The notes under the pieces: model-generated
Told to the model about the DNA's origin: nothing
Database searches by the model: none
What the model saw: only the letters and a program-made list of their open reading frames with translations
From: Pseudomonadota bacterium
GTDB taxonomy: Bacteria > Pseudomonadota > Alphaproteobacteria > Rhodospirillales > Magnetospirillaceae
DNA length: 64,000 nucleotides
Direction of reading: 5' to 3'
Assembly: GCA_021848545.1 (NCBI GenBank)
Contig: JAJZUL010000007.1
Location: 1-64,000 of the forward strand
Shown here: in pieces, positions 1 through 64,000 of the stretch
Layout of the letters: every line of letters begins with the position of its first letter
How positions within the stretch are numbered: the first letter of the stretch is position 1
Program-made: the position numbers and the translations under genes

Positions 1-127
1 GGTCTTTGATCCGCCTGGGCTTTTTGCGGCCTTGCCAATACCCCGGTATTGGCGGCGTCCGCGAAAAATCCCATCCAAATCAAATCCCGGCGCCATCACC
101 TCGCGGCCCCATGAATAGATCGGGCTA
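1..127 (-). repeat. Palindromic MITE-like repeat, copy 1 (cut by window start)
   Basis: These 127 bases are the reverse complement of most of the element at 41834-41998, identical apart from a few bases around the hairpin apex (35-52). The right end here (TAGCCCGATCTATTCATGG read on the minus strand) is the terminal inverted repeat, and its first three bases are the TAG stop codon of the neighbouring ferredoxin gene. From apex to end is the same distance in both copies, so about 40 bp of this copy lie left of the window. No transposase is seen; a non-autonomous element is an inference. Confidence 0.85.
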
Positions 128-2026
128 ATTCTTACGCTCGGCCTGCTGGACGGTGACCCGGCAGGGATCGCACATGCGCAGCAGATCGCGGCGCCCGGGA
201 TCGGTGAACATGGGGTGGTCGGCCAGGCGTTCGATCATGCGCTCGATCGCCGATCTGGTGCCGAAGGGGGCGCTGCAGCGAATGCAGCGATAGGGCTCGT
301 CCCGCTTCAGCACGCGCCGGGCCGCCGCTTCGCCGTCCAGGACCAGACGCGGAGTCAGGCGGATGGCTTTTTCCGGGCAGGTGGCGCGGCACAGGCCGCA
401 TTGGACGCAGGCGCTTTCCTGGAAGGTCAAGGCGGGGGTGTCGTCGCCCGACCCCAGGGCTCCGGTCGGACAGCCGCCGACGCAGGCCATGCACAAGGTG
501 CAGGCATCGGCATCGAGGACGACATCGCCGAACGGCGCGCCGTCGGGCAAAGCGATCGGTTCGGATGTGGTGCCGCGCAGATGGCGGATGGCGTGGAGCA
601 GACGCTCGCGCGGGCGGCCCACCGGCAGGTAATCGGCGGGCGGGGTGGACAGTGCCGCCACCGGACCGGCCAGCGCGTCGCCCAGCCCGTAGGGATCGTC
701 TTCGGCGATGATCGCCAATCGCCCGTCGGCGGAATCGCCGCCGAGAATGGCCCGGACCAGGGCGAGGGTGGTTTCGACGGCGGCCAGCGCCGTATCGTCT
801 TCGGGGGGCGCCAGGATGGCCACCTGGGTGGCGCCGAAGGCCAGGGCCGTCATGATCAAATCGGGACCGAAGGCGGCGATTCCGTCGATGGCCAGGGGCA
901 GCACCGTCGCCGGCAGGCCGTTGCCGAACCGGGCCAGCCCTTCGATCAAGGTGGCGCCCGCCTTCGGGGTATGGATCAGAATCCGAGGATTGGCGCCGCC
1001 GGCCCGATGGTAGGTGTCCAGCAGCACCCGGATTCGGTCGGCGATACCCGATATCGGCCGATCCCAGGTGATGGCGCCGGTGGGGCAACGGGCGGCGCAG
1101 GCGCCAAATCCGTCGCAGGCGCCGGCTTCGATCTCGACGGCATCGCCGGCGGGACGGATCGCGGAAGTCGGGCAGGAATCGAGGCAGCGGGTGCAGCCGG
1201 TGATTCCATGGCGGGCATGGGCGCAGCGTTCCGCTTCGACGCGGACGTAACGGGGGCGTTCGAAGGTTCCGATCAGATCCTTGGCCTCGCCCAGGGCGCG
1301 TTCCACCGCCGCCGGATAGTTGGGATCGGCGCGCAGATAGCCGGCGCGCTCCGCAGGGAACAAGGACGGGCGTCCGGTCAGGTCCAGCAGGATTTCGGCG
1401 GTCAGAGCGCCGGCGGCTACCGGGATGTCGAAGAGCAGGCCGGTGCGCGCCGACGGCGCCGAGGCCCGCAAATCCTCGATCGCCAGATGGAACTGGCCGA
1501 GATGGCCGGTAACGGTGGCGACATGGCCGGCGTAAAGCCCGAAGGCGCGGATCGACGGGGGCAGCAGATCGTCTTCGCCCGCCACCACCAGACAGGTCAC
1601 CGGCCGCGACCCGGCCAGCCGCTCCGCCACCTCCAATCCCGTCTGATCAGCGGTGAGAATCACGGTGGCGCCGTCCGAGGCCAGGGTCGCCGCCGGCGGG
1701 TCGGTCCAAGGCAGGGCGGCTTCGGCCAGCAGGGCGGCGATTTTGGGCGAGGCCGCCCCGCCCGCCTCGGACCAGCCCGCCCGTTCGCGGATATTGACGA
1801 AGGTGAGGTCGCGGCCCGGCGCCGCCAGCCGGAACATGGGGGCTTCCTGGGTGCAGGCGATCAAAAGCGGGCCGTCTGCCGGTATGCGGGTCTCGATTCC
1901 CGGCCCGCACAGGCGATGATGAATGGTTGGTGCCGCGCCGTCGGCCGCCTTCGCCACGATATCGGCATCGATCGCCATGCTGCCTTCGCAGGAGCACAGC
2001 AGAACGGTTTTGCCGTTGATTTGCAT
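125..2026 (-). CDS. Multi-cluster 4Fe-4S ferredoxin-type protein
   Basis: About 633 residues with several cysteine motifs of 4Fe-4S ferredoxin type: a pair in the middle (CTRCLDSCP and CDGFGACAARCP) and a pair nearer the C-terminus (CTLCMACVGGCP and CVQCGLCRATCP). Two CxxC-type pairs follow at the end (CIRC, CDPC). The N-terminal half begins KTVLLCSCEGSM and has no obvious cluster. Proteins of this architecture are known beside formate-dehydrogenase maturation and molybdenum-cofactor genes in alphaproteobacteria, and mobA is divergent next door, so a role in electron transfer to or maturation of a molybdoenzyme is inferred. I start at the ATG of MQINGK because GGAGAGG lies just upstream; an earlier ATG at 2047 has no clear site. 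The stop codon is contributed by the repeat at 1-127. Confidence 0.8.
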   Translation of the reverse strand: MQINGKTVLLCSCEGSMAIDADIVAKAADGAAPTIHHRLCGPGIETRIPADGPLLIACTQEAPMFRLAAPGRDLTFVNIRERAGWSEAGGAASPKIAALLAEAALPWTDPPAATLASDGATVILTADQTGLEVAERLAGSRPVTCLVVAGEDDLLPPSIRAFGLYAGHVATVTGHLGQFHLAIEDLRASAPSARTGLLFDIPVAAGALTAEILLDLTGRPSLFPAERAGYLRADPNYPAAVERALGEAKDLIGTFERPRYVRVEAERCAHARHGITGCTRCLDSCPTSAIRPAGDAVEIEAGACDGFGACAARCPTGAITWDRPISGIADRIRVLLDTYHRAGGANPRILIHTPKAGATLIEGLARFGNGLPATVLPLAIDGIAAFGPDLIMTALAFGATQVAILAPPEDDTALAAVETTLALVRAILGGDSADGRLAIIAEDDPYGLGDALAGPVAALSTPPADYLPVGRPRERLLHAIRHLRGTTSEPIALPDGAPFGDVVLDADACTLCMACVGGCPTGALGSGDDTPALTFQESACVQCGLCRATCPEKAIRLTPRLVLDGEAAARRVLKRDEPYRCIRCSAPFGTRSAIERMIERLADHPMFTDPGRRDLLRMCDPCRVTVQQAERKN

Positions 2027-2090
2027 AGGCCTCTCCACCGCGGCCATTGCCGCGTCGTTTTTCGAGGCTCACTTTAGGCGGGGAAGTGCG

Positions 2091-2732
2091 ATGAATGAAA
2101 GGCCGGGAATGGAGCGGGTCGCCGGATTGATCTTGGCCGGCGGGTTGTCGCGGCGCATGGGCGGCGGCGACAAGGCGTTGCTGCCGGTGGCCGGGCGGAC
2201 CTTGCTGGAGCGGGTGATCGAACGCGCCCGGCCCCAGGTGGATTTGCTGGCGCTGAGCGCCAACGGCGATAGCGCCCGTTTCGGCGCCGGTGATCTGCCG
2301 GTTCTCGCCGACGCGCTGCCGGGGCATTTGGGGCCGTTGGCCGGTATCCTGACGGGGATGGAGTGGGTGCGCCAAGTGGCGCCCGACTGCCGCTGGCTGG
2401 CCGGATTCGCCGCCGATACGCCGCTTTTGCCCGCCGATCTGGTGGCGCGGCTGGCGGCGGCCCGCGCCCGATCGGGCGCGGATATGGCGTGTGCCAGCTC
2501 CGGCGGCCGCCGCCATCCCGTTTTCGGTCTATGGCCGGTGGCGCTGGCCGGCGATCTGCGCCGCGCCCTGGCCGAAGAGGGTTTGCGCAAGGCCGGCGAC
2601 TGGATCGCCCGCTACGCCGTGGCCGAGGTCGCATGGCCCGACGACGAGCGCGATCCGTTTTTCAACGTCAACACCCCCGCCGATCTCGATCGTCTGCGGG
2701 AGCATCTGACAAGGGGCGCGACACGAAAGTGA
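2091..2732 (+). CDS. mobA: Molybdenum cofactor guanylyltransferase MobA
   Basis: 213 residues. MobA transfers GMP from GTP to molybdopterin to make the guanine dinucleotide form of Moco, in the cytoplasm. The nucleotide-binding signature LAGGLSRRMGGGDKAL is at the N-terminus, a conserved acidic metal region (AADTPLL) is in the middle and NVNTPADL near the end, as usual in this family. Length is normal. The start has a GGGGAAG ribosome site. The gene is divergent from the ferredoxin gene with a short shared upstream region, and lies near moaA and mobB, so the area serves molybdoenzyme assembly. Confidence 0.93.
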   Translation: MNERPGMERVAGLILAGGLSRRMGGGDKALLPVAGRTLLERVIERARPQVDLLALSANGDSARFGAGDLPVLADALPGHLGPLAGILTGMEWVRQVAPDCRWLAGFAADTPLLPADLVARLAAARARSGADMACASSGGRRHPVFGLWPVALAGDLRRALAEEGLRKAGDWIARYAVAEVAWPDDERDPFFNVNTPADLDRLREHLTRGATRK

Positions 2733-2832
2733 TCGTATTGCCCGATTCGTCAGAACGAAACGAGACCGTGATGCAAATGAAAGGGAATGGCAACGAGTCG
2801 CGGCCACCCGATTCCGACGCTTGACCAAGACA

Positions 2833-2861
2833 TTGATTCGCTGATCGGGAATACATATATT
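2833..2861 (+). promoter_or_regulatory. Sigma-70-like promoter for the Mn riboswitch transcript
   Basis: TTGATT at 2833-2838 and TATATT at 2856-2861 are separated by 17 bases, about ten bases before the start of the conserved riboswitch core. The fit of spacing and position supports it; no transcript data are available. Confidence 0.6.
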
Positions 2862-2872
2862 CCGCCCTGTCA

Positions 2873-2972
2873 TTGGGGAGTAGCCGCTCTCGTTGAAAGA
2901 GGGGCCTGCGTCAACAGACTTGTCGCGAGGCATGGCGCAGGCGGTTCCAGGATTTGGCGAGACCATTGACCG
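2873..2972 (+). promoter_or_regulatory. yybP-ykoY family manganese riboswitch
   Basis: The leader of the GDT1-family exporter contains the hallmark GGGGAGTAGCC at its 5' end, then GCGTCAACA, GGCATGGCGC and TTGGCGAGACC followed by ATTGACC. These are the conserved strands of the yybP-ykoY aptamer, which binds Mn(2+) and turns on exporters such as mntP and GDT1/TMEM165 homologues. About 65 bases separate the aptamer end from the gene start, space for an expression platform. Binding of manganese here is inferred from the family. Confidence 0.85.
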
Positions 2973-3036
2973 CGTTGTCTCCGAATGGCCGGGGATGCAA
3001 TGCGGTCGATGTCGTGTCCGGCCCGGAGAAAACCCG

Positions 3037-3624
3037 ATGTTCGAACCCTTCCTCGTATCTACCGGCGTCGTCGCCCTGGCCGAAGTCGGCGACAAGACGC
3101 AGCTATTGTCGCTTGTCTTGGCGACAAAATACCGCAAGCCGGTTCCGATTATCCTTGGCGTGTTCGCCGCGACTCTGCTCAGCAACACCGGGGCGGGCGG
3201 CGTCGGCGCCTTGCTGTCCGGCCTTCTGAGCCCGGCCGTCCTGAATTGGGCTATCGTCGCCTCCTTCCTGCTCATGGCCGGATGGATACTCGTCCCGGAA
3301 AAGCTCGACGGCGCCGGGAGCGGTCTCCCCAAGAGGGCGTCGGGGGTCTTCATGGCGGTCGCGCTCACTTTCATCATGGCGGAGATGGGTGACAAGACCC
3401 AGATCGCCACAGTCGCCCTGGCCGCCCAGTTCCGCGACCTTCTCCCCGTGGTCGCGGGAACAACGCTCGGCATGATGATCGCCAACGTTCCCGTCGTCTT
3501 TTTCGGCCACCATTTCGCCGCGCGGCTACCGACCAAGGCCATCCATGTCATCGCCGCGCTGATTTTCGTCGTCCTCGGCGGGCTGGCCCTGCGGAACGCC
3601 ATTTTGGGCGCCTCGATAGGCTGA
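3037..3624 (+). CDS. GDT1/TMEM165 (UPF0016) family manganese exporter
   Basis: 195 residues and strongly hydrophobic, with two repeats each carrying the family signature: ALAEVGDKTQ near residue 15 and IMAEMGDKTQ in the second half. The two E-x-G-D-K-T motifs form the cation pathway in this six-helix family, whose bacterial members (MneA/Mnx) export Mn(2+). The ATG follows GGAG. The upstream riboswitch of the manganese class supports export of Mn(2+) as the function. Calcium or other divalent cations are alternatives known in eukaryotic relatives. Confidence 0.88.
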   Translation: MFEPFLVSTGVVALAEVGDKTQLLSLVLATKYRKPVPIILGVFAATLLSNTGAGGVGALLSGLLSPAVLNWAIVASFLLMAGWILVPEKLDGAGSGLPKRASGVFMAVALTFIMAEMGDKTQIATVALAAQFRDLLPVVAGTTLGMMIANVPVVFFGHHFAARLPTKAIHVIAALIFVVLGGLALRNAILGASIG

Positions 3625-3630
3625 CGCGGC

Positions 3631-3852
3631 ATGGATCGATTAACAACCTTCGGCCTCTTCGCCGTCACCGCGATGTTGGTCTGTTACGCCTTGGAATCCC
3701 GCTCGCATTGGTGGGTTCTCGGTTTCGCGTTTTCCTGCTGGCTCGGCTCCGCCTACGGTTTCCTCCAAGGAGCGTGGCCTTTTGGAATTGTCGAGGCGAT
3801 CTGGGGATGTGTAGCCCTGAAACGTTGGTGGGGCCAAGCCCGCGCCAACTGA
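3631..3852 (+). CDS. Small two-helix membrane protein
   Basis: 73 residues starting six bases after the exporter stop codon, so probably co-transcribed from the same riboswitch-controlled promoter. Two hydrophobic segments (about residues 5-20 and 28-62, the latter interrupted) and a tryptophan-rich C-terminal half ending KRWWGQARAN. I recognise no family. A role as a small partner of the manganese exporter is possible only from position. Confidence 0.65.
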   Translation: MDRLTTFGLFAVTAMLVCYALESRSHWWVLGFAFSCWLGSAYGFLQGAWPFGIVEAIWGCVALKRWWGQARAN

Positions 3853-4046
3853 GGAACCGGCGCCGAACCGCATGACGCGCTTGACGAGGTGGGGGCGGGC
3901 GGCATCTCATCCGACCCGAATTGATCCGCCGTGCCGCCCGGTGTCGATCCTGGCTGCGTGAGTTCGGCTTACATTCCAACGAGCCGGACGATGTGATCGC
4001 TTTCGTGTCATGATCCCTGACGGCGGCCGGCGGTTGAGCCACACCA

Positions 4047-5087
4047 ATGAAGGCGGGGGAGTTGCGCGGGCGGCTCCCGATCCCCATCATACCCACCATG
4101 ATCGACCCGTTCGGCCGCGCCATCACCTATCTTCGCGTTTCGGTCACCGACCGTTGCGACCTGCGCTGCGTCTATTGCATGCCCGAGACCATGCGATTCC
4201 TGCCCAAGCGCGACGTGCTCAGCCTGGAGGAAACCCAGCGCCTGTGCGAAGCCTTCATCCGGCTGGGGGTGCGCAAACTGCGCCTGACCGGCGGCGAGCC
4301 CCTGGTCCGGCGCGACGTCATCACCCTGATCCGCGCCTTGGGGCGCCGCGTCGGCGATGGCGGTCTCGACGAATTGACCCTGACCACCAACGGCACCCAG
4401 CTCGCCCGCTTCGCCGGAGATCTGGCCGCGGCCGGCATGCGCCGGATCAACGTGTCCATCGACAGCCTCGATCCCGACCGCTTCGCCACGATCACCCGCG
4501 GCGGCGATTTGCCGCGGGTGCTGGACGGCGTCGCGGCGGCGCGGGCGGCGGGGTTGGCGGTCAAGATCAACATGGTGGCGCTGAGCGGGGTCAATGACGG
4601 GGAATATGACCGCATGCTGGCCTGGTGCGGCGAGGCGGGGCTGGACTTGTGCCTGATCGAAACCATGCCGCTGGGCGAGATCGAGGGCGGTCGCGCCGGC
4701 CGCTATCTGTCCCTGGCCGAGTTGCGGCGCGATCTGGAAACCCGTTGGACCCTGGCGCCCAGCGACCATGTCACCGGCGGTCCCGCCCGCTATGTGCGGG
4801 TCGCCGAGACCGGCCGCCGGCTGGGCTTCATCACGCCCATGAGCCACAATTTCTGCGAGGGCTGCAACCGGGTGCGGGTTACCTGCACCGGAACCCTTTA
4901 TCCGTGCCTGGGCCAGGAGGACGCCGCCGATCTGCGGGCGCCGCTACGCGCTTCGGAAAGCGATGAGGTCTTGGAAGCGGCGATCCGGGACGCCATCGCC
5001 CGCAAGCCCAAGGGCCACGATTTCGTCATCGACCGCGCCGATGACGGCCCGTCCGTCTCCCGCCATATGAGCGTTACCGGCGGGTAG
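4047..5087 (+). CDS. moaA: GTP 3',8-cyclase MoaA
   Basis: Up to 346 residues. MoaA is a radical-SAM enzyme that starts molybdenum cofactor synthesis by cyclising GTP, working with MoaC. The N-terminal cluster motif is CDLRCVYC, followed by LRLTGGEPL. The C-terminal second 4Fe-4S cluster motif is [18 protein letters not shown], and the protein ends in Gly-Gly, the conserved tail that reaches the active site. Neither the ATG at 4047 nor the ATG at 4098 (MIDPFGRA, the usual family start) has a good ribosome site, so the first 17 residues are doubtful. The gene converges with mobB and overlaps it by 14 bases. Confidence 0.93.
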
Positions 5088-5580
5088 GCGACAGCCCCGT
5101 CCGCTCCAGGATGAAATCGGCGATCAGGACCGGGCGGTTGAGGTCGAGCCGGGGCAGACGCGTTTCGGCAAGCGGTTCATCGCTGGCCACCGCGACGATG
5201 GTGGAATCCGCGGGCAGGCGCGGCTTGCCCAGGGATGGGCGGTGAATTTCGATCTTGTCGTGGGGATAGGTTTTGAAGCCCTCGACCAGGACCAGATCGG
5301 CCGGCGCCATATGGGCCACCAATTCGTCCATGGTCGGTTCCCTTTCGCCCGCGATTTCGGTCATCAGCGCCCAGCGTCGCGACGACGCCACCATCACCTG
5401 GGCGGCGCCGGCCTCGCGGTGGCGAAAGGTGTCCTTGCCCGGCTTGTCGATATCGAAACCGTGATGGGCGTGCTTGACCGTCGAGACCGTCAGACCCCGT
5501 TCGGTGAGGATGCTCACCAGATGGACCATCAGCGTCGTCTTGCCGGCGCCGCTCCATCCGGCCAGCCCGAACAAAATCAT
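5074..5580 (-). CDS. mobB: Molybdopterin-guanine dinucleotide biosynthesis adaptor MobB
   Basis: 168 residues beginning [17 protein letters not shown], a P-loop (GWSGAGKTT) typical of Mob[13 protein letters not shown] and DLVLVEGFK are further family motifs. MobB binds GTP and assists MobA or target molybdoenzymes. It is translationally coupled to the upstream DUF2478-like gene by an ATGA overlap at 5577-5580. The 3' end overlaps the 3' end of moaA on the other strand. Confidence 0.92.
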
Positions 5581-6119
5581 GCGTCGCCCCTTTTTCGCGT
5601 CCGGCGCCACCAGTCCCACAATGCCGCTTCGGTCGGGTCCAGCATGTCGCCGGCGCCCCCCATGATCCTATCCCAGGCGGGACGGTGGCGAACGGCCAGG
5701 GTGGTCAAAATCGGGATTTCCGCCTCTATGGCAGCGAACAATTCAGCGACGAGCCCGCGCCCCTCGGCCTCCAGGCCGGCGAATTTATTGACGATCAGCA
5801 AATCCGGTCGGGCGGCGATCTCGCGCCGCAGGACCTGGCTGGCCTCGACCAGGGCGCTGGTGTCCAGGCTGCAGGTCGCCGAGCCGGCGCCGAGATCCTG
5901 GGAAATGGGGTGGAGGCGGCCGGTTCTGAGATCGGTCAGCACCATGCGCCAGTGGCCGTTTTCGTCCATCCGGCCGTGCTGAAGCAGTCCGCCGACATCG
6001 GCGCCGTCACTTTTCAACCGGGCGGCGAAATCGCCCATCAGGGCGTCGGTGCCGCCGCGGGTTTCGTAGGTCACCACCCCTATACGGAGGTGGTCGGGGC
6101 CGAAGCTGTCCGCTTCCAT
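5577..6119 (-). CDS. DUF2478-like protein, THEP1/NTPase-like, molybdenum-linked
   Basis: 180 residues. It reads like the DUF2478 family: an N-terminal strand IGVVTYETRGGTDALMGDF, a middle with LGAGSATCSLDTSAL, and LLIVNKFAGLEAEGRGL resembling the NKFG segment of THEP1-like NTPases. The biochemical activity of the family is not known. The ATGA overlap with mobB places it in the Moco operon, so a part in molybdenum handling is inferred. I chose the ATG of MEADSFGP. A longer open frame upstream is less likely because it would run into the cheB promoter region. Confidence 0.72.
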   Translation of the reverse strand: MEADSFGPDHLRIGVVTYETRGGTDALMGDFAARLKSDGADVGGLLQHGRMDENGHWRMVLTDLRTGRLHPISQDLGAGSATCSLDTSALVEASQVLRREIAARPDLLIVNKFAGLEAEGRGLVAELFAAIEAEIPILTTLAVRHRPAWDRIMGGAGDMLDPTEAALWDWWRRTRKRGDA

Positions 6120-6124
6120 AATGA

Positions 6125-7360
<1,236 letters not shown>

Positions 7361-7388
7361 ACCTGGCCTGCCGCGCCAGTTTTTTTGT

Positions 7389-8243
7389 TCAGAGTCGCTG
7401 GAAAATGCTGGCGGCGATCTGCCGTACCGGCAGGTCGAAGCCGGCAATGGTTTCGGAATGACCGAGATACAGGATGCCGCCCGGGCGCAGATGGTCGCAT
7501 ATGCGTTCAAGCACCGCCATTTGCGTCGGCTTATCGAAATAGATGAGCTGGTTGCGGCAAAAGACCACGTCGAAATCGCGGTCGAGATTGTAGCGATTGT
7601 CCATGAGATTGAGACGGCCGAACGATACCAGCCGACGCAATTCGGGCACGATGCGGACTTCCGCGCGACGTTGGTCCTTGGCGCGCATCAGATAGCGGTG
7701 GCGCAGGTCCATGGGGACCGGAGCGATCATCTGTTCGGGATAGATGGCGGTGACGGCCTTGTTCAGGGCGTCGGTGCAAATGTCGGTGGCCACTACCGTG
7801 CCCCGCCAGCCGGTGTGATGGCGGGAGAATTCGGCCAGGACCATGGCGATGGTATAGGGCTCGGCGCCGATGGATGCGGCCGTGCTCCATATCTTGGCTG
7901 TCCGTCCGCCCATGCCGACCCCCTGTTCGGCCAGATCGGGCAGGGCGATGTTGGCCAAATGATGGAAATGGTCCGGTTCCCGAAAAAATTCGGTTTTGTT
8001 GGTGGTGACGGCGTCGATCAGGGCGACCTTTTCGCTGGCCAGCCCGTCTTCCTCGAACAGAAAGCGGCAATAGGCATCGAAATTGGGCAGGCCCAAAGCG
8101 TTCAGCCGCCGCCGCAACCGTCCTTCCAGCATCACCCGCTTGTTGGGCGGCATCTTGATGCCGGCCGTATCGTGGATGTATCGGGCGAGCCGGTTGAAAT
8201 TGCGCGGACTGAGATATTGAACCGTGTTGACCGGGACGGTCAT
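7389..8243 (-). CDS. cheR: Chemotaxis protein methyltransferase CheR
   Basis: 284 residues with the CheR N-terminal helical domain (about 12-75) and the SAM-binding domain. VTTNKTEFFRE and CRNQLIYFDKPTQ are hallmark motifs. CheR methylates glutamates of MCPs using SAM. The motif I loop reads WSTAASIGAEPYTIA, where most CheR proteins have a CSTGEEP loop, so the Cys, Thr and first Glu are replaced. Activity may be altered or the loop may be a tolerated variant. It is coupled to the upstream cheW by an ATGA overlap at 8240-8243. Confidence 0.93.
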   Translation of the reverse strand: MTVPVNTVQYLSPRNFNRLARYIHDTAGIKMPPNKRVMLEGRLRRRLNALGLPNFDAYCRFLFEEDGLASEKVALIDAVTTNKTEFFREPDHFHHLANIALPDLAEQGVGMGGRTAKIWSTAASIGAEPYTIAMVLAEFSRHHTGWRGTVVATDICTDALNKAVTAIYPEQMIAPVPMDLRHRYLMRAKDQRRAEVRIVPELRRLVSFGRLNLMDNRYNLDRDFDVVFCRNQLIYFDKPTQMAVLERICDHLRPGGILYLGHSETIAGFDLPVRQIAASIFQRL

Positions 8244-8806
8244 GCGGCGACCCGCGTTTCAAGCAGCGCCGTCTCTTCATTGGTCAGAAGATGGGCGAGG
8301 TCGAAGACGATGACGAAATCGTCGCCGCGGCGGCCGACGCAATCGATATAATTCGAGCGCCAGCGGATACCGATTTCCGGCGGCGGTTCGGCGCTGCCGG
8401 CGTCGAGGGCGGTGACCTCGAAGACGCGGTCGGCGAGAAGACCCAACACCATGCGCCGTTGCGGCGCGGACTCTCCATCGCCCGCATCGACGACGTCCAC
8501 GTCCAGAACCAGGATGCGGGTGTGCTCCGTCGCTTCCGCCGGCGGCAGGCCCAGCTTGATGCGAAGGTCGATGACCGGCACAGAATGGCCGCGGACATCG
8601 ATCAGCCCCAGCAGAAAAGACGGGGCGTTGGGCAGGTGCGCGATTTCGCGCGCGTCGAGGATTTCCCGAACCGTCGTGACCGGAACCGCGAAGACTTCCC
8701 GTCCCACGCCCAGCGTGACGTATTGGCCGCTTTTATCGGCCATGCCGGCTTTATCGGGGCGTTCCGCGTTCATGTCACCCATTTTCCCCTCCATCGATGC
8801 GTCCAT
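8240..8806 (-). CDS. cheW: CheW-like coupling protein (first copy)
   Basis: 188 residues with a single CheW domain. VGREVFAVPVTTVREIL, LPNAPSFLLGLIDVRGHSVPVIDLR and VLGLLADRVFEV follow the family pattern. CheW bridges MCPs and CheA in the array. The first 25 residues are poorly conserved, so the start could be any of several ATG codons. Cotranscribed with cheR. Confidence 0.92.
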   Translation of the reverse strand: MDASMEGKMGDMNAERPDKAGMADKSGQYVTLGVGREVFAVPVTTVREILDAREIAHLPNAPSFLLGLIDVRGHSVPVIDLRIKLGLPPAEATEHTRILVLDVDVVDAGDGESAPQRRMVLGLLADRVFEVTALDAGSAEPPPEIGIRWRSNYIDCVGRRGDDFVIVFDLAHLLTNEETALLETRVAA

Positions 8807-8927
8807 CGGACCTGCCGCCGAATCGCGGCGCCGGCGGCCAACGGCTGGCTTATCCGAGACATCCCGTCATCAGTAAATGATGCCCCAATTTCTTCGTACC
8901 GGCAAGTTGATCGTCCTATACGTTGGT

Positions 8928-10847
8928 TTAGTATCTTTTGAATTCTGTGTCGAAACTATCGGATATATCCCCCGATTTCGGTGCGCTCATATCCAGGGTG
9001 ACCCCGTTTTTCTTGGGTCGAATTTTGCCGTTTGGGGGGGGAATCTGGTAGCGCATGCCGTCGATTCGAACGGCGCGCGTTGCCGGCGCGGGCAGGGGCG
9101 GCGTTTGCGGAGCCCTTGACGCCCCCCTGGTTCGAGGGAGCGCCAGGGATGCGACATCATCATTGCCGACGTTGAAATAGGAGATGGTCTGCTGTAATTG
9201 CTCGGCCTGCCCCGCCAGTTCCTCGGACGTCGAAGACATTTCCTCCGAGGCCGCGGCGTTCTGCTGGGTGATTTTGTCGAGCTGCTGGATGGCCAGATTG
9301 ATCTGTTCGGCGCCGATATCCTGTTCGCGGCAGGCGGCCGAAATTTCTTCCACCAGTTCCGCCGTCCGCTTGATGTCGGGCACCAGCTTTTCGAGCATGG
9401 TTCCGGCTTCCTGGGCGACCCGCACCGTGTCCGAGGACAGGCCGCTGATTTCGGCCGCCGCCGCCTGGCTGCGCTCCGCCAGCTTGCGGACCTCGGAGGC
9501 GACCACGGCGAAGCCCTTGCCGTGCTCGCCGGCCCGGGCCGCCTCCACCGCCGCGTTCAGGGCCAGCAGGTCGGTCTGGCGGGCGATCTCCTGGACCACC
9601 GAAATCTTCTGGGCGATGGTCTGCATGGCGTTGACCGCCCGGCCGACCGCCTCGCCGCTGGTCTGGGCGTCCTTGGCCGATTGGTGGGCGATCTTTTCGG
9701 TCTGGCCGGCATTCTCGGCATTCTGCTTGATGTTGGCCGCCATTTGCTCCATGGCCGACGACGCCTGTTCGGTGGCCGACGCCTGTTCGGTGGACCCCTG
9801 GGACAATTGCTCGGCGCTGGCCGACAATTCCAGGCTGCCGGCGGCGACATTGTCGGCGGCGGACATGGTTTCGCGGACCACTTCGCCAAGCTTGCCCGCG
9901 GTTTCGTTCACGTCGGTCTTGATCTGCAGGAACATGCCTTCGTAATCGCCGGTCATTCTGAGGTTGAGATCGCCGCCGGCGATGCCGCCCATCACCGAAA
10001 TCACTTCGTTGAGGCCGGTGGTGGTGGTGTCGATCAGGCGGTTGAGGGATTCCGCCAGGGTCTTGAAGAAACCGACTTTGTCGGCTTCGGTCAGGCGGCC
10101 GCTGAAATCACCGCGCGACGCGGCGGTGACCAGGTTCGACACCTCGTTTTCGACGGCCAGTTCGGCGGTGATGTCGCCCCATTCCGTCACCACGGCCAGC
10201 AGGCGGCCATGGTCGGTGACCGGCGTGATCTGAAGCTGGAAGGTGCGGCCCCCGACCTTGATCTTCGCCAGATGGTTGCCGCTGAGATTTTCCAGGATCC
10301 GCCGTTGGTGACCCGGATTGCGGTGAAAGATGTCGATGCTGTTGCCGATGACGTTGGCCGCCGAGAAGTGGGGCAGTTCCTTGCGGATATCGGCTTCCGC
10401 CGCCGCCAGGGTGCGCAGGACCGCGGGGTTGGCGTAAACGATCTTGAGGTCGGAATCGGTGATCATGATATTGCCGTTCACCGCATCCACCGCCCGCGCC
10501 GTGCGCCGGTCGATGACGGCCGTGTCCCGCAGGCGCCGGGTGGCCGCGGCCATGACGCCCAACTCGTCGTGTCGGCCGGGGGGCAGGGCGATGTCGATAT
10601 CGGTGTCGCCGTCGGCCAATCGGTTCAGGGCGACACCGAGGGTGCGGGTCGCGCGGGACAGATCGCGGCCGATCACCGCCGCCGCGACACTTCCCACCAC
10701 CATGGCGACGCCCGACAGGACAAGGATCGGCAACCCGGCGCTCTGTCCCGCTTGAAGGGCGAGCAGGCCGCCGACCGCCGCCGCCGCGGCCAAGGCGATC
10801 ATTACACCGAAGGACAGCACCACCTTCAATGTCAGGATTGGTTTCAT
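8928..10847 (-). CDS. Methyl-accepting chemotaxis protein with HAMP and PAS domains
   Basis: 639 residues. Two N-terminal membrane segments (about 8-28 and 39-60) are separated by only a short loop, so there is almost no periplasmic sensor. A HAMP region (60-110), a PAS domain (about 115-235), a second HAMP-like stretch (240-320) and the signalling domain follow. The tip [20 protein letters not shown] is well conserved. Sensing is probably cytoplasmic through PAS. The C-terminal extension of about 75 residues is proline-rich and ends FDTEFKRY; no NWETF-type CheR-docking pentapeptide is evident. It sits between the two che gene pairs. Confidence 0.93.
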
Positions 10848-11149
10848 AGCGGAAATCTCCTCGATCGCGGTGCAGCCAAAGCCGATTCCTTTCGGCCCGT
10901 TTGGCGGCGCGGTGGATGATGGAGTGTCCCGCCCGTATCCCGACCGGTGCGGCGTTTCCGATCGTTTGTTCCTCGCTCAGCCTCAATTTCGGCAGAGTCC
11001 GTCACGCCTTCCGCCGCCGACGATAGCGTCGTGACGTGAGTGGAGTATAGAGGGCAAACGGTTACATTCTTTTCTCACATTATGAATTGGTACAACTAAA
11101 GAATATATAGCGATGGTTGTGGTTTGTTCGCGTGATTCTCTCAAGCCGT
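10848..11149. other. Intergenic region upstream of the MCP gene
   Basis: 302 bases between the MCP start and the stop of the second cheW. The half at 11035-11120 is clearly AT-rich compared with its surroundings and is the likely place for the minus-strand MCP promoter. I could not fix -35/-10 boxes with confidence and see no gene or repeat. Confidence 0.5.
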
Positions 11150-11659
11150 TCAGTTCACCGCGAAGATGCGGGAGATGTTGGGAATGATGATGAAATCGGC
11201 GCCGCGTTTTCCGATGCCCTTGATGTATTCGCGGGGCCAGTTCATGCCGATTTCGGGGGCTTCCTCGATGGAGGCTCCGGTGATTTCGGTGACTTCGAAG
11301 ACCTTGTCGGCGAGCAGTCCGATGATGACCGCCTCGCCGCCGAGTTCGATTTCGACGACGATGATGCGGGTATCGACGGTGGTCTCGGTGCGGTCCATGC
11401 CGAACTTGATGCGAAGGTCGGCCAGGGGCACGACCTTGCCGCGGACATTGAGGAGGCCGCCGACGAAGGGCTGGGCGCCGGGGACCTCGGTGACGGTGAC
11501 GATATCGAGGATTTCGCGGACGATACCGGCGTCGAGCGCGAAGATCTCGCTGGCGATCCCGAAGGTCAGCGCCTCGAACGAGGCCCGCTTGGTGGGATGG
11601 GGGATGATCTGGGCGCCGGCGGCGGCCGTGGCGGTGTCGGGACTGGTGTCGTTGGGCAT
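11150..11659 (-). CDS. cheW: CheW coupling protein (second copy)
   Basis: 169 residues, one CheW domain after a 25-residue low-complexity N-terminus rich in Thr, Ala and Asp. FVGGLLNVRGKVVPLADLR and IIGLLADKVFEVTEI are typical. It starts 12 bases downstream of the cheA stop codon, so it is the CheW partner of this CheA. It is clearly different in sequence from the copy at 8240-8806. Confidence 0.94.
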   Translation of the reverse strand: MPNDTSPDTATAAAGAQIIPHPTKRASFEALTFGIASEIFALDAGIVREILDIVTVTEVPGAQPFVGGLLNVRGKVVPLADLRIKFGMDRTETTVDTRIIVVEIELGGEAVIIGLLADKVFEVTEITGASIEEAPEIGMNWPREYIKGIGKRGADFIIIPNISRIFAVN

Positions 11660-11671
11660 GGCGGATGCTCC

Positions 11672-13750
11672 TTACGAGGCCCTGCGGGTCTGGTCGAAGG
11701 TCTGGCCGGCGGCGACCAGATGGCCGACATCGAGGATCAGGGCCACCGAACCGTCGCCGAGGATGGTGGCGCCGGAGAAGCTGTTGACGTCGGCATGGAG
11801 CTTGGACAGGGATTTGATGACGGTCTGGTGATCGCCGATGACCTGATCGACCACCAACCCGACGCGGCGTTCGCCGGTGGAGACCACCACCACCTTCTGA
11901 TAGGGGTCGGGCGGGTCGATGGCGTTGAACATCTCGCGCAGGCGCAGGAAGGGCACCAGTTCACCGCGGATGTTGAGGAAGTTGCGTCCGCGCGAGCGGG
12001 TATCGTCATCGGCCGACAATTCGACGCATTCCTCGACGGCGGACAGGGGGATGACGTAGCGGCCCCGGCCGACGCGGACCAGCAGGCCGTCGATGATGGC
12101 CAGGGTCAGGGGCAGGCGCAGGGTGACCTCGGCGCCCCGGCCGGGGGTGCTGGTGATGTCGATGGCGCCGCGCAGGGATTCGATGGTGCGTTTGACCACG
12201 TCCATGCCGACGCCGCGGCCCGACACGCTGGTCACCTCGGCGGCGGTGGAGAATCCGGGCGCGAAGATGTACTGGAACAGGTCGGCGTCGGACAGGCGGG
12301 CGCCCGGCGCGATCAGGCCGTTTTCCTCGGCCCGGGCGCGGATGCGGGCGGAATCCAGCCCCTTGCCGTCGTCGCGGATGGAGATCAGGACCTCGGCGCC
12401 GGAATGGCGGGCGGACAGGTGGAGATGGCCTTCGGCCGGCTTTCCGGCCTGAGCGCGCTTTTCCGGTCCCTCGACGCCATGGTCGATGGCGTTGCGGATG
12501 AGATGGACCATGGGATCGGCCAGACGCTCGATGACGGTCTTGTCGAGTTCGGTTTCCTCGCCTTCGGTGGTCAGGCGGACCTCCTTGCCCAGATCGCGGG
12601 CGAGGTCGTGAACCATGCGGCGGAAGCGGGCGAACAGCGAGCCGATGGGCACCAGGCGGATGCTCATGGTGGTGTCGCGCAATTCCGACACCAGCCGCTC
12701 GATTTCCTCGGCCACCGCCTTCAGGGCGATGTCGTCGATCTGTCCGGACAATTGCTTGAGACGGGCCTGGGCGATGACCAGCTCGCCGACCCGGTCCATC
12801 AGCCCGTCCAGCCGTTCGGCGGTGACCTTGATGGTATCCTGGCCCTTGGCGGTGGCCTTGGCGATCTCGGCTTCCTTGCGGACATGGTTCTGTTCGGCCA
12901 GGGCCGACAGCACCTGGTTTTCGCTGGTCTTGCCCGATTCCACCAGCAACCGGCCCAGGGGATGCTGCCGGCCCAACGCCTCGGCGATGGTCTCGGGGGC
13001 GGCGTCGCCGCGTTCGACCAGGATTTCGCCCAGGCGCCGCGGTTGCTCGTCGGCCTCGACCCGGACCACGTCCAGTTCCATGTCGTCGAGGACGAACAGG
13101 AACACGTCGTCGATGGCCGATCGGGGCGCCGACGTGGTCAGGATCACGTCCCAGCGCACGCGGCAGACGGTGGGATCGAGGGTTTCGAAGGACGGCACCT
13201 CGTCATCGATGGCGACCACCGTGCTTTCGCCCAGGGCGCGCAATTCCTCGATCAGGCGCACCGGGTCGTTGCCGGTGAGCAGGGCCTGCGGTCCCAGGCG
13301 GAAGCGGATGCGGTAGGTGGCGGTGCCGTCCTCCGCCGGCACTTCCTCCAGCGCGGCGGCGGCCGGCTTCGCGCCGGGGGCGACGGCGACGACGGTTTGC
13401 AGGCGGGCGAGGATTTCCCCCTCGTCGCCGGCATCCTGGTCGGGGCTTTCGATCAGCCGGCGCATGCAATCCTGGGCGGCCAGGGTGACGGTGATCAGAT
13501 CGCGGCTGGGCGCGATCTCGCCCTTGCGGACCTTGTCGAAGGCGGTTTCCACATGGTGGGTGAAGGCGGCCAGACGCTCGAAGCCGAACATCGAGCCCGA
13601 CCCTTTGAGCGTGTGCAGCGCCCGAAAGGCGGTGTCGATCAGGTCATGCTCGTCCGGCGTTTCCCCCAGATCGAGCAGAGCTTCCTCCAGCTTCTCCAGC
13701 AGATCCTGGGCCTCGCCGCGAAATGTTTCCCTGGGGTCCGGTGCGTTCAT
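11672..13750 (-). CDS. cheA: Chemotaxis histidine kinase CheA
   Basis: 692 residues. An HPt domain carries the phosphorylated histidine H46 in ALHTLKGSGSMFGF. A P2-like or spacer region of about 200 residues follows, then a dimerisation helix pair (about 330-400), the ATPase domain (HLIRNAIDHGVE, DDGKGL, GRGVGMDVV) and a C-terminal CheW-like P5 domain. CheA phosphorylates CheY and CheB in response to the receptor state. The spacer includes a stretch, around 265-320 (LGEILVERGD, LGRLLVESGKTSE), that repeats the same short pattern. The start overlaps the STAS gene stop (ATGA). Confidence 0.95.
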   Translation of the reverse strand: MNAPDPRETFRGEAQDLLEKLEEALLDLGETPDEHDLIDTAFRALHTLKGSGSMFGFERLAAFTHHVETAFDKVRKGEIAPSRDLITVTLAAQDCMRRLIESPDQDAGDEGEILARLQTVVAVAPGAKPAAAALEEVPAEDGTATYRIRFRLGPQALLTGNDPVRLIEELRALGESTVVAIDDEVPSFETLDPTVCRVRWDVILTTSAPRSAIDDVFLFVLDDMELDVVRVEADEQPRRLGEILVERGDAAPETIAEALGRQHPLGRLLVESGKTSENQVLSALAEQNHVRKEAEIAKATAKGQDTIKVTAERLDGLMDRVGELVIAQARLKQLSGQIDDIALKAVAEEIERLVSELRDTTMSIRLVPIGSLFARFRRMVHDLARDLGKEVRLTTEGEETELDKTVIERLADPMVHLIRNAIDHGVEGPEKRAQAGKPAEGHLHLSARHSGAEVLISIRDDGKGLDSARIRARAEENGLIAPGARLSDADLFQYIFAPGFSTAAEVTSVSGRGVGMDVVKRTIESLRGAIDITSTPGRGAEVTLRLPLTLAIIDGLLVRVGRGRYVIPLSAVEECVELSADDDTRSRGRNFLNIRGELVPFLRLREMFNAIDPPDPYQKVVVVSTGERRVGLVVDQVIGDHQTVIKSLSKLHADVNSFSGATILGDGSVALILDVGHLVAAGQTFDQTRRAS

Positions 13751-14097
13751 CGCCGCCCCCCGTCCGTGTCGGCGCCGCCGCGGTTCAGCCAGAATTCCCG
13801 GCGATCCGACGGGATTTCCGGGGTGTGTTCGAGAAAGCCGCCATCGGTGAGACAGGTCAGCAACGCGCCTTCGGCCGGCGGGTCGACGCGAAGGTCGCGG
13901 CCAAGGGCGTTGGCGCTGGCGCGCGCGGCGATGACCAGTTGCACAAAGGAGATGTCGACTTCGGAAATGCCCGAGCAATCAAGCACGATCGGTCCGGCTT
14001 TATGCAGCGCGCGCCCGAAGATGGTCGCGGTTTCGCCGATGGTTCGGATGGTGTGTTCGCCTTCGAGACGAATGGATAAGTCGTTGGTCCCGGTCAT
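13747..14097 (-). CDS. STAS-domain protein of the che operon
   Basis: 116 residues with a STAS fold: IVLDCSGISEVDISFVQLV corresponds to the conserved strand and the phosphorylatable Ser region of anti-sigma-factor antagonists. The Asp-Ile-Ser-Phe pattern is the variant found in STAS proteins next to cheA genes. The ATG follows GAGGAG. It is the first gene of the STAS-cheA-cheW operon and coupled to cheA by ATGA. A role as a phospho-switch partner of CheA is an inference. Confidence 0.85.
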   Translation of the reverse strand: MTGTNDLSIRLEGEHTIRTIGETATIFGRALHKAGPIVLDCSGISEVDISFVQLVIAARASANALGRDLRVDPPAEGALLTCLTDGGFLEHTPEIPSDRREFWLNRGGADTDGGRR

Positions 14098-14554
14098 GTC
14101 TTGGGCTCCTCTGCATGGCGCCAAAATCGTTCCGTAATTGTTCAGTGGATATAAAATCATTCAGTTGCGCATGACGTTTTTTGAAACGTGAAATCGGTTA
14201 TCTGATTTTTTCTTCCATCTTTATGGATGGATTGCCAATATAATGGTCTGTCTTGAAACAAGATATTCTACTAAAGTTTAATGCTCCCGGTGCTTGCGGT
14301 GGAATCTTTGTGCATTCGGTTATGGGCCTATCAAACATCTGAAACAGCCGCAAAAAATATCGCTGAACGTGCAAATTGATATCTACACAATCAAAAATGT
14401 ATGAATTGGCGGGCGGGGGCGGCACTCTCGCGGAACGGGGGGGGCCTCGGCCTCGATTTTTCCACTGCGGTGCAGATATAGTGGAGGGCGCCTGCTTCCA
14501 CGGGACGGCGCGATGACGGCCGGCGGTACGTCTGTTAGGGGAGAGGGGTAAGCG
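14098..14554. other. AT-rich divergent promoter region
   Basis: 457 bases between the divergent STAS gene and the coiled-coil protein gene. The stretch 14150-14400 is markedly AT-rich and should hold promoters for both directions. I see no tRNA, repeat or convincing sigma-54 site. The right part (14400-14550) returns to high GC and ends in the strong GGGGAGAGGGG ribosome site of the next gene. Confidence 0.5.
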
Positions 14555-16243
14555 ATGGATAGCGTCATTTCCGTCAATCCGGTCGAACCGGCATGGTCCG
14601 ATCTGGCGGACCGCCTCGGCGCCACGTTGCAGCCGATCGAAACCAAGTTTCTCCATTGCGGCCAGAACATCGCCGGGGCGGCTTCGGCAATGCGCGGCAT
14701 TGCGGGGGCTTTCGCCGGCCTGTCCGAATTGTTGCACTCCCAGGATTTCAGTCTGGCGGTCGGAACCCTGTCCGACGTGGTCGGCGCCTTGGCGGCCATT
14801 TCCGGGGACGGCGGCGGCCAGGCCGCTCTGGAGCGGTTGGACGATCTGGTCAAACGGGTGGGGGCGCCCCTCAATCGCCTGCGCAAGACCGTGGACGAGG
14901 TGGAAATCCTGGCGGTGAACGCCCGCATCGAGGCGGCCCACGTGGTCGCCGCCAACACCGATTTCAGCGTATTCACCACGGAAATGACGCGGTTGGCGCA
15001 ATTGGCCAAAAGTACGCTGGACAAGTTGGCGGCCGAACGCGACGCCCTGACCGCCCTGTCGGAATCGGCGGGCAAGCTGCAACTCGATTTCGATCGCCGC
15101 CAGAGCGAGGTTCTGGCCGATATCAATGGCCGCCTGACCGCCGGCATGCGCATGGTCGAGGACCGGCGCCGCGCCGCCGTCCAATCGGCGGAGCAGGTGG
15201 AGGCCCGCTCCAAGGCGGCGGAAACCAGTCTCAACGATGTGGTTCAGGCGCTGCAAGCGGGCGATATCGCCCGCCAGAGGGTGGAGCATGTCGCCCAGGC
15301 GCTGAAGGCGCTGGCAGACAATGGCGGTCAGGCGGGCAAGGGCCGCATCTGCCGGCTGCAGGCGGTTCAGCTCAAGGATACCGAGCGGGATTTGAATCAG
15401 GCCGCCCAGCGTATCTCGTCCCGCATGGGGGAATTGGCCCGGAGCGGCAGCGCCATCCGCGCCAGCGGTCGGGACGCGTTCGCTTCGGCCGGGGGCTCCG
15501 ACGGCGACGGTTCGTTCGTTCACGATCTGGCGCGGGACCTGCACCAGGCCGCCGATTTGCTGGACAGCGCGCGCGAAGCCAACAGAATCCTGCAGGACCG
15601 TCTGGAGCCTTTGTCTCAAAGCGTCGCGGCGATGGCCACCCATCTCGAAGCGGTGCATTCCGTCGAGGCGGAAATGCGGGTGATGGGATTGAATGCGACC
15701 CTGAAATGCTCGCGCCTCGGCTATCAGGGCCGGGCGCTGGGGGTCATCGCCCAGGCCCTGCGCGCCCATGCCGGACGGACGGCGGAGGATGCCGGTCAGA
15801 TCATGACCGGTCTCGGGGAAATTCAGGCCGCCGCCGGTGATCTGCGGTCGGAGAAGGAACAGGGTGACGGCGGTATCGTCGTTTCCCTGGCTTCGGCCAT
15901 CCAGACCTTCGACGAAGGTGCCCATATGCTGGCTTCGGCGCTGACCGCTCTCGACGGCGAAGCCGTCAGGGCGGAAACCTTGTTGGAGGAGGCGGCCAGC
16001 CGTCTGGGAGCCCACGACGAGGTTCTGACCATTCTGGGGCAGTGCGCGTCCATCCTTGACGAGGCCGCGCCGCATCTCGGCGACGATGACGGCCAGGATA
16101 CAAGCGGCGATTTCCTGCGCAGCACCTACACCATGGCCAGCCAGCGCGATGCCCATGCCCGTATTTTGGGAGGGGGCGGGGCGGAACAGGCCAACGAAAC
16201 GGCGCCCGTCGATCCGTCCGATATCTCGGATCTGCTGTTTTAA
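14555..16243 (+). CDS. Soluble coiled-coil protein with two degenerate MCP-tip motifs
   Basis: 562 residues, no membrane segment, mostly predicted helix with heptad-like Ala/Leu/Glu patterning. Around residue 118 it reads VEILAVNARIEAAHV, and around residue 377 GLNATLKCSRLGYQGRALG. Both resemble the signalling hairpin of MCPs ([18 protein letters not shown]) but with changed residues, so each half may be derived from an MCP cytoplasmic domain. The C-terminus ends in an acidic tail DPSDISDLLF. A strong GGGGAGAGGGG site precedes the ATG. It sits in the che cluster, divergent from STAS-cheA. I do not recognise a named family; an accessory role in the receptor array is an inference. Confidence 0.75.
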   Translation: MDSVISVNPVEPAWSDLADRLGATLQPIETKFLHCGQNIAGAASAMRGIAGAFAGLSELLHSQDFSLAVGTLSDVVGALAAISGDGGGQAALERLDDLVKRVGAPLNRLRKTVDEVEILAVNARIEAAHVVAANTDFSVFTTEMTRLAQLAKSTLDKLAAERDALTALSESAGKLQLDFDRRQSEVLADINGRLTAGMRMVEDRRRAAVQSAEQVEARSKAAETSLNDVVQALQAGDIARQRVEHVAQALKALADNGGQAGKGRICRLQAVQLKDTERDLNQAAQRISSRMGELARSGSAIRASGRDAFASAGGSDGDGSFVHDLARDLHQAADLLDSAREANRILQDRLEPLSQSVAAMATHLEAVHSVEAEMRVMGLNATLKCSRLGYQGRALGVIAQALRAHAGRTAEDAGQIMTGLGEIQAAAGDLRSEKEQGDGGIVVSLASAIQTFDEGAHMLASALTALDGEAVRAETLLEEAASRLGAHDEVLTILGQCASILDEAAPHLGDDDGQDTSGDFLRSTYTMASQRDAHARILGGGGAEQANETAPVDPSDISDLLF

Positions 16244-16328
16244 CGTGGATTGATCATGCGCCCAGGCCTTCGGGGACGCATGAAAGGGGGGGCGCCGGGC
16301 ATCGGAATGGATGCGCGGTCCCATGGCC

Positions 16329-16643
16329 CTATATCCGGTGCATGACGATGACCAGCGTGTCGCTGTCATCGCCGGTGGCGCGGATTTCAGCCTGCACCTT
16401 GCGGTCAGCGCGTCGGGGCGTCAGCACGATGGCGCTCCAGCGCAGGCCCCGGGTGGCCAGCGTCAGCACGTCGGCGATGGTGTCGGCATGCTCGAACAGA
16501 TCGTTCAGGTGGACGGAACGCATGTCGTGCAGGGGGCGGCCGAGCAGTTGGCCGGCTTCGGCATTGGCGAAAATGACCCTGCCGGAGGTCTCGACCACCA
16601 GAACGCCCCCGGTGGCGACGGCGGGATGGGGGAGGTGTCTCAT
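16329..16643 (-). CDS. Small PAS-domain protein
   Basis: 104 residues forming a single PAS-like domain: GGVLVVETSGRVIFANAEAGQLLGRPLHDM is the N-terminal PAS pattern (given in part), followed by LNDLFEHAD and a final strand TLVIVMHRI. There is no output domain. The second ATG of the cluster is chosen because GGAGG is six bases upstream. It converges with the coiled-coil gene. It may act as a stand-alone sensor for the che or kinase proteins nearby; the ligand is unknown. Confidence 0.7.
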   Translation of the reverse strand: MRHLPHPAVATGGVLVVETSGRVIFANAEAGQLLGRPLHDMRSVHLNDLFEHADTIADVLTLATRGLRWSAIVLTPRRADRKVQAEIRATGDDSDTLVIVMHRI

Positions 16644-17042
16644 CGCCATCCTCCCGTGATCGGAGTGAGGCGGGCGGATCGTCCATCTTCCACGATCCCG
16701 GAGAAGACGCCCGATGCAAGGGCCGTCGGGCCGGATTTGCGCGAAAGATGTGGGCGCGGGAAGCTCATGGCGACCATCCTGAATTGCGACTTTCAGTGTG
16801 TGCGCCAATGCACGACACCTCAAAATAATCGCTCAGGATGGGTTTCACCACATGTCGGCAGATGTATTCCCGCCGCCGCATCGGTATGAGGCGTCTGGTG
16901 CGTGGGGTAGCCCAAAGTCTAGCCAGGATTTATCACGCTGGCGCCGAAACGCGATCAAATCGGTGCCAGTGTGAGAATTCGGGCCAAGCGCGGCCGTCCG
17001 GCCGCTTGGTCAACGCTCGCATCAGACCACAAGATCAGCGCA
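16644..17042. other. Intergenic region with a GC-rich hairpin
   Basis: 399 bases between the PAS gene start and the LuxR-family gene stop. A hairpin at 16984-17009 pairs CCAAGCG with CGCTTGG around a CGGCC/GGCCG core and could end minus-strand transcription from the regulator, though no T-run is obvious. I see no supported gene in the rest. Confidence 0.5.
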
Positions 17043-17678
17043 CTACGACGAGGGATCGTCGGGCACCAATCCGGTGCGGACGGCCATCACCGCGGCATGC
17101 GAGCGGTTCTTGACGCCCATTTTATGAAAAATACGGCTCAGATGAAGTTTGACCGTCACTTCCTGCAAATCCAGGGCGCGGGCGATTTCCTTGTTGGAGC
17201 AACCGCGGACCACCAGGGTCAACACTTCCATTTCGCGCGGCGTGAAGGCCGACGAGGATGGCGACGAATGGCGTTCCGCCGCCGGCGCGGCGACGAATTC
17301 GGCCGGAACGTAGCTGCCCCCGGCCATGACCAGAGTGATCGCCGACGCGAAAACGGGACCGCCCAGGGTTTTGGGCAGGAACCCACGGGCCCCCGCTTCG
17401 ATGCAAGCGCGGACATCCGCATCCCGGGCGCTGCCTGAAATCACGATGACCGGGGCCGGTTCCGCCGCCGCCACGACGCGGGAGACGCCATCGCCCCCCT
17501 CCATGCCGGGCATATACAAATCCATCATGACGAGTTGGATGCCGCCCGCTTCGATGAGCGTCAACGTGTCCTGAAGCGTTTGCGCCGTCTGAATATCGGA
17601 ATCAGGGAAAAGATGCCGAATCTGTCCTTGGACGGCGTCAATATAAAGTGGATGGTCATCAGCAACGACGATACGCAT
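17043..17678 (-). CDS. NarL/LuxR-family response regulator
   Basis: 211 residues. The receiver domain has D7-D8 and the phospho-accepting D53 in MMDLYMPGMEGG, with the conserved Lys in FLPKTLGG. The C-terminal LuxR-type HTH (about 148-205) includes FTPREMEVLTLVV and CSNKEIARALDL. It is divergent from the 1223-residue hybrid kinase, which may be its partner; that pairing is an inference. The ATG of MRIVVADD follows a GGGGGA site. Confidence 0.92.
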   Translation of the reverse strand: MRIVVADDHPLYIDAVQGQIRHLFPDSDIQTAQTLQDTLTLIEAGGIQLVMMDLYMPGMEGGDGVSRVVAAAEPAPVIVISGSARDADVRACIEAGARGFLPKTLGGPVFASAITLVMAGGSYVPAEFVAAPAAERHSSPSSSAFTPREMEVLTLVVRGCSNKEIARALDLQEVTVKLHLSRIFHKMGVKNRSHAAVMAVRTGLVPDDPSS

Positions 17679-17904
17679 GCGCCATCCCCCCTGTTTGCAT
17701 GGCACCGCCAAGGATTACATGGCGATTGCCGATGTTCAAGACGTCACTATACCTAGGTCTAAGGCGAACGCATACTTTTGCGGGTCCGCTCCCTACCCTT
17801 GACGGGCCCGGAGACCGCGGCCGCCGATTTAATCTTGTCGGGCTATGACGAATTACAGTGTTGACGGTGAATGACGAGGCCGGGAAAGAGGCGCGGCGCC
17901 CCCG

Positions 17905-20900
17905 ATGGACATGGGACTGATGGCAACTTTTCGCCGTTTGACCGGACGGCCTGCCGCGACCGGTAGGCATTCCGGGAACCATGCCGCCGATTTGGTCGGA
18001 TACGACGCGCTTTGGGAGGTCGACACCAAGGGATTGGTGACGCGGTTGGACATGGTCGATTCCTTCATGGCCATGCCCGAAGCCGTCGGCCGATCCATAT
18101 GGCGGTTGATACGGCTGGATACGGGCGCCCGCAGGGATCTGGCGGTCGCCGTGGCCCGCCTGTCGCCTGTCGCCGGACTGCGCGGCATCATGCGCGGCGG
18201 ACCGTGGGCCGGTCGGTGCGTTTTCGTCACGGGGCGTCCGCACCGTATGCCCGGCGGCGCTGTGCGTTGGTCGGGAACGGCCATGGTCGCGTCGGCGGGC
18301 GCTTGTCGCTCCGATGGACAGGGCGCCGATACCGAACCTCGGGAAAAAGGGAATTCCTCGGGCGGCACGACGGTGATCGCCGCCATGCTGGCGCAGTTGG
18401 TGGACGAATTGACCGCCGATTGCGTGGTGGCTGCGCGCATCGAGGGCGATATGGTCGTGTCCGAATTTTCCGCCGGTCACGATCGTTACCGCATCGGCAT
18501 CGTCGGTCGCCGTACGGCCATCGCCGGCACGGTTCTCGCCCAAACGCTGGCCGCGCCGGGGCCGGTGGTGGTGGAAAACGATCTGGGGAAACGCCATCCG
18601 CTCAATCCGATGGCGACGGCGCACGGCATCGTGGCGTTCGCCGGCATGGCGATCCGGGACGGGGACGGCCGGCCGGTCGGCGTTCTCGCCGTTTGGAAAC
18701 GCGCGCCCATCGATGACCCCCGGCCGGCCGAAGCGGCGTTGCGGCGGGCGGTGTGGCGGATCGCCGGAGAGTGGCGCGATATCCGGCGCCAGCGGGAAAT
18801 CGCCGCTGACGCGGCGCGGTTGCGGGCCTCCCTTGATGCCATGCCCGCCATGTTCTATCAGGTCGCCGTTTCCCCGGAAGGGGCCCGCCGTTTTTTGTAT
18901 GTCGGCGGCGGCATCGAGCAACTTTTGGGAGAGACGGCCGAGTCCGTGTGCCGCTGGCCGGCTGAGAAAGTCGCGACCTTGTTTTCCCCCATGGCGGATG
19001 GCGAAGGCGGGGACAGCCATGGTGATGGCTTGCGCCGTGGCGAGGCCATCGACAAAAGATGGCGGCTGCGCCGTCCCGATGGGCGCGAGGTGGCGCTATT
19101 GGCGCGGGAAAGAGCCATCGATCGCGGCGGTTCCGAAATGATGGTCGTCGGCGTGATGCTCGATGAAAGCGCCGCGGCCCGTGACCGCCAGATGGCGTCC
19201 GGCGAACTGGACGCGCTGTGGACCAGAATGGCGGCGATCGCCGAGGCGACCCCCGACTGGGAATGCTGGACCGATGGCGATGGCGAACTGCTTTGGGTCA
19301 ACGGCGGCGCCGACGACGAGGGGGATTGGGCGACCTATCGCGGCCGCCCCGCCGGGTTCTATCCGCGTCCCCTGGTCGCCGAGACGGATCGCGCCGTGTT
19401 CGATGCGGCGGTGGCGGCGGCTCGCGGCGGGCGGACGGTGACCGGTTGCGATCTGCGCATTCTCCGCCCTTCGGGGGGACCCGTCTGGCATTCCCTGGCG
19501 GTCCGTCCCGTTTTTGTGGGCGGATCCAATGGGTTGCGCATCAGTCTTCGCCCGATTGACGAGCGCAAGCGCGGCGAACAGCGCATGGCCGAGGATGTCG
19601 CGGCGCTGCGCCGTATCGTTGACTCCTTCGATCTGATCGATGACGGCTTCGTCGTTGCCGATCGGGACGGCCGGGTGACCTATGCCAATCGGGCGGCGGC
19701 GATCTGGTGCGGATATGATGCGCCCGGCCCGATGATGGGGAGCCATTGGCGCGAGTTGGGGCTGGCGCCGTCGCCGGGATCGCCGCTGCTCGACGTCATC
19801 GAATCGTCGCTGGTCGGGCGCGGACGCTGGCATGGGGAAATCTCGCTGCCGGGACGGAACCCCGCGCTTCTTCTGGAAACCGATTTCATCCGCCTGGAGG
19901 ATGGCGGCTTCGTCGCCGCCATGGCCGATATCGGTCCCCGCCGTCTGATCGAGGAGCGGGCGCGGGAGGGGGAGGAGCGCTATCGCGCCCTGTTCCAGTC
20001 GGCCGATGACGCCATTTTCCTGATGGAAGGCGCGCGCATCGTCGATTGCAATCCCAGGGCCGAGGACATGTTCGGCCGGCCGCGCGCCAGCATGCTGGGT
20101 GAAATTCCCCACGCTTTCGCCCCGCCGCTTCAACCGGACGGCCGGCCGTCCCGCCAGGAGGCCGCCGATCATATCGCCGTGGCGCTGGCGGGGATGCCGT
20201 GCAACCATGAATGGCTGGGGCAGCGCGCCGACGGGACCCCCCTTATTCTCGATATCTCGCTGACCAGCCTGTCCCGCCGCGGAACCCCGTATCTGTTCGC
20301 GCTCATCCGCGATATCACCGACCGTCGCCGCCGCGAGGAAGAGCGCTTGCGGCTTGAAGCGACGTTGCAGGAAGCGCGCAAGTTGGAGGCGTTGGGCCGC
20401 TTTGCCGGCGGTATCGCTCATGATTTCAACAATATCGTCGGCGCCATTCGCGGGTTCGCCGAACTGATCGGCACCGAGACCGCGCCTCCGCCGGTCGAGC
20501 GTTACGCTCACCGCATCGTCACCGCCTGCGAGCGGGCCAGCGCTTTGACCCGCCAGATTCTGACCTTTACCCGTCGCGCCGAGCCGGTTCGCCGTCCGGT
20601 CGATATGGCGCCCCTGGTCCAGGAATGCTGCGATCTGCTGCGTCCCGGTCTGTCGGCCGACATCGATCTGGTCTGCGACGCCGATCGCGCGATGGTATCG
20701 GGGGATCGCACGCAACTGGGGCAGGTCGTGGTCAATCTGGTGGTCAATGCCGGCGAGGCCTTGTCGGGCGAAGCGGGACGCATCGCCGTTTCGGTCAGGC
20801 CGCTCGCCTCCGGCGCCGCCGATTTTCCGGCAAAGGACTCGTCGGCGAAGGTTCAGGTGCGTACCGATTCCGACGGGGCCGCCGTTGCCACCTTGGGCGG

Positions 20901-21576
20901 TCTGGAGGCCGGAGCCTCCTATGTGCTTTTATCGGTCGCCGATAGCGGCACGGGAGTACCCGCCGAGACGTTGGGGCAGGCGTTCGATCCCTTCTTCACC
21001 ACAAAAGGCTTAGGCACGGGGTTGGGACTGGCGGTCGTGCGCGAAGTGGTGCTGGGCCATGGCGGCGCCGTTCTGGTTCGCAGCCGGCCGGGAGCGGGCA
21101 CCCGCTTCGACATCGCCCTGCCCGTGGCGGGAGCCGTCGAGGAACGGGAAGCGCCGCCCGAGGATATGCCGCCGCCGCCGATCCCCGTTCTGCCATCGGG
21201 TTTGCGGGTGCTGCTGGTGGATGACAATGCCGATTTCACCGATATGGTGCTGATGGCGCTGGAACGGCAGGGGATCGAGGGTGCCGCCTGCGCGTCGCCG
21301 GTCGAAGCCCTGGCGATCATCGTCGAATCGCCCGATGCCTGGGACGTGGTGGTCAGCGATCAGGGCATGCCCCAGATGTCGGGCCTGGATTTCGTCAAGG
21401 AGATCAAGGCGGTGCGGTCCGATCTGCCCTGTCTGTTATGCACCGGTCAGATCGGCGCGCCCGAAGCGCTGGATCTGGCGACGGAGGGCGTGATCACGGT
21501 TTTGCGCAAGCCGGTGGCGCTGGGTGATCTGTTTACCGCCATCATCGGCGCCGTCTCGCCCATATCGGATTCATGA
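17905..21576 (+). CDS. Large soluble hybrid histidine kinase with GAF and several PAS domains
   Basis: 1223 residues, no membrane segment. After a weakly conserved N-terminus comes a GAF-like domain (about 150-300), then several PAS domains (about 300-810; DGFVVADRDGRVTYANRAAA and DDAIFLMEGARIVDCNPRAE are clear cases). The HisKA motif is GIAHDFNNIVGAIRGF with H839, followed by an HATPase with GTGLGLAVV and a C-terminal receiver with D1152 in VVVSDQGMPQMSG. HDFNN is the HisKA form common in alphaproteobacterial kinases. Signals are unknown. Its stop overlaps the stop region of the convergent kinase gene by six bases. Confidence 0.92.
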   Translation: MDMGLMATFRRLTGRPAATGRHSGNHAADLVGYDALWEVDTKGLVTRLDMVDSFMAMPEAVGRSIWRLIRLDTGARRDLAVAVARLSPVAGLRGIMRGGPWAGRCVFVTGRPHRMPGGAVRWSGTAMVASAGACRSDGQGADTEPREKGNSSGGTTVIAAMLAQLVDELTADCVVAARIEGDMVVSEFSAGHDRYRIGIVGRRTAIAGTVLAQTLAAPGPVVVENDLGKRHPLNPMATAHGIVAFAGMAIRDGDGRPVGVLAVWKRAPIDDPRPAEAALRRAVWRIAGEWRDIRRQREIAADAARLRASLDAMPAMFYQVAVSPEGARRFLYVGGGIEQLLGETAESVCRWPAEKVATLFSPMADGEGGDSHGDGLRRGEAIDKRWRLRRPDGREVALLARERAIDRGGSEMMVVGVMLDESAAARDRQMASGELDALWTRMAAIAEATPDWECWTDGDGELLWVNGGADDEGDWATYRGRPAGFYPRPLVAETDRAVFDAAVAAARGGRTVTGCDLRILRPSGGPVWHSLAVRPVFVGGSNGLRISLRPIDERKRGEQRMAEDVAALRRIVDSFDLIDDGFVVADRDGRVTYANRAAAIWCGYDAPGPMMGSHWRELGLAPSPGSPLLDVIESSLVGRGRWHGEISLPGRNPALLLETDFIRLEDGGFVAAMADIGPRRLIEERAREGEERYRALFQSADDAIFLMEGARIVDCNPRAEDMFGRPRASMLGEIPHAFAPPLQPDGRPSRQEAADHIAVALAGMPCNHEWLGQRADGTPLILDISLTSLSRRGTPYLFALIRDITDRRRREEERLRLEATLQEARKLEALGRFAGGIAHDFNNIVGAIRGFAELIGTETAPPPVERYAHRIVTACERASALTRQILTFTRRAEPVRRPVDMAPLVQECCDLLRPGLSADIDLVCDADRAMVSGDRTQLGQVVVNLVVNAGEALSGEAGRIAVSVRPLASGAADFPAKDSSAKVQVRTDSDGAAVATLGGLEAGASYVLLSVADSGTGVPAETLGQAFDPFFTTKGLGTGLGLAVVREVVLGHGGAVLVRSRPGAGTRFDIALPVAGAVEEREAPPEDMPPPPIPVLPSGLRVLLVDDNADFTDMVLMALERQGIEGAACASPVEALAIIVESPDAWDVVVSDQGMPQMSGLDFVKEIKAVRSDLPCLLCTGQIGAPEALDLATEGVITVLRKPVALGDLFTAIIGAVSPISDS

Positions 21577-24500
21577 TCCGGCCGGCGGCGAAGCCAAAAC
21601 GGAATTCACCGCCGCCAGGAATTCGGCCACGTCGAAGGGTTTGGTCAGATAGCGGGCGAATCCGGCCTGCAGGCCCTCGCGGATGGCGCGCTGGGTGGCG
21701 TTGGCCGACAGGGCAATTACCGGAATGGCGCTGGTGCGCGGATCTTTCTTCAGGCGAAGAATCGCTTCCATGCCGGTCATGCCGGGCAGGTTGATGTCGA
21801 GAACGACGACGTCGGGCTGGGCGATGTTGGCGATCTCGAGTCCCGCTTCGGCGGTCGCCGCCGTCAGCAGGGAAAACTGACCGTATTCCGCCGCGATATC
21901 GCGCATCAATTGAAGATTTTCAAGGTTATCCTCGACGTAAAGCATGCGCCGGGTCGGCGCCTCGTCGGGTTTCCGTCCGCGCGAGGAGGACAATGTCGGG
22001 GCCGATCCGGTCGCCGTGTCGGCGGCGGGGATTTCAATCCAGAAGCTGGACCCTTGGCCCGGCCGGGTTTCGAAGCCGATGCGGCCATTCATGGATTCGA
22101 TCAGGCGTCGCGCGATGGTCAGGCCCACGCCCGTTCCTTCGATATCGGTCGCCTCCGCTCCCAGGCGGTTGAACGGCTCGAACAGGAAGTGCTGCTTATC
22201 CGCCGGGATGCCCGCGCCTTCGTCGGTCACGATGAAGCGGACGACATTGCCCGTGCCAGGCTCCACCGTCAAAAAAACATTTCCCCCTGGTGAATTGTAT
22301 TTGACGGCGTTGGAGGTGATGTTGAGCAGAACCTGCCTTATACGGGTATCGTCGGCCCGAATTTGATCGGGAACACCCTGAGAAATTCGCCAGTCTTGAA
22401 CCGAAACGTTCATTTTGGCGGCATAGCCGCGGGTAGTGTCGAGGATTTCCTGAAGCAGGGGGGGAATCTCTACATCGCTGATCGACAGGGGCATCTGCCC
22501 CGATTCGATCCGTGCCAGATCGAGGACTTCGTTGATCAGCCTGAGCAGGTGCTGGCCGCTCAGACGCACCTGTTCGGCATAGCCCAGCGCCCGGCCGGAA
22601 AGCGGCTGGTCGGGGTTGTTTTCCAGCAATTGGGCGAAGCCGAGAATGGCGTTCAGGGGGGTCCTGAGTTCATGGCTCATCGATGACAAAAAGTCGGATT
22701 TGGCCTGGTTGGCCTTGTCCGCCAACTCCTTGGCCAGACGCAATTCACGCTGGTGACGTTCCAGCGTGGTCAAGGCCTCGCGCAACGACGCCTCGGCCGA
22801 TTGCCGCTCGACGATTTCCTGTTGCAGGCTTCGGGTCCTTTCCTCCACCCGGTTTTCCAGGTCGTCGCGGGCTTGCCGCAATTGCTCTTCGGCCTGTTTG
22901 CGCTCCACCACCTCCGCGGCCAGGGCCGCGTTGCTGCGGCTGATGTCAACGGTCCGCGCGCTCAGGGTTTCGTAGAGCAGGCCGTTGCGCAAGTAACCGC
23001 CGATTTCACCGGCAAAGGTTTCGAGGAAGGGGCGGCCCCGCAACAACGCCTCGCCACCGTCGCGGGTTCCCACCGCCAGCGCGCCGACGATCGTCTCGCC
23101 GCGTCCCAGCGGCAAAGCGACCACATGGTCGATATTTTCGGGCATAGGGGAAGTTCCGGCCGCCCCGAGAACGGAATCGTCCGAGGAAAAGGTCCGTCCG
23201 CTATCCAGAGTCATGCGGCCGAGGCTTTCGCACAGAGCCAGTCCCTTCCAGTCGTCCGGTATGGCGGTGCCGTCGCCGCGCCGGCCGCCGCGCAAAGCCA
23301 GCCGGTCGTCCGCCCCTTTCAGCAACAGCAGCGCCACTTCCCCGCCGGTCGCGGCCAGGGTCTCGTCCAGGGCGATCTCCACCAGGCGCTCGATCGAGGT
23401 GGTTTCGGTCATCCGCCGGCCGAGACGGTGGAGATGGGCGATTTCCGCCGAGCGCTGTCGTTCGATGGTTTCAGCGCGGCGAAGGTCGCCGACATCGCGC
23501 AGACAGGCCACGATCAGCGGTGTTTCGCCGTCGCCGGCGGTGAACAGGCTGGCTTCGGTGAGGAAGGAAGCGCCGTCGCCGCGCCGTCCGCCGATATCCA
23601 GGCGCCGTTTGCGCCCGCCGGCAAGGCTGGCCAGCGCCGCCGGTCCGCTCAGGTTGCGCTGGATGTCCTTGGGCAGGGGGGTCTGGTCGATGGGATGGCC
23701 CAGAACCTTGTCCGTCGGAAGCGCCAGGATGCGCTGGGCGGCGGCGTTGAAGGCCTGCACGGTGCCATCGGCCGATACGGCGATGAAGGCGTCGGACGTC
23801 CCGTCGACGATGGCGCGCAGGCGGGATTCGCTTTCGGCCAGCCGCGCGCGCTTTTCGCTCAGCCGCAAGTAGGGATCGCGGATCACCGCCAGGAACAGGC
23901 CCCGGTACAGAAAGGCGAAGGCGATGACCTTATAGACGTGGCCGAGCACGTTGTAGACGTCGGTGGGGGCGGAATAGAGGGTGAAAAACAGCTCGGACAG
24001 GGCCATCACCCACGCCGCGCCCATCATCCACAATCGTTCCGGCACGTCCCGTCGCCGTATCAGGATCAAAATGGTGGCCGCCAGCAGGGCGACGACCGCG
24101 TATTCGGTATCGATCTTGAACGCCGTAAGGCCTTGGCCGCGGATGAAGGTGGCCGGCAGGCTGCTCAGATGGAACAGGATGGCCCAAGTGAACAAGGCGA
24201 CGATCAGGAGCACCGATCCCAACATGAGCGGCCGTATCGCCCGGTGACGGAACGGCCGCCAGGGCAGGGCCGTGGCCACCAGAAATCCCATGGCCTGGAG
24301 AATGCGGGCGGCCAGCCAGAAATCGATGCTTTTGGGATTGCCGGACGGGGTAATGTAGGAGGGCATGCCCGGATAGGACAGGCTGTGCTGAAGGTCGAGC
24401 AGACCGACGCCGAGAAAGGCGACCGCCAGGATCGCCAGATTGCCGGGTCGGTCCCCATCGAACGCATGCCATCCCACCGAAAAAATGAGCATCGACACGA

Positions 24501-24756
24501 TGACCGCGAACAGTTCGGCCAATTGGTGGAAAACAAGGAAGGATGCCGGGTCGGGTAGAAGCGGCGAACCGGCCACCAACGGCACGAACAGGAAAAGAAC
24601 CGTAAGGGCCGCCGCCAGCCAAAGAGCCGCCGTACCGTCACCTCGTCGGCCGCCCAGTTCAAAAACGAACCCTGTTTCGCCGTTCAAATTGGCCTCCGGG
24701 GTGGACAGACCAGAGTCGAACACGTATACGACCGCCGGATCAATCGATCGAGGCAT
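21571..24756 (-). CDS. MASE3-PAS-GAF hybrid histidine kinase
   Basis: 1061 residues. The N-terminal 320 residues contain seven or eight hydrophobic segments with LLDLQHSLSYPGMPS, as in the MASE3 membrane sensor. A PAS domain (about 325-450) and a GAF domain (460-590), a coiled coil rich in Glu and Arg (590-680), HisKA with H695 in SMSHELRTPLNAILGF, an HATPase (GTGVGLTIA) and a receiver (VVVLDINLPGMTG) follow. It probably senses a membrane-associated or small-molecule signal and passes phosphate through its own receiver. An upstream GTG or ATG could add about ten residues. Confidence 0.92.
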   Translation of the reverse strand: MPRSIDPAVVYVFDSGLSTPEANLNGETGFVFELGGRRGDGTAALWLAAALTVLFLFVPLVAGSPLLPDPASFLVFHQLAELFAVIVSMLIFSVGWHAFDGDRPGNLAILAVAFLGVGLLDLQHSLSYPGMPSYITPSGNPKSIDFWLAARILQAMGFLVATALPWRPFRHRAIRPLMLGSVLLIVALFTWAILFHLSSLPATFIRGQGLTAFKIDTEYAVVALLAATILILIRRRDVPERLWMMGAAWVMALSELFFTLYSAPTDVYNVLGHVYKVIAFAFLYRGLFLAVIRDPYLRLSEKRARLAESESRLRAIVDGTSDAFIAVSADGTVQAFNAAAQRILALPTDKVLGHPIDQTPLPKDIQRNLSGPAALASLAGGRKRRLDIGGRRGDGASFLTEASLFTAGDGETPLIVACLRDVGDLRRAETIERQRSAEIAHLHRLGRRMTETTSIERLVEIALDETLAATGGEVALLLLKGADDRLALRGGRRGDGTAIPDDWKGLALCESLGRMTLDSGRTFSSDDSVLGAAGTSPMPENIDHVVALPLGRGETIVGALAVGTRDGGEALLRGRPFLETFAGEIGGYLRNGLLYETLSARTVDISRSNAALAAEVVERKQAEEQLRQARDDLENRVEERTRSLQQEIVERQSAEASLREALTTLERHQRELRLAKELADKANQAKSDFLSSMSHELRTPLNAILGFAQLLENNPDQPLSGRALGYAEQVRLSGQHLLRLINEVLDLARIESGQMPLSISDVEIPPLLQEILDTTRGYAAKMNVSVQDWRISQGVPDQIRADDTRIRQVLLNITSNAVKYNSPGGNVFLTVEPGTGNVVRFIVTDEGAGIPADKQHFLFEPFNRLGAEATDIEGTGVGLTIARRLIESMNGRIGFETRPGQGSSFWIEIPAADTATGSAPTLSSSRGRKPDEAPTRRMLYVEDNLENLQLMRDIAAEYGQFSLLTAATAEAGLEIANIAQPDVVVLDINLPGMTGMEAILRLKKDPRTSAIPVIALSANATQRAIREGLQAGFARYLTKPFDVAEFLAAVNSVLASPPAGS

Positions 24757-24819
24757 TGGTGGTCCGGCTCCGACATCTTCTTCCAAAGTCTCAGGATGGG
24801 GCCGTCAACATATTGAATT

Positions 24820-24872
24820 ATCGCGGAATTCCAACGAAAGTTACGGAATAGCTTTCGTTGGAATTCCGCGAT
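24820..24872. repeat. Perfect 21-bp inverted repeat with 11-base loop
   Basis: Arms at 24820-24840 and 24852-24872 are exact reverse complements (first arm begins ATCGCGGAATTCCAACGA), with an 11-base loop. It lies between the divergent MASE3 kinase and carbonic anhydrase genes, so it is not a simple terminator. It could be a regulator site, a cruciform or an inserted repeat unit. No second copy was noticed. Confidence 0.9.
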
Positions 24873-24957
24873 TAGCGTAACCGACGAACAGCCGGGCCGG
24901 CAAGTCACGGCGTGGTGGAACGGTCGGCAGCCAACACTCCGCGAAAAAGAGGTCCGA

Positions 24958-25584
24958 ATGGAAAGACTGATCAAAGGGTTCGAGCGGTTCCGCAGCGGAT
25001 ATTTCCAGGCCAACCGCGAGCTGTTCTCGACCTTGGCCACCGAGGGACAGCGGCCGCGGTTTTTGATCATCGGTTGTTCGGATTCGCGGGTCGATCCCGG
25101 GCTCATCTTCGATACCGGGCCGGGTGAAATGTTCGTCATCCGCAATGTGGCCAATCTGGTGCCGCCGTTCGAAACCGGCGGGACCTATCACGGGACCTCG
25201 GCCGCCATAGAATTCGCCGTCCGCTCGCTGGAGGTCGAACATGTGGCGGTCCTGGGGCATGCCGGGTGCGGTGGTGTGCGGGCGCTTCTGGAGGAGAGCG
25301 CCGTGTCGGACAGCGACTTCATCCGGCCGTGGATGGACATCGCCCGGACCGCTCGCGACCGGGCTCTGGCCTTGACCTTGTCGGCCTCCCAACCCATCGA
25401 GGCGGCCCGCGTCATGGCGGAGCACGAGACGGTGGCCATTTCCCTGGCCAACCTGATGACCTTTCCCTGGCTGCGCCAACGGGTCGTGGATGGCAGACTA
25501 GCCCTCCACGGTTTGTATTTCGACGTCGAGAACGGCGACCTGTTCCGCCTGAACGGGATATCCAACACGTTCGAAAAAGTATAG
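24958..25584 (+). CDS. Beta-class carbonic anhydrase
   Basis: 208 residues. Zinc ligands C40, H101 and C104 are in GCSDSRVDPG and GHAGCGGVRAL, with the catalytic D42-R44 dyad present. It interconverts CO2 and bicarbonate in the cytoplasm. The usual loop reads HTGCGG or HSxCGG; here Ala replaces Thr/Ser next to the ligand His, a mild variation. Start ATG follows GAGGTCCGA. It is a single-gene unit facing the hairpin. Confidence 0.93.
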   Translation: MERLIKGFERFRSGYFQANRELFSTLATEGQRPRFLIIGCSDSRVDPGLIFDTGPGEMFVIRNVANLVPPFETGGTYHGTSAAIEFAVRSLEVEHVAVLGHAGCGGVRALLEESAVSDSDFIRPWMDIARTARDRALALTLSASQPIEAARVMAEHETVAISLANLMTFPWLRQRVVDGRLALHGLYFDVENGDLFRLNGISNTFEKV

Positions 25585-25607
25585 ACGCCGAATCGGCGCG
25601 GCGACCG

Positions 25608-26294
25608 TCACATTTTGCCTTTGTTGGGCGCCGCGCGTTCGGCCTTGCGGGCATCGGCGATCACCTTTTCGAAACCGGCGATGTTCTTCGGCGCGCCGGA
25701 CAGAAGGTAATGGCCGATCAGAAAAGCCGGCGTGCCATTCAGGCCGATGGCGTCCGCCTGGCGGGCGTTGCGGGCCAGCAGGGCGGAAATGGTTTGGCCA
25801 TGGGTCTTGAGATCGGCCTGCAACCTGGACCAGTTGACGCCGACCTTTTCAGCGACGGCCTTGACCACGGCGGGGTCGGCGTGACGCGGCTGGTCGAGCA
25901 AGGCGTTGTGGAAGGCGATGTATTTGCCCTGCCATTTCGAAGCGGTGACGACGCGCGCGGCATAGACCGAATCGGCGCCGAAAATGGGCCAGTCCTTATA
26001 GGCCACCCGGATATCGGGGTTCTTTTTCAGAACAGCTTCCAGCATCGGGTTGGATCTTTTGCAGACGGGGCAATTGTAATCGAAGAATTCGACGATGGTG
26101 AGCTTGCCCTTGGGATTGCCGCCAACCGGCGCCTCGGGGTCGTGGGTCACGTCGTTGAAGGTGATGGTCGGGCCATCGGCGGCTTTGGCGGCGGCCTTGG
26201 GGGTGGCCTGCGCCGCCGCGGTGCCGGCGGTGCCGATCACCATTCCGAAACCTGCGAGCAGGGCCCAGGCGGTAAGCCGCTTGCGTCCGATCAT
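25608..26294 (-). CDS. DsbA-family periplasmic thiol:disulfide protein
   Basis: 228 residues with a signal peptide (1-29, cut after AAA-Q). A thioredoxin fold carries the active-site CPVC (C75, C78) in EFFDYNCPVCKR, and a cis-Pro segment NGTPAFLIG is near the C-terminus. It resembles the DsbA/BdbD/Com1 group of oxidoreductases. The start has AGGAGAG upstream. With the TlpA-like gene just upstream on the same strand it may form a periplasmic thiol redox pair. Confidence 0.9.
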   Translation of the reverse strand: MIGRKRLTAWALLAGFGMVIGTAGTAAAQATPKAAAKAADGPTITFNDVTHDPEAPVGGNPKGKLTIVEFFDYNCPVCKRSNPMLEAVLKKNPDIRVAYKDWPIFGADSVYAARVVTASKWQGKYIAFHNALLDQPRHADPAVVKAVAEKVGVNWSRLQADLKTHGQTISALLARNARQADAIGLNGTPAFLIGHYLLSGAPKNIAGFEKVIADARKAERAAPNKGKM

Positions 26295-26394
26295 GATCCG
26301 TCTCTCCTGTTGCACGCCGATTGTTGACCGGGGGGCGATTCCCAAATGCGCCCATGGACTCTTCGCACTGTAATCGGATTTGGTTGCGGGTAAA

Positions 26395-27243
26395 TCAATC
26401 CCGTTGCAAATTTTTCTCGTTCGGCATCGGAGCTGGTCCAGATTTAATCCGCGCCAGGCGCGCCATGGCGGCGGCAAGGGTCTCCGGGGCGATTTCGCCG
26501 ACCTGCATGGTGCGCAACCGTCCGTCGCGGCCGATGAACAGGGTCGTGGGCAGCCCGCGCGAGCCGTAATAGCGGCCCAGCGCCCCGGCGGGATCCAACA
26601 GCACCCGATCGGCCGGTATGTGCAGGCGATGGGCGAAGGAAGCCACGGCGATCCGGCCTTCGCCCTGGTCGGCGAACAGGATGTCGATGCCGGGATGGGC
26701 GGCGGCGGCGCGAACCAGCATGGGCATTTCACGCCGGCAGGGCGGGCACCAGCTTGCCCATAGATTGATGATGCGGGGTCTGGCCAGGGGCGCGGCCAGA
26801 TTAAGCGGCGGTCCCTCCAGCCGGGACAGCACCATCACCGGCGACGGGGCGCCGGCGGCGATCGCCAGCAAACGGAAAATGATGCCCCAGACCAGCAGGC
26901 CGGCTCCCAGAGGGACGACGCTCCACAGGCGCAGGCGTCGTCCCGGCAGGCGCCACAACGTGACCGGAAGGATGGCCGGGATCGCCCATAGCCCCGCGAA
27001 TCCGCCCTGCCATACCGCCAGAATGCGCAGCGGCTGGTGGGCGAAGGCCGACCAGTAGGCGGCGACGTGGCCCAGGCGGGCGGCGATGATTCCCGCCGCC
27101 ACCGTCAGACTGGCCCAATTGTCGAAACGGCGGTCGATTTTGTGGGCGAGTATGGCCGCCGCCACCAGAAAGACGATGATGCCGGCCACGGCGGCGGCGT
27201 GGGCGGCCGACAGGACGAAAGGCCCGATGACCACGACTCCCAT
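26395..27243 (-). CDS. Membrane protein with C-terminal TlpA/thioredoxin domain
   Basis: 282 residues. The N-terminal half has about four hydrophobic segments resembling part of a prolipoprotein diacylglyceryl transferase (WQGGFAGLWAI; GWA-type arginine residues), and the C-terminal half (about 135-270) is a TlpA-like thioredoxin domain with WCPPC and a GLPTTLFIG cis-Pro loop. It probably reduces periplasmic or exported thiols using membrane-delivered electrons. The fusion of an Lgt-like half with a TlpA half is unusual. The ATG at 27243 is preceded in frame by a GTG. It ends about 100 bases upstream of the DsbA-like gene. Confidence 0.78.
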   Translation of the reverse strand: MGVVVIGPFVLSAAHAAAVAGIIVFLVAAAILAHKIDRRFDNWASLTVAAGIIAARLGHVAAYWSAFAHQPLRILAVWQGGFAGLWAIPAILPVTLWRLPGRRLRLWSVVPLGAGLLVWGIIFRLLAIAAGAPSPVMVLSRLEGPPLNLAAPLARPRIINLWASWCPPCRREMPMLVRAAAAHPGIDILFADQGEGRIAVASFAHRLHIPADRVLLDPAGALGRYYGSRGLPTTLFIGRDGRLRTMQVGEIAPETLAAAMARLARIKSGPAPMPNEKNLQRD

Positions 27244-27252
27244 CACGGCACC

Positions 27253-27687
27253 CTAACCATGGTCGTGGCGGTGGGACGGGGCGGAAAGGTCCGATGGAAC
27301 CATATGGATGTTGCCGTAACGAACGCCCCGTTGGGCGATGGTGGCCTGGGCGAAATCGCGCACGGAATCGGCGGCGCCTTGCAGCAACATCACTTCCAGG
27401 CAGTTTTCATCGTCGAGATGCACATGCAGGGTGGACAGGGTCAGGTGGTGGTGCAGGTGCTGCGCCCCCGTCAGCCGGCGCGCCAGTTCCCGCTGATGGT
27501 GGTTGTAGACATAGGAAACGCAGGCCAGAGCCCGCGCCGAGGGATCGCCCGCTAGACGTTCCTCCTCCAGCCGATGGCGGACCAGATCGCGGACCGCCTC
27601 GGACCGGTTCTCGTATCCGGCCCGTCCGACGAGTTCGTCAAAGGCGGCCAGCAGATCCTCCTCCAGCGAAATGGTGATCCGTTCCAT
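27253..27687 (-). CDS. nikR: Nickel-responsive regulator NikR
   Basis: 144 residues. A ribbon-helix-helix DNA-binding domain (MERITISLEEDLLAAFDELV, residues 1-45) and an ACT-like nickel-binding domain. The nickel ligands H77, H88, H90 and C96 align with H76, H87, H89 and C95 of E. coli NikR (offset of one). NikR represses nickel uptake when nickel-loaded. The ATG follows GAGGAGAGG. It is divergent from a NiCoT transporter, and a NikR-type operator lies between them. Confidence 0.94.
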   Translation of the reverse strand: MERITISLEEDLLAAFDELVGRAGYENRSEAVRDLVRHRLEEERLAGDPSARALACVSYVYNHHQRELARRLTGAQHLHHHLTLSTLHVHLDDENCLEVMLLQGAADSVRDFAQATIAQRGVRYGNIHMVPSDLSAPSHRHDHG

Positions 27688-27749
27688 GGGCACCTCTCCT
27701 CGAGATTTCGCATCCAGCAATGAGGTCCGGAGTGTAGCGGTTCGCGCCA

Positions 27750-27801
27750 TTGACGGAACCGCGAACCGCTCCGTATGATGATTTTTGTATTCGTCATACG
27801 G
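27750..27801 (+). promoter_or_regulatory. Promoter with overlapping NikR-like operator for the nickel transporter
   Basis: TTGACG (27750-27755) and TATGAT (27774-27779) form an 18-base-spaced promoter. The palindrome at 27771-27801 has half-sites CCGTATGATGA and TCGTCATACGG with GTATGA and TCATAC separated by 15 bases. The E. coli NikR operator has the same half-sites spaced by 16. Binding at the -10 box would block transcription of the transporter. The spacing difference of one base is noted. Confidence 0.75.
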
Positions 27802-27830
27802 TTTCGGCGAAACGTGGCGGGGGCAGGGGG

Positions 27831-28844
27831 GTGAGCGAACCATCAGCCAGGGGCGGGCGACGGAGTACGCGCCGGCTGTATGCCGGCTTGGCGCTGGCTC
27901 AGGTGCTGGCTTGGGGATGGGCGATGCTGGCCTTTCACGCTCATCCGCTGCTGCTGGGAACCGCGGCGGTGGCCTATGGTCTTGGTCTGCGCCACGCCAT
28001 CGACATCGATCATCTTGCCGCCATCGACAATGTCACTCGCAAACTGATGGCGGAAAACCGCAATTCCGCCGCTGTCGGCCTGTTCTTTTCCCTGGGCCAT
28101 TCCACCATCGTGGTGGCGCTGACCGCCGCCATCGCCGCCGGCGCCACCATTCTGGAAACCCGGTTCGGCCTGTTGCGCCATCTGGGCGGAATCGTCGGTA
28201 CCGCGATCTCGGCCCTGTTCCTGTTCGTCATCGCCCTGGCCAACCTCCGGGTTCTGACGGATCTGTGGCGTGACCGCTCCCGTCATGGTTCGACGCGCTC
28301 CCATTCCCATTCCGGCGGCATGATGACCTGGCTGTTCGGCCGCCTGTTCCGTCTGGTCGGGCGAAGCTGGCACATGTATCCGTTGGGTGTTCTGTTCGGT
28401 CTCGGCTTCGACACCGCCACGGAAATCGGCCTGTTGGGAATTTCCGCCACCGAGGCGGCGCGCGGTCTGTCCCTGTGGTCGATTCTGGTGTTTCCGGCCC
28501 TGTTCGCCGCCGCCATGTCGTTGGCTGATACCACCGACGGCATCGTGGTCGCCGGCGCCTATAACTGGGCCGGCGGCGATTCCCGGCGGCGGTGGCGCTA
28601 CGATCTGGGGGTTACCGCCCTGTCGGTGGCCGCCGCCGTCGCGGTCGGCGGCATTGAGGCCGCCGGGCTGATCCAAAACGGGTCAAGCGGGTTCTGGGCA
28701 TCGGTTGCCGGCCTGCAGCACGAGTTCGGCCGCATGAGCGTTCTGGCGGTCGGATTGACGCTGGCCGGATGGGTCGCCGCCACCGCTTGGCGACGGAAGA
28801 CGCGGTCCTCCGACACCGACCTGACGCCGCCCTTGAAAACGTGA
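27831..28844 (+). CDS. NiCoT-family nickel/cobalt permease
   Basis: 337 residues from a GTG start after a run of Gs. The HX4DH signature is in LRHAIDIDHLAAIDN, the substrate-selecting loop of NiCoT permeases, and LGHSTIV, LGFDTATEI and FAAAMSLADTTDG are further family motifs. Seven or eight membrane helices. It imports Ni(2+) or Co(2+) through the inner membrane. Divergent nikR and the intervening operator point to nickel as the substrate. Confidence 0.93.
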   Translation: MSEPSARGGRRSTRRLYAGLALAQVLAWGWAMLAFHAHPLLLGTAAVAYGLGLRHAIDIDHLAAIDNVTRKLMAENRNSAAVGLFFSLGHSTIVVALTAAIAAGATILETRFGLLRHLGGIVGTAISALFLFVIALANLRVLTDLWRDRSRHGSTRSHSHSGGMMTWLFGRLFRLVGRSWHMYPLGVLFGLGFDTATEIGLLGISATEAARGLSLWSILVFPALFAAAMSLADTTDGIVVAGAYNWAGGDSRRRWRYDLGVTALSVAAAVAVGGIEAAGLIQNGSSGFWASVAGLQHEFGRMSVLAVGLTLAGWVAATAWRRKTRSSDTDLTPPLKT

Positions 28845-29061
28845 TCGGCGCGGCGGCGTTCGGATGATTGGCGACGCGGCCGACGCCCGTCCGTGGGCTT
28901 TCAGGTGTTCATCCCCCCTCGCGCGATTTTAAAAATACGTAACCTTATCGAAACGTAACGGGATCAAGATGGGTTTCTGAATATTTGTGCTAGGATTCTT
29001 TGACATTTCGGCTTGGTCCGCGGGCGGGTATTCGCAGGCGGCGAAGGATCGGACAGACGAT

Positions 29062-29946
29062 ATGGATATATCGCGGAGGGGGGCGATGTCCGCGTTGGCG
29101 GGGTCGATGGTCGCTCTGTTGTCAGGATGCGGGAGTGGCGGCGGATATCGTCCCCCGCCGGTATCCTCGACGCCGCCGCCCGAGCCGCTGGCCTTGGGGG
29201 GGCTGAATGCCGTCATCGATCTCAGCCATGTCGACCCGGTCACCGACTTTGCCGCCGCCCGCGCCTACAGCGCCATTCGCGGCGTCATCCACAAGGCGAC
29301 CGAAGGGGTGGGGTGGGTCGATCCCATGTATGCCCAACGGCGGCGTCTGGCCGAGGAGGCCGGATTGCTGTGGGGCGCCTATCATTTCGGCACCTACGAA
29401 TTTTCCGGCGCGGATCAGGCCCGGGCTTTTCTGGATGTGGCGCAGCCGGGGCCGGAAACCCTGCTCGCCCTCGATCTCGAGCTTAACGAACCCCATCCCG
29501 GCAACACCATGGATCTGGATCGGGCCGAGGATTTCGTCCTGACCGTGGAACGGACGACCGGCCGGTTGCCGCTGCTTTACGTCTTTCCCGCCTGGGCCAA
29601 CGGGTTGCCGGTGGCCGGCAGCAGCCGGACGCTGGGCGGCGCCATTCGCCCCGGCAGCGTGCTGGCCGCTTGCGATCTTTGGCTGGCCGATTACCGCCTT
29701 ATTCCCCATTTGCCGTCGGCCTGGGCCGGGCGGGGGTGGCGCCTATGGCAATATGGCGGGGTCAACGGCGCCGGCGGCGGACCTTATCGCCAATACGCGT
29801 TCACGGTGGCGGGCGTCGGGCGCTGCGACCGCAACATATTTCCTTCGAGCGTGGTCGCTCTGGAGCAATTCTGGCGTTACGGCGGAGGCACGCCGGCCCT
29901 ATCCATGGCCGAGCCGTCAGCGAACGGCTTACGCGATTTGACCTGA
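29062..29946 (+). CDS. GH25-family lysozyme-like lipoprotein
   Basis: About 294 residues. The N-terminus has a twin-arginine-like SRRGAMSALAG and a lipobox ALLSGC, so it is probably exported and lipidated; a Pro-rich spacer follows. The catalytic part (about residues 50-280) has the GH25 pattern: VIDLSHVD, HKATEGVGWVDP, GAYHFGTY, LALDLELNEP, WLADYR and WRLWQYGG. GH25 enzymes cleave the glycan strands of peptidoglycan. An in-frame earlier ATG at 28987 would give no signal and is rejected. Preceding bases 28920-28990 are AT-rich. Confidence 0.85.
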   Translation: MDISRRGAMSALAGSMVALLSGCGSGGGYRPPPVSSTPPPEPLALGGLNAVIDLSHVDPVTDFAAARAYSAIRGVIHKATEGVGWVDPMYAQRRRLAEEAGLLWGAYHFGTYEFSGADQARAFLDVAQPGPETLLALDLELNEPHPGNTMDLDRAEDFVLTVERTTGRLPLLYVFPAWANGLPVAGSSRTLGGAIRPGSVLAACDLWLADYRLIPHLPSAWAGRGWRLWQYGGVNGAGGGPYRQYAFTVAGVGRCDRNIFPSSVVALEQFWRYGGGTPALSMAEPSANGLRDLT

Positions 29947-29957
29947 TCGCATCGCGG

Positions 29958-31307
29958 TCAAGTCTCCAATTCCCCCCAAAGGTCGTAATCCTCGGCCGCG
30001 ATGATCCGCGTCCGCACCACGTCGCCCGGGGTCAGCATGTCGCCGTCGCCGATGAACACGCTGCCGTCCACCTCGGGACTGTCGGCGGCGCTACGGCCGA
30101 TGGCGCCGTCCTCGTCCACCTCGTCGATGATCACGTCGAGCACGCGGCCGACCTTGGCCTGCATGCGATCGTCGCTGACCTGACGGGCCAGCTCGATCAG
30201 GCGGGCATGGCGGTCGGCTTTTTCGCCTTCGTCGATCTGGTCGGGCAGGGCGTTGGCGGCGATCCCCGCCACGTCTTCGTATTTGAAGCACCCGACCCGG
30301 TCCAGTTCGGCCTCATCCAGCCAATCGAGCAGGTTTTCGAAATCCTCGTCGGTTTCGCCGGGGAAACCGACGATGAAGGTGGAACGAATGGTCAGATCGG
30401 GACAGATGTCCCGCCAGCGGCGGATGCGGTCGAGCATCTTGTCCTGGTTGGCCGGGCGGCGCATCGCCTTCAGGACCGATGGACTGGCATGCTGAAAAGG
30501 GATGTCCAGATAGGGCAGAATCCGCCCTTCGGCCATCAGCGGAATCACCTGATCCACATGGGGATAGGGATAGACGTAATGGAGCCGCACCCATATGCCC
30601 AAATCGCCCAACGCCCGGGCCAGATCGGTCAGCCGGGCCGGAACCTCGCGGCCGCGCCACGGGCTGGCGCGGTGGCCGATATCGACGCCGTAAGCGCCGG
30701 TATCCTGGGAGATGACCAGCAATTCGCGCACGCCGGCGGCCGCCAGACGCTCGGCCTCTTCCAGGATTTCGGCGCTGTCGCGACTGGCCAGCGGACCGCG
30801 CAGCGACGGGATCAGGCAGAAGCTGCAGCTGTTGTTGCAGCCTTCCGAAATCTTGAGATAAGCGTAATGGCGCGGCGTCAAATGCAACCCTTCCGCCGGG
30901 ACCAGATCCCTGTGGGGATCGGGTGCGGGCGGAACGGCGCGATGAACCGCGGCGATCACCGCTTCGTACTGATGGGGGCCGGTGACGGCCAGGATGCCGG
31001 GATAGTGGGCGCGGATGGCCCCTTCGTCCACGCCCATGCAGCCGGTGACGATGACCCGGCCGTTTTCGACCATGGCTTCGCCGATGGCTTCCAGCGATTC
31101 CGCCCGGGCGGAATCGAGAAAACCGCAGGTGTTGACGATCACCGCGTCGGCGCCCTGGTAATCCGACGAGATTTCGTATCCCTCGGCGCTGAGACGGGTC
31201 AGAATCCGCTCGGAATCGACCAGAGCCTTGGAACAGCCGAGGCTGACGAGCCCGATGCGGGGGGAGGAACGGGCCACGCGGTTTTCCTTAAGACTGTTGG
31301 GATACAC
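29958..31307 (-). CDS. rimO: Ribosomal protein S12 methylthiotransferase RimO
   Basis: 449 residues. An N-terminal cluster domain ([29 protein letters not shown]), the radical-SAM motif CNNSCSFC in [19 protein letters not shown] and a C-terminal TRAM domain. RimO adds a methylthio group to Asp of ribosomal protein S12 using two SAM and two clusters. Length is normal. A GTG about 11 codons in is an alternative start. It is convergent with the GH25 gene. Confidence 0.94.
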
Positions 31308-31309
31308 GG

Positions 31310-32473
31310 TTATTTAGGCAGGTTTTCCATGAAATCCGCCAGCAGCGGAACGGCGTCCATGCGTTGGCGGGAGGTGCCGAACGTGTGCAGGATCGACCGC
31401 AGGAACATCTTATCGCATTTCGGAAATTCAAAGAACGCCTTGGCCGCCAACGCTTCGCCGCCATGGGCGGGCAGGCGGTTGATCCATTTGATCAAGCCGT
31501 CGCGGAAAGCGCCGGGCCGGGCGCGGTCATGCTTGCTGCTCGGGCTGAATTCCTGCTTGTAGAGCTGGCTGATGGCTTCCCAGCCATCGGCCATGGCTTC
31601 GGCCTCCCACCGCAGGATTTGCCGCAAAATCCAGATGCGTTCCTCGTTGGGCGCCACGTAATCGTTGCGCGCGGCGTGCTGAAGGAAGTCCGGCCAGGGC
31701 GTGTCCTCAAGGCTTTTGTGCTTGGCCCGGGAGGCGTCCCGGTCGGGCTGAAAAATGCTCCAGCGGGTGTCCCATTGATGGAGGATGGGGTTGTTGCGGG
31801 TGTCGCCCGACTGCACCATGGCGATCAGGGTGACGGCGCCGTTTTTTTCCCAATTGCGCGCCGTCCCCAAGTCCTTGATCGCCCGCGATTTTCTCATTTG
31901 CGGCAGGATGAGGCGGTTCGTCACCTCGGCGAAGCAGTCGCGGAAGCGGGGCGCCAGGTAAAAGGGCGGCGGAACGTTGGGCCGGTTCGATTTGACCGCC
32001 AGGACCTTGAGGGTCTTGCGCATGTAGCGGGTCAGCGTGTCGTCGAACAAGGTGGGGAAATCGACGAAGGGACGGTCCTGCTCGTAATCCTCGTCCTCGT
32101 CATCGTCGGCGGCCGTATCGGAAACCTTGTCCGCTTCCGCCGACGGGCGCTCGTAATTGGCCAGAAATTGCCTGCTGAGATCGTAGAGCAGCCAGCGATC
32201 CTGATCGCGCGCGTCGGGTGAGGCCTGGGGCAGCAGCGGTTCGAATTCGTCTTCGGCGGCGGCGTCCAGGTCATCGAGGCCCATGCGTTTCAGAGCGTCG
32301 CTCAAAATGACCATGAAGACGATGTCGATCTGCTTTTCGGTCGCCCACTTTCGACTTTCGGGGTCTTCCCGTGTCATTCGCCGAACGGTTAGTATGTGCG
32401 GAACGTCCAGTGGACGGCACAGCGCGACCAGCTCGGCCACCTTGGCGTCGAACGTCGCGCTCTCTTTGCCCAT
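31310..32473 (-). CDS. Protein of unknown function (387 residues)
   Basis: 387 residues, soluble, no signal peptide and no recognised domain. The middle (about 120-145) is a strongly acidic stretch ([13 protein letters not shown]), and the C-terminal part has many Trp and Arg residues ([20 protein letters not shown]). GGGAG lies before the ATG. It ends two bases before the rimO start, so it is probably in one operon with it. Codon use matches neighbours. I can name no function. The position next to rimO may suggest translation-linked work, but this is weak. Confidence 0.75.
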
Positions 32474-32539
32474 GCTCCCACCTCTCGTTCACTAAACGGG
32501 ATAGCAGGACCGCAGGCTTGCGGCAAGGATATCGGTGCG

Positions 32540-32688
32540 TAAGAGCCCGACCCGAAAATCGCCATGGCGGCCTGCAAATGGCGGTTTTCTGCGCTTCCGC
32601 TGTTCACGTACATAAAGTACGCTCCGCTGCGGTTCTCGAAAACCGCCATTTTCGGCTCACCCTGGCGATTTTCGGGTCGGGTTCTAAG
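32540..32688. repeat. Nested 149-bp palindromic element
   Basis: The outer arms at 32541-32564 and 32664-32687 match (one arm contains CCCGACCCGAAAATCGCCA), and inside them lie inner inverted repeats AAATGGCGGTTTTC (32576-32589) and GAAAACCGCCATTT (32638-32651). The centre contains a small GTAC palindrome. It lies between the divergent 387-residue gene and the SAM hydrolase gene. It has MITE-like shape but no transposase. Confidence 0.85.
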
Positions 32689-32744
32689 ACACCCTCGGCC
32701 TTGTCGGACATTGCTTTTCGCCCCACTTTGGAAAGACCGGAGTG

Positions 32745-33485
32745 ATGAAGCCCATGATCGTAACCTTCACCGATTTCGGATTGGAGGGGCCGTACCTCGG
32801 TCAGGTGAAGGCGGTGTTCCACCGGCTCGCACCTGGCGTGCCTGTCGTCGATCTGGTCGCCGATGCGCCGGTCTGCGATCCGTTCGCCGCGTCGTATCTG
32901 TTGGCCGCCCTGGTGGAGGAGTTTCCTCCGGCGGTGTTTTTCTGCGTCGTCGATCCCGGTGTCGGCGGCGAGCGCCGGGCGATCGTGGCCGAGATCGACG
33001 GCCGTCTGTTCGTGGCGCCCGACAACGGGCTGTTGGAACCGGCGTTGCGCCGCGGCGGCAACGTGCGGAGCTGGGACATCGTCTGGCGGCCGGAACGTCT
33101 GTCGGCGACCTTTCACGGACGCGACCTGTTCGCCCCCATCGCCGGACGTCTGGCCGGCGGACAGGCGCCAGAGGCGTGCGGATGTCGGCCCGCAACCGTT
33201 CCCCATCGCCCCGATTGGCCGGACGATCTTGCCGCCATCGTCTATATCGATCATTACGGCAACGCCGTCACCGGCCTGCGCGCCGATCGCATCGCGCCCG
33301 ATGCCCATATCCTTGTCGGCGACCGGCGGCTGAAAGCGGGCCGGACCTTTTCCGATTCGCCGCCCGGTATTCCGTTCTGGTACGCCAATTCCAGCAATCT
33401 GGTGGAATTGGCGGTGAATGGCGGCCGGGCCGATCGGGTGTTGTCCGTGGGGATCGGCAGCGTTTTCACCGTGGTCGGCGGGTGA
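32745..33485 (+). CDS. S-adenosyl-L-methionine hydroxide adenosyltransferase (DUF62)
   Basis: 246 residues. The motifs TFTDFGLEGPYLGQVK, VVDPGVGGERR, VAPDNGLLEPALR, TFHGRDLFAPIA and IDHYGNAVTGL are the signature of this family, which splits SAM into adenosine and methionine by water/hydroxide and is related to fluorinases. The fluorinase-specific loop is absent. The start is the ATG at 32745; a closer ATG at 32754 is also possible. Its physiological role in bacteria is little known. Confidence 0.9.
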   Translation: MKPMIVTFTDFGLEGPYLGQVKAVFHRLAPGVPVVDLVADAPVCDPFAASYLLAALVEEFPPAVFFCVVDPGVGGERRAIVAEIDGRLFVAPDNGLLEPALRRGGNVRSWDIVWRPERLSATFHGRDLFAPIAGRLAGGQAPEACGCRPATVPHRPDWPDDLAAIVYIDHYGNAVTGLRADRIAPDAHILVGDRRLKAGRTFSDSPPGIPFWYANSSNLVELAVNGGRADRVLSVGIGSVFTVVGG

Positions 33486-33578
33486 GCGGGCGCCAGATAT
33501 TCGGTGCGACGACGTCGCAACGGTTATAAGCTCAAACACTCCGCGTGGCATGGCGGGGGATGACGGGGTGGTCGAGGT

Positions 33579-34409
33579 ATGGGGTTCCTGGTGAAGTTTT
33601 GGGGCGTGCGCGGCAGCATCGCCTGTCCATCGCCCGAACACATGGTCTATGGCGGCAATACCAGTTGCGTGGAGGTCCGCGCCGGCGATTCCGTCATTAT
33701 TTTCGACGCCGGCACCGGCATTCGTCTGCTCGGGCAGGATTTGATCCGCCGGAACGCGCACGAATCCACCCTGTTTCTGACCCATACCCACTGGGATCAT
33801 ATCAACGGATTTCCCTTTTTCGCGCCGGCGTTCCGCTCCGATTTCTCGCTCAGGATCATGGCCGGCCATCTTCACGCTCAGCCGGAGGGCATACAGGCGG
33901 TTCTGGCCCATCAGATGGAAAACCCGACCTTTCCCGTGCCGCTGTCGGCCATGAAAGGAACGCTTACCTTCGAGGATTTCGCCGCCGGCAATTCCATTCA
34001 CCTTGCCGACGATCTTCTGGTGCGCACCGCGCCGTTGAATCACCCCAACGGCGCCACCGGATACCGGATCGAGCATGGCGGCCACGCCGTCTGCTACGTC
34101 ACCGATACCGAGCATACGCCGGGGCATCTGGACGAGACCGTGCTGAACCTGATCGCCGGCGCCGACCTGCTGATCTACGACTGCACCTATACCGACGAGG
34201 AATTTCCCGAGCGGATCGGTTGGGGGCATTCGACATGGCAGGAGGCGGTACGGCTGTGCCGTGCGGCCGCGGTGAAGCGTTTGGCCATTTTCCACCACGA
34301 TCCCGACCATACGGATTCCGTCATGGCCAGAATCGAGGACGAGGCCCGCCGGACATGGCCGGCCGGGGTGATGGTGGCCCGCGACGGCATGGAGCTGACG
34401 TTGGCGTAA
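33579..34409 (+). CDS. Metallo-beta-lactamase-fold hydrolase
   Basis: 276 residues. The HxHxDH metal site is in LFLTHTHWDHINGFPF. The N-terminal FWGVRGSIACP and GGNTSCVEV are typical of the phosphodiesterase or RNase Z-like MBL group with long N-terminal strand, seen in chemotaxis- and cyclic-nucleotide-linked proteins (for example with GVRGS). Later ligands include YVTDTEHTPGH and FHHDPDH. The substrate is unknown. Confidence 0.85.
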   Translation: MGFLVKFWGVRGSIACPSPEHMVYGGNTSCVEVRAGDSVIIFDAGTGIRLLGQDLIRRNAHESTLFLTHTHWDHINGFPFFAPAFRSDFSLRIMAGHLHAQPEGIQAVLAHQMENPTFPVPLSAMKGTLTFEDFAAGNSIHLADDLLVRTAPLNHPNGATGYRIEHGGHAVCYVTDTEHTPGHLDETVLNLIAGADLLIYDCTYTDEEFPERIGWGHSTWQEAVRLCRAAAVKRLAIFHHDPDHTDSVMARIEDEARRTWPAGVMVARDGMELTLA

Positions 34410-34413
34410 GGAA

Positions 34414-37098
34414 TTACAGCGCCCTTCCGTTCGTCCGCAGATCCCGCTCGATCCCGACGATCTCGTCATCGCCACCGACCTGGCGAAAGCCGTGGCGGGC
34501 GGCGAAACGCAACATGCGCGTATTGTCGCGCAGCACTTGGGCGCTGATGATTTCGATGCCGCGGATGCGACAATAGGCGACCATCTTTTCCATGAGGCGC
34601 GTGCCCAGGCCCTGGGCGTGAAGGTCGGAGCGGACGACGATGGCGAACTCCGCCCGCCTTCTGTCGGGATCGGCGATGGTCCGGATGGTGGCGACGGTTT
34701 CGGTGCCGTCCGGACCCTCGATTTCGGCGATGAACGCCATCTCGCGGTCGTAATCGATCTGGGTGAGGCGGGCCATGTCGGCATGGGGCAGGCGGCGGAT
34801 CGATCCGAAAAAGCGGAACCGCATGTCTTCGGGCGTCAGGCGCGAAATGAATTCGTGATGGTTGGGTTCGTCTTCGGGGCGGATGGGGCGCAACAGAGCC
34901 GTCCGCCCATCGGCGAGCCGGATGCGTTCCTCCAGCTCGACCGGATAGGGACGAATGGCCGGTCGAATGCCGCCGGCGGGATCGAGCCGGATGCGGGCGT
35001 CCAGGGCCAGATAGGCGTCGCCTCCGTAAAATAGCGGGTTGATGTCCAGTTCGGCCACGTTCGGCAAATCAATGGCCAGTTGCGACAGGCGCACCAGCAG
35101 CCGGCACAAAGCTTCGCGTTTGGCGGGCGTGTTTTCCTGTTCGGCCAGGCGACGGCCGATGCGGGTGCCGTCGATCAGATCGGCGGCCAGTTTCATGTTC
35201 AAGGGCGGAAGCGCCGCGGCGCGGTCGTCGATGGTCTCGGTGGCGACGCCGCCATGGCCGAACAGGATCACCGGACCGAAAATCGGATCGGCGACGATGC
35301 CGGCGATCAGCTCGGGGGCGCCGGGCGGCCGCGCCGCCATCGGCTGCACGGCGAAGCCTTCGATACGAATGCCCGCATGGTCGTGGCCGATCCGCTCGGC
35401 CATGGCGGTGGCGGCCGCGGCCACCTGATCGGCGCCCGACAGCGCCAAAATCACGCCGCCGGCATCGGATTTGTGGAGAATGTCGGGAGAGACGAGCTTA
35501 AGGGCCACCCCGCATCGCGAATCCGGCGCCATGGTCGCGGCGATGGCGCCGGCCTGGGCGGCGGTGGCGGCGAAGCGGCTTTCGATCACGCCGATTCCAT
35601 AGGCGGACAGGATTTCCTTGGCGGTCGGGTCGGCGAGCAGGGTTCGGCCCTCGGCCAGAGCCCGGTCGATGACCGCGCGCGCTTTGGCGCGGTCGCGGGC
35701 CGGCTCCACGACAGAGGCCGGAACCTCCATCAGCAGGTCCTGATTGCGGCGATAATCCAGCAGATGAAACAATCCCCGTACCGCCGCCCGGGGCGTTTCG
35801 AAAGAGGGGACCGAGGCTTGCGCGAACAACTGGCGGGCCGGTCCGACTTTTTCGTCGCCGATCCAGCACGCCATGATCGTGGTCTTGGGGTGGGTGCGGG
35901 CCGTCTCGACCGTTGTTCGGGCGATTTCGGTGGCGTCGGAAAAGGCCGAGGGGGCATGGATGACCAGGACGGAATCGAGGGCGTTTGCCGCGAGCAGGGT
36001 GTCGAGACAAGCGCGGTAGCGGGCGGAATCGGCGTCACCGCCGATATCGAGCGGATTACCCGCCCGGCATTCCGGCGGCAGGATGGAATCGAGAATCGCC
36101 AATTGCTCCGCCGGCAGATCGGCCAGAACACCGCCGGCATCGGCGATATCGTCGGCGGCGATCACGCCGAGCCCGCCGCCGTTGGTGACCACTCCGATTC
36201 GACGGCCGGCGATCGGCCGGGTCCGGTCCAGGGTTTCCACCGCCGCGAAAATTTCCTCGATATCGCCTACCCGCAGCATGCCGGCCCGGCGAAAGACGGC
36301 ATCGAACACCATGTCCGATCCGGCCAAGGCGCCGCTATGGAACAGGGCCGCCCGCGCCCCCGCCCGCGAGCGCCCGGCCTTGACCACCAGAACCGGCTTG
36401 TTGCGGGCCGCGGCGCGGGCCGCCGACAGGAAGGCGCGGCCGTCCCGTATCGTTTCCAGATACAGAAGAATCGCCCGCGCCGATGGATCGCTGGCGAGGT
36501 GATCGAGAAGGTCGGGCACGTCCACGTCGATGCCGTCGCCGGTATGGATGAAATGGGAAAAGCCCAGGCCCCGCGCCGTCGCCCAGTCGAGAGTGGCCGC
36601 GCATAACGCGCCGGATTGGGAAATGAAGGCGATGCGGCCCGGCAGCGCCCGGTCCGGCGCCGATCCGGCGTTGAGGTTTCCGGCGGGAACCGCCAAGCCC
36701 ATGCTGCCCGGTCCCAGCAGCCGCATACCCGCCGTGGCGGCGCTTCGCCGGATTCTTTCCCATTCGGCATCGTCGCGGTCGCGAAGGGGCCGGGGCGTGA
36801 CGATGCAGGCGGCGGCGACGCTTCTTTCGGCCAAGGCGGCCACGGTGGCGGCGATCCCGGCCACCGGCGTGCAGATCAGGGCCAGATCGGGATCGCGCGG
36901 CAGATCGGCGACCGAGGCATAGGCCGGCACGCCGGCCACGGCGGCGGTCCCCGGCGATACCGGCAGGATCGGTCCCGGAAAATCACCGGCCAGCAGGTTG
37001 CGGATGATGGTGCGGGCCGGGGCGTGCGCTCCCTCGGCGGTGCCGATGACGGCGACCGAGGCGGGGTGGAGCAGAGCGTGTATATTGCGCAGGCTCAT
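34414..37098 (-). CDS. PatZ-like protein acetyltransferase (NDP-forming acyl-CoA synthetase domain plus GNAT)
   Basis: 894 residues. The N-terminal two thirds are an ADP-forming acetyl-CoA-synthetase-like part (SVAVIGTAEGAHAPARTI; FISQSGALCAATLDWA; ALFHSGALAGSDMVFDAVFR; an ATP-grasp-like region with GVALKLVSPDILHKSDAGGV). The C-terminal 160 residues are a GNAT domain (FAIVVRSDLHAQGLGTRLM). This order matches bacterial PatZ/YfiQ-type enzymes, which acetylate lysines of metabolic proteins such as acetyl-CoA synthetase. The histidine of HSGALAG is the site that is phosphorylated in catalytically active relatives, so it may keep some synthetase activity. It is divergent from the pta-ackA operon, which is consistent with acetate metabolism. 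Confidence 0.9.
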   Translation of the reverse strand: MSLRNIHALLHPASVAVIGTAEGAHAPARTIIRNLLAGDFPGPILPVSPGTAAVAGVPAYASVADLPRDPDLALICTPVAGIAATVAALAERSVAAACIVTPRPLRDRDDAEWERIRRSAATAGMRLLGPGSMGLAVPAGNLNAGSAPDRALPGRIAFISQSGALCAATLDWATARGLGFSHFIHTGDGIDVDVPDLLDHLASDPSARAILLYLETIRDGRAFLSAARAAARNKPVLVVKAGRSRAGARAALFHSGALAGSDMVFDAVFRRAGMLRVGDIEEIFAAVETLDRTRPIAGRRIGVVTNGGGLGVIAADDIADAGGVLADLPAEQLAILDSILPPECRAGNPLDIGGDADSARYRACLDTLLAANALDSVLVIHAPSAFSDATEIARTTVETARTHPKTTIMACWIGDEKVGPARQLFAQASVPSFETPRAAVRGLFHLLDYRRNQDLLMEVPASVVEPARDRAKARAVIDRALAEGRTLLADPTAKEILSAYGIGVIESRFAATAAQAGAIAATMAPDSRCGVALKLVSPDILHKSDAGGVILALSGADQVAAAATAMAERIGHDHAGIRIEGFAVQPMAARPPGAPELIAGIVADPIFGPVILFGHGGVATETIDDRAAALPPLNMKLAADLIDGTRIGRRLAEQENTPAKREALCRLLVRLSQLAIDLPNVAELDINPLFYGGDAYLALDARIRLDPAGGIRPAIRPYPVELEERIRLADGRTALLRPIRPEDEPNHHEFISRLTPEDMRFRFFGSIRRLPHADMARLTQIDYDREMAFIAEIEGPDGTETVATIRTIADPDRRRAEFAIVVRSDLHAQGLGTRLMEKMVAYCRIRGIEIISAQVLRDNTRMLRFAARHGFRQVGGDDEIVGIERDLRTNGRAL

Positions 37099-37195
37099 GA
37101 ATTTTCCGAGAGGGCGTTTTCTCCGGCCCTCGCCCGGAGGTATAGTCCCGCCTGGCACCATCGCGCAGCCGTCCCCGGGCAACAAGGAGAATCGC

Positions 37196-38596
37196 ATGGG
37201 CGAAATGCTGGAAAACCGGACCTGGGACGAAATCAAGGTCGGCGATCGCGCGACCCTGGTCCGGACCTGCCGTTTCGAGGACGTGGAATTGTTCGGCATC
37301 GCCACCGGCGACCTCAATCCCACCCATTACCGCGCCGAGGATGCCCTGCGTCTGGCCAGCCACGACCACATCATGGCCCAGTCCCTGTGGGGCGGCTCGC
37401 TGCTGTCGGCATTGCTGGGCAACGAATTGCCCGGTCCGGGAACGGTTTATAAAACCCAGGATTTCGCCTTTGAACAGCCGGTGGAGGTCGGCGACACGGT
37501 GACCCTGACCGTCACCGTCGTCGAAAAAACGCCGCCCACCGACGTGGTGCTCGAATGCGGCGCGGTCAATCAGCGCGGCGAGAGCGTGTTCAGGGGCCAT
37601 GCCAGGGTGGCCGCGCCCACCGTCAAGGTGACCCAGCCCAAAATCGAATTGCACGAGGCCCGGCTGGCGCGGCGGCATCATGTTTTCGAAGACCTGATTC
37701 GCCGCTGCGCCGACCGCGATCCCATCGCCGTGGCGGTCTGCCATCCTTGCGATCAGGTGTCGCTGGAAGGGGCGGTGGATGCCGCCCGCGCCGGCCTGAT
37801 CGATCCCATCCTGGTGGGGCCGGCCGCGCGTATCCGCGCGGTCGCCGATGAAATCGGTCTCGATATCGGCGCCGCACGCATCGTCGATACCCCCCATTCC
37901 CACCAATCGGCGGAGCGGGCCGTCGAATTGTGCCGCAGCGGCGAGGCCGAGGCGTTGATGAAGGGCTCGCTGCATACCGACGAGATGATGCATGCGGTGG
38001 CCAGCAGCCAGACCGGCCTGCGGACCGGCCGGCGCATCAGTCACGTCTTCATCATGGACGTTCCCAGCTACCCCCGCACCCTGTTGATCACCGACGCGGC
38101 GGTGAACATCTATCCCACGCTCGACGACAAGGTCGATATCCTCCAGAACGCCATCGCGCTGGCCCATGTGCTGGAGATCGCCCAGCCCAAAGTGGCGATC
38201 CTGTCGGCGGTGGAAACGGTGCAGTCGAAAATCACATCGACTCTGGAGGCGGCGGCCTTGTGCAAGATGGCCGATCGTGGCCAGATCACCGGCGCCATCC
38301 TTGACGGTCCGCTCGCCTTCGACAACGCCATCAGCGCCGAGGCGGCCCGGATCAAGAATATCGTGTCCCCCGTGGTGGGCCAGGCCGACATCCTGTTGGT
38401 TCCCGATCTGGAGGCCGGCAACATGCTGGCCAAGCAACTGTCCTATCTGGCCGACGCCGACGCGGCGGGTATCGTGCTCGGCGCCCGGGTTCCCATCGTG
38501 CTGACCAGCCGGGCCGATTCGGCCAAGGCGCGGATGGCGTCCGCCGCCGTGGCCGTGTTGCTGGCCCATGCCCGGCGCAACCGGGCGGCGGACTAG
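37196..38596 (+). CDS. MaoC-phosphate acetyl/butyryltransferase fusion
   Basis: 466 residues. The N-terminal 130 residues form a MaoC-like hotdog domain (GIATGDLNPTHYRAEDA and GGSLLSALLGNELPG), and the C-terminal 300 a phosphotransacetylase (PDIVG-type core; LMKGSLHTDEMMHAV, LITDAAVNIYP, GPLAFDNAIS). Such two-domain proteins occur in alpha- and betaproteobacteria next to ackA, converting acyl-CoA plus phosphate to acyl phosphate. The MaoC half may bind (R)-hydroxyacyl-CoA. AAGGAGAA lies before the ATG. ackA follows after four bases. Confidence 0.92.
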   Translation: MGEMLENRTWDEIKVGDRATLVRTCRFEDVELFGIATGDLNPTHYRAEDALRLASHDHIMAQSLWGGSLLSALLGNELPGPGTVYKTQDFAFEQPVEVGDTVTLTVTVVEKTPPTDVVLECGAVNQRGESVFRGHARVAAPTVKVTQPKIELHEARLARRHHVFEDLIRRCADRDPIAVAVCHPCDQVSLEGAVDAARAGLIDPILVGPAARIRAVADEIGLDIGAARIVDTPHSHQSAERAVELCRSGEAEALMKGSLHTDEMMHAVASSQTGLRTGRRISHVFIMDVPSYPRTLLITDAAVNIYPTLDDKVDILQNAIALAHVLEIAQPKVAILSAVETVQSKITSTLEAAALCKMADRGQITGAILDGPLAFDNAISAEAARIKNIVSPVVGQADILLVPDLEAGNMLAKQLSYLADADAAGIVLGARVPIVLTSRADSAKARMASAAVAVLLAHARRNRAAD

Positions 38597-38600
38597 CGCC

Positions 38601-39797
38601 ATGACCGACGCGATCCTTGTCATCAATGCCGGATCGTCCTCAATCAAATTCTCGCTGTATCTGGGAACGGATGGTGGAAGGCCTGTGCTGAACAGCCATG
38701 GTCAGGTCGAAGGCATCCACGTGTCACCCCATTTCGCCGCCACCGATCCCGACGGCCGGGTGCTGGCGGAACGGCGCTGGTCCGACCCCGGCCTGTCCCA
38801 CGAGACTCTGCTCACCCACCTGATCGATTGGATCGAGACGCATACCGGCGGCGCGGTATTGCGGGCCGCCGGCCATCGGGTGGTTCATGGCGGGGCCCGT
38901 CACGCGGCGCCGGTGGTGGTGGATGAATTCTTGTTGGCCGAATTGGAGACGCTGGTGCCGTTGGCGCCGTTGCATCAGCCCCATAATCTGGCGCCCATCC
39001 GGGCGCTACGTCGCCTGCATCCTGGTCTGTTGCAGGTGGCCTGTTTCGACACCGCCTTTCACCGCAGCAATCCCGCTGTGGCCCAACATTTCGCCATTCC
39101 CCGGGCGCTGACCGAAGAGGGGGTTCGACGCTACGGCTTTCACGGCCTATCCTACGAGTATGTCGGGCGGCGTTTGTCCGAGATCGCGCCGGCCGTATCC
39201 GCCGGGCGGGTGGTGGTCGCCCATCTGGGGTCGGGGGCGTCCATGTGCGCCATGGCGGGCGGGCGGTCCATCACGTCGACCATGGGGTTCACCGCGCTGG
39301 ACGGCGTGCCCATGGGGACCAGGCCCGGCGCCATCGATCCCGGCGTGATCCTTTATCTGATGCGCGAAAAGGGCATGGGGGCAGACGCCATCGAGACCCT
39401 GTTGTACAAGCAATCCGGTCTGCTGGGCGTCTCCGGGATCAGCAACGACATGCGGGTGCTTCTGGACAGTTCGGATTCCCGGGCGGCCGAGACGGTCGAT
39501 CTGTTCGTTTATCGGGTCTGTCGGGAATTGGGGTCGCTGGCCGCCGCGTTGGCGGGGCTGGACGCCCTGGTGTTCACCGCCGGCATCGGCGAGCACGCGC
39601 CGGAAATCCGGCGGCGGATCTGCGAGCGTTCGGGCTGGCTGGGTATCCATATCGACGGGCGGGCCAATACGCGCAAGGCCCAGGTGATTTCCACTTTGGA
39701 TTCGGCGGTCCCGGTCTTCGTCATTCCCACCGACGAGGAAATGATGATCGCCGAACATACTCTTGATGTGATCAGGCGGGGCGCGGCCGGCGCTTGA
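38601..39797 (+). CDS. ackA: Acetate kinase
   Basis: 398 residues. N-terminal INAGSSSIKFSLY, GHRVVHGGARH, the active-site Asp region DTAFHR, and the ATP-binding GSGASMCAMAGGRSITSTMG and TAGIGEHAPEIRRR are all family motifs. It makes ATP plus acetate from acetyl phosphate and ADP (or the reverse). It is the second gene of the phosphotransacetylase-ackA operon. Full length. Confidence 0.95.
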   Translation: MTDAILVINAGSSSIKFSLYLGTDGGRPVLNSHGQVEGIHVSPHFAATDPDGRVLAERRWSDPGLSHETLLTHLIDWIETHTGGAVLRAAGHRVVHGGARHAAPVVVDEFLLAELETLVPLAPLHQPHNLAPIRALRRLHPGLLQVACFDTAFHRSNPAVAQHFAIPRALTEEGVRRYGFHGLSYEYVGRRLSEIAPAVSAGRVVVAHLGSGASMCAMAGGRSITSTMGFTALDGVPMGTRPGAIDPGVILYLMREKGMGADAIETLLYKQSGLLGVSGISNDMRVLLDSSDSRAAETVDLFVYRVCRELGSLAAALAGLDALVFTAGIGEHAPEIRRRICERSGWLGIHIDGRANTRKAQVISTLDSAVPVFVIPTDEEMMIAEHTLDVIRRGAAGA

Positions 39798-39837
39798 GTG
39801 GCGATCGGGACGGGTGTAAGAGGGCAGCGCCCCTTAA

Positions 39838-40122
39838 ATGCTTCGTGATCCGCTCATGCGCCCCTTTCTTGCCATTTCCTGTCGCGCCGCTCTGGCGGCT
39901 CTGCCGTTGCTGTTGACCGGGTGCGGCGTTCCCGGCGCCATCGCCCAAGGCGTCAAAAGCGTCGAGAACAGCCATACCGGCCAGCCGCCGACGCCCGCCG
40001 CGCCCGAACCGCCAAAACCCGTCCGGAAATCCCATGGCGACGCGCCGCCGCCGGCCGTTGCCGCACCGCCGCCGGCAGTGGTCTCGGCGCAGCCTCTGGC
40101 GCCGCCCTCCCCGGGGCAATGA
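39838..40122 (+). CDS. Small proline-rich lipoprotein
   Basis: 94 residues. A signal peptide leads to the lipobox LLLTGC (Cys about residue 29), and the rest is rich in Pro and Ala (PPPAVAAPPPAV). It follows ackA by about 40 bases and precedes the tandem repeat. No function can be named. The Pro-rich tail may span the periplasm. Confidence 0.65.
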   Translation: MLRDPLMRPFLAISCRAALAALPLLLTGCGVPGAIAQGVKSVENSHTGQPPTPAAPEPPKPVRKSHGDAPPPAVAAPPPAVVSAQPLAPPSPGQ

Positions 40123-40147
40123 GCGTCGGTCAGGTCTGCGATTTAGA

Positions 40148-40376
40148 GCGACGCGCCTGAAATCTGAAACGTCTGGTTCAATCTTGGACGCGTCGCTCCA
40201 GCGAGCATTGAGCGAGCGGCCAAGCGCGCGGACGCGCGCGCCCGGCGAGGGCTAAATATAGCGACGCGCCTGAAATCTGAAACGTCTGGTTCAATCTTGG
40301 ACGCGTCGCTCCAGCGAGCATTGAGCGAGCGGCCAAGCGCGCGGACGCGCGCGCTTAGGCAGAGGGCTAAATATAA
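40148..40376. repeat. Tandem duplication of a 113-bp unit
   Basis: A unit of 113 bp at 40148-40260 is repeated at 40261-40376. Each begins GCGACGCGCCTGAAATCTGA and contains an inverted repeat GCGACGCG / CGCGTCGC around a short AT-richer core, then a GC-rich stretch of CGCG runs. The two units differ only in the last 25 bases. It lies between the lipoprotein and the cNMP-domain gene. It may form hairpins in RNA; no coding function is apparent. Confidence 0.9.
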
Positions 40377-40382
40377 AGCGTT

Positions 40383-40417
40383 TAGACCGTGATGCAGATT
40401 TTCTGCGTCACGGTCTA
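40383..40417 (-). terminator. 16-bp hairpin at the end of the cNMP-domain gene
   Basis: TAGACCGTGATGCAGA (40383-40398) pairs with TCTGCGTCACGGTCTA (40402-40417) with one mismatch and a three-base loop. The stop codon of the minus-strand gene (40408-40410) is inside the hairpin. It may work for both directions. Confidence 0.75.
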
Positions 40418-41064
40418 TATTGGCGCCGGGAATCCGAACGGATCACCTGATCGATGCCGATGCCGTGGTGGTCTTCGGGATCGATCAGGATGTCGGTGCG
40501 CCGGTCTGAAAGACCCTGCGCCTGACGGATCAATTCCGCCAAAGCCTCGTCCATCCGGTTCAGGATGTCCAAAACCGACTGGGCCGCGTCGTGCCGTTCG
40601 GAACGCTGGGCAAATCGGCGGAGATTGGCAAAACAGGAGCTTATCAGCAACGTGTGATCGTGCAGCGAGCGCGGCCGACGCAAAAACAGGCGGTGGGCGT
40701 CGGCGATATTCTGGGCGAACAGCCGTATCAGAGCCGCCACGAAATGGTCGTTCCGCTCGATCCGTCGGCGAAACGCCGCGGCGGGCAGGACGGCGACGGT
40801 GCAATCCTCGACGGCAATGGCGGACGCCAACCGGTTCCTGTCCCCCAGAACGCCCATTTCTCCAAAGATATCGCCCGGATGAAGATGTGTGAGATCACAG
40901 TCCCGGCCATTGGCGCGTTGACGAAGAACCACTTGTCCCGTCAGCAATAGATAGATGTCGTCGCCGGTATCGCCCTGGGTGAAAATCGGTTTGCCCTTGG
41001 AAAACGATACGGTCACCGCACCGTTATCGCTGTTCCCGCAATGATCCGCCGTATTGTCTGCCAC
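40408..41064 (-). CDS. Cyclic-nucleotide-binding-domain protein without DNA-binding domain
   Basis: 218 residues. The N-terminal 120 residues form a cNMP-binding jelly roll (GDTGDDIYLLLTGQVVL; HPGDIFGEMGVLGDRNR; a phosphate-binding-cassette Arg is in this region). The C-terminal 90 residues are helical and lack the winged helix of Crp/Fnr proteins. It may be a stand-alone sensor or an effector of an unknown partner. Length is shorter than a Crp regulator. It is divergent from the 111-residue gene. Confidence 0.82.
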   Translation of the reverse strand: MADNTADHCGNSDNGAVTVSFSKGKPIFTQGDTGDDIYLLLTGQVVLRQRANGRDCDLTHLHPGDIFGEMGVLGDRNRLASAIAVEDCTVAVLPAAAFRRRIERNDHFVAALIRLFAQNIADAHRLFLRRPRSLHDHTLLISSCFANLRRFAQRSERHDAAQSVLDILNRMDEALAELIRQAQGLSDRRTDILIDPEDHHGIGIDQVIRSDSRRQYRP

Positions 41065-41500
41065 GGCTGTATGCCCCAGTCTTTATGATTTGATCTCCGC
41101 CATTGGCAGGAGGAAAAAAGGAACGATATGGATCGTGAGCAAGGTGAAAATTTTTGGCAAGTAGATTGATGGGCATACCGTTTCCATAGTCGCTTTTTTC
41201 ATTATGAGCATAGCCTTTTGCCATATTTCGCAATTAATTATGGAATCGCTCCATGTGTGAACGGATGTGCGGTGTGGAGTTTTGAACGGTACTGTTTAGT
41301 ACACTTGAACTGACGTGTGATTTGGTCGAATCGATGGGTGATCTGACTGGGTTGTTGATTTTTCCCATAAATCACTAAGCTAACATGTTATTCAGACGTC
41401 GGGGCGGCGCATGAGCGCGCCTCTCCAATGTCATCGCGTTCCAGGCGAAGAGAGACTACATATCAGAAGAATCGTGACGACATCGGACCGGAGGTGACCG
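41065..41500. other. AT-rich divergent region
   Basis: 436 bases between the divergent cNMP-domain gene and the 111-residue gene. Bases 41070-41400 are AT-rich relative to the genome and should carry promoters for both. An imperfect palindrome GGTACTGTTTAGTAC lies around 41288-41302. I see no RNA gene. A 69-codon open frame on the minus strand inside it lacks support. Confidence 0.5.
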
Positions 41501-41836
41501 ATGGATGAGGCCGGGGATAATCGGCGGGACGACGAGGTTCTGGGCGCGCGCTTGCGCGAAGCGAGTGGCTCCGATGACGATCTCGACCGGGCCGTCGCCG
41601 TGTCGTTCGCCGTTTCCGATGGCGATTACACCGCTTCGACGGAGCGGGCGCGCGACCTGGTGGCCAAGGCGTTGCCGGACTGGCGGTTGCATGTGGGCTT
41701 CAATGCCAGCGGCGTCATGCCCTATGCCGCTTTGTCCCGTGACGGTCGGCATGTGGAAGCCGCGGCGCCGACCCTGCCTTTGGCCATTCTGCGGGCGGCA
41801 TGGTCGGCGCGATTCGAGAACGGCAACGAGGGTTAG
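41501..41836 (+). CDS. Small soluble protein of unknown function (111 residues)
   Basis: 111 residues, acidic N-terminus, with a globular part ending PTLPLAILRAAWSARFENGNEG. A strong GGAGG site is present six bases before the ATG. I recognise no named family; the VAKALPDWRLHVGF to ILRAAW segment resembles small phage-related proteins of about 100 residues. Its TAG stop codon is the first three bases of the MITE-like repeat. Confidence 0.7.
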   Translation: MDEAGDNRRDDEVLGARLREASGSDDDLDRAVAVSFAVSDGDYTASTERARDLVAKALPDWRLHVGFNASGVMPYAALSRDGRHVEAAAPTLPLAILRAAWSARFENGNEG

Positions 41837-41998
41837 CCCGATCTATTCATGGGGCCGCGAGGTGATGGCGCCGGGATTTGATTTGGATGGGATTTTTCGC
41901 GGACGCCGCCAATACTCCAGTATTGGCAAGGCCGCAAAAAGCCCAGGCGGATCAAAGACCAAGCCAGCGCCCGCCGGAACCGTGAATAGATCGGGTTA
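41834..41998 (+). repeat. Palindromic MITE-like repeat, complete copy 2
   Basis: 165 bp with terminal inverted repeats TAGCCCGATCTATTCATGG and (reverse complement of right end) TAACCCGATCTATTCACGG. The whole element folds as one long imperfect hairpin with its apex at 41909-41926 (CCAATACTCCAGTATTGG). Compared with copy 1 the apex differs but the pairing is kept. Its two ends contain the stop codons of the gene on each side, the 111-residue gene and pncC. There is no open reading frame. Confidence 0.9.
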
Positions 41999-42493
41999 GG
42001 ACCGGGTCGCCGCCAGTACAAGATCGAAGGCCGCCGCGACCGCCTGGTGGCGCACCTGGTCACGGTTGCCGGCGAAGACCTGCCGTAATTGGGCGGTGGG
42101 CCGGCCGGTGGCGGCGCAGGCGAAATGAACCAGCCCCACCGGCTTTTCGGAACTGCCGCCGCCGGGGCCGGCGATGCCGGTGATGGCGACCGCGACCTGG
42201 GCCGGCGACCGGGCCAGGGCGCCTTCCGCCATGGCCTTCGCCACCTCGGCGCTGACGGCGCCGTATTCGGCGATCAGGGCCGGCGGTACGCCCAGCAGAT
42301 CGGTTTTGGCGGCGTTGGCATAGGTGACGAAACCGCGCTCCACCACGTCCGACGATCCGGCGATCGCGGTCAAGCCGGCCATGGCGAGGCCGCCGGTGCA
42401 GGATTCGGCCGTTGTCAGCATCCATCCCCGCTTGCGGCAGGCATCGAGCAGGGCGGCGGCCTTGGCCGTGAGATCGGGGGCGAGGTCGGTCAT
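41996..42493 (-). CDS. pncC: Nicotinamide-nucleotide amidase PncC (CinA C-terminal type)
   Basis: 165 residues. TAESCTGGLAMAGLTAIAGSS, GFVTYANAAKTDLLGV, VAVAITGIAGPGGGSSEKPVG are hallmark motifs. PncC hydrolyses nicotinamide mononucleotide to nicotinate mononucleotide. It lacks the N-terminal CinA domain, as usual in alphaproteobacteria. The ATG overlaps the pgpA stop (ATGA at 42490-42493). The last codons and stop come from the repeat end. Confidence 0.93.
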   Translation of the reverse strand: MTDLAPDLTAKAAALLDACRKRGWMLTTAESCTGGLAMAGLTAIAGSSDVVERGFVTYANAAKTDLLGVPPALIAEYGAVSAEVAKAMAEGALARSPAQVAVAITGIAGPGGGSSEKPVGLVHFACAATGRPTAQLRQVFAGNRDQVRHQAVAAAFDLVLAATRS

Positions 42494-42963
42494 CGCCAAT
42501 AGGCTAACGCGGAAACGATGGCGCCGGCCAGAAGCCCGGCGAAAATATCGTCCAGCATGATCCCCAACCCCCCGCCGACCGCGCGGTCGGCCCATCCGAT
42601 CGGCCAGGGTTTCTTGATGTCGAACAGACGGAACAGGACGAAGGCGGTCACATAAAGCACCGGATCGGGAGGCAGGGCCGCCACCGCCAGCCATTGGCCC
42701 GCGACTTCGTCGATCACCACTTCGCCGGGATCGTTCACGGCGCTTCTGCCGGCATAGACCGCCGCCGCCCACCAGCCGATCAGGGTGACCGCGATCACCC
42801 CCATCGCCAGCATGGCAGGGCCGCCATACAGGACCATCGCCCAGGCGAAGGGCAGGGCGGCAAGCGATCCCCAGGTTCCCGGCGCACGGGGAAGCAGACC
42901 GATGCCGAACCAGGTGGATAGGATGAAGGCGGGATGCCAGACGGGCGGGTCGCGACGGGTCAG
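42490..42963 (-). CDS. pgpA: Phosphatidylglycerophosphatase A PgpA, probable CTG start
   Basis: 157 residues if it starts at the CTG of 42961-42963. The conserved segments HPAFILSTWFGIGLLPRA, APGTWGSLAALP, VIDEVAGQWLAV, FRLFDIKKPWPI and LDDIFAGLLAG require this longer frame. The frame is closed by a TGA about 12 codons further upstream, and no ATG, GTG or TTG lies between it and the conserved start. The first ATG (42837) would remove the N-terminal motif APGTWGS, which is catalytically important. GAGGAG lies eight bases before the CTG, and CTGA overlaps the stop of the upstream gene. It dephosphorylates phosphatidylglycerophosphate in the inner membrane. Confidence 0.88.
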   Translation of the reverse strand: MTRRDPPVWHPAFILSTWFGIGLLPRAPGTWGSLAALPFAWAMVLYGGPAMLAMGVIAVTLIGWWAAAVYAGRSAVNDPGEVVIDEVAGQWLAVAALPPDPVLYVTAFVLFRLFDIKKPWPIGWADRAVGGGLGIMLDDIFAGLLAGAIVSALAYWR

Positions 42964-43547
42964 CGGAAACGCTCCTCGGTCCAGGGGTCGCCATGGTCAT
43001 GATAACCGCGCAACTCCCAATAGCCCGGCGCGTCCTGTTCCATCAAGGTGATCGCGCGCAGCCATTTGGCGCTTTTCCACAGATACAGCTTCGGGATCAC
43101 CATCCGCACCGGGCCGCCATGGTCGCGCGACAGCGGCGTGCCGTCCCAGCTGTGGGCCAGCAGCACGTCTTCATCGTCGAAACGGACCAGGGGGACGTTG
43201 GTGGTGTAGCCGTCATAGCTGCCGAGCATGACGGCGCGGGCGGTCGCGCGCGGGCGGACCAGGGACAGAAGGTGACGGGCGGAGACGCCGGCCCAGTGAT
43301 TGTCATAGCGCGACCAGGTGGTGACGCAATGAATGTCGCTGATGGTTTCGATCTGGGGCTGGGCCATGAAATCGGCCCAATTCCAGGTCAGAGGGGTCTC
43401 GACCGCGCCGCCCACCGTGAGCGACCAGTCGGCTGGCGCGATGTTGGGTTTGATGCCGAGATCGAGGATGGGGAACTTGGTTGTCAGACGCTGGCCCGGA
43501 GGCAGGCGGGAAGAGTTCTTCTTGTCGGAAGCTGCGTCGTCGGCCAT
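42960..43547 (-). CDS. Sulfite-oxidase-like molybdopterin oxidoreductase
   Basis: 195 residues. The Moco-binding Cys lies in SDIHCVTTWSRYDNHWAGV, and later motifs GSYDGYTTNVP, LLAHSWDGTPLSRDHGGP and KWLRAITL are typical of the soluble sulfite-oxidase-like oxidoreductases. It lacks a signal peptide, unlike MsrP, so it is probably cytoplasmic. The substrate is unknown. AGGAGGG lies before the ATG. It uses Moco made by the enzymes in the first 6 kb. It overlaps the CTG start of pgpA. Confidence 0.88.
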   Translation of the reverse strand: MADDAASDKKNSSRLPPGQRLTTKFPILDLGIKPNIAPADWSLTVGGAVETPLTWNWADFMAQPQIETISDIHCVTTWSRYDNHWAGVSARHLLSLVRPRATARAVMLGSYDGYTTNVPLVRFDDEDVLLAHSWDGTPLSRDHGGPVRMVIPKLYLWKSAKWLRAITLMEQDAPGYWELRGYHDHGDPWTEERFR

Positions 43548-43561
43548 CGCGCCCTCCTTTC

Positions 43562-44020
43562 CTATCCCTTCTCGCGCATCACCCGCGCTTTTTCCCGGTT
43601 CCAGTCGCGTTTCTTCTCGGCTTCGCGGCGGTCGTGATGTTTCTTGCCGCGGGCCAGGCCCAGGGCGACCTTGGCGATGCCGCGGTCGGTGAAGTGAATG
43701 TCGAGCGGCACCAAGGTCATGCCGTCCTTGGCGATCGCCCCCAGAAGCTTGCGGGCTTCGCGCGTGTGCAGCAGCAGCTTGCGCGGGCGGCGCGTCTCAT
43801 GCGGGAAGGGCATGCGAGACTGGTATTCAGGGATATAGGCATTGAACAGCCAAATCTCATCCCCCGAAGGTCCGGCATAGGCTTCCGATATGTTGCCTTT
43901 GCCGGCGCGCAGCGATTTGACCTCGGTTCCCATCAGCATGATGCCGGCCTCCACCGTGTCGACGATGAAATAATCGTGGCGGGCCTTGCGGTTCTGGGCG
44001 GCGATATGAGGTGGGGGCAA
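43562..44020 (-). CDS. smpB: SsrA-binding protein SmpB (TTG start)
   Basis: 152 residues. [38 protein letters not shown] and the basic C-terminal [23 protein letters not shown] are characteristic. SmpB binds tmRNA and brings it to stalled ribosomes. The best start is TTG at 44018-44020 (TTG-CCC-CCA-CCT); no ATG or GTG in frame precedes AAQNRKARH closely. Start certainty is moderate. tmRNA itself is not in this window. dapA is just upstream on the same strand. Confidence 0.92.
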
Positions 44021-44038
44021 TGGCCGGTTTTCCGATGG

Positions 44039-44938
44039 TCAGATCAGGTTCAGCCCGGCCATCGCCGCCCGAACGCGGGCGCGGGCGGTTTCGGTGACCG
44101 CCACCAGCGGCAGACGCAGATCCTCGGCGCCCTTGCCCAGCAGCGAGACGCCGTATTTGGCCGGCGCGGGATTGGGTTCGCAGAACATGGCGTCGTGCAG
44201 CGGCGCCAGCCGGTCGCGGATGGCGAAACAGGTGGCGAGATCGCCCGACGCCCAGGATTCGTGCAATTGAGCGCACAAGCGCGGCGCCACGTTCGAGGTG
44301 ACCGAAATGCAGCCGACGCCGCCCTGGGCCAGAAAGGCGGTTACGGTGGCGTCCTCGCCGGACAATTGGCAGAAGTCGGGTCCCACGGCATTGCGCAGCC
44401 GCAAGGGGCGGGCCAGATCGGCGGTGGCATCCTTGACGCCGATGATGGCGGGGATGGCGGCCAGCCGCGCCATGGTCTCGACGGAGATGTCGACCACGCT
44501 GCGGCCCGGAATATTATAGACCACGATCGGGATGTCCACGGCGCGGGCGATGGCCTCGAAATGGCGGAACAGCCCTTCCTGGCTCGGCTTGTTGTAATAG
44601 GGGGCCACCACCAGCGCCGCGTCGGCGCCGGCCTGGGCGGCATGGCGGGTCAGCGCGATGGCCTCTTCGGTCGAATTGGAGCCGGTGCCGGCCACCACCG
44701 GTATCCGGCCGTTGGCCACTTCGATGCACAATTCGATGACGCGACGGTGCTCGGTATGGGACAGGGTCGCCGATTCGCCGGTCGTTCCGCAGGGAACGAC
44801 GCCATGCGTGCCTTCGGCGATCTGCCAGTCGACGAATGACTGGAACGCGCTTTCATCGACTTTGCCGTCGCGAAAGGGGGTGATAAGGGCGGTAAGCGAT
44901 CCCTTCAACATGTGAGGCATTCCGGGGCTGATGTCCAT
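44039..44938 (-). CDS. dapA: 4-hydroxy-tetrahydrodipicolinate synthase
   Basis: 299 residues. [34 protein letters not shown] with the catalytic Tyr in VVYNIPGR and the Schiff-base Lys in [11 protein letters not shown] identify it. It condenses pyruvate and aspartate semialdehyde in lysine synthesis. Several in-frame ATGs near the start are possible (44938, 44920, 44911). It shares the strand with smpB, and its upstream side is the repeat-rich rpsB leader region. Confidence 0.94.
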
Positions 44939-45003
44939 CGCGTGGAAATCGCGGACAATACGCGCAACGGGTGGGAAAACGCAACGGCCCTGCCGCCCCT
45001 CCC

Positions 45004-45227
45004 CAGGGGAATCGGGTGAACCCGCTTCCCCTGCATTATGTATATTTCCCTCAGCGCCGGGCGGTCGCCTCCGCTCCCTGGGCTATCCTCGCTTGCGCTC
45101 CGAGGCCCCAGTGGGGCCTCTCCGCACGCTGCGGCGGCCTCAACGGCCTAGTCGCTCCGCTCCAACGCGCTTCACCCGATTACCCTGCGCCCCTCCACAG
45201 GGGAATCTGGTTCACCCGATTCCCCTG
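45004..45227. repeat. Pair of 30-bp palindromes flanking a GC-rich segment upstream of rpsB
   Basis: Two near-perfect 30-bp palindromes at 45004-45033 and 45198-45227, each beginning CAGGGGAATC and ending TTCCCCTG, are preceded by similar GCCCCTCC runs. A partial unit (TTCACCCGATTACCCTGC) lies at 45170-45188. The region between contains CGxCTCCGCT-type short repeats. It looks like a REP-like or MITE-like unit in the dapA-rpsB divergent space (44939-45403). Confidence 0.8.
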
Positions 45228-45403
45228 GCCGGCGTATCCAGAACCCTTGCCAAAAACGCCCCGAAAGGGTATGAACCCGCCACCAAACCGCACGCGGGTT
45301 CGCGGCGGCGCGTCTTGACGCGACCGTCGCTCCGGTGTCGCTCCTGGATCGGAGCGATCACAGACCCGCGGAGGCTCAACCGGAGAAACAAAAGGAAACT
45401 CCC
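45228..45403 (+). other. rpsB leader region
   Basis: 176 bases before rpsB. A small hairpin CGCGTC-TT-GACGCG (45310-45323) and another CGCTCC-TGGAT-CGGAGCG (45339-45356) are present just before the ribosome site. They could act in autoregulation by S2, which is known in other bacteria, but I cannot establish this here. Confidence 0.45.
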
Positions 45404-46243
45404 ATGTCTCTGCCCACGTTCAGCATGCGTCAGCTCGTCGAAGCCGGCGTTCATTTCGGCCACAATACGCGCCGCTGGAATCCGCGGATGTCCCCCTACC
45501 TGTTCGGGGTCCGCAACGGTATCCACATCATCGATCTGCAGCAGTCCGTGCCGATGCTGCATAAGGCCATGCAAGCCGTGCGCGACGTCGTCGCCGGCGG
45601 CGGCCGCGTTCTGTTCGTCGGCACCAAGCGGGCGGCTTCGGATATCGTTGCCGATTCGGCCAAGCGCTGCGGCCAGTATTACGTCAACCATCGCTGGCTG
45701 GGCGGCATGCTCACCAACTGGAAGACCATTTCCCATTCCATCAAGCGCCTGCGCGACCTGGACGAGCAATTGTCGGGCGGCGCCATGGGCGGCCTGACCA
45801 AGAAGGAACAGCTCAACCTGCAGCGCGAACGCGACAAGCTGGAACGCGCGCTGGGCGGCATCAAGGAAATGGGCGGCCTTCCCGACATTCTGTTCATCAT
45901 CGACACCAACAAGGAATCGCTGGCGGTCGAGGAAGCCACCAAGCTGGGCATTCCCGTCGTCGCCGTTCTCGATTCGAACAGCGATCCGAACGGGGTGACC
46001 TATCCCATCCCCGGCAATGATGACGCCATCCGCGCCATTCAGACCTATTGCGACATGATCAGCGGCGCCGTGCTTGACGGCATCCAGGCCGAGATCACCC
46101 GCTCGGGCGGGGATATCGGCGCCGCCGCCGAAGCGCCGGTGGAGATCATCGCCGAGGACGGGGAAGCCGAAGCGCCGGCGGTGGAAGCCGCGGCCGAGAA
46201 TACCGAAGCCGGGACCGGCGAAACCGAAACCGCCGAAGCCTGA
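45404..46243 (+). CDS. rpsB: 30S ribosomal protein S2
   Basis: 279 residues. [30 protein letters not shown] and [11 protein letters not shown] begin it, with [18 protein letters not shown] in the middle. A C-terminal tail rich in Glu and Ala ([17 protein letters not shown]) extends it by about 30 residues, common in alphaproteobacteria. AAGGAAA lies before the ATG. It heads the operon with tsf. Confidence 0.97.
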
Positions 46244-46267
46244 TTTCATCAACAGAGCCGTTTAGAC

Positions 46268-46295
46268 ATGGCGGCGACTGGTCTGTCGCCGCCAT
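46268..46295 (+). terminator. Hairpin between rpsB and tsf
   Basis: ATGGCGGCGAC (46268-46278) and GTCGCCGCCAT (46285-46295) are exact reverse complements with a six-base loop, followed by TCGTTTAAG. It may attenuate or process the transcript between rpsB and tsf rather than end it fully. Confidence 0.7.
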
Positions 46296-46370
46296 TCGTT
46301 TAAGCTTCATTGTTCCGTCGGCCCTTGGCGCGCCACGATGGGACGCCCCCCGTTAATAAGGAAAGAACCC

Positions 46371-47291
46371 ATGGCCGAAATCACCGCTTCCCTGGTCAAG
46401 GAGCTGCGCGAAAAGACCGGCGCCGGCATGATGGATTGCAAGAAGGCGCTGGGCGAAACCGGCGGCGATATCGAAGCCGCGATCGATTGGCTGCGCACGA
46501 AAGGGTTGGCCGCCGCCGCCAAGAAGGCCGGCCGCGTCGCCGCCGAGGGGCTGGTCGGCATCGCCTCCGCCGGTACCCGCGCCGTGGTGGTGGAAGTAAA
46601 CGCGGAAACCGATTTCGTCGCCCGCAACGAGCAGTTCCAAGGCTTCGTGTCGGCGGTCGCCGAAGCAGCTCTCGGCGGGGCCACCGATGTCGAGGCTTTG
46701 AAGGGCGCGACCCTGGCCGACGGCAGGACGGTCGAGGCGGGCCTGACCGCTCTGATCGCCACCATCGGCGAAAACATGACCCTGCGCCGTTCCGCCGGCC
46801 TGTCGGTGGAAAAGGGCGTGGTCGCCACTTATATGCATTCGGCCGCCGCCCCCGGTTTGGGCAAGATCGGCGTTCTGGTGGCGCTGGAATCGGCCGGCGA
46901 TCCGGCCAAGCTCACCGAACTCGGCAAGCAGATCGCCATGCATGTGGCCGCGGCCAATCCCTTGTTCCTGGATCAGAGCTCGGTCGATAGCTCGGCTCTG
47001 GATCGCGAGCGGGCGGTGCTGACCGAACAGGCGTCGGCGTCGGGCAAGCCGGCCGCGGTCATCGAAAAGATGGTCGAGGGACGCATCCGCAAATATTACG
47101 AGGAAGTCTGTCTGCTCGATCAGGTTTTCGTCATCGATCAGGAGAACCGGATTTCCAAGGTTCTGGAGAATGCCGGCAAGGAACTGGGCGCGCCCGTTTC
47201 CCTGACTGGGTTCGTGCGGTTCGCCCTGGGAGCCGGGGTCGAAAAGGAAGAAAAGGACTTCGCCGCCGAAGTGGCGGCGCAGCTCGGTTAG
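46371..47291 (+). CDS. tsf: Elongation factor Ts
   Basis: 306 residues. [20 protein letters not shown], the TDFVARN motif and a C-terminal ARx-type [12 protein letters not shown] are typical. It exchanges GDP on EF-Tu. AAGGAAAG precedes the ATG. Full length and normal in codon use. Confidence 0.96.
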
Positions 47292-47297
47292 TGATCT

Positions 47298-47331
47298 CGC
47301 CGCTTCGCGCCGTAACGGGCGCGAAGCGGCG
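47298..47331 (+). terminator. 14-bp GC-rich hairpin after tsf
   Basis: CGCCGCTTCGCGCC (47298-47311) pairs exactly with GGCGCGAAGCGGCG (47318-47331), loop GTAACG, seven bases after the tsf stop. It is followed by AAAAAT, so on the plus strand it lacks a T-run; it may be an intrinsic terminator of weaker form or a mRNA stabiliser. pyrH has its own space of 190 bases downstream for a promoter. Confidence 0.7.
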
Positions 47332-47520
47332 AAAAATCATGTATGGTCGCTTTCCGGCGGGTGTCAGATTGGTTGGCCCCGTCCGAATCCTGGCATGCGT
47401 CGATCCCGAAGGTCACCCGTTCGGTAAATTTCGGGATAGGCGTATTTGTCCACATATGAATGGCCCGTGGTTCCAGGCGTCGTGTGGCGTCGGGGGCGGG
47501 ACATCGGGGAACGAGACGAC

Positions 47521-48246
47521 ATGGGCAGTACCGCCGGATTTCGCCGCGTTTTGCTGAAGGTTTCGGGCGAGGGCCTGATGGGACAGGGCGAGTACGGGCT
47601 CGACCCGGCCACTGTCCAACGTATCGCCGGTGAAGTGAAATCGGTTCACGATCTGGGCGTGCAGGTGTGCTGCGTGGTGGGTGGCGGCAACATCTTTCGC
47701 GGCGTGTCCGGCGCCGCCTCGGGAATGGAGCGGGCGGCCGCCGACCACATGGGCATGCTGGCCACCGTCATCAATGCCCTGGCCCTGCAAAACGCCATCG
47801 AGCAACAGGGGGTTCCCTGTCGGGTGCAGTCGGCCATCTCCATGCCCACCGTCTGCGAGACCTACATTCGCCGTCGCGCCATTCGCCATCTGGAGAAGGG
47901 CCGCGTGGTGATTTTCGCCGCCGGAACCGGCAATCCCTTTTTCACCACCGACACCGCGGCGGCCTTGCGCGCGGTCGAGATGGGGTGCGACGCGCTGCTG
48001 AAGGCGACGCAGGTGGACGGGGTCTATACCGCCGATCCCAAGACGTCGCCCGACGCCGAGCGCTATGAGCGTTTGACCTTTCATGAGGTTCTGTCCCGCG
48101 ATCTGAAGGTAATGGATGCGGCGGCCATCGCGCTGTGCCGCGAGAACCGGGTTCCGATTCTCGTCTTCGATCTTCACCAGGACCGCGCCGTTGCCGATGT
48201 CGTCTGCGGTCAGGGCCGTTTCACCATCATTGCCGAAGGGGAGTGA
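47521..48246 (+). CDS. pyrH: Uridylate kinase
   Basis: 241 residues. [43 protein letters not shown] and [10 protein letters not shown] are family motifs. It phosphorylates UMP to UDP and is allosterically regulated hexameric. GGGGAACGAG lies before the ATG. First gene after the hairpin, probably starting a new transcription unit with frr. Confidence 0.96.
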
Positions 48247-48251
48247 CATCC

Positions 48252-48824
48252 GTGAGTGCGCCGACCAACTGGACCGATCTCAGGGCTGATTTGCAACGGC
48301 GCATGGATTCGGCCGTGGATGTCCTGAAAAAGGAATTCGCGGGTTTGCGGACCGGCCGCGCCGCCGCCAGCCTGTTGGAGCCGGTGGTGGTGGAAGCCTA
48401 TGGCAGCGCCATGCCGCTGACCCAGTGCGGCACCATAGGCGTGCCCGAGCCTCGCATGCTGACCGTGCAGGTGTGGGACAAGGGGCTGGTCAAGGCGGTG
48501 GAAAAGGCGATCCGCGATGCCGGCCTCGGCCTCAATCCCGCCGCCGACGGCATGCTGGTGCGGGTGCCCATTCCGCCCTTGAACGAGGAACGGCGCCGCG
48601 AATTGCAGAAGGTGGCCGCAAAATATGCCGAGCAGGCGCGGGTTTCGGTCCGCAATGTGCGCCGGGACGGCATGGAAGCCCTCAAGCGGCTGGCCAAGGA
48701 CGGGGTGATTTCCGAGGACGAGACCCATAAACACGAAAAAGAGGTCCAGTCCGTTACCGACGAGGCCATCAAGAAGCTCGACGACGCCCTCGCCCATAAG
48801 GAAAAAGAGATCATGCAGGTGTGA
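48252..48824 (+). CDS. frr: Ribosome recycling factor (GTG start)
   Basis: 190 residues. [37 protein letters not shown] and [15 protein letters not shown] match RRF. It starts with GTG at 48252 (VSAPTNW), five bases after the pyrH stop. The stop overlaps the uppS start. RRF with EF-G splits post-termination ribosomes. Confidence 0.95.
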
Positions 48825-49561
48825 TGGCGATGGAATCCGCCCCCTTTCCAATCGATCCGTCTCCGCCTGTGCATGTCGCCATCATCATGGATGGCAATGG
48901 CCGGTGGGCCCGGGCGCGCGGGCTGCCCCGCGCCCTTGGGCATAAGAGCGGGGCGGAAGCGGTGCGTCGCACGGTGGAGGCGGCGCGGGAAATGGGGGTT
49001 TCATACCTGACCCTTTACGCCTTTTCCGCCGAGAACTGGAAACGGCCACCGGCCGAGATTGCCGCCTTGATGGGATTGTTGCGCCTTTACCTGCGCAGCG
49101 AGATCGCCAATCTGAGCAAGAACGGTATCCGCCTCAGGGTGATCGGCGACCGGGGGCGTATGGGGGCGGATATCGTCGCTCTGGTCGACGAGGTCGAGGC
49201 CAAAACCCGGAACAACGGGGCGATGACCCTGACCCTGGCGCTGTCCTACGGAGGAAGGCAGGAGATCGCCGAAGCGGCGCGCGCGGCGGCGCGCGATGTC
49301 GCCGCCGGCCGTATTTCCGCCGATGAGGTCGACGAAACGACCCTGGCCCGTTATCTGGCGACGGCGGACATGCCAGATCCCGATCTGGTCATCCGCACCT
49401 CGGGCGAAAAGCGCGTCTCCAATTTCCTGTTGTGGCAATCGGCTTATGCCGAATTGCTGTTCGTCGATGTGCTGTGGCCGGATTTCGGCCGCGACGATTT
49501 CGAGGCGGCCGTGCGCGCCTATCATCACCGCGAGCGCCGTTACGGCGCCGCCATCGGCTGA
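48824..49561 (+). CDS. uppS: Undecaprenyl diphosphate synthase
   Basis: 245 residues. VAIIMDGNGRWARARGLPR is the catalytic Asp region, GHKSGAEAVRRTVE and RTSGEKRVSNFLLWQSAYAE close the fold. It makes the C55 lipid carrier for peptidoglycan and LPS. The frr stop and this ATG overlap by one base (TGATG). Confidence 0.96.
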   Translation: MAMESAPFPIDPSPPVHVAIIMDGNGRWARARGLPRALGHKSGAEAVRRTVEAAREMGVSYLTLYAFSAENWKRPPAEIAALMGLLRLYLRSEIANLSKNGIRLRVIGDRGRMGADIVALVDEVEAKTRNNGAMTLTLALSYGGRQEIAEAARAAARDVAAGRISADEVDETTLARYLATADMPDPDLVIRTSGEKRVSNFLLWQSAYAELLFVDVLWPDFGRDDFEAAVRAYHHRERRYGAAIG

Positions 49562-49569
49562 GCCCGCCG

Positions 49570-50355
49570 GTGCTGCGCGCGCGGGCCTTGTCCGCTTTGG
49601 TCCTGGGGCCGTTGGCTTTGGTCGCGGCTTGGTGGGGCGGGCTGTATTTTGCCGCGGTCGCCGCCGTGGCGACCATGGTGATGAGTTGGGAATGGTGCCG
49701 CATGGTTGCCGGCCGGTTCGGCAACGGCGGCCGGCTCGCCGCATTGGTTTGCGCCGCCGCCTGTCTGCTGTCGGTATCTTTTGCGGGGCCGGCGGTGTTG
49801 GTGGTGGTGGCCGGCGCCCTGGTCGCGGCGATCACGGCCCCGGACCGTCTGCGCGTCTGGGCCGGGACCGGCACTCTTTATGCGGGACTGCCGTCGGTGG
49901 CCTTGATTTGGCTGCGGGAGTACCAAGATCACGGTCGCGAGGTGTTGTTCTGGGTTTTGCTGGTGGTATGGGCCACCGATATCGGCGCCTATGCGTTCGG
50001 GCGGTTGATCGGCGGGCCGCTTCTGGCGCCAGCGGTGAGTCCGAAGAAGACCTGGGCGGGGCTGCTGGGCGGCATGGCCTGTTCGGCGGCTGTGGGGGCC
50101 GGCATGGCGCCGTTCATGGACGGAGGCAGCGTCGTCGGGCTGGCGGTCGGAAGCGCTTTTCTGGCGGTGGTGGCCCAGGCCGGAGATTTGTTTGAAAGCT
50201 GGGTCAAGCGGCGCTGGGGCGTAAAGGATGCCAGCCATGTCATACCTGGACATGGCGGGGTTCTCGATCGGGTTGACGGATTGTTGGCGGTCTCAAGCGC
50301 GGTCGCCTTGGCGACTTTGGCGTCCGGGACGGAGGTCATTCGGTGGCATTGGTGA
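49570..50355 (+). CDS. cdsA: Phosphatidate cytidylyltransferase (GTG start)
   Basis: 261 residues with about seven hydrophobic segments. The signature SPKKTWAGLLGG and GDLFESWVKRRWGVKDAS plus IPGHGGVLDRVD are the catalytic motifs. It makes CDP-diacylglycerol from phosphatidate and CTP in the inner membrane. GTG at 49570 is nine bases after the uppS stop. Confidence 0.95.
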   Translation: MLRARALSALVLGPLALVAAWWGGLYFAAVAAVATMVMSWEWCRMVAGRFGNGGRLAALVCAAACLLSVSFAGPAVLVVVAGALVAAITAPDRLRVWAGTGTLYAGLPSVALIWLREYQDHGREVLFWVLLVVWATDIGAYAFGRLIGGPLLAPAVSPKKTWAGLLGGMACSAAVGAGMAPFMDGGSVVGLAVGSAFLAVVAQAGDLFESWVKRRWGVKDASHVIPGHGGVLDRVDGLLAVSSAVALATLASGTEVIRWHW

Positions 50356-50371
50356 AGGAAAGGGCCGATCG

Positions 50372-51553
50372 ATGAGCGGCAACGCACGAAAAGACGGCCG
50401 TCGGGGCGTCACCATTCTGGGATCGACCGGGTCCATCGGCAAGAACACCGTGTCGCTGATCGAGGCGGAGCCGGAGCTTTATCGGGTCGAGGCGCTGGTC
50501 GCCAACACCAATGCCGATCTGCTGGCGGAGCAAGCCCGCCGGTTGACGCCGCGAATGGCGGTGGTGGCCGATACCAGGGCCTTGCCGCGCTTGCGCCAAT
50601 TGCTCGACGGGACCGGCATCGCCGTGGCCGGCGGGCCCGAGGCCGTGGTCGAAGCGGCGCAATTGCCGGCCGATTGGGTGATGGCCGCGATCGTCGGCGC
50701 CGCTGGTCTGGCCCCCACCTTGGCCGCCATCCGCCGCGGCGTGACCATCGCGCTCGCCAACAAGGAATGCCTGGTTTGCGCCGGGCAATTGATGATGGCC
50801 GAGGTGGAACGCTGTGGGGCCACCTTGTTGCCGGTGGATTCGGAGCATTCCGCCATTTTCCAGGTTTTCGACTTCGACCAGAAGGACAGGATCGACAAGA
50901 TCATCCTGACCGCTTCGGGCGGGCCGTTCCGGCGCACCGCTCTGGAGGCCATGGCCGACGTTACGCCGGCCCAGGCCGTGGCCCACCCCAACTGGTCGAT
51001 GGGCGCCAAGATTTCGGTCGATTCGGCGACCATGATGAACAAGGGGCTGGAACTGATCGAGGCCTACCATCTGTTCGGCCTGCCGGAGACGCAGATCGAC
51101 ATTCTGGTTCATCCGCAATCGGTCATCCATTCGGCCGTGGCCTATGTGGACGGGTCGGTGCTGGCGCAGTTGGGATCGCCCGATATGCGCACGCCCATCG
51201 CCTATGCCCTGGGCTGGCCCGAGCGGATCGCCGCGCCGGCTCCGAAGCTGGATTTGGCGGCGATCGCCCAGCTTACCTTTGAAGCCCCCGATCCGGTCCG
51301 TTTTCCCGCTCTGCGTCTGGCCCGTCAGGCTTTGCAGGCAGGCGGAACGGCCCCCATCGTTCTGAATGCCGCCAACGAGGTGGCGGTCGCGGCCTTCCTC
51401 GGCGAACGGGTATCTTTCCTCGATATCGCCACGATCGTCGAGGAAACTCTGGCGGCGGTTCCCGAGATCGCCTTAACTTCGATCGAGGATGTTTTCGGTC
51501 AGGATCGTCGGGCTCGGGATCGGGCCGAAACCATCGTCGGCCGGCGTCACTGA
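50372..51553 (+). CDS. dxr: 1-deoxy-D-xylulose 5-phosphate reductoisomerase
   Basis: 393 residues. GVTILGSTGSIGKNT binds NADPH, ALANKECLVCAGQLMM and DSEHSAIFQ bind substrate and metal, and PNWSMGAKISVDSATMMNKG is the conserved loop. Second step of the MEP isoprenoid pathway. GAAGGAAAGG precedes the ATG. It feeds the isoprenoid used by uppS. Confidence 0.96.
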   Translation: MSGNARKDGRRGVTILGSTGSIGKNTVSLIEAEPELYRVEALVANTNADLLAEQARRLTPRMAVVADTRALPRLRQLLDGTGIAVAGGPEAVVEAAQLPADWVMAAIVGAAGLAPTLAAIRRGVTIALANKECLVCAGQLMMAEVERCGATLLPVDSEHSAIFQVFDFDQKDRIDKIILTASGGPFRRTALEAMADVTPAQAVAHPNWSMGAKISVDSATMMNKGLELIEAYHLFGLPETQIDILVHPQSVIHSAVAYVDGSVLAQLGSPDMRTPIAYALGWPERIAAPAPKLDLAAIAQLTFEAPDPVRFPALRLARQALQAGGTAPIVLNAANEVAVAAFLGERVSFLDIATIVEETLAAVPEIALTSIEDVFGQDRRARDRAETIVGRRH

Positions 51554-51575
51554 CAGGAACGAATTGGGATTTCCG

Positions 51576-52712
51576 ATGGCCTTTCTTGCCGGAATTTGGG
51601 ATTACGTCGGCGTTTTCCTGATCATCCTGACCGTCGTGGTCTTCATCCACGAATTCGGTCACTACCTCGTGGCCCGGAGCAACGGCGTCAGGGTCACCGT
51701 CTTTTCGGTCGGTTTCGGTCCCGAATTGTTCGGTTGGACCAATCGGGCCGGCACCCGGTGGCGGATCAGCGCCGTGCCGCTAGGCGGGTATGTCCGCATG
51801 TTCGGCGATGCCGACGACACTTCTTCGACCGCGTCGGACGAGGTGGTGACCGAGGCTGACCGGGCGGTTTCATTCCATCACAAGCGGGTGGGGCAACGTG
51901 CCGCCATCGTCGTCGCCGGACCGGCCGCCAATTTCATATTCGCGATTCTGGGGCTGGCGGCGATGTTCATGATCCTGGGCCAGCCCATCGCCGCGCCGGT
52001 GGTCGGCAGCGTCGAGCCGGGCAGCGCCGCGGCCGCGGCCGGCCTGAAGGCCGGCGACCGCATCATCAGGATCGACGGCACGGCGATCCACAGCTTCACC
52101 GATATCCAGCGCATGGTCCGTCTTGATGTCGGCGGCAAGCTGGATCTGGTGGTCGAGCGCGGAAACAAACGCCTGTCCATGGTGGCCGTGCCGCATATGG
52201 TCGAACATAAGAGCTTTTTCGGCGGCAAGGAAAAAATACCGCTGCTGGGCATTGCCGCCGATCCGGCCGACATGCATGTGATTCACCACGGGCCGGTTTC
52301 GGCGCTGGTGGCATCGTTTCGCGAGACCGGAAACATGATTTCGACCACCGCGATCGGTATCGGTCAGATATTGGACGGCACGCGAGGCGCCAGTCAGTTG
52401 GGTGGACCGATACGCATCGCCCAGGGGGCAGGACAAGCGGCCAAAATGGGGCTTTCGAGTGTGATCTTTTACACGATCATACTTTCTTTGAATTTGGGCT
52501 TGATTAATCTCTTTCCCATCCCCGTACTGGATGGTGGGCGCTTGGTATTCTACGGAATAGAAGCCGTTCTTGGGCGGCCGTTGGGGGAGAGGGCGCAAGA
52601 ATATGGTTTTCGAATCGGGCTGATTCTGGTATTGGCCTTGATGGTTTTTGCCACCGGCAACGACATCGCCTCTTTGCCGGTCTGGGAGACTATCAAGCGT
52701 TTGTTTTCGTAG
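51576..52712 (+). CDS. rseP: RIP site-2 metalloprotease RseP
   Basis: 378 residues. The zinc site is VVFIHEFGHYLVAR in the first membrane helix, a PDZ domain (about 125-210, GSAAAAAGLKAGDRIIRIDG) and NLFPIPVLDGGRL in the last helices. It cleaves transmembrane anti-sigma factors and signal peptides. Its PDZ is single, as in the shorter alphaproteobacterial form; E. coli RseP has two. Confidence 0.94.
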   Translation: MAFLAGIWDYVGVFLIILTVVVFIHEFGHYLVARSNGVRVTVFSVGFGPELFGWTNRAGTRWRISAVPLGGYVRMFGDADDTSSTASDEVVTEADRAVSFHHKRVGQRAAIVVAGPAANFIFAILGLAAMFMILGQPIAAPVVGSVEPGSAAAAAGLKAGDRIIRIDGTAIHSFTDIQRMVRLDVGGKLDLVVERGNKRLSMVAVPHMVEHKSFFGGKEKIPLLGIAADPADMHVIHHGPVSALVASFRETGNMISTTAIGIGQILDGTRGASQLGGPIRIAQGAGQAAKMGLSSVIFYTIILSLNLGLINLFPIPVLDGGRLVFYGIEAVLGRPLGERAQEYGFRIGLILVLALMVFATGNDIASLPVWETIKRLFS

Positions 52713-52877
52713 ATTTTGAATTGGCAATTCATCCCTCTCGGTCCTTCGCTGGACGGGTGGGGCGAGGGCCGAGTCGCAATCGGATCATGAGAGTGGCGCA
52801 CCGTCCCGTTCCCGGGATGGCGACCCCACCGGACGGCAGCCACCGGCATGGCGGGCGCCAGGACAGAGGGAGCGTGG

Positions 52878-55157
52878 ATGATCTTCGCAGGTAGGACCGC
52901 TCTGGTGGCGGCGCTCGCCGCCGCTGCGGCGTTACCCGCAGCGGCGCAGGAAGCTCCCCGGATACGTCATATCGTCGTCGAGGGCAATCAGCGCATCGAG
53001 GCTGAAACCATCCGCTCCTATATGGCGATCGCCGTGGGCGATCCCTACAGTGCCGAGCGGGTCAATCAGTCGGTCAAGAGCCTGTTCAATACCGGGCTGT
53101 TCTCGAATGTGACGATCAGTCATCAGGGCGATACCCTGTATGTCCGCGTGGCTGAGAACCCCATCATCAACCGCCTGGTTTTCCAGGGGAATCACCACAT
53201 TTCGAATAAGCAGTTGAAGGCCGAGGTCCAGTTGCGCTCGCGAATGGTCTATACCCGGACCAAGGTGCAGAGCGATGTCCGGCGGATTTTGGACCTGTAT
53301 CGCCATGACGGCCGATTCGCCGCTACGGTCGATCCGGAAATCATCAAGCTCAGCGAAAATCGCGTCAATCTGATCTTTAATATTCATGAAGGTCCGCCGA
53401 CCTACGTCGAAAACATAAGCTTTATCGGTAACCATTTTTACGGCGCTTCAACGCTGAAAGAGGTTATTTCCACCAAAGAGGAGCGTTGGTATCGCTTCTT
53501 GACTAATGATGATACCTATGATCCCGATCGGCTGACCTATGACCGCGAGCTTCTGCGCCGCTTTTACCTGAAGCATGGATTCGCCGACTTCCACGTGACG
53601 TCGGCGGTGGCGGAGCTTACCCCCAATCGCGAAGGATTCTTCATCACCTTCACCATTGATGAGGGGCATCGCTACAAGTTCGGCAAATCGACCATCAAGG
53701 CGAGCTTGCGCCACGTCAAGGTCTCCACCCTGAAGCCGTTGATCACCACCGAGGCCGGTGATTGGTACGATGCGGACAAGGTCCAAAAGATCATCCAGCA
53801 TATGACCGACACCCTGGGCAATCAGGGCTTCGCCTTTGTCGACGTCCGGCCCGAAATCAAGGTGGACCGCAAGACCCGGACGGTCCAAATCACCTACGAT
53901 ATTCGTCAGGGCCCCAGGGTCTACGTCGATCGTATCGAGATCACCGGCAACACCCGCACCCTGGACAAGGTGATCCGGCGTCAGATCAGTCTGGTCGAGG
54001 GCGACGCCTTCAACACCGCCAAGCTGCGCCGGTCGCAACAGCGAATTCGTGATCTCAACTTTTTCTCGAAAGTGCAGGTCACCAACGTGCCGTCGGAGAC
54101 CGCGCCCGATCGCACGGTCATCAAGGTTCACGTCCAGGAGAAATCCACCGGTTCGCTCAGTTTCGGCGTCGGCTGGTCGACCATCGCCGGCCCTCTGGCC
54201 CAGGCTTCGGTCCGCGAGGCCAATTTGCTGGGAACGGGTCAGTCTTTGGGGGTGAGTGCCGGTATCGGCACCCAGCTGACCAATTACGACCTGTCCTTCA
54301 CCAACCCGTATTTCATGAACCGCAAGTTGGCGGCGGGGTTCGACATCTTCGACACCTCACGGATGCTGCAAACGGAAAGCGGCTTCGATTCCAGCACGAT
54401 CGGTTTGGATTTGCGGACCGGTTATTCCCTGTCCGAACATCTCTCCCAAAGCTTGAGATACATGATCAAGCAGGATCGGGTGACGAACGTGGCCACCACG
54501 GCGTCGCGCTATATTCAGGAACAGGCGGGAACCGCGACCCTGTCCTCGATCCAACAGACCTTGTTCTACGATCGCCGGGACAGCAAGATCGATCCGACCG
54601 AGGGCTATTATCTGCAAATGGATAATGAGCTTGCCGGTCTGGGGGGGACCGAGGATTTCGTCCGTAACAATGTCGGCGCCGCTCAATATTTCCCGATCGC
54701 CGATCAGGTGATCCTGAGCGTCAGCGCCCATGCCGGGATCATCACCCCCTTCGCCGGCAAGAGCATCCGCATCACCCAGCGCTATTTCCTGGGCGGCCAA
54801 AGCGTGCGCGGTTTCGCCAATGCCGGCATCAGCCCTCGCGATTCCGTCACCGGCGACGCCCTGGGCGGTCTGTGGGATTATTATGGGTCGGTGCAGTTGA
54901 AGTTCCCGTTGGGCCTGCCCCAGGAATACGGCATCGCCGGCGAGACCTTTACCGATTTCGGCGGGACCGGCCAGACCGATACGAGCGAAGGAACCAGCGG
55001 TATTCAGTATTCCCCGTCGCCGCGCGTGGCGGTCGGCGTCGGTTTGACATGGAAGTCGCCCATGGGACCGATCGCCGTGGATCTGGGCTTCCCGGTGGTG
55101 AAGCAATCCTTCGACAAGACCCAATTGTTCCGTTTCAACTTCGGGACGAGGTTCTAA
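52878..55157 (+). CDS. bamA: Outer membrane assembly factor BamA
   Basis: 759 residues: a signal peptide (1-24, ALPAAAQEA), five POTRA repeats (about 25-345) and a C-terminal 16-strand barrel starting about 375 that ends KTQLFRFNFGTRF with the C-terminal Phe. RYFLGGQSVRGFANAGISPR is the conserved VRGF loop that seals the barrel. It inserts outer-membrane beta-barrels. The ATG at 52878 is preferred because GGGAG is upstream; an upstream ATG at 52848 is in frame. Confidence 0.95.
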   Translation: MIFAGRTALVAALAAAAALPAAAQEAPRIRHIVVEGNQRIEAETIRSYMAIAVGDPYSAERVNQSVKSLFNTGLFSNVTISHQGDTLYVRVAENPIINRLVFQGNHHISNKQLKAEVQLRSRMVYTRTKVQSDVRRILDLYRHDGRFAATVDPEIIKLSENRVNLIFNIHEGPPTYVENISFIGNHFYGASTLKEVISTKEERWYRFLTNDDTYDPDRLTYDRELLRRFYLKHGFADFHVTSAVAELTPNREGFFITFTIDEGHRYKFGKSTIKASLRHVKVSTLKPLITTEAGDWYDADKVQKIIQHMTDTLGNQGFAFVDVRPEIKVDRKTRTVQITYDIRQGPRVYVDRIEITGNTRTLDKVIRRQISLVEGDAFNTAKLRRSQQRIRDLNFFSKVQVTNVPSETAPDRTVIKVHVQEKSTGSLSFGVGWSTIAGPLAQASVREANLLGTGQSLGVSAGIGTQLTNYDLSFTNPYFMNRKLAAGFDIFDTSRMLQTESGFDSSTIGLDLRTGYSLSEHLSQSLRYMIKQDRVTNVATTASRYIQEQAGTATLSSIQQTLFYDRRDSKIDPTEGYYLQMDNELAGLGGTEDFVRNNVGAAQYFPIADQVILSVSAHAGIITPFAGKSIRITQRYFLGGQSVRGFANAGISPRDSVTGDALGGLWDYYGSVQLKFPLGLPQEYGIAGETFTDFGGTGQTDTSEGTSGIQYSPSPRVAVGVGLTWKSPMGPIAVDLGFPVVKQSFDKTQLFRFNFGTRF

Positions 55158-55160
55158 GCC

Positions 55161-55880
55161 TTGCGCCGGTGCTTCAAATCTGTGGCGGCGCTCAGCCGGA
55201 CCGCCTGGAAACCGGGTTTCGGCCTGGCCGGCGCCGTGGTCTGGGGGCTGCTTGCGGTTTCACCGGTTTACGCCCAGACATCCGTCGGTAAAACGCTGAA
55301 CACCGCCGCAGCGGATGCCTCGGGACCGGAATCGCCGGTCGCCACGCCGAAATTGCCGGTTCCGGTCATCATGATGGTCGACCCCGAGACGGTCTTGCAG
55401 GAATCCAACGCCGGACAGGCGGTGCGGAAGGCGCACGACCATTATCTGCGTATTTTTCAGGACAAGCTGGAAGCCGGGCGCAGGGCCTTGGCGGCGCGTC
55501 AGACGCAAATCGCAGGGGAAAAATCGGCGTTGAGCGCGCAGGCCTGGCAGAAGAAGGCCAATGCCTTCGATCTTGAGATCGTCAAGTTCAACAGAAAATT
55601 TCAGAAAGCCAGCATGGCGGTGGAAAAATCCTATCGGACCGCCATGGGCGAGTTGGGGCGGGCTTTCGCCCGGGTGGCGACCGAGGTCGCCAATCGGGAA
55701 GGCGCCAATCTGGTTCTGCCAGTTCAGCAGGTCATCCTGCATGATCGTCGCATGGATATGACGGCGGAAGTCATCGCCCGCATGAACAAGGAGTTTCCGT
55801 CGGTTAAATTTCCCGCCCCGACGATAGACGGACGGCCCGCCTCCGAGTACGTTGCTATTCCCAAATTCGGCAAGAAGTGA
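55161..55880 (+). CDS. OmpH/Skp-family periplasmic chaperone (TTG start)
   Basis: 239 residues. Signal peptide with cleavage near VYAQT (residue 39), then a helical, Ala/Lys/Gln-rich body (residues 75-190) typical of OmpH/Skp. It carries unfolded outer-membrane proteins to BamA. Start TTG at 55161 is three bases after the bamA stop. It is longer than E. coli Skp because of an unconserved 45-residue region after the signal peptide. Confidence 0.88.
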   Translation: MRRCFKSVAALSRTAWKPGFGLAGAVVWGLLAVSPVYAQTSVGKTLNTAAADASGPESPVATPKLPVPVIMMVDPETVLQESNAGQAVRKAHDHYLRIFQDKLEAGRRALAARQTQIAGEKSALSAQAWQKKANAFDLEIVKFNRKFQKASMAVEKSYRTAMGELGRAFARVATEVANREGANLVLPVQQVILHDRRMDMTAEVIARMNKEFPSVKFPAPTIDGRPASEYVAIPKFGKK

Positions 55881-55883
55881 GCC

Positions 55884-56903
55884 ATGGCCGACCCCCGTTT
55901 CTTCTCGGCTGCCGGCCCCCATCCACTGGGACGGCTTTCGGAGCTGTCCGGGGCGACCCTTGCGCTTGGCGCCGATCCCGGCCGGATGGTCGCGGATGTG
56001 GCGCCGCTTGAGACGGCCGGTCCGACCGACATCAGTTTTCTCGACAATCGCAAATATGCGGGTGCGTTCACCACCAGCAAGGCGGGCGCTTGCGTGGTGG
56101 CCGCCGATATGGCCGACAGGGCGCCGGACGGCATGATGCTGCTGATCGCGCCCGATCCTTACCGTGCCTATGCGCTGATCGCCCAGGCGTTTTATCCCCG
56201 CCCGGCGCCGGACCCGTGGATCGCGCCCACCGCCTGGATCGATCCGTCCGCGGAGCTGGGTGAGAATTGCCGGGTCGAACCGGGCGCGGTGGTGGGGGCC
56301 AAGGCGCGGATCGGCGCGCGGTGTCGTCTGGGACCCTGTTCCGTCATCGAGGCCGGGGTGGTTCTGGGCGATGATTGCGTCGTTGGCGCCGGCGCCAGCC
56401 TGTCCCATGCCATCGTCGGCGACCGGGTCACCATCTATCCGGGGGCTCGCATCGGTCAGGACGGCTTCGGTTTCGCCATGGGGGCTCAGGGCCATCTCAA
56501 GGTGCCGCAATTGGGTCGGGTGATGATCGGCGACGATGTGGAGATCGGCGCCAACACCACCATTGATCGCGGGGCCGGGCCGGACACGGTGATCGGTTCG
56601 GGTTGCATGATCGACAATCTCGTTCAGATCGGCCACAACGTTCAACTGGGTCGTGGTTGCGTTATCGTGGCCCAGGTGGGAATCTCGGGATCGACGCAGA
56701 TGGGCGATTTCGTCGCCGCCGGCGGTCAGGCCGGGATCACCGGCCATCTGAAAATCGGGTCGGGCGCCCGCATCGCCGCGCAAAGCGGGGTCATGCGGGA
56801 TATTCCGGCCGGAGGGACGGTGGGCGGGGCGCCGGCGATGCCGATGGCTGACTACCTGCGGCTGTCGGCATTGCTGGCTAAAATGGGAAAACAAAAAAAA
56901 TAG
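55884..56903 (+). CDS. lpxD: UDP-3-O-acylglucosamine N-acyltransferase LpxD
   Basis: 339 residues. An N-terminal uridine-binding domain ([19 protein letters not shown]) and a left-handed beta-helix of hexapeptide repeats ([19 protein letters not shown] and others). The catalytic His is in VQIGHNVQL. It adds the second acyl chain in lipid A synthesis. It begins three bases after ompH and belongs to the bamA-lpxB operon. Confidence 0.95.
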
Positions 56904-56967
56904 GTCCCGGGCGATCGGGAAATGACGGGCATCCGAATGCGGTGCGAGCAGGTGAAAGAGGGGAGCG

Positions 56968-57438
56968 ATGGATACTAACGCCGGTGAAAAAGTCGGCTCG
57001 ACGACGATCGATATCAATCGGATCGTCGAAATGATTCCACATCGCTATCCCTTCCTGATGGTGGATCGGGTCATCGACGTCGTTCCCGACAAAAGCGCCA
57101 CGGGAGTCAAGAACGTCAGCGTCAACGAGCCGTTCTTTCAGGGCCACTTTCCCCAACGGCCGATCATGCCCGGCGTGCTGATCATCGAATGCATGGCGCA
57201 GACCGCCGCGGTTCTGGTGGTGGAAACCCTGGGGGAATCGGCCGAGGGCAAGCTGGTTTATTTCATGAGCGTCGATAATGCGCGCTTCCGCAAGCCGGTG
57301 ATTCCGGGCGACCAATTGCTGGTTCATGTGGTCAAGGAACGGTCGCGCGGCAATGTCTGGCGGTTCCATGCCGAGGCCAAGGTCGGTGACGTTTTGATGG
57401 CGGAGGCTACCTACGCCGCCATGATCATGGATAGCTGA
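56968..57438 (+). CDS. fabZ: (3R)-hydroxyacyl-ACP dehydratase FabZ
   Basis: 156 residues. Catalytic His in [13 protein letters not shown] and Glu in [16 protein letters not shown] define the hotdog-fold dehydratase. It serves fatty acid synthesis and competes with LpxA for hydroxyacyl-ACP, and its placement before lpxA is conserved. The stop overlaps the lpxA ATG by one base. Confidence 0.96.
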
Positions 57439-58241
57439 TGTCGGGTGTGCATCCGACCGCCATCGTCGCGCCCGGGGCCAAACTTGGCGACGGTGTTTCG
57501 ATCGGCCCCTATTGCGTCATCGGTTCCGATGTCGAGTTGGGCGCGGGCGTCGAGCTGTTGTCCCATGTGGTGATCGACGGGCGGACCCGCATCGGCGCGG
57601 GCACGCGCATCTTCCCCTTCGCCTCCATCGGACATCGCCCCCAGGATCTGAAATATCGGGGTGAGCCGTCGGTGGTGGAGATCGGCCGCGACAACCAGAT
57701 TCGGGAATACGTGACCATCCAGCCCGGAACCGAGGGCGGTGGCATGATCACCCGTGTCGGCGATTTCTGCCTGTTCATGGCGGGCGCCCATGTCGCCCAC
57801 GATTGCATCCTGGGCGATCACGTCATCATGGCCAATAACGCCACTCTGGCCGGCCATGTGACGGTGGGGGAATACGCCTTTCTCGGCGGTCTGTCGGCGG
57901 TCCACCAGTTCGTGCGCGTCGGCAAGCATGCGATGGTCGGCGGCATGAGCGGGGTCGAAGCCGACGTCATTCCTTTCGGCATGGTGATCGGCAATCGCGC
58001 CCATCTCAACGGGCTCAATATCGTCGGGCTGAAGCGCCGGGGTTTTGCCCGCGACGACATCCATACGCTGAGGAACGCCTATCGTCTGCTGTTCGCGCCC
58101 GAAGGGACTTTGCAGGAACGGCTGTCCGACGTGGACGCGCAGTTTCAGGGCAATGCGGTGGTGATGGAGATCGTCGCCTTCATCCGGGCCGAATCGAACC
58201 GGCAATTGTGCACGCCGCCGGCTGCCGGCGATGGTGGGTGA
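57438..58241 (+). CDS. lpxA: UDP-N-acetylglucosamine acyltransferase LpxA
   Basis: 267 residues. Beta-helix of hexapeptide repeats (GDGVSIGPYCVIGSDVELG), catalytic His in AHVAHDCILGDH, and the C-terminal alpha domain with NIVGLKRRGFARDDI. First step of lipid A synthesis. It overlaps the start of lpxI by 11 bases. Confidence 0.96.
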   Translation: MSGVHPTAIVAPGAKLGDGVSIGPYCVIGSDVELGAGVELLSHVVIDGRTRIGAGTRIFPFASIGHRPQDLKYRGEPSVVEIGRDNQIREYVTIQPGTEGGGMITRVGDFCLFMAGAHVAHDCILGDHVIMANNATLAGHVTVGEYAFLGGLSAVHQFVRVGKHAMVGGMSGVEADVIPFGMVIGNRAHLNGLNIVGLKRRGFARDDIHTLRNAYRLLFAPEGTLQERLSDVDAQFQGNAVVMEIVAFIRAESNRQLCTPPAAGDGG

Positions 58242-59073
58242 GGATCTCCCCAAGCTCGGTATCGTCGCCGGCGGCGGCGCGCTGCCCGGTCTGGTGATCG
58301 CCGCCTGCCGCACCAGTGGGCGGCGCTTTCACGTCCTGGCTCTGACCGGCCATGCCGACCCCCAGGTGATCGGCGACGCGCCCGCCGATTGGATTCGTCT
58401 GGGCGAGGCCGGACACGGCTTTGCCCTGTTGCGCGAAGCCGGGGTCGAAGACCTGGTCATGATCGGGCCCGTACGCCGTCCCAGTCTCGGCGAACTGGCC
58501 CCCGATTGGCGGACCGCCCGGTTTTTCGCTCGCGTGGGGTTGAAGGCGCTGGGCGATGACGGATTGTTGCGAGCGGTTATCGCCGAAATGGAGGGCGAGG
58601 GCTTCCGCGTCATCGGCGTGGACGCCATCCTCGACACTCTGTTGGCGCCGCTGGGCGCGCTGGGGCGGATCGTGCCTGATGACCAGGCCGATTCGGATAT
58701 CCAGCGCGGATTGGCGGTGGCGACCGGCCTGGGCGCCCTGGATGTGGGCCAGGCGGTGGTGGTGCAGCAGGGAATCGTGCTGGGAGTCGAGGCGGTTGAA
58801 GGGACCGACGCCCTGATCCGTCGGGCGGGCGAAGTGCGCCGGCAGGGGGCGGGCGGGGTGCTGGTGAAAATCAGCAAGCCCGGCCAGGAACGCCGGATCG
58901 ATCTGCCGACCATCGGCGTCGCCACCCTTCATGCGGCCGCCGACGCGGGATTGCGGGGGATCGCGATCGAGGCCGGTCGTACCCTGGTGGTGGGGAGGGA
59001 CGAGGTCGCGGCTCTGGCCGACAGCCTGGGGCTGTTCGTCGTCGGCATCGAGACCGTTCGGGACCGGACATGA
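58231..59073 (+). CDS. lpxI: UDP-2,3-diacylglucosamine pyrophosphatase LpxI
   Basis: 280 residues. KLGIVAGGGALPGLVI at the N-terminus and a C-terminal DUF1009 domain with RQGAGGVLVKISKPGQ and ADSLGLFVVGIE. LpxI hydrolyses UDP-diacylglucosamine and replaces LpxH in alphaproteobacteria. Overlaps lpxA and, by ATGA at 59070-59073, lpxB. Confidence 0.94.
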   Translation: MVGEDLPKLGIVAGGGALPGLVIAACRTSGRRFHVLALTGHADPQVIGDAPADWIRLGEAGHGFALLREAGVEDLVMIGPVRRPSLGELAPDWRTARFFARVGLKALGDDGLLRAVIAEMEGEGFRVIGVDAILDTLLAPLGALGRIVPDDQADSDIQRGLAVATGLGALDVGQAVVVQQGIVLGVEAVEGTDALIRRAGEVRRQGAGGVLVKISKPGQERRIDLPTIGVATLHAAADAGLRGIAIEAGRTLVVGRDEVAALADSLGLFVVGIETVRDRT

Positions 59074-60296
59074 GTTTGCTGATCTACATCATCGCCGGCG
59101 AGCCGTCGGGCGATGTGCTGGGCGGGCGGCTGATGGCGGCGTTGAAGGATCTGACCGGCGGCGCGGTGCGGTTCGCCGGAATCGGCGGGCGCGCCATGCG
59201 GGCCGAGGGATTGGAGTCCCTGTTTCCCATGGGCGACCTGTCGGTCATGGGGCTGGCCGAAGTGGTGCCGCGCATTCCCCATATCCTGAACCGCCTGGGC
59301 GAGACCGTCGCCGATATCGGGCGCAAACGGCCGGACGCGGTGGTGACCATCGATTCCCTGGGCTTTACCGGCCGGGTGCAACGGCGGGTGAAACGGCGTT
59401 TCCCCGGAATACCGCGCATCCATTACGTTGCTCCCATGGTCTGGGCGTGGAAACCGGATCGCGCCCGCACCCTGGCCGATAGCGTCGATCTGTTGTTGAC
59501 CCTGTTACCGTTCGAACCGGATTGGTTCGTCCGGGAAGGGCTGGCGACCGTGCATGTCGGCCATCCGGTGGCGGAAAGCGGTCTCGATCGCGGCGACGGC
59601 GCCGCTTTTCGGGCGCGGCTGGGGATCGCCGCCGAGGCGCCGCTCCTTTTGGTTCTGCCCGGCAGCCGCCATTCCGAGACCAGCCGTCTGTTGCCCGTTT
59701 TCAAACAAACAATGGCCGAACTGGCCGGGCGCATCCCCAATCTGGTGGTGGTGGTGCCCACGGTGGAAACCGTGGCGGCCGAGGTCGCTGCGGCGGTCAA
59801 ATCCTGGCCGGTGCCGACCTTCGTTGTTGAGGATGCGGCGGTCAAGGCGGATGTCTTCGCCGCCGCTACCGCCGCCCTGGCCGCCTCGGGGACGGTGTCG
59901 GTGGAACTGGCCATGGCCGGCGTGCCGATGGTGGTCGGCTACAAGGTGTCGCCGCTATCGGCCTTCGTGGCGACCCGGTTCCTGGGGTTGCGCTTGAAGT
60001 ATGCGTCGCTGATCAATATCGTCGCCGACGCCCCCGTCATTCCCGAATTGTTGCAGGGGCGATGCCGGCCCGACCGTCTGGCCGAGGCCGTGGAGCGCCT
60101 GTTGACCGATGCCGACGCGCGGCGGGGACAGGTAGACGCGGCCCGGACGGCGCTGGCCAGCCTGATCGGCGAGGGCGAGGCGCCCAGCCTTCGGGCGGCG
60201 CGGGCCGTCTTGTCGGCTCTGGAGCGCGATGACATTGGATTGACCCGCGAGCGGGTCAATCCAATGTCTGAATCGCACTCTAATTTATTGAAATAG
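59070..60296 (+). CDS. lpxB: Lipid-A-disaccharide synthase LpxB
   Basis: 408 residues. IIAGEPSGDVLGGRLM, VHVGHPVAESG, LPGSRHSETSRLLPVF and ASGTVSVELAMAGVPMVVGYK are LpxB motifs. The last 20 residues (after LSALERDD) are encoded by an 18-bp perfect palindrome and the following bases and are not conserved, suggesting that a repeat was inserted at the 3' end and changed the C-terminus. It is the last gene of the operon. Confidence 0.94.
   Translation: MSLLIYIIAGEPSGDVLGGRLMAALKDLTGGAVRFAGIGGRAMRAEGLESLFPMGDLSVMGLAEVVPRIPHILNRLGETVADIGRKRPDAVVTIDSLGFTGRVQRRVKRRFPGIPRIHYVAPMVWAWKPDRARTLADSVDLLLTLLPFEPDWFVREGLATVHVGHPVAESGLDRGDGAAFRARLGIAAEAPLLLVLPGSRHSETSRLLPVFKQTMAELAGRIPNLVVVVPTVETVAAEVAAAVKSWPVPTFVVEDAAVKADVFAAATAALAASGTVSVELAMAGVPMVVGYKVSPLSAFVATRFLGLRLKYASLINIVADAPVIPELLQGRCRPDRLAEAVERLLTDADARRGQVDAARTALASLIGEGEAPSLRAARAVLSALERDDIGLTRERVNPMSESHSNLLK
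60231..60268. repeat. Perfect 18-bp palindrome in the 3' end of lpxB
   Basis: GACATTGGATTGACCCGC (60231-60248) and its exact reverse complement (60251-60268) are separated by two bases. It lies in the coding part of the lpxB tail and could end transcription or be a mobile repeat. Confidence 0.9.
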
Positions 60297-60306
60297 AGGC
60301 GGATTC

Positions 60307-60347
60307 AGCGATCAGCTCGAATCGCGAAGCGATTCAATCTGATCGCT
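60307..60347. repeat. Second inverted repeat after lpxB
   Basis: Outer arms AGCGATCAG (60307-60315) and CTGATCGCT (60339-60347) enclose inner arms GAATCGC and GCGATTC. With the palindrome at 60231-60268 it forms a double-hairpin tail between lpxB and gloA. A terminator role for the long operon is possible, though a T-run is missing. Confidence 0.75.
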
Positions 60348-60381
60348 CCGGCTCTGGCAACCAACCACAGGAGAGTCCGTG

Positions 60382-60777
60382 ATGACGGCCCAATGGCGTA
60401 TGCTGCACACCATGATCCGGGTGGGCGATCTGGACCGCTCCATCGATTTCTATACCCGTCTGCTGGGCATGAAACTGTTGCGCCGCAAGGATTATCCAGA
60501 CGGTCGTTTCACCCTGGCTTTTGTCGGCTATGGCGACGAAATCGACCATACGGTGATCGAACTGACCCATAATTGGGATACGCAAGCTTATGACCTGGGA
60601 ACGGGGTTCGGTCATATCGCCCTGGCCGTGCCCGATATCCGCGCCGCCTGCGACGGTCTGGCCGCGGCGGGAGCCAAGATTCCGCGGCCCCCCGGACCGA
60701 TGAAACACGGCAGCACGATCATCGCCTTCGTCGAGGATCCGGACGGTTATCGCATCGAGTTGATCGAACAGGCGTGA
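60382..60777 (+). CDS. gloA: Lactoylglutathione lyase (glyoxalase I)
   Basis: 131 residues. HTMIRVGDLDRSIDFYTRLL and GFGHIALAVPDIRAAC hold the metal ligands, with FVEDPDGYRIELIEQ at the end. It turns the glutathione hemithioacetal of methylglyoxal into lactoylglutathione. ACAGGAGAG precedes the start. It is the last chromosomal gene before the tRNA and element. Confidence 0.94.
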   Translation: MTAQWRMLHTMIRVGDLDRSIDFYTRLLGMKLLRRKDYPDGRFTLAFVGYGDEIDHTVIELTHNWDTQAYDLGTGFGHIALAVPDIRAACDGLAAAGAKIPRPPGPMKHGSTIIAFVEDPDGYRIELIEQA

Positions 60778-60817
60778 GGGCGAAAACCTCCGTGTCGTTT
60801 GAAATGCCTTGTGTCGC

Positions 60818-60846
60818 TTGACAAGGGCGGCCGAACTTTCTATATC
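60818..60846 (+). promoter_or_regulatory. Promoter of the tRNA-Met gene
   Basis: A perfect TTGACA box (60818-60823) and TATATC (60841-60846) are 17 bases apart, about 70 bases upstream of the tRNA. Good consensus fit for a strong stable-RNA promoter. Confidence 0.8.
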
Positions 60847-60918
60847 GGCCCCTCTTCCAGAGGCGTGCGGTGTGATCGGCCTCTGGTCACGGTTTCGGGC
60901 CGGATTCGTCCGGACTGG

Positions 60919-60995
60919 GGCGGAGTAGCTCAGCTGGTTAGAGCAGCGGAATCATAATCCGCGTGTCGGGGGTTCAAGTCCCTCCTCCGCTACCA
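60919..60995 (+). tRNA. tRNA-Met (anticodon CAT)
   Basis: 77 bases ending in encoded CCA. Acceptor arm GGCGGAG pairs with CTCCGCT, a D-arm with AGCTCAGCTGGTTAGAGCA, an anticodon stem GCGGA/TCCGC around loop ATCATAA with CAT at the centre, and a T-arm GGGGG-TTCAAGT-CCCTC. The sequence type is the elongator methionine tRNA; a tRNA-Ile(lysidine) with CAT is the alternative. It is the likely attachment target of the adjacent integrase. Confidence 0.93.
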
Positions 60996-61003
60996 AATTT
61001 ATC

Positions 61004-61038
61004 AAGGGGTTGCCGGCCGGATAGGTCAGCAACCCCTT
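61004..61038. terminator. Hairpin between tRNA-Met and the integrase gene
   Basis: AAGGGGTTGC (61004-61013) and GCAACCCCTT (61029-61038) pair over a 15-base loop and are followed by CCTTGTTTT. It can end the tRNA transcript and, from the other side, the convergent integrase transcript. Confidence 0.75.
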
Positions 61039-61039
61039 C

Positions 61040-61074
61040 CTTGTTTTCCAAATCAGTCCGGCTTGTTTTCCAAA
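61040..61074. repeat. 13-bp direct repeats at the integrase 3' end
   Basis: CTTGTTTTCCAAA occurs at 61040-61052 and again at 61062-61074, spaced 22 bases, just inside the attachment-side end of the element. Such short direct repeats near a tRNA-integrated end can be arm-type integrase sites. This role is inferred. Confidence 0.6.
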
Positions 61075-62129
61075 ATCTCGTTCGTCTGCTGTTCCAGAAG
61101 GGCTATTGCCCGAGCGGCGCGACGCGATCGATCGGCGTGTCTGGCGTAGTGAATCGCCATAGCTTCTGTCGTGTGGCCGAGGGTGGCGGCGATATCGCGA
61201 GTGTCACCCCCCGCATCGGCGATCCACGTCGCCAGCGTTACACGCAGTCCGTGGAACGTAAGGCCGGGGGAAACGGCGCCCGTCGCGGTCAATTCACGAA
61301 TGATTTTGAAGAAGCTGGCGCGGAATCCGCTTTCGGTGAAACCTCTGCCGCGGCGGTTGATCACCAGGGGGGCGTCCGGAAGACGGGGCAGGCGCGCGAT
61401 TTCCGCGTCCAGGACGGCCTTAAGTGCTGAGTGGGCAGGTATCTGTACCAAACCATCCGTCTTGCCCTGGCGCCCGCTTATAGTGGCTCCATCGTAGCAA
61501 TGCCGTTTGAGGCGGCAGACGTCACCCTCGCGCCATCCCGCGAAGAGTGCCAAGGCCATCGCCACTCGCAGGTGATCAGGCATGGCCTCGTAAGCCGCGC
61601 GGATCTCGGGAGGCGACCACGGGCGGTTGATGGTCGGCGCCCCTTTCGGCCGCCGCACTTTCTGTTCTTTGGTGACCGGATTGCCGTGAGGAACCTTTCC
61701 GCTGGCGCTCCCTACGGTCCATGCCCGCGAGATGGCCGCCAGGACGTAATTGGCGAAGCGGCGCTTGTGTCGGGCGAAGGCTTTGTTTCTAATCTCCATG
61801 ATCGATGCCGGTACCATTTTCGTCAGCGGCATGCCGTCCAATGGGGCCAGATAATCCAGAACCCGGAGGTAATCGGCGCGGGTGCGCGGGGCGAGTTGAT
61901 TCCATTCGGGAGAGGATCGCCAATAGGTCACGAGCCAGCCCCAGGTACCCGGTATTTTCGCGTCCTCTGCGGGGATGGCCAATACAGCGGCCCGGAGGGC
62001 GCTGATCTCGGCGACAAATTCAGGTGTATCGGGAGCGGCGCTGATGCGCCGTCCGGAGACGCGGTCGTAAAAATATACCGCGCCGTTCCGGCCTCTGGTC
62101 TTCTTGATGCCCTTAATGCGGACGATCAT
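61053..62129 (-). CDS. Tyrosine-type site-specific integrase
   Basis: 358 residues. Catalytic residues R200 (AGWREGD), H293 and R296 (TFHGLRVTLA), H319 (LGHTT) and the nucleophile Y328 (AIHYARHAD) are all in place. The N-terminal 60 residues are a short arm-binding-like domain. It points into the tRNA-Met gene 58 bases away, the usual arrangement for an integrase whose att site is the tRNA 3' end. The ATG overlaps the stop of the upstream small gene (ATGA at 62126-62129). Confidence 0.94.
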   Translation of the reverse strand: MIVRIKGIKKTRGRNGAVYFYDRVSGRRISAAPDTPEFVAEISALRAAVLAIPAEDAKIPGTWGWLVTYWRSSPEWNQLAPRTRADYLRVLDYLAPLDGMPLTKMVPASIMEIRNKAFARHKRRFANYVLAAISRAWTVGSASGKVPHGNPVTKEQKVRRPKGAPTINRPWSPPEIRAAYEAMPDHLRVAMALALFAGWREGDVCRLKRHCYDGATISGRQGKTDGLVQIPAHSALKAVLDAEIARLPRLPDAPLVINRRGRGFTESGFRASFFKIIRELTATGAVSPGLTFHGLRVTLATWIADAGGDTRDIAATLGHTTEAMAIHYARHADRSRRAARAIALLEQQTNEILENKPD

Positions 62130-62374
62130 TCCAGCTTTCCGATCCACTCATCCTCTGGGGGCGCCCCGGAAAGCCCACTTATCCATTCGTCGATTTTCTG
62201 GCGGTCAAAAAGCGTGCGGCGTACGACCTTGTCGCCGCGCCGAAGCGGAATTGGTTTTACCGGGCATAATTGGGCAAAGAGGGGCGCTGAAATTCCACAA
62301 TAGGCCGCTGCCAGTTCCGAAGACAATAGTCGCGGCCAGTCGGGCAACGGCCAATCGCTAGGAGGCTTCGGCAT
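62126..62374 (-). CDS. Small HTH/excisionase-like protein
   Basis: 82 residues. LLSSELAAAYCGISAPLFAQ is a helix-turn-helix pattern of the MerR/AlpA/excisionase type, then RRGDKVVRRTLFDRQKIDEWI, the usual C-terminal wing and helix of such proteins. It sits between the reverse transcriptase and the integrase and is coupled to the integrase start. It may control excision direction or transcription of the element. It could start at a GTG at 62386. Confidence 0.75.
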   Translation of the reverse strand: MPKPPSDWPLPDWPRLLSSELAAAYCGISAPLFAQLCPVKPIPLRRGDKVVRRTLFDRQKIDEWISGLSGAPPEDEWIGKLE

Positions 62375-62376
62375 GG

Positions 62377-63525
62377 CTACCGGCACCGGATATAGGGTGG
62401 ATTCATGTCCGTCGCTTCGGTGTGCTCCCTCTTCATCTTGATCTTGGTTAGCCCCTTGTCGAGCTTGAAGCCACGTTGATGGGCGCCCCGAGCGATGGCT
62501 ATGATTTGCGCGCGGCTGCCGGTGTGACGGTAAAGACCGAGGTAGGAATTGCAGCTGGCTATGAAGTCAGGATTGGGCATTGCCGCCAGGCGCCGGATGG
62601 CCACGCGGTGGGTTTTCGGGCGCCCCGATCGCCTGTGGGGGCGAATGATGTGGCCGACGAAGTCAACGCCCTTGGCGGCGTCGGCGATAAAGGTTTTCGA
62701 TTCGGCCAGCGCCAGGCCGATGGTGGCGAGGTGCGCGCGGATGGCGTCGGCCGCCGCCAGCAGCACCTTCGGTTCGCGGTGGATCATCACCATGTCATCG
62801 ACGTAGCGGACATAGGGCAGCCGGAGGCGGCGCTTAATCATCTGGTCGAGCGGATCCAGGTACACATTCGCGAAGAACTGGCTGCTGAGGTTGCCGATGG
62901 GCAGTCCGATACCGGGTGCTGTCTGGAACAAGCTCTTGTGGGGCGGCACGCGCGCCATGTCCTTCGGGCGCCCGCGCAGGATCGCGTCCTGGCGCACGTC
63001 CTGGAACACCAGCTTGCGGCACAGATCGAGCATGGTGGGGTCCTTGACCTTGTATGCCAGCGTGGAGAACAGGTCGGTGTGGCGAATCGATCCGAAGAAG
63101 TTGGCGATATCGGCCTTAAGCACAAAGGCCGGCTTGCTCCAATTTTCTGTGGCCGAGCGGAGATGGCGCGCCAGCCGGTCGGCGGCGTAGAGAGTTCCGC
63201 GGCCCTTGATGCATGCGCAGCTGTCGGCGATGAAGGATGGCTCAAAAAGCGGCGCGATGGCACGGTAGACCAGATGGTGGACAATGCGGTCGCGGAACTG
63301 GGCTGCCCACACCTCGCGCGGCTTAGGTCTGGTAATGGCAAATACCGAAGCCGGCGCCGGCGACCAGGTTCCCGCCTGCAGCTCGGCAAGTAGGCCCATC
63401 AAGTTATCTTCAAGGTTAACCTCGAAGGCCAGTGCCGATCGCGTGGTGCGCTTGTGGCGACGGCAGTCGTAATATGCCTCGAAAAGTTCGGCCACGGTGA
63501 TTCTGGATGGTTGGAGGGTGATCAT
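62377..63525 (-). CDS. Reverse transcriptase of a diversity-generating retroelement
   Basis: 382 residues. Motifs in order: RPKPREVWAAQFRDRIVHHL (RT0-1 region, 67-86), LKADIANFFGSIRHTDLF (137-153, with the first catalytic Asp), GLPIGNLSSQFFANVYLDPLD (motif 4, 207-227; the SQ after GNLS is the DGR mark, where retrons and group II introns usually have QGxxxSP), YVDD at 241-244 with the two catalytic Asp, and a short thumb ending VGHIIRP. There is no maturase or endonuclease domain. The ATG (63523-63525) overlaps TGA of the template-repeat reading frame. It is followed after two bases by the HTH gene. Confidence 0.93.
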   Translation of the reverse strand: MITLQPSRITVAELFEAYYDCRRHKRTTRSALAFEVNLEDNLMGLLAELQAGTWSPAPASVFAITRPKPREVWAAQFRDRIVHHLVYRAIAPLFEPSFIADSCACIKGRGTLYAADRLARHLRSATENWSKPAFVLKADIANFFGSIRHTDLFSTLAYKVKDPTMLDLCRKLVFQDVRQDAILRGRPKDMARVPPHKSLFQTAPGIGLPIGNLSSQFFANVYLDPLDQMIKRRLRLPYVRYVDDMVMIHREPKVLLAAADAIRAHLATIGLALAESKTFIADAAKGVDFVGHIIRPHRRSGRPKTHRVAIRRLAAMPNPDFIASCNSYLGLYRHTGSRAQIIAIARGAHQRGFKLDKGLTKIKMKREHTEATDMNPPYIRCR

Positions 63526-63650
63526 TTGCGGACGGCCCGGACCCGGCACTCGGCGCTCTTGTTGTTGTTGTTCTGGTTGCCGTTGTTGAAGTTCTGGATC
63601 CACGCGTAGCCGGACGCGTCGGGGGTATACAGGCCGGGCCGGCGATTGCC
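63526..63650 (-). repeat. Template-repeat-like adenine-rich region of the DGR
   Basis: On the minus strand, the segment 63558-63597 contains nine AAC codons among fourteen (read as QNFNNGNQNNNNK), and the translation continues SAECRVRAVRK to a TGA at 63522-63524. AAC-rich codon tracts with the text AWIQNFNNGNQNNNNK...RVRAVR are the typical form of DGR template repeats for Lcl/DUF1566-like variable proteins, because adenines are the mutated positions. The clear core is 63526-63611; the left and right limits of 63526-63650 are estimated. The frame in which it reads is open from 63872, but that long frame looks non-coding before the tract. Confidence 0.8.
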
Positions 63651-63841
63651 GATCGACGAGAAGGCGTCGCGCCTCCGCGCCGGGGCATCGACGCCGGCCA
63701 AGCTGCGCCGGGACGCGCGGGGAGCAGAAGCCGCCGTATCCCTGGTGGCGCGTGGAGCGACGATCTGCGGGCTTCGCCAGCGCGCCGCCGCTACCCCGAC
63801 CAAATGATGCGCACGGGCGCGAAAGCCGTGACCTTCGGGCA

Positions 63842-64000
63842 TCAGGCGCGACTCCTGGCATAGCTCAGCCATCCCGCCGCCTGTTTGCCGATGGCGTCGG
63901 TCAGTTCCACCGTGGCCGAGAAGGGGCCCGAGGAAATCAGGTGCAGGTCCCAGGAGAGCCGCAGCAGTAGCCGCAGGGATTCCAGGTGGTCCTGCAGATC
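63842..64000 (-). CDS. Avd-like DGR accessory protein, C-terminal part (runs off the window)
   Basis: The last 52 residues of a minus-strand gene whose start lies beyond 64000. It reads LLLRLSWDLHLISSGPFSAT, then a helix ending IGKQAAGWLSYARSRA, the form of the last helices of the Avd four-helix bundle, which binds the RT and template RNA and is needed for mutagenic homing. It lies about 190 bases upstream of the template repeat, the same order as the Bordetella phage DGR (avd-TR-RT). The identification rests on about 50 residues plus context. Confidence 0.78.
   Translation of the reverse strand, partial: DLQDHLESLRLLLRLSWDLHLISSGPFSATVELTDAIGKQAAGWLSYARSRA

Follow-up and report, generated by a model that had tools for sequence, protein, structure and literature searches.

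We describe a diversity-generating retroelement (DGR) whose target genes belong to the repressor-to-integrase arm of a prophage and not to its tail module, the usual site of action of such cassettes. The stretch of DNA analyzed, hereafter the window, comprises 64,000 nt (contig positions 1–64000) of a genome of 3.17 Mb in 85 contigs. Judging from the sequence, positions 62377–64000 are very probably the reverse transcriptase (RT) end of a complete, probably working DGR with two targets, carried by this prophage. Relatives of the element are already in print; its setting is the less expected part. The features of the cassette and its surroundings are listed in Table 1.

Table 1 Features of the DGR and the adjoining prophage arm, in contig numbering, which is also that of the window
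Feature	Position	Strand	Description
tRNA-Met	60919..60995	+	Likely attachment site
Tyrosine integrase of the prophage	61053..62147	−	Family matches
Small regulator beside the integrase	62126..62386	−	phrog_25900, E 4.5e-5; excisionase-like by position only
DGR reverse transcriptase	62377..63522	−	Open frame, 381 aa; ATG directly at the template 3′ end
Template repeat (TR)	63523..63613	−	91 nt; eight AAC codons in the frame of the targets
avd	63842..64195	−	117 aa; 3′ part (63842..64000) inside the window, rest past the window end
Hairpin after VR1	64218-64239	−	Between variable gene 1 and avd
Variable gene 1	64254-64814	−	186 aa (176 if started at an internal ATG); Lcl_C (DUF1566); variable repeat VR1 at 64264-64357
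ParB-like genes	64845-65678 and 65939-67852	−	Between variable genes 1 and 2
Hairpin after VR2	68102-68122	−	From the scan for stems
Variable gene 2	68136-68702	−	188 aa; Lcl_C (DUF1566); variable repeat VR2 at 68148-68236
RelE-like toxin and HTH regulator pair	69322-69926 (L010:7823-8427)	+	Between the repressor and variable gene 2
Repressor-like frame	70267-70983	−	Upstream of variable gene 2

RT, template and Avd of the cassette

A preliminary description of this DNA had proposed, on the minus strand, the order avd, TR and RT, and the positions of the genes and the repeat bear this order out. Both RT motifs that it named are present, each one residue away from where it had been placed: IGNLSSQ lies at residues 209–215 (not 210–216) and YVDD at 240–243 (not 241–244). 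IGxxxSQ in RT motif 4 is a mark of DGR-type RTs. Among solved structures, the best match of the RT was 8UB7 (E 1.8e-31), presumably the Bordetella phage DGR RT, with group II intron RTs next (best, a group IIC RT, 5e-14); grouping with retrons or group II introns, the outcome held to speak against a DGR, was thus not seen in this ranking. The protein also matched Pfam RVT_1 and PHROG 1423 (E 1.3e-95), and motif, PHROG and solved-structure ranking together identify the 381-aa product as the DGR-type RT that had been predicted. PHROG 1423 contains DGR RTs (PMC12774648). In a search of its own genome, the RT gave a single match.

The Avd-like C-terminus noticed at 63842–64000 proved to belong to a longer gene that continues to 64195. 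Its frame scored 46.4 bits against Pfam bAvd (cut-off 40) and matched the PHROG ‘Avd protein of DGR’ at 4.4e-25, and it reached 49.6 bits with the NCBIfam Avd model, under the cut-off of 80 for that model. By Pfam and PHROG, the accessory protein of a DGR is therefore present as Avd.

Two target genes differ from the template at adenines only

The preliminary description had placed the variable gene outside the window and proposed searching the genome for near-copies that differ at template adenines, at the 3′ end of a CLec- or DUF1566-type gene. With template DNA from 63500–63720 as the query, this search returned, besides the template, two strong copies, both on the template's contig, at 64264–64357 and 68140–68236 (E 6.7e-26 and 5.4e-25); the DNA match that followed stood at 0.027. 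VR1 and VR2 form the 3′ ends of genes past the window end that match Lcl_C at 48.0 and 47.8 bits (cut-off 34.9). The target type was thus as foreseen, with two targets in place of one. The AAC-rich template is likewise real, with eight in-frame AAC codons instead of nine and an extent of 63523–63613 instead of 63526–63650.

Both copies differ from the TR at adenines only. VR1 showed mismatches at 12 of 29 A sites and at none of 65 other sites, allowing for one extra AAC codon, and VR2 at 11 of 27 A sites and none of 62 others, as seen in one snapshot of one genome. If mismatches were placed anywhere, the chance that all would fall on A is 3.6e-7 for VR1, with the extra AAC counted in the template, and 1.1e-7 for VR2. 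Each VR is followed, 24–25 nt on, by a 9-bp GC stem with a TTCG or TGT loop, as expected of a DGR hairpin; the same scan found none after the TR. The published consensus is a GC stem of 7–10 bp with a GRNA loop, 4–34 bp from the VR (PMC3240598).

If the cassette behaves like that of the Bordetella phage, TR RNA would be copied by the RT together with Avd, with errors at template adenines, and the resulting cDNA would replace the 3′ end of either Lcl_C gene beside the hairpin-marked site, so that the tip of each protein would vary.

TR and VR1 differ in length by one codon within the AAC run (63523–63613 versus 64264–64357). Such changes occurred in 7/129 distinct pairs, made up of 5/119 pairs plus L121 twice among 10 new pairs, at our own VR1, L037, L121, L047 and L068; the VR was the longer in six of the seven. 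We considered them as a new mechanism and rejected this: the changes are real, but insertions and deletions in AAC repeats have been described earlier (PMC12875486, citing older work). The one-codon offset, like the broken target relative that is all phage D3 retains, would fit a relic that has stopped mutating. We regard that as quite unlikely, since open frames are kept for the RT, avd and both targets, YVDD is intact, and the repeats combine the A-only pattern with zero other mismatches.

Adenine-directed variation in related cassettes

One scan each of genomes and viral contigs yielded 22 and 67 related-RT loci, respectively, including duplicate records of one prophage; a close RT (E 1e-60 or better) occurred in 10 of 119 genomes, our own included. 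At least one TR/VR pair was found in 73/89 loci with an A-bias filter applied, at the cost of probable additional VRs in L014, L020 and L068. Pooled filtered pairs carried mismatches at 1510/3814 A sites and 158/8887 others, figures that reflect pre-selection for A-bias (131/182 hits kept) and alignments running into flanks; in the unfiltered control, A was the commonest mismatched template base in 134/136 repeats (≥75 nt, ≥5 mismatches). Among close target pairs, VR identity was lower than that of the preceding 300 bases in 26 of 27 non-identical pairs, some of them duplicate records. At L012, L037 and L077, target bodies were 96–98% identical and TRs 100% (gaps not counted), with VRs at 83–89%; divergence of the VR beside a near-identical body and TR suggests that mutation in this lineage is recent.

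The A-only copies, Avd, the hairpins and the RT relatives together support the identity of the element as a DGR. A retron, group II or defense RT accompanied by chance repeats would have in its favor the NCBIfam matches, each well short of its cut-off, to Drt and group II families. This explanation has next to no probability left: in our view the two A-only target copies refute it, and both the first rank of 8UB7 and the dominance of A in the unfiltered repeats run against it.

In an RT tree of 79 rows, our RT grouped with L034 (100/94) within a 10-row alphaproteobacterial clade (99/100). The DGRs of Magnetospirillum magneticum AMB-1 fall in the same clade, provided that L077 and L122 are that strain, which we take them to be. 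All 17 VR rows of this clade, two of which repeat one prophage, have an 8–10-bp stem. Across all clades, the stem beat the best of its own 30 shuffles in 58/133 VR rows and in 6 for TR flanks, and many beta- and gammaproteobacterial VRs showed no hairpin by the scan; we therefore rejected the hairpin as a general rule.

A sister RT clade is associated with a single long, tail-fiber-like target, in contrast to the short targets here. It comprises 17 tree rows (95/83), or 20 loci when duplicates and L100, assigned by its target from outside the tree, are counted; 14 of these have one VR and six have none. On a mechanical ORF list, whose lengths include wrong frames and inflated starts, 11/14 of its targets exceed 500 aa; the reliable set is the 14 annotated phage targets, of 118–220 aa. 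Three loci of the tail group (L078, L082 and L094) have a Baseplate_J match upstream on the strand of the RT. Outside the tail-target group, with L097–L099 omitted, two or three VRs were present in 53 of 66 loci, one in four and none in nine (filtered count). Of these nine, five are short of upstream sequence (at most 702 bases); L017, L018, L025 and L057 have enough and still yielded none.

Predicted fold of the variable proteins

Variable protein 2, modeled with AlphaFold2 from 20 aligned sequences (mean pLDDT 91.1, pTM 0.86) and searched with Foldseek, is predicted to have the Lcl_C fold. Among solved structures, the best match was the C-terminal domain of Legionella Lcl (PDB 8Q4E; E 8.7e-5, TM by target 0.72), followed by a Bacteroides fimbrial protein (5.0e-4); other solved matches, with E >0.1, were largely C-type lectins. 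Viral models that matched were DUF1566 phage proteins, a tail fiber protein and others. The VR thus lies at the 3′ end of a target gene with a predicted C-type-lectin fold, as in DGRs. The Legionella domain shares the modeled fold but is part of a collagen-like adhesin, whereas here it would be a stand-alone phage protein. The solved relatives named here are all of adhesin or lectin type, and no homolog with a known intracellular function was found.

N-terminal hydropathy of the 20 aligned targets gave no clear sign of a signal peptide or membrane stretch, by a crude check in which the highest target, that of a relative, scored 2.13 against 2.58 in a single control. This argues against non-classical export of the targets to the lysogen surface, where they would alter which phages or particles bind. 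We consider such export unlikely, even though Lcl is named a collagen-like adhesin and cellular DGR targets are mostly membrane-anchored (PMC8144416).

The targets lie in the repressor-to-integrase arm

The prophage adjoins tRNA-Met and extends past the contig end; the contig holds no second att copy of at least 18 nt of the tRNA-Met region, only one 16-nt match. Along the minus strand, the order is repressor-like gene, variable gene 2, two ParB-like genes, variable gene 1, avd, TR, RT, small regulator and integrase. The plus strand of the prophage encodes terminase, portal, protease, major head, sheath, tape measure and baseplate proteins, and the prophage is of the temperate myophage type. 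Both targets are outside the tail module, unlike in a BPP-1-type DGR.

We opened six annotated phages with RTs 45–50% identical (Magia, Cruim01, phPA-G, QDWS, Haboob and LPPA56), leaving out two further records in this range without usable annotation at the match. An integrase lies downstream on the strand of the RT in all six, and in four the annotation places a repressor upstream on that strand (LPPA56 is unannotated there, and in QDWS the position falls outside the stretch read). In the unfiltered test, these phages gave 14 TR/VR pairs, in which 181 mismatches fell on A and 10 on other bases; five further short rows were matches among VRs and TR. Cassette neighbors include RecT, Bet, SSB and methyltransferases; QDWS adds a host nuclease inhibitor, and phPA-G a Lar-like protein for restriction alleviation.

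More broadly, of 14 viral records with coordinates for the integrase, 12 have it downstream on the strand of the RT; in L052 it lies 37 kb upstream, and in L056 it is on the opposite strand. Outside the tail group, 23/27 viral records had an integrase and 1/27 Baseplate_J, compared with 0/6 and 3/6 in the tail set (Fisher 1.9e-4 and 0.014); the tail set consists of five tail-group records plus the outgroup L097, the fragments are not independent, and coordinates cover 14 of the 23 integrase records. In seven further cassettes of relatives, an integrase lay 1.1–3.7 kb downstream on the same strand in five (two repeat L037 and L077); none was listed near L121 and L124.

Phage early arms commonly carry anti-defense and exclusion genes. 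Our tentative reading is that the targets may act inside the cell, against host defenses or rival phages: position, small single-domain size and the lack of an obvious signal peptide suggest intracellular action, and the usual content of early arms, together with the cassette neighbors, suggests proteins of defense systems or rival phages as what is bound. The Lcl_C targets would then be fast-changing cytoplasmic binders. More tentatively still, a DGR lineage of temperate phages might diversify small cytoplasmic lectin-fold proteins from the early/lysogeny arm, sampling binders of defense or rival-phage proteins in an antibody-like manner.

It is possible, though doubtful, that both targets are instead virion adhesins of the tail tip or decoration type, encoded in the early arm by happenstance, and that the DGR shifts the range of hosts, as it does in BPP-1. 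A tail protein is what the proven phage DGR diversifies, the adhesin-type structural relatives count in favor, the sister RT clade has long tail-fiber-like targets, an early-arm position is compatible with a product in virions, and the authors of the Magia announcement suggest a host-range role (PMC7883833). However, the targets are without the long N-terminal parts found in tail-clade targets, they lie on the strand opposite to the head and tail genes here and to the tail genes in three of the six annotated phages, where in view (Magia, Cruim01 and QDWS), and all six phages have two or three paralogous targets per cassette.

Should the whole RT lineage diversify early-arm proteins and not tail fibers, what the targets bind would become testable in a laboratory lysogen, and phages would possess a means of recognition inside the cell that is hypervariable. 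According to a 2018 survey by Benler et al., most targets of phage DGRs are without a known function (PMC6199706).

Comparison with published DGRs

A-specific change, Avd and a hairpin after the VR are shared with the DGR of Bordetella phage BPP-1. That system, as described, has one tail-fiber target and a GRNA hairpin loop (PMC3240598), whereas here there are two targets, with loops TTCG and TGT. The 2018 survey reported BPP-1-like tail fibers in five phages and unknown targets in the rest, the phage targets being without signal peptides (PMC6199706), and Roux et al. describe viral targets as tail-structural or unknown (PMC8144416). DGR-based immunity, cytosolic binders included, has already been proposed for cells (PMC10053308). 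In open-licence PubMed Central, of which coverage was partial, we found no description of early-arm phage DGR targets.

For M. magneticum AMB-1, Table 2 of DiGReF gives two DGRs, each with two VRs (PMC3521204), the same number of VRs per RT as here; that entry gives an RT with two VRs, and neither setting nor targets. Burkholderia phage Magia resembles our prophage in its RT (50% identical), avd, short Lcl_C-like targets and repressor-to-integrase arm. Its announcement gives genes 47 and 57, both short frames, as the targets (PMC7883833). By the same A-only test, we add a third, gene 46 (L101, 12517–12607), with 11 A and no non-A mismatches.

Phages Medea1 (L107) and Aurca01 (L108) each carry, at 8274–9582, paired DUF1566-type genes in the place of the cassette, with no RT in the stretch read. 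In phage D3 (L109, AF165214), Orf68 (24081–24641) adjoins cI on the integrase side and is related to the variable proteins (BLASTP E 3e-9); its variable-end part is in another frame, and the 36-kb stretch read contains no related RT. Within the window itself, a tandem pair of 98-nt repeats, 99% identical and 113 apart, lies at 40144–40354, and a 128-nt inverted repeat (1–128 and 41833–41960) is 97% complementary across 41.7 kb.
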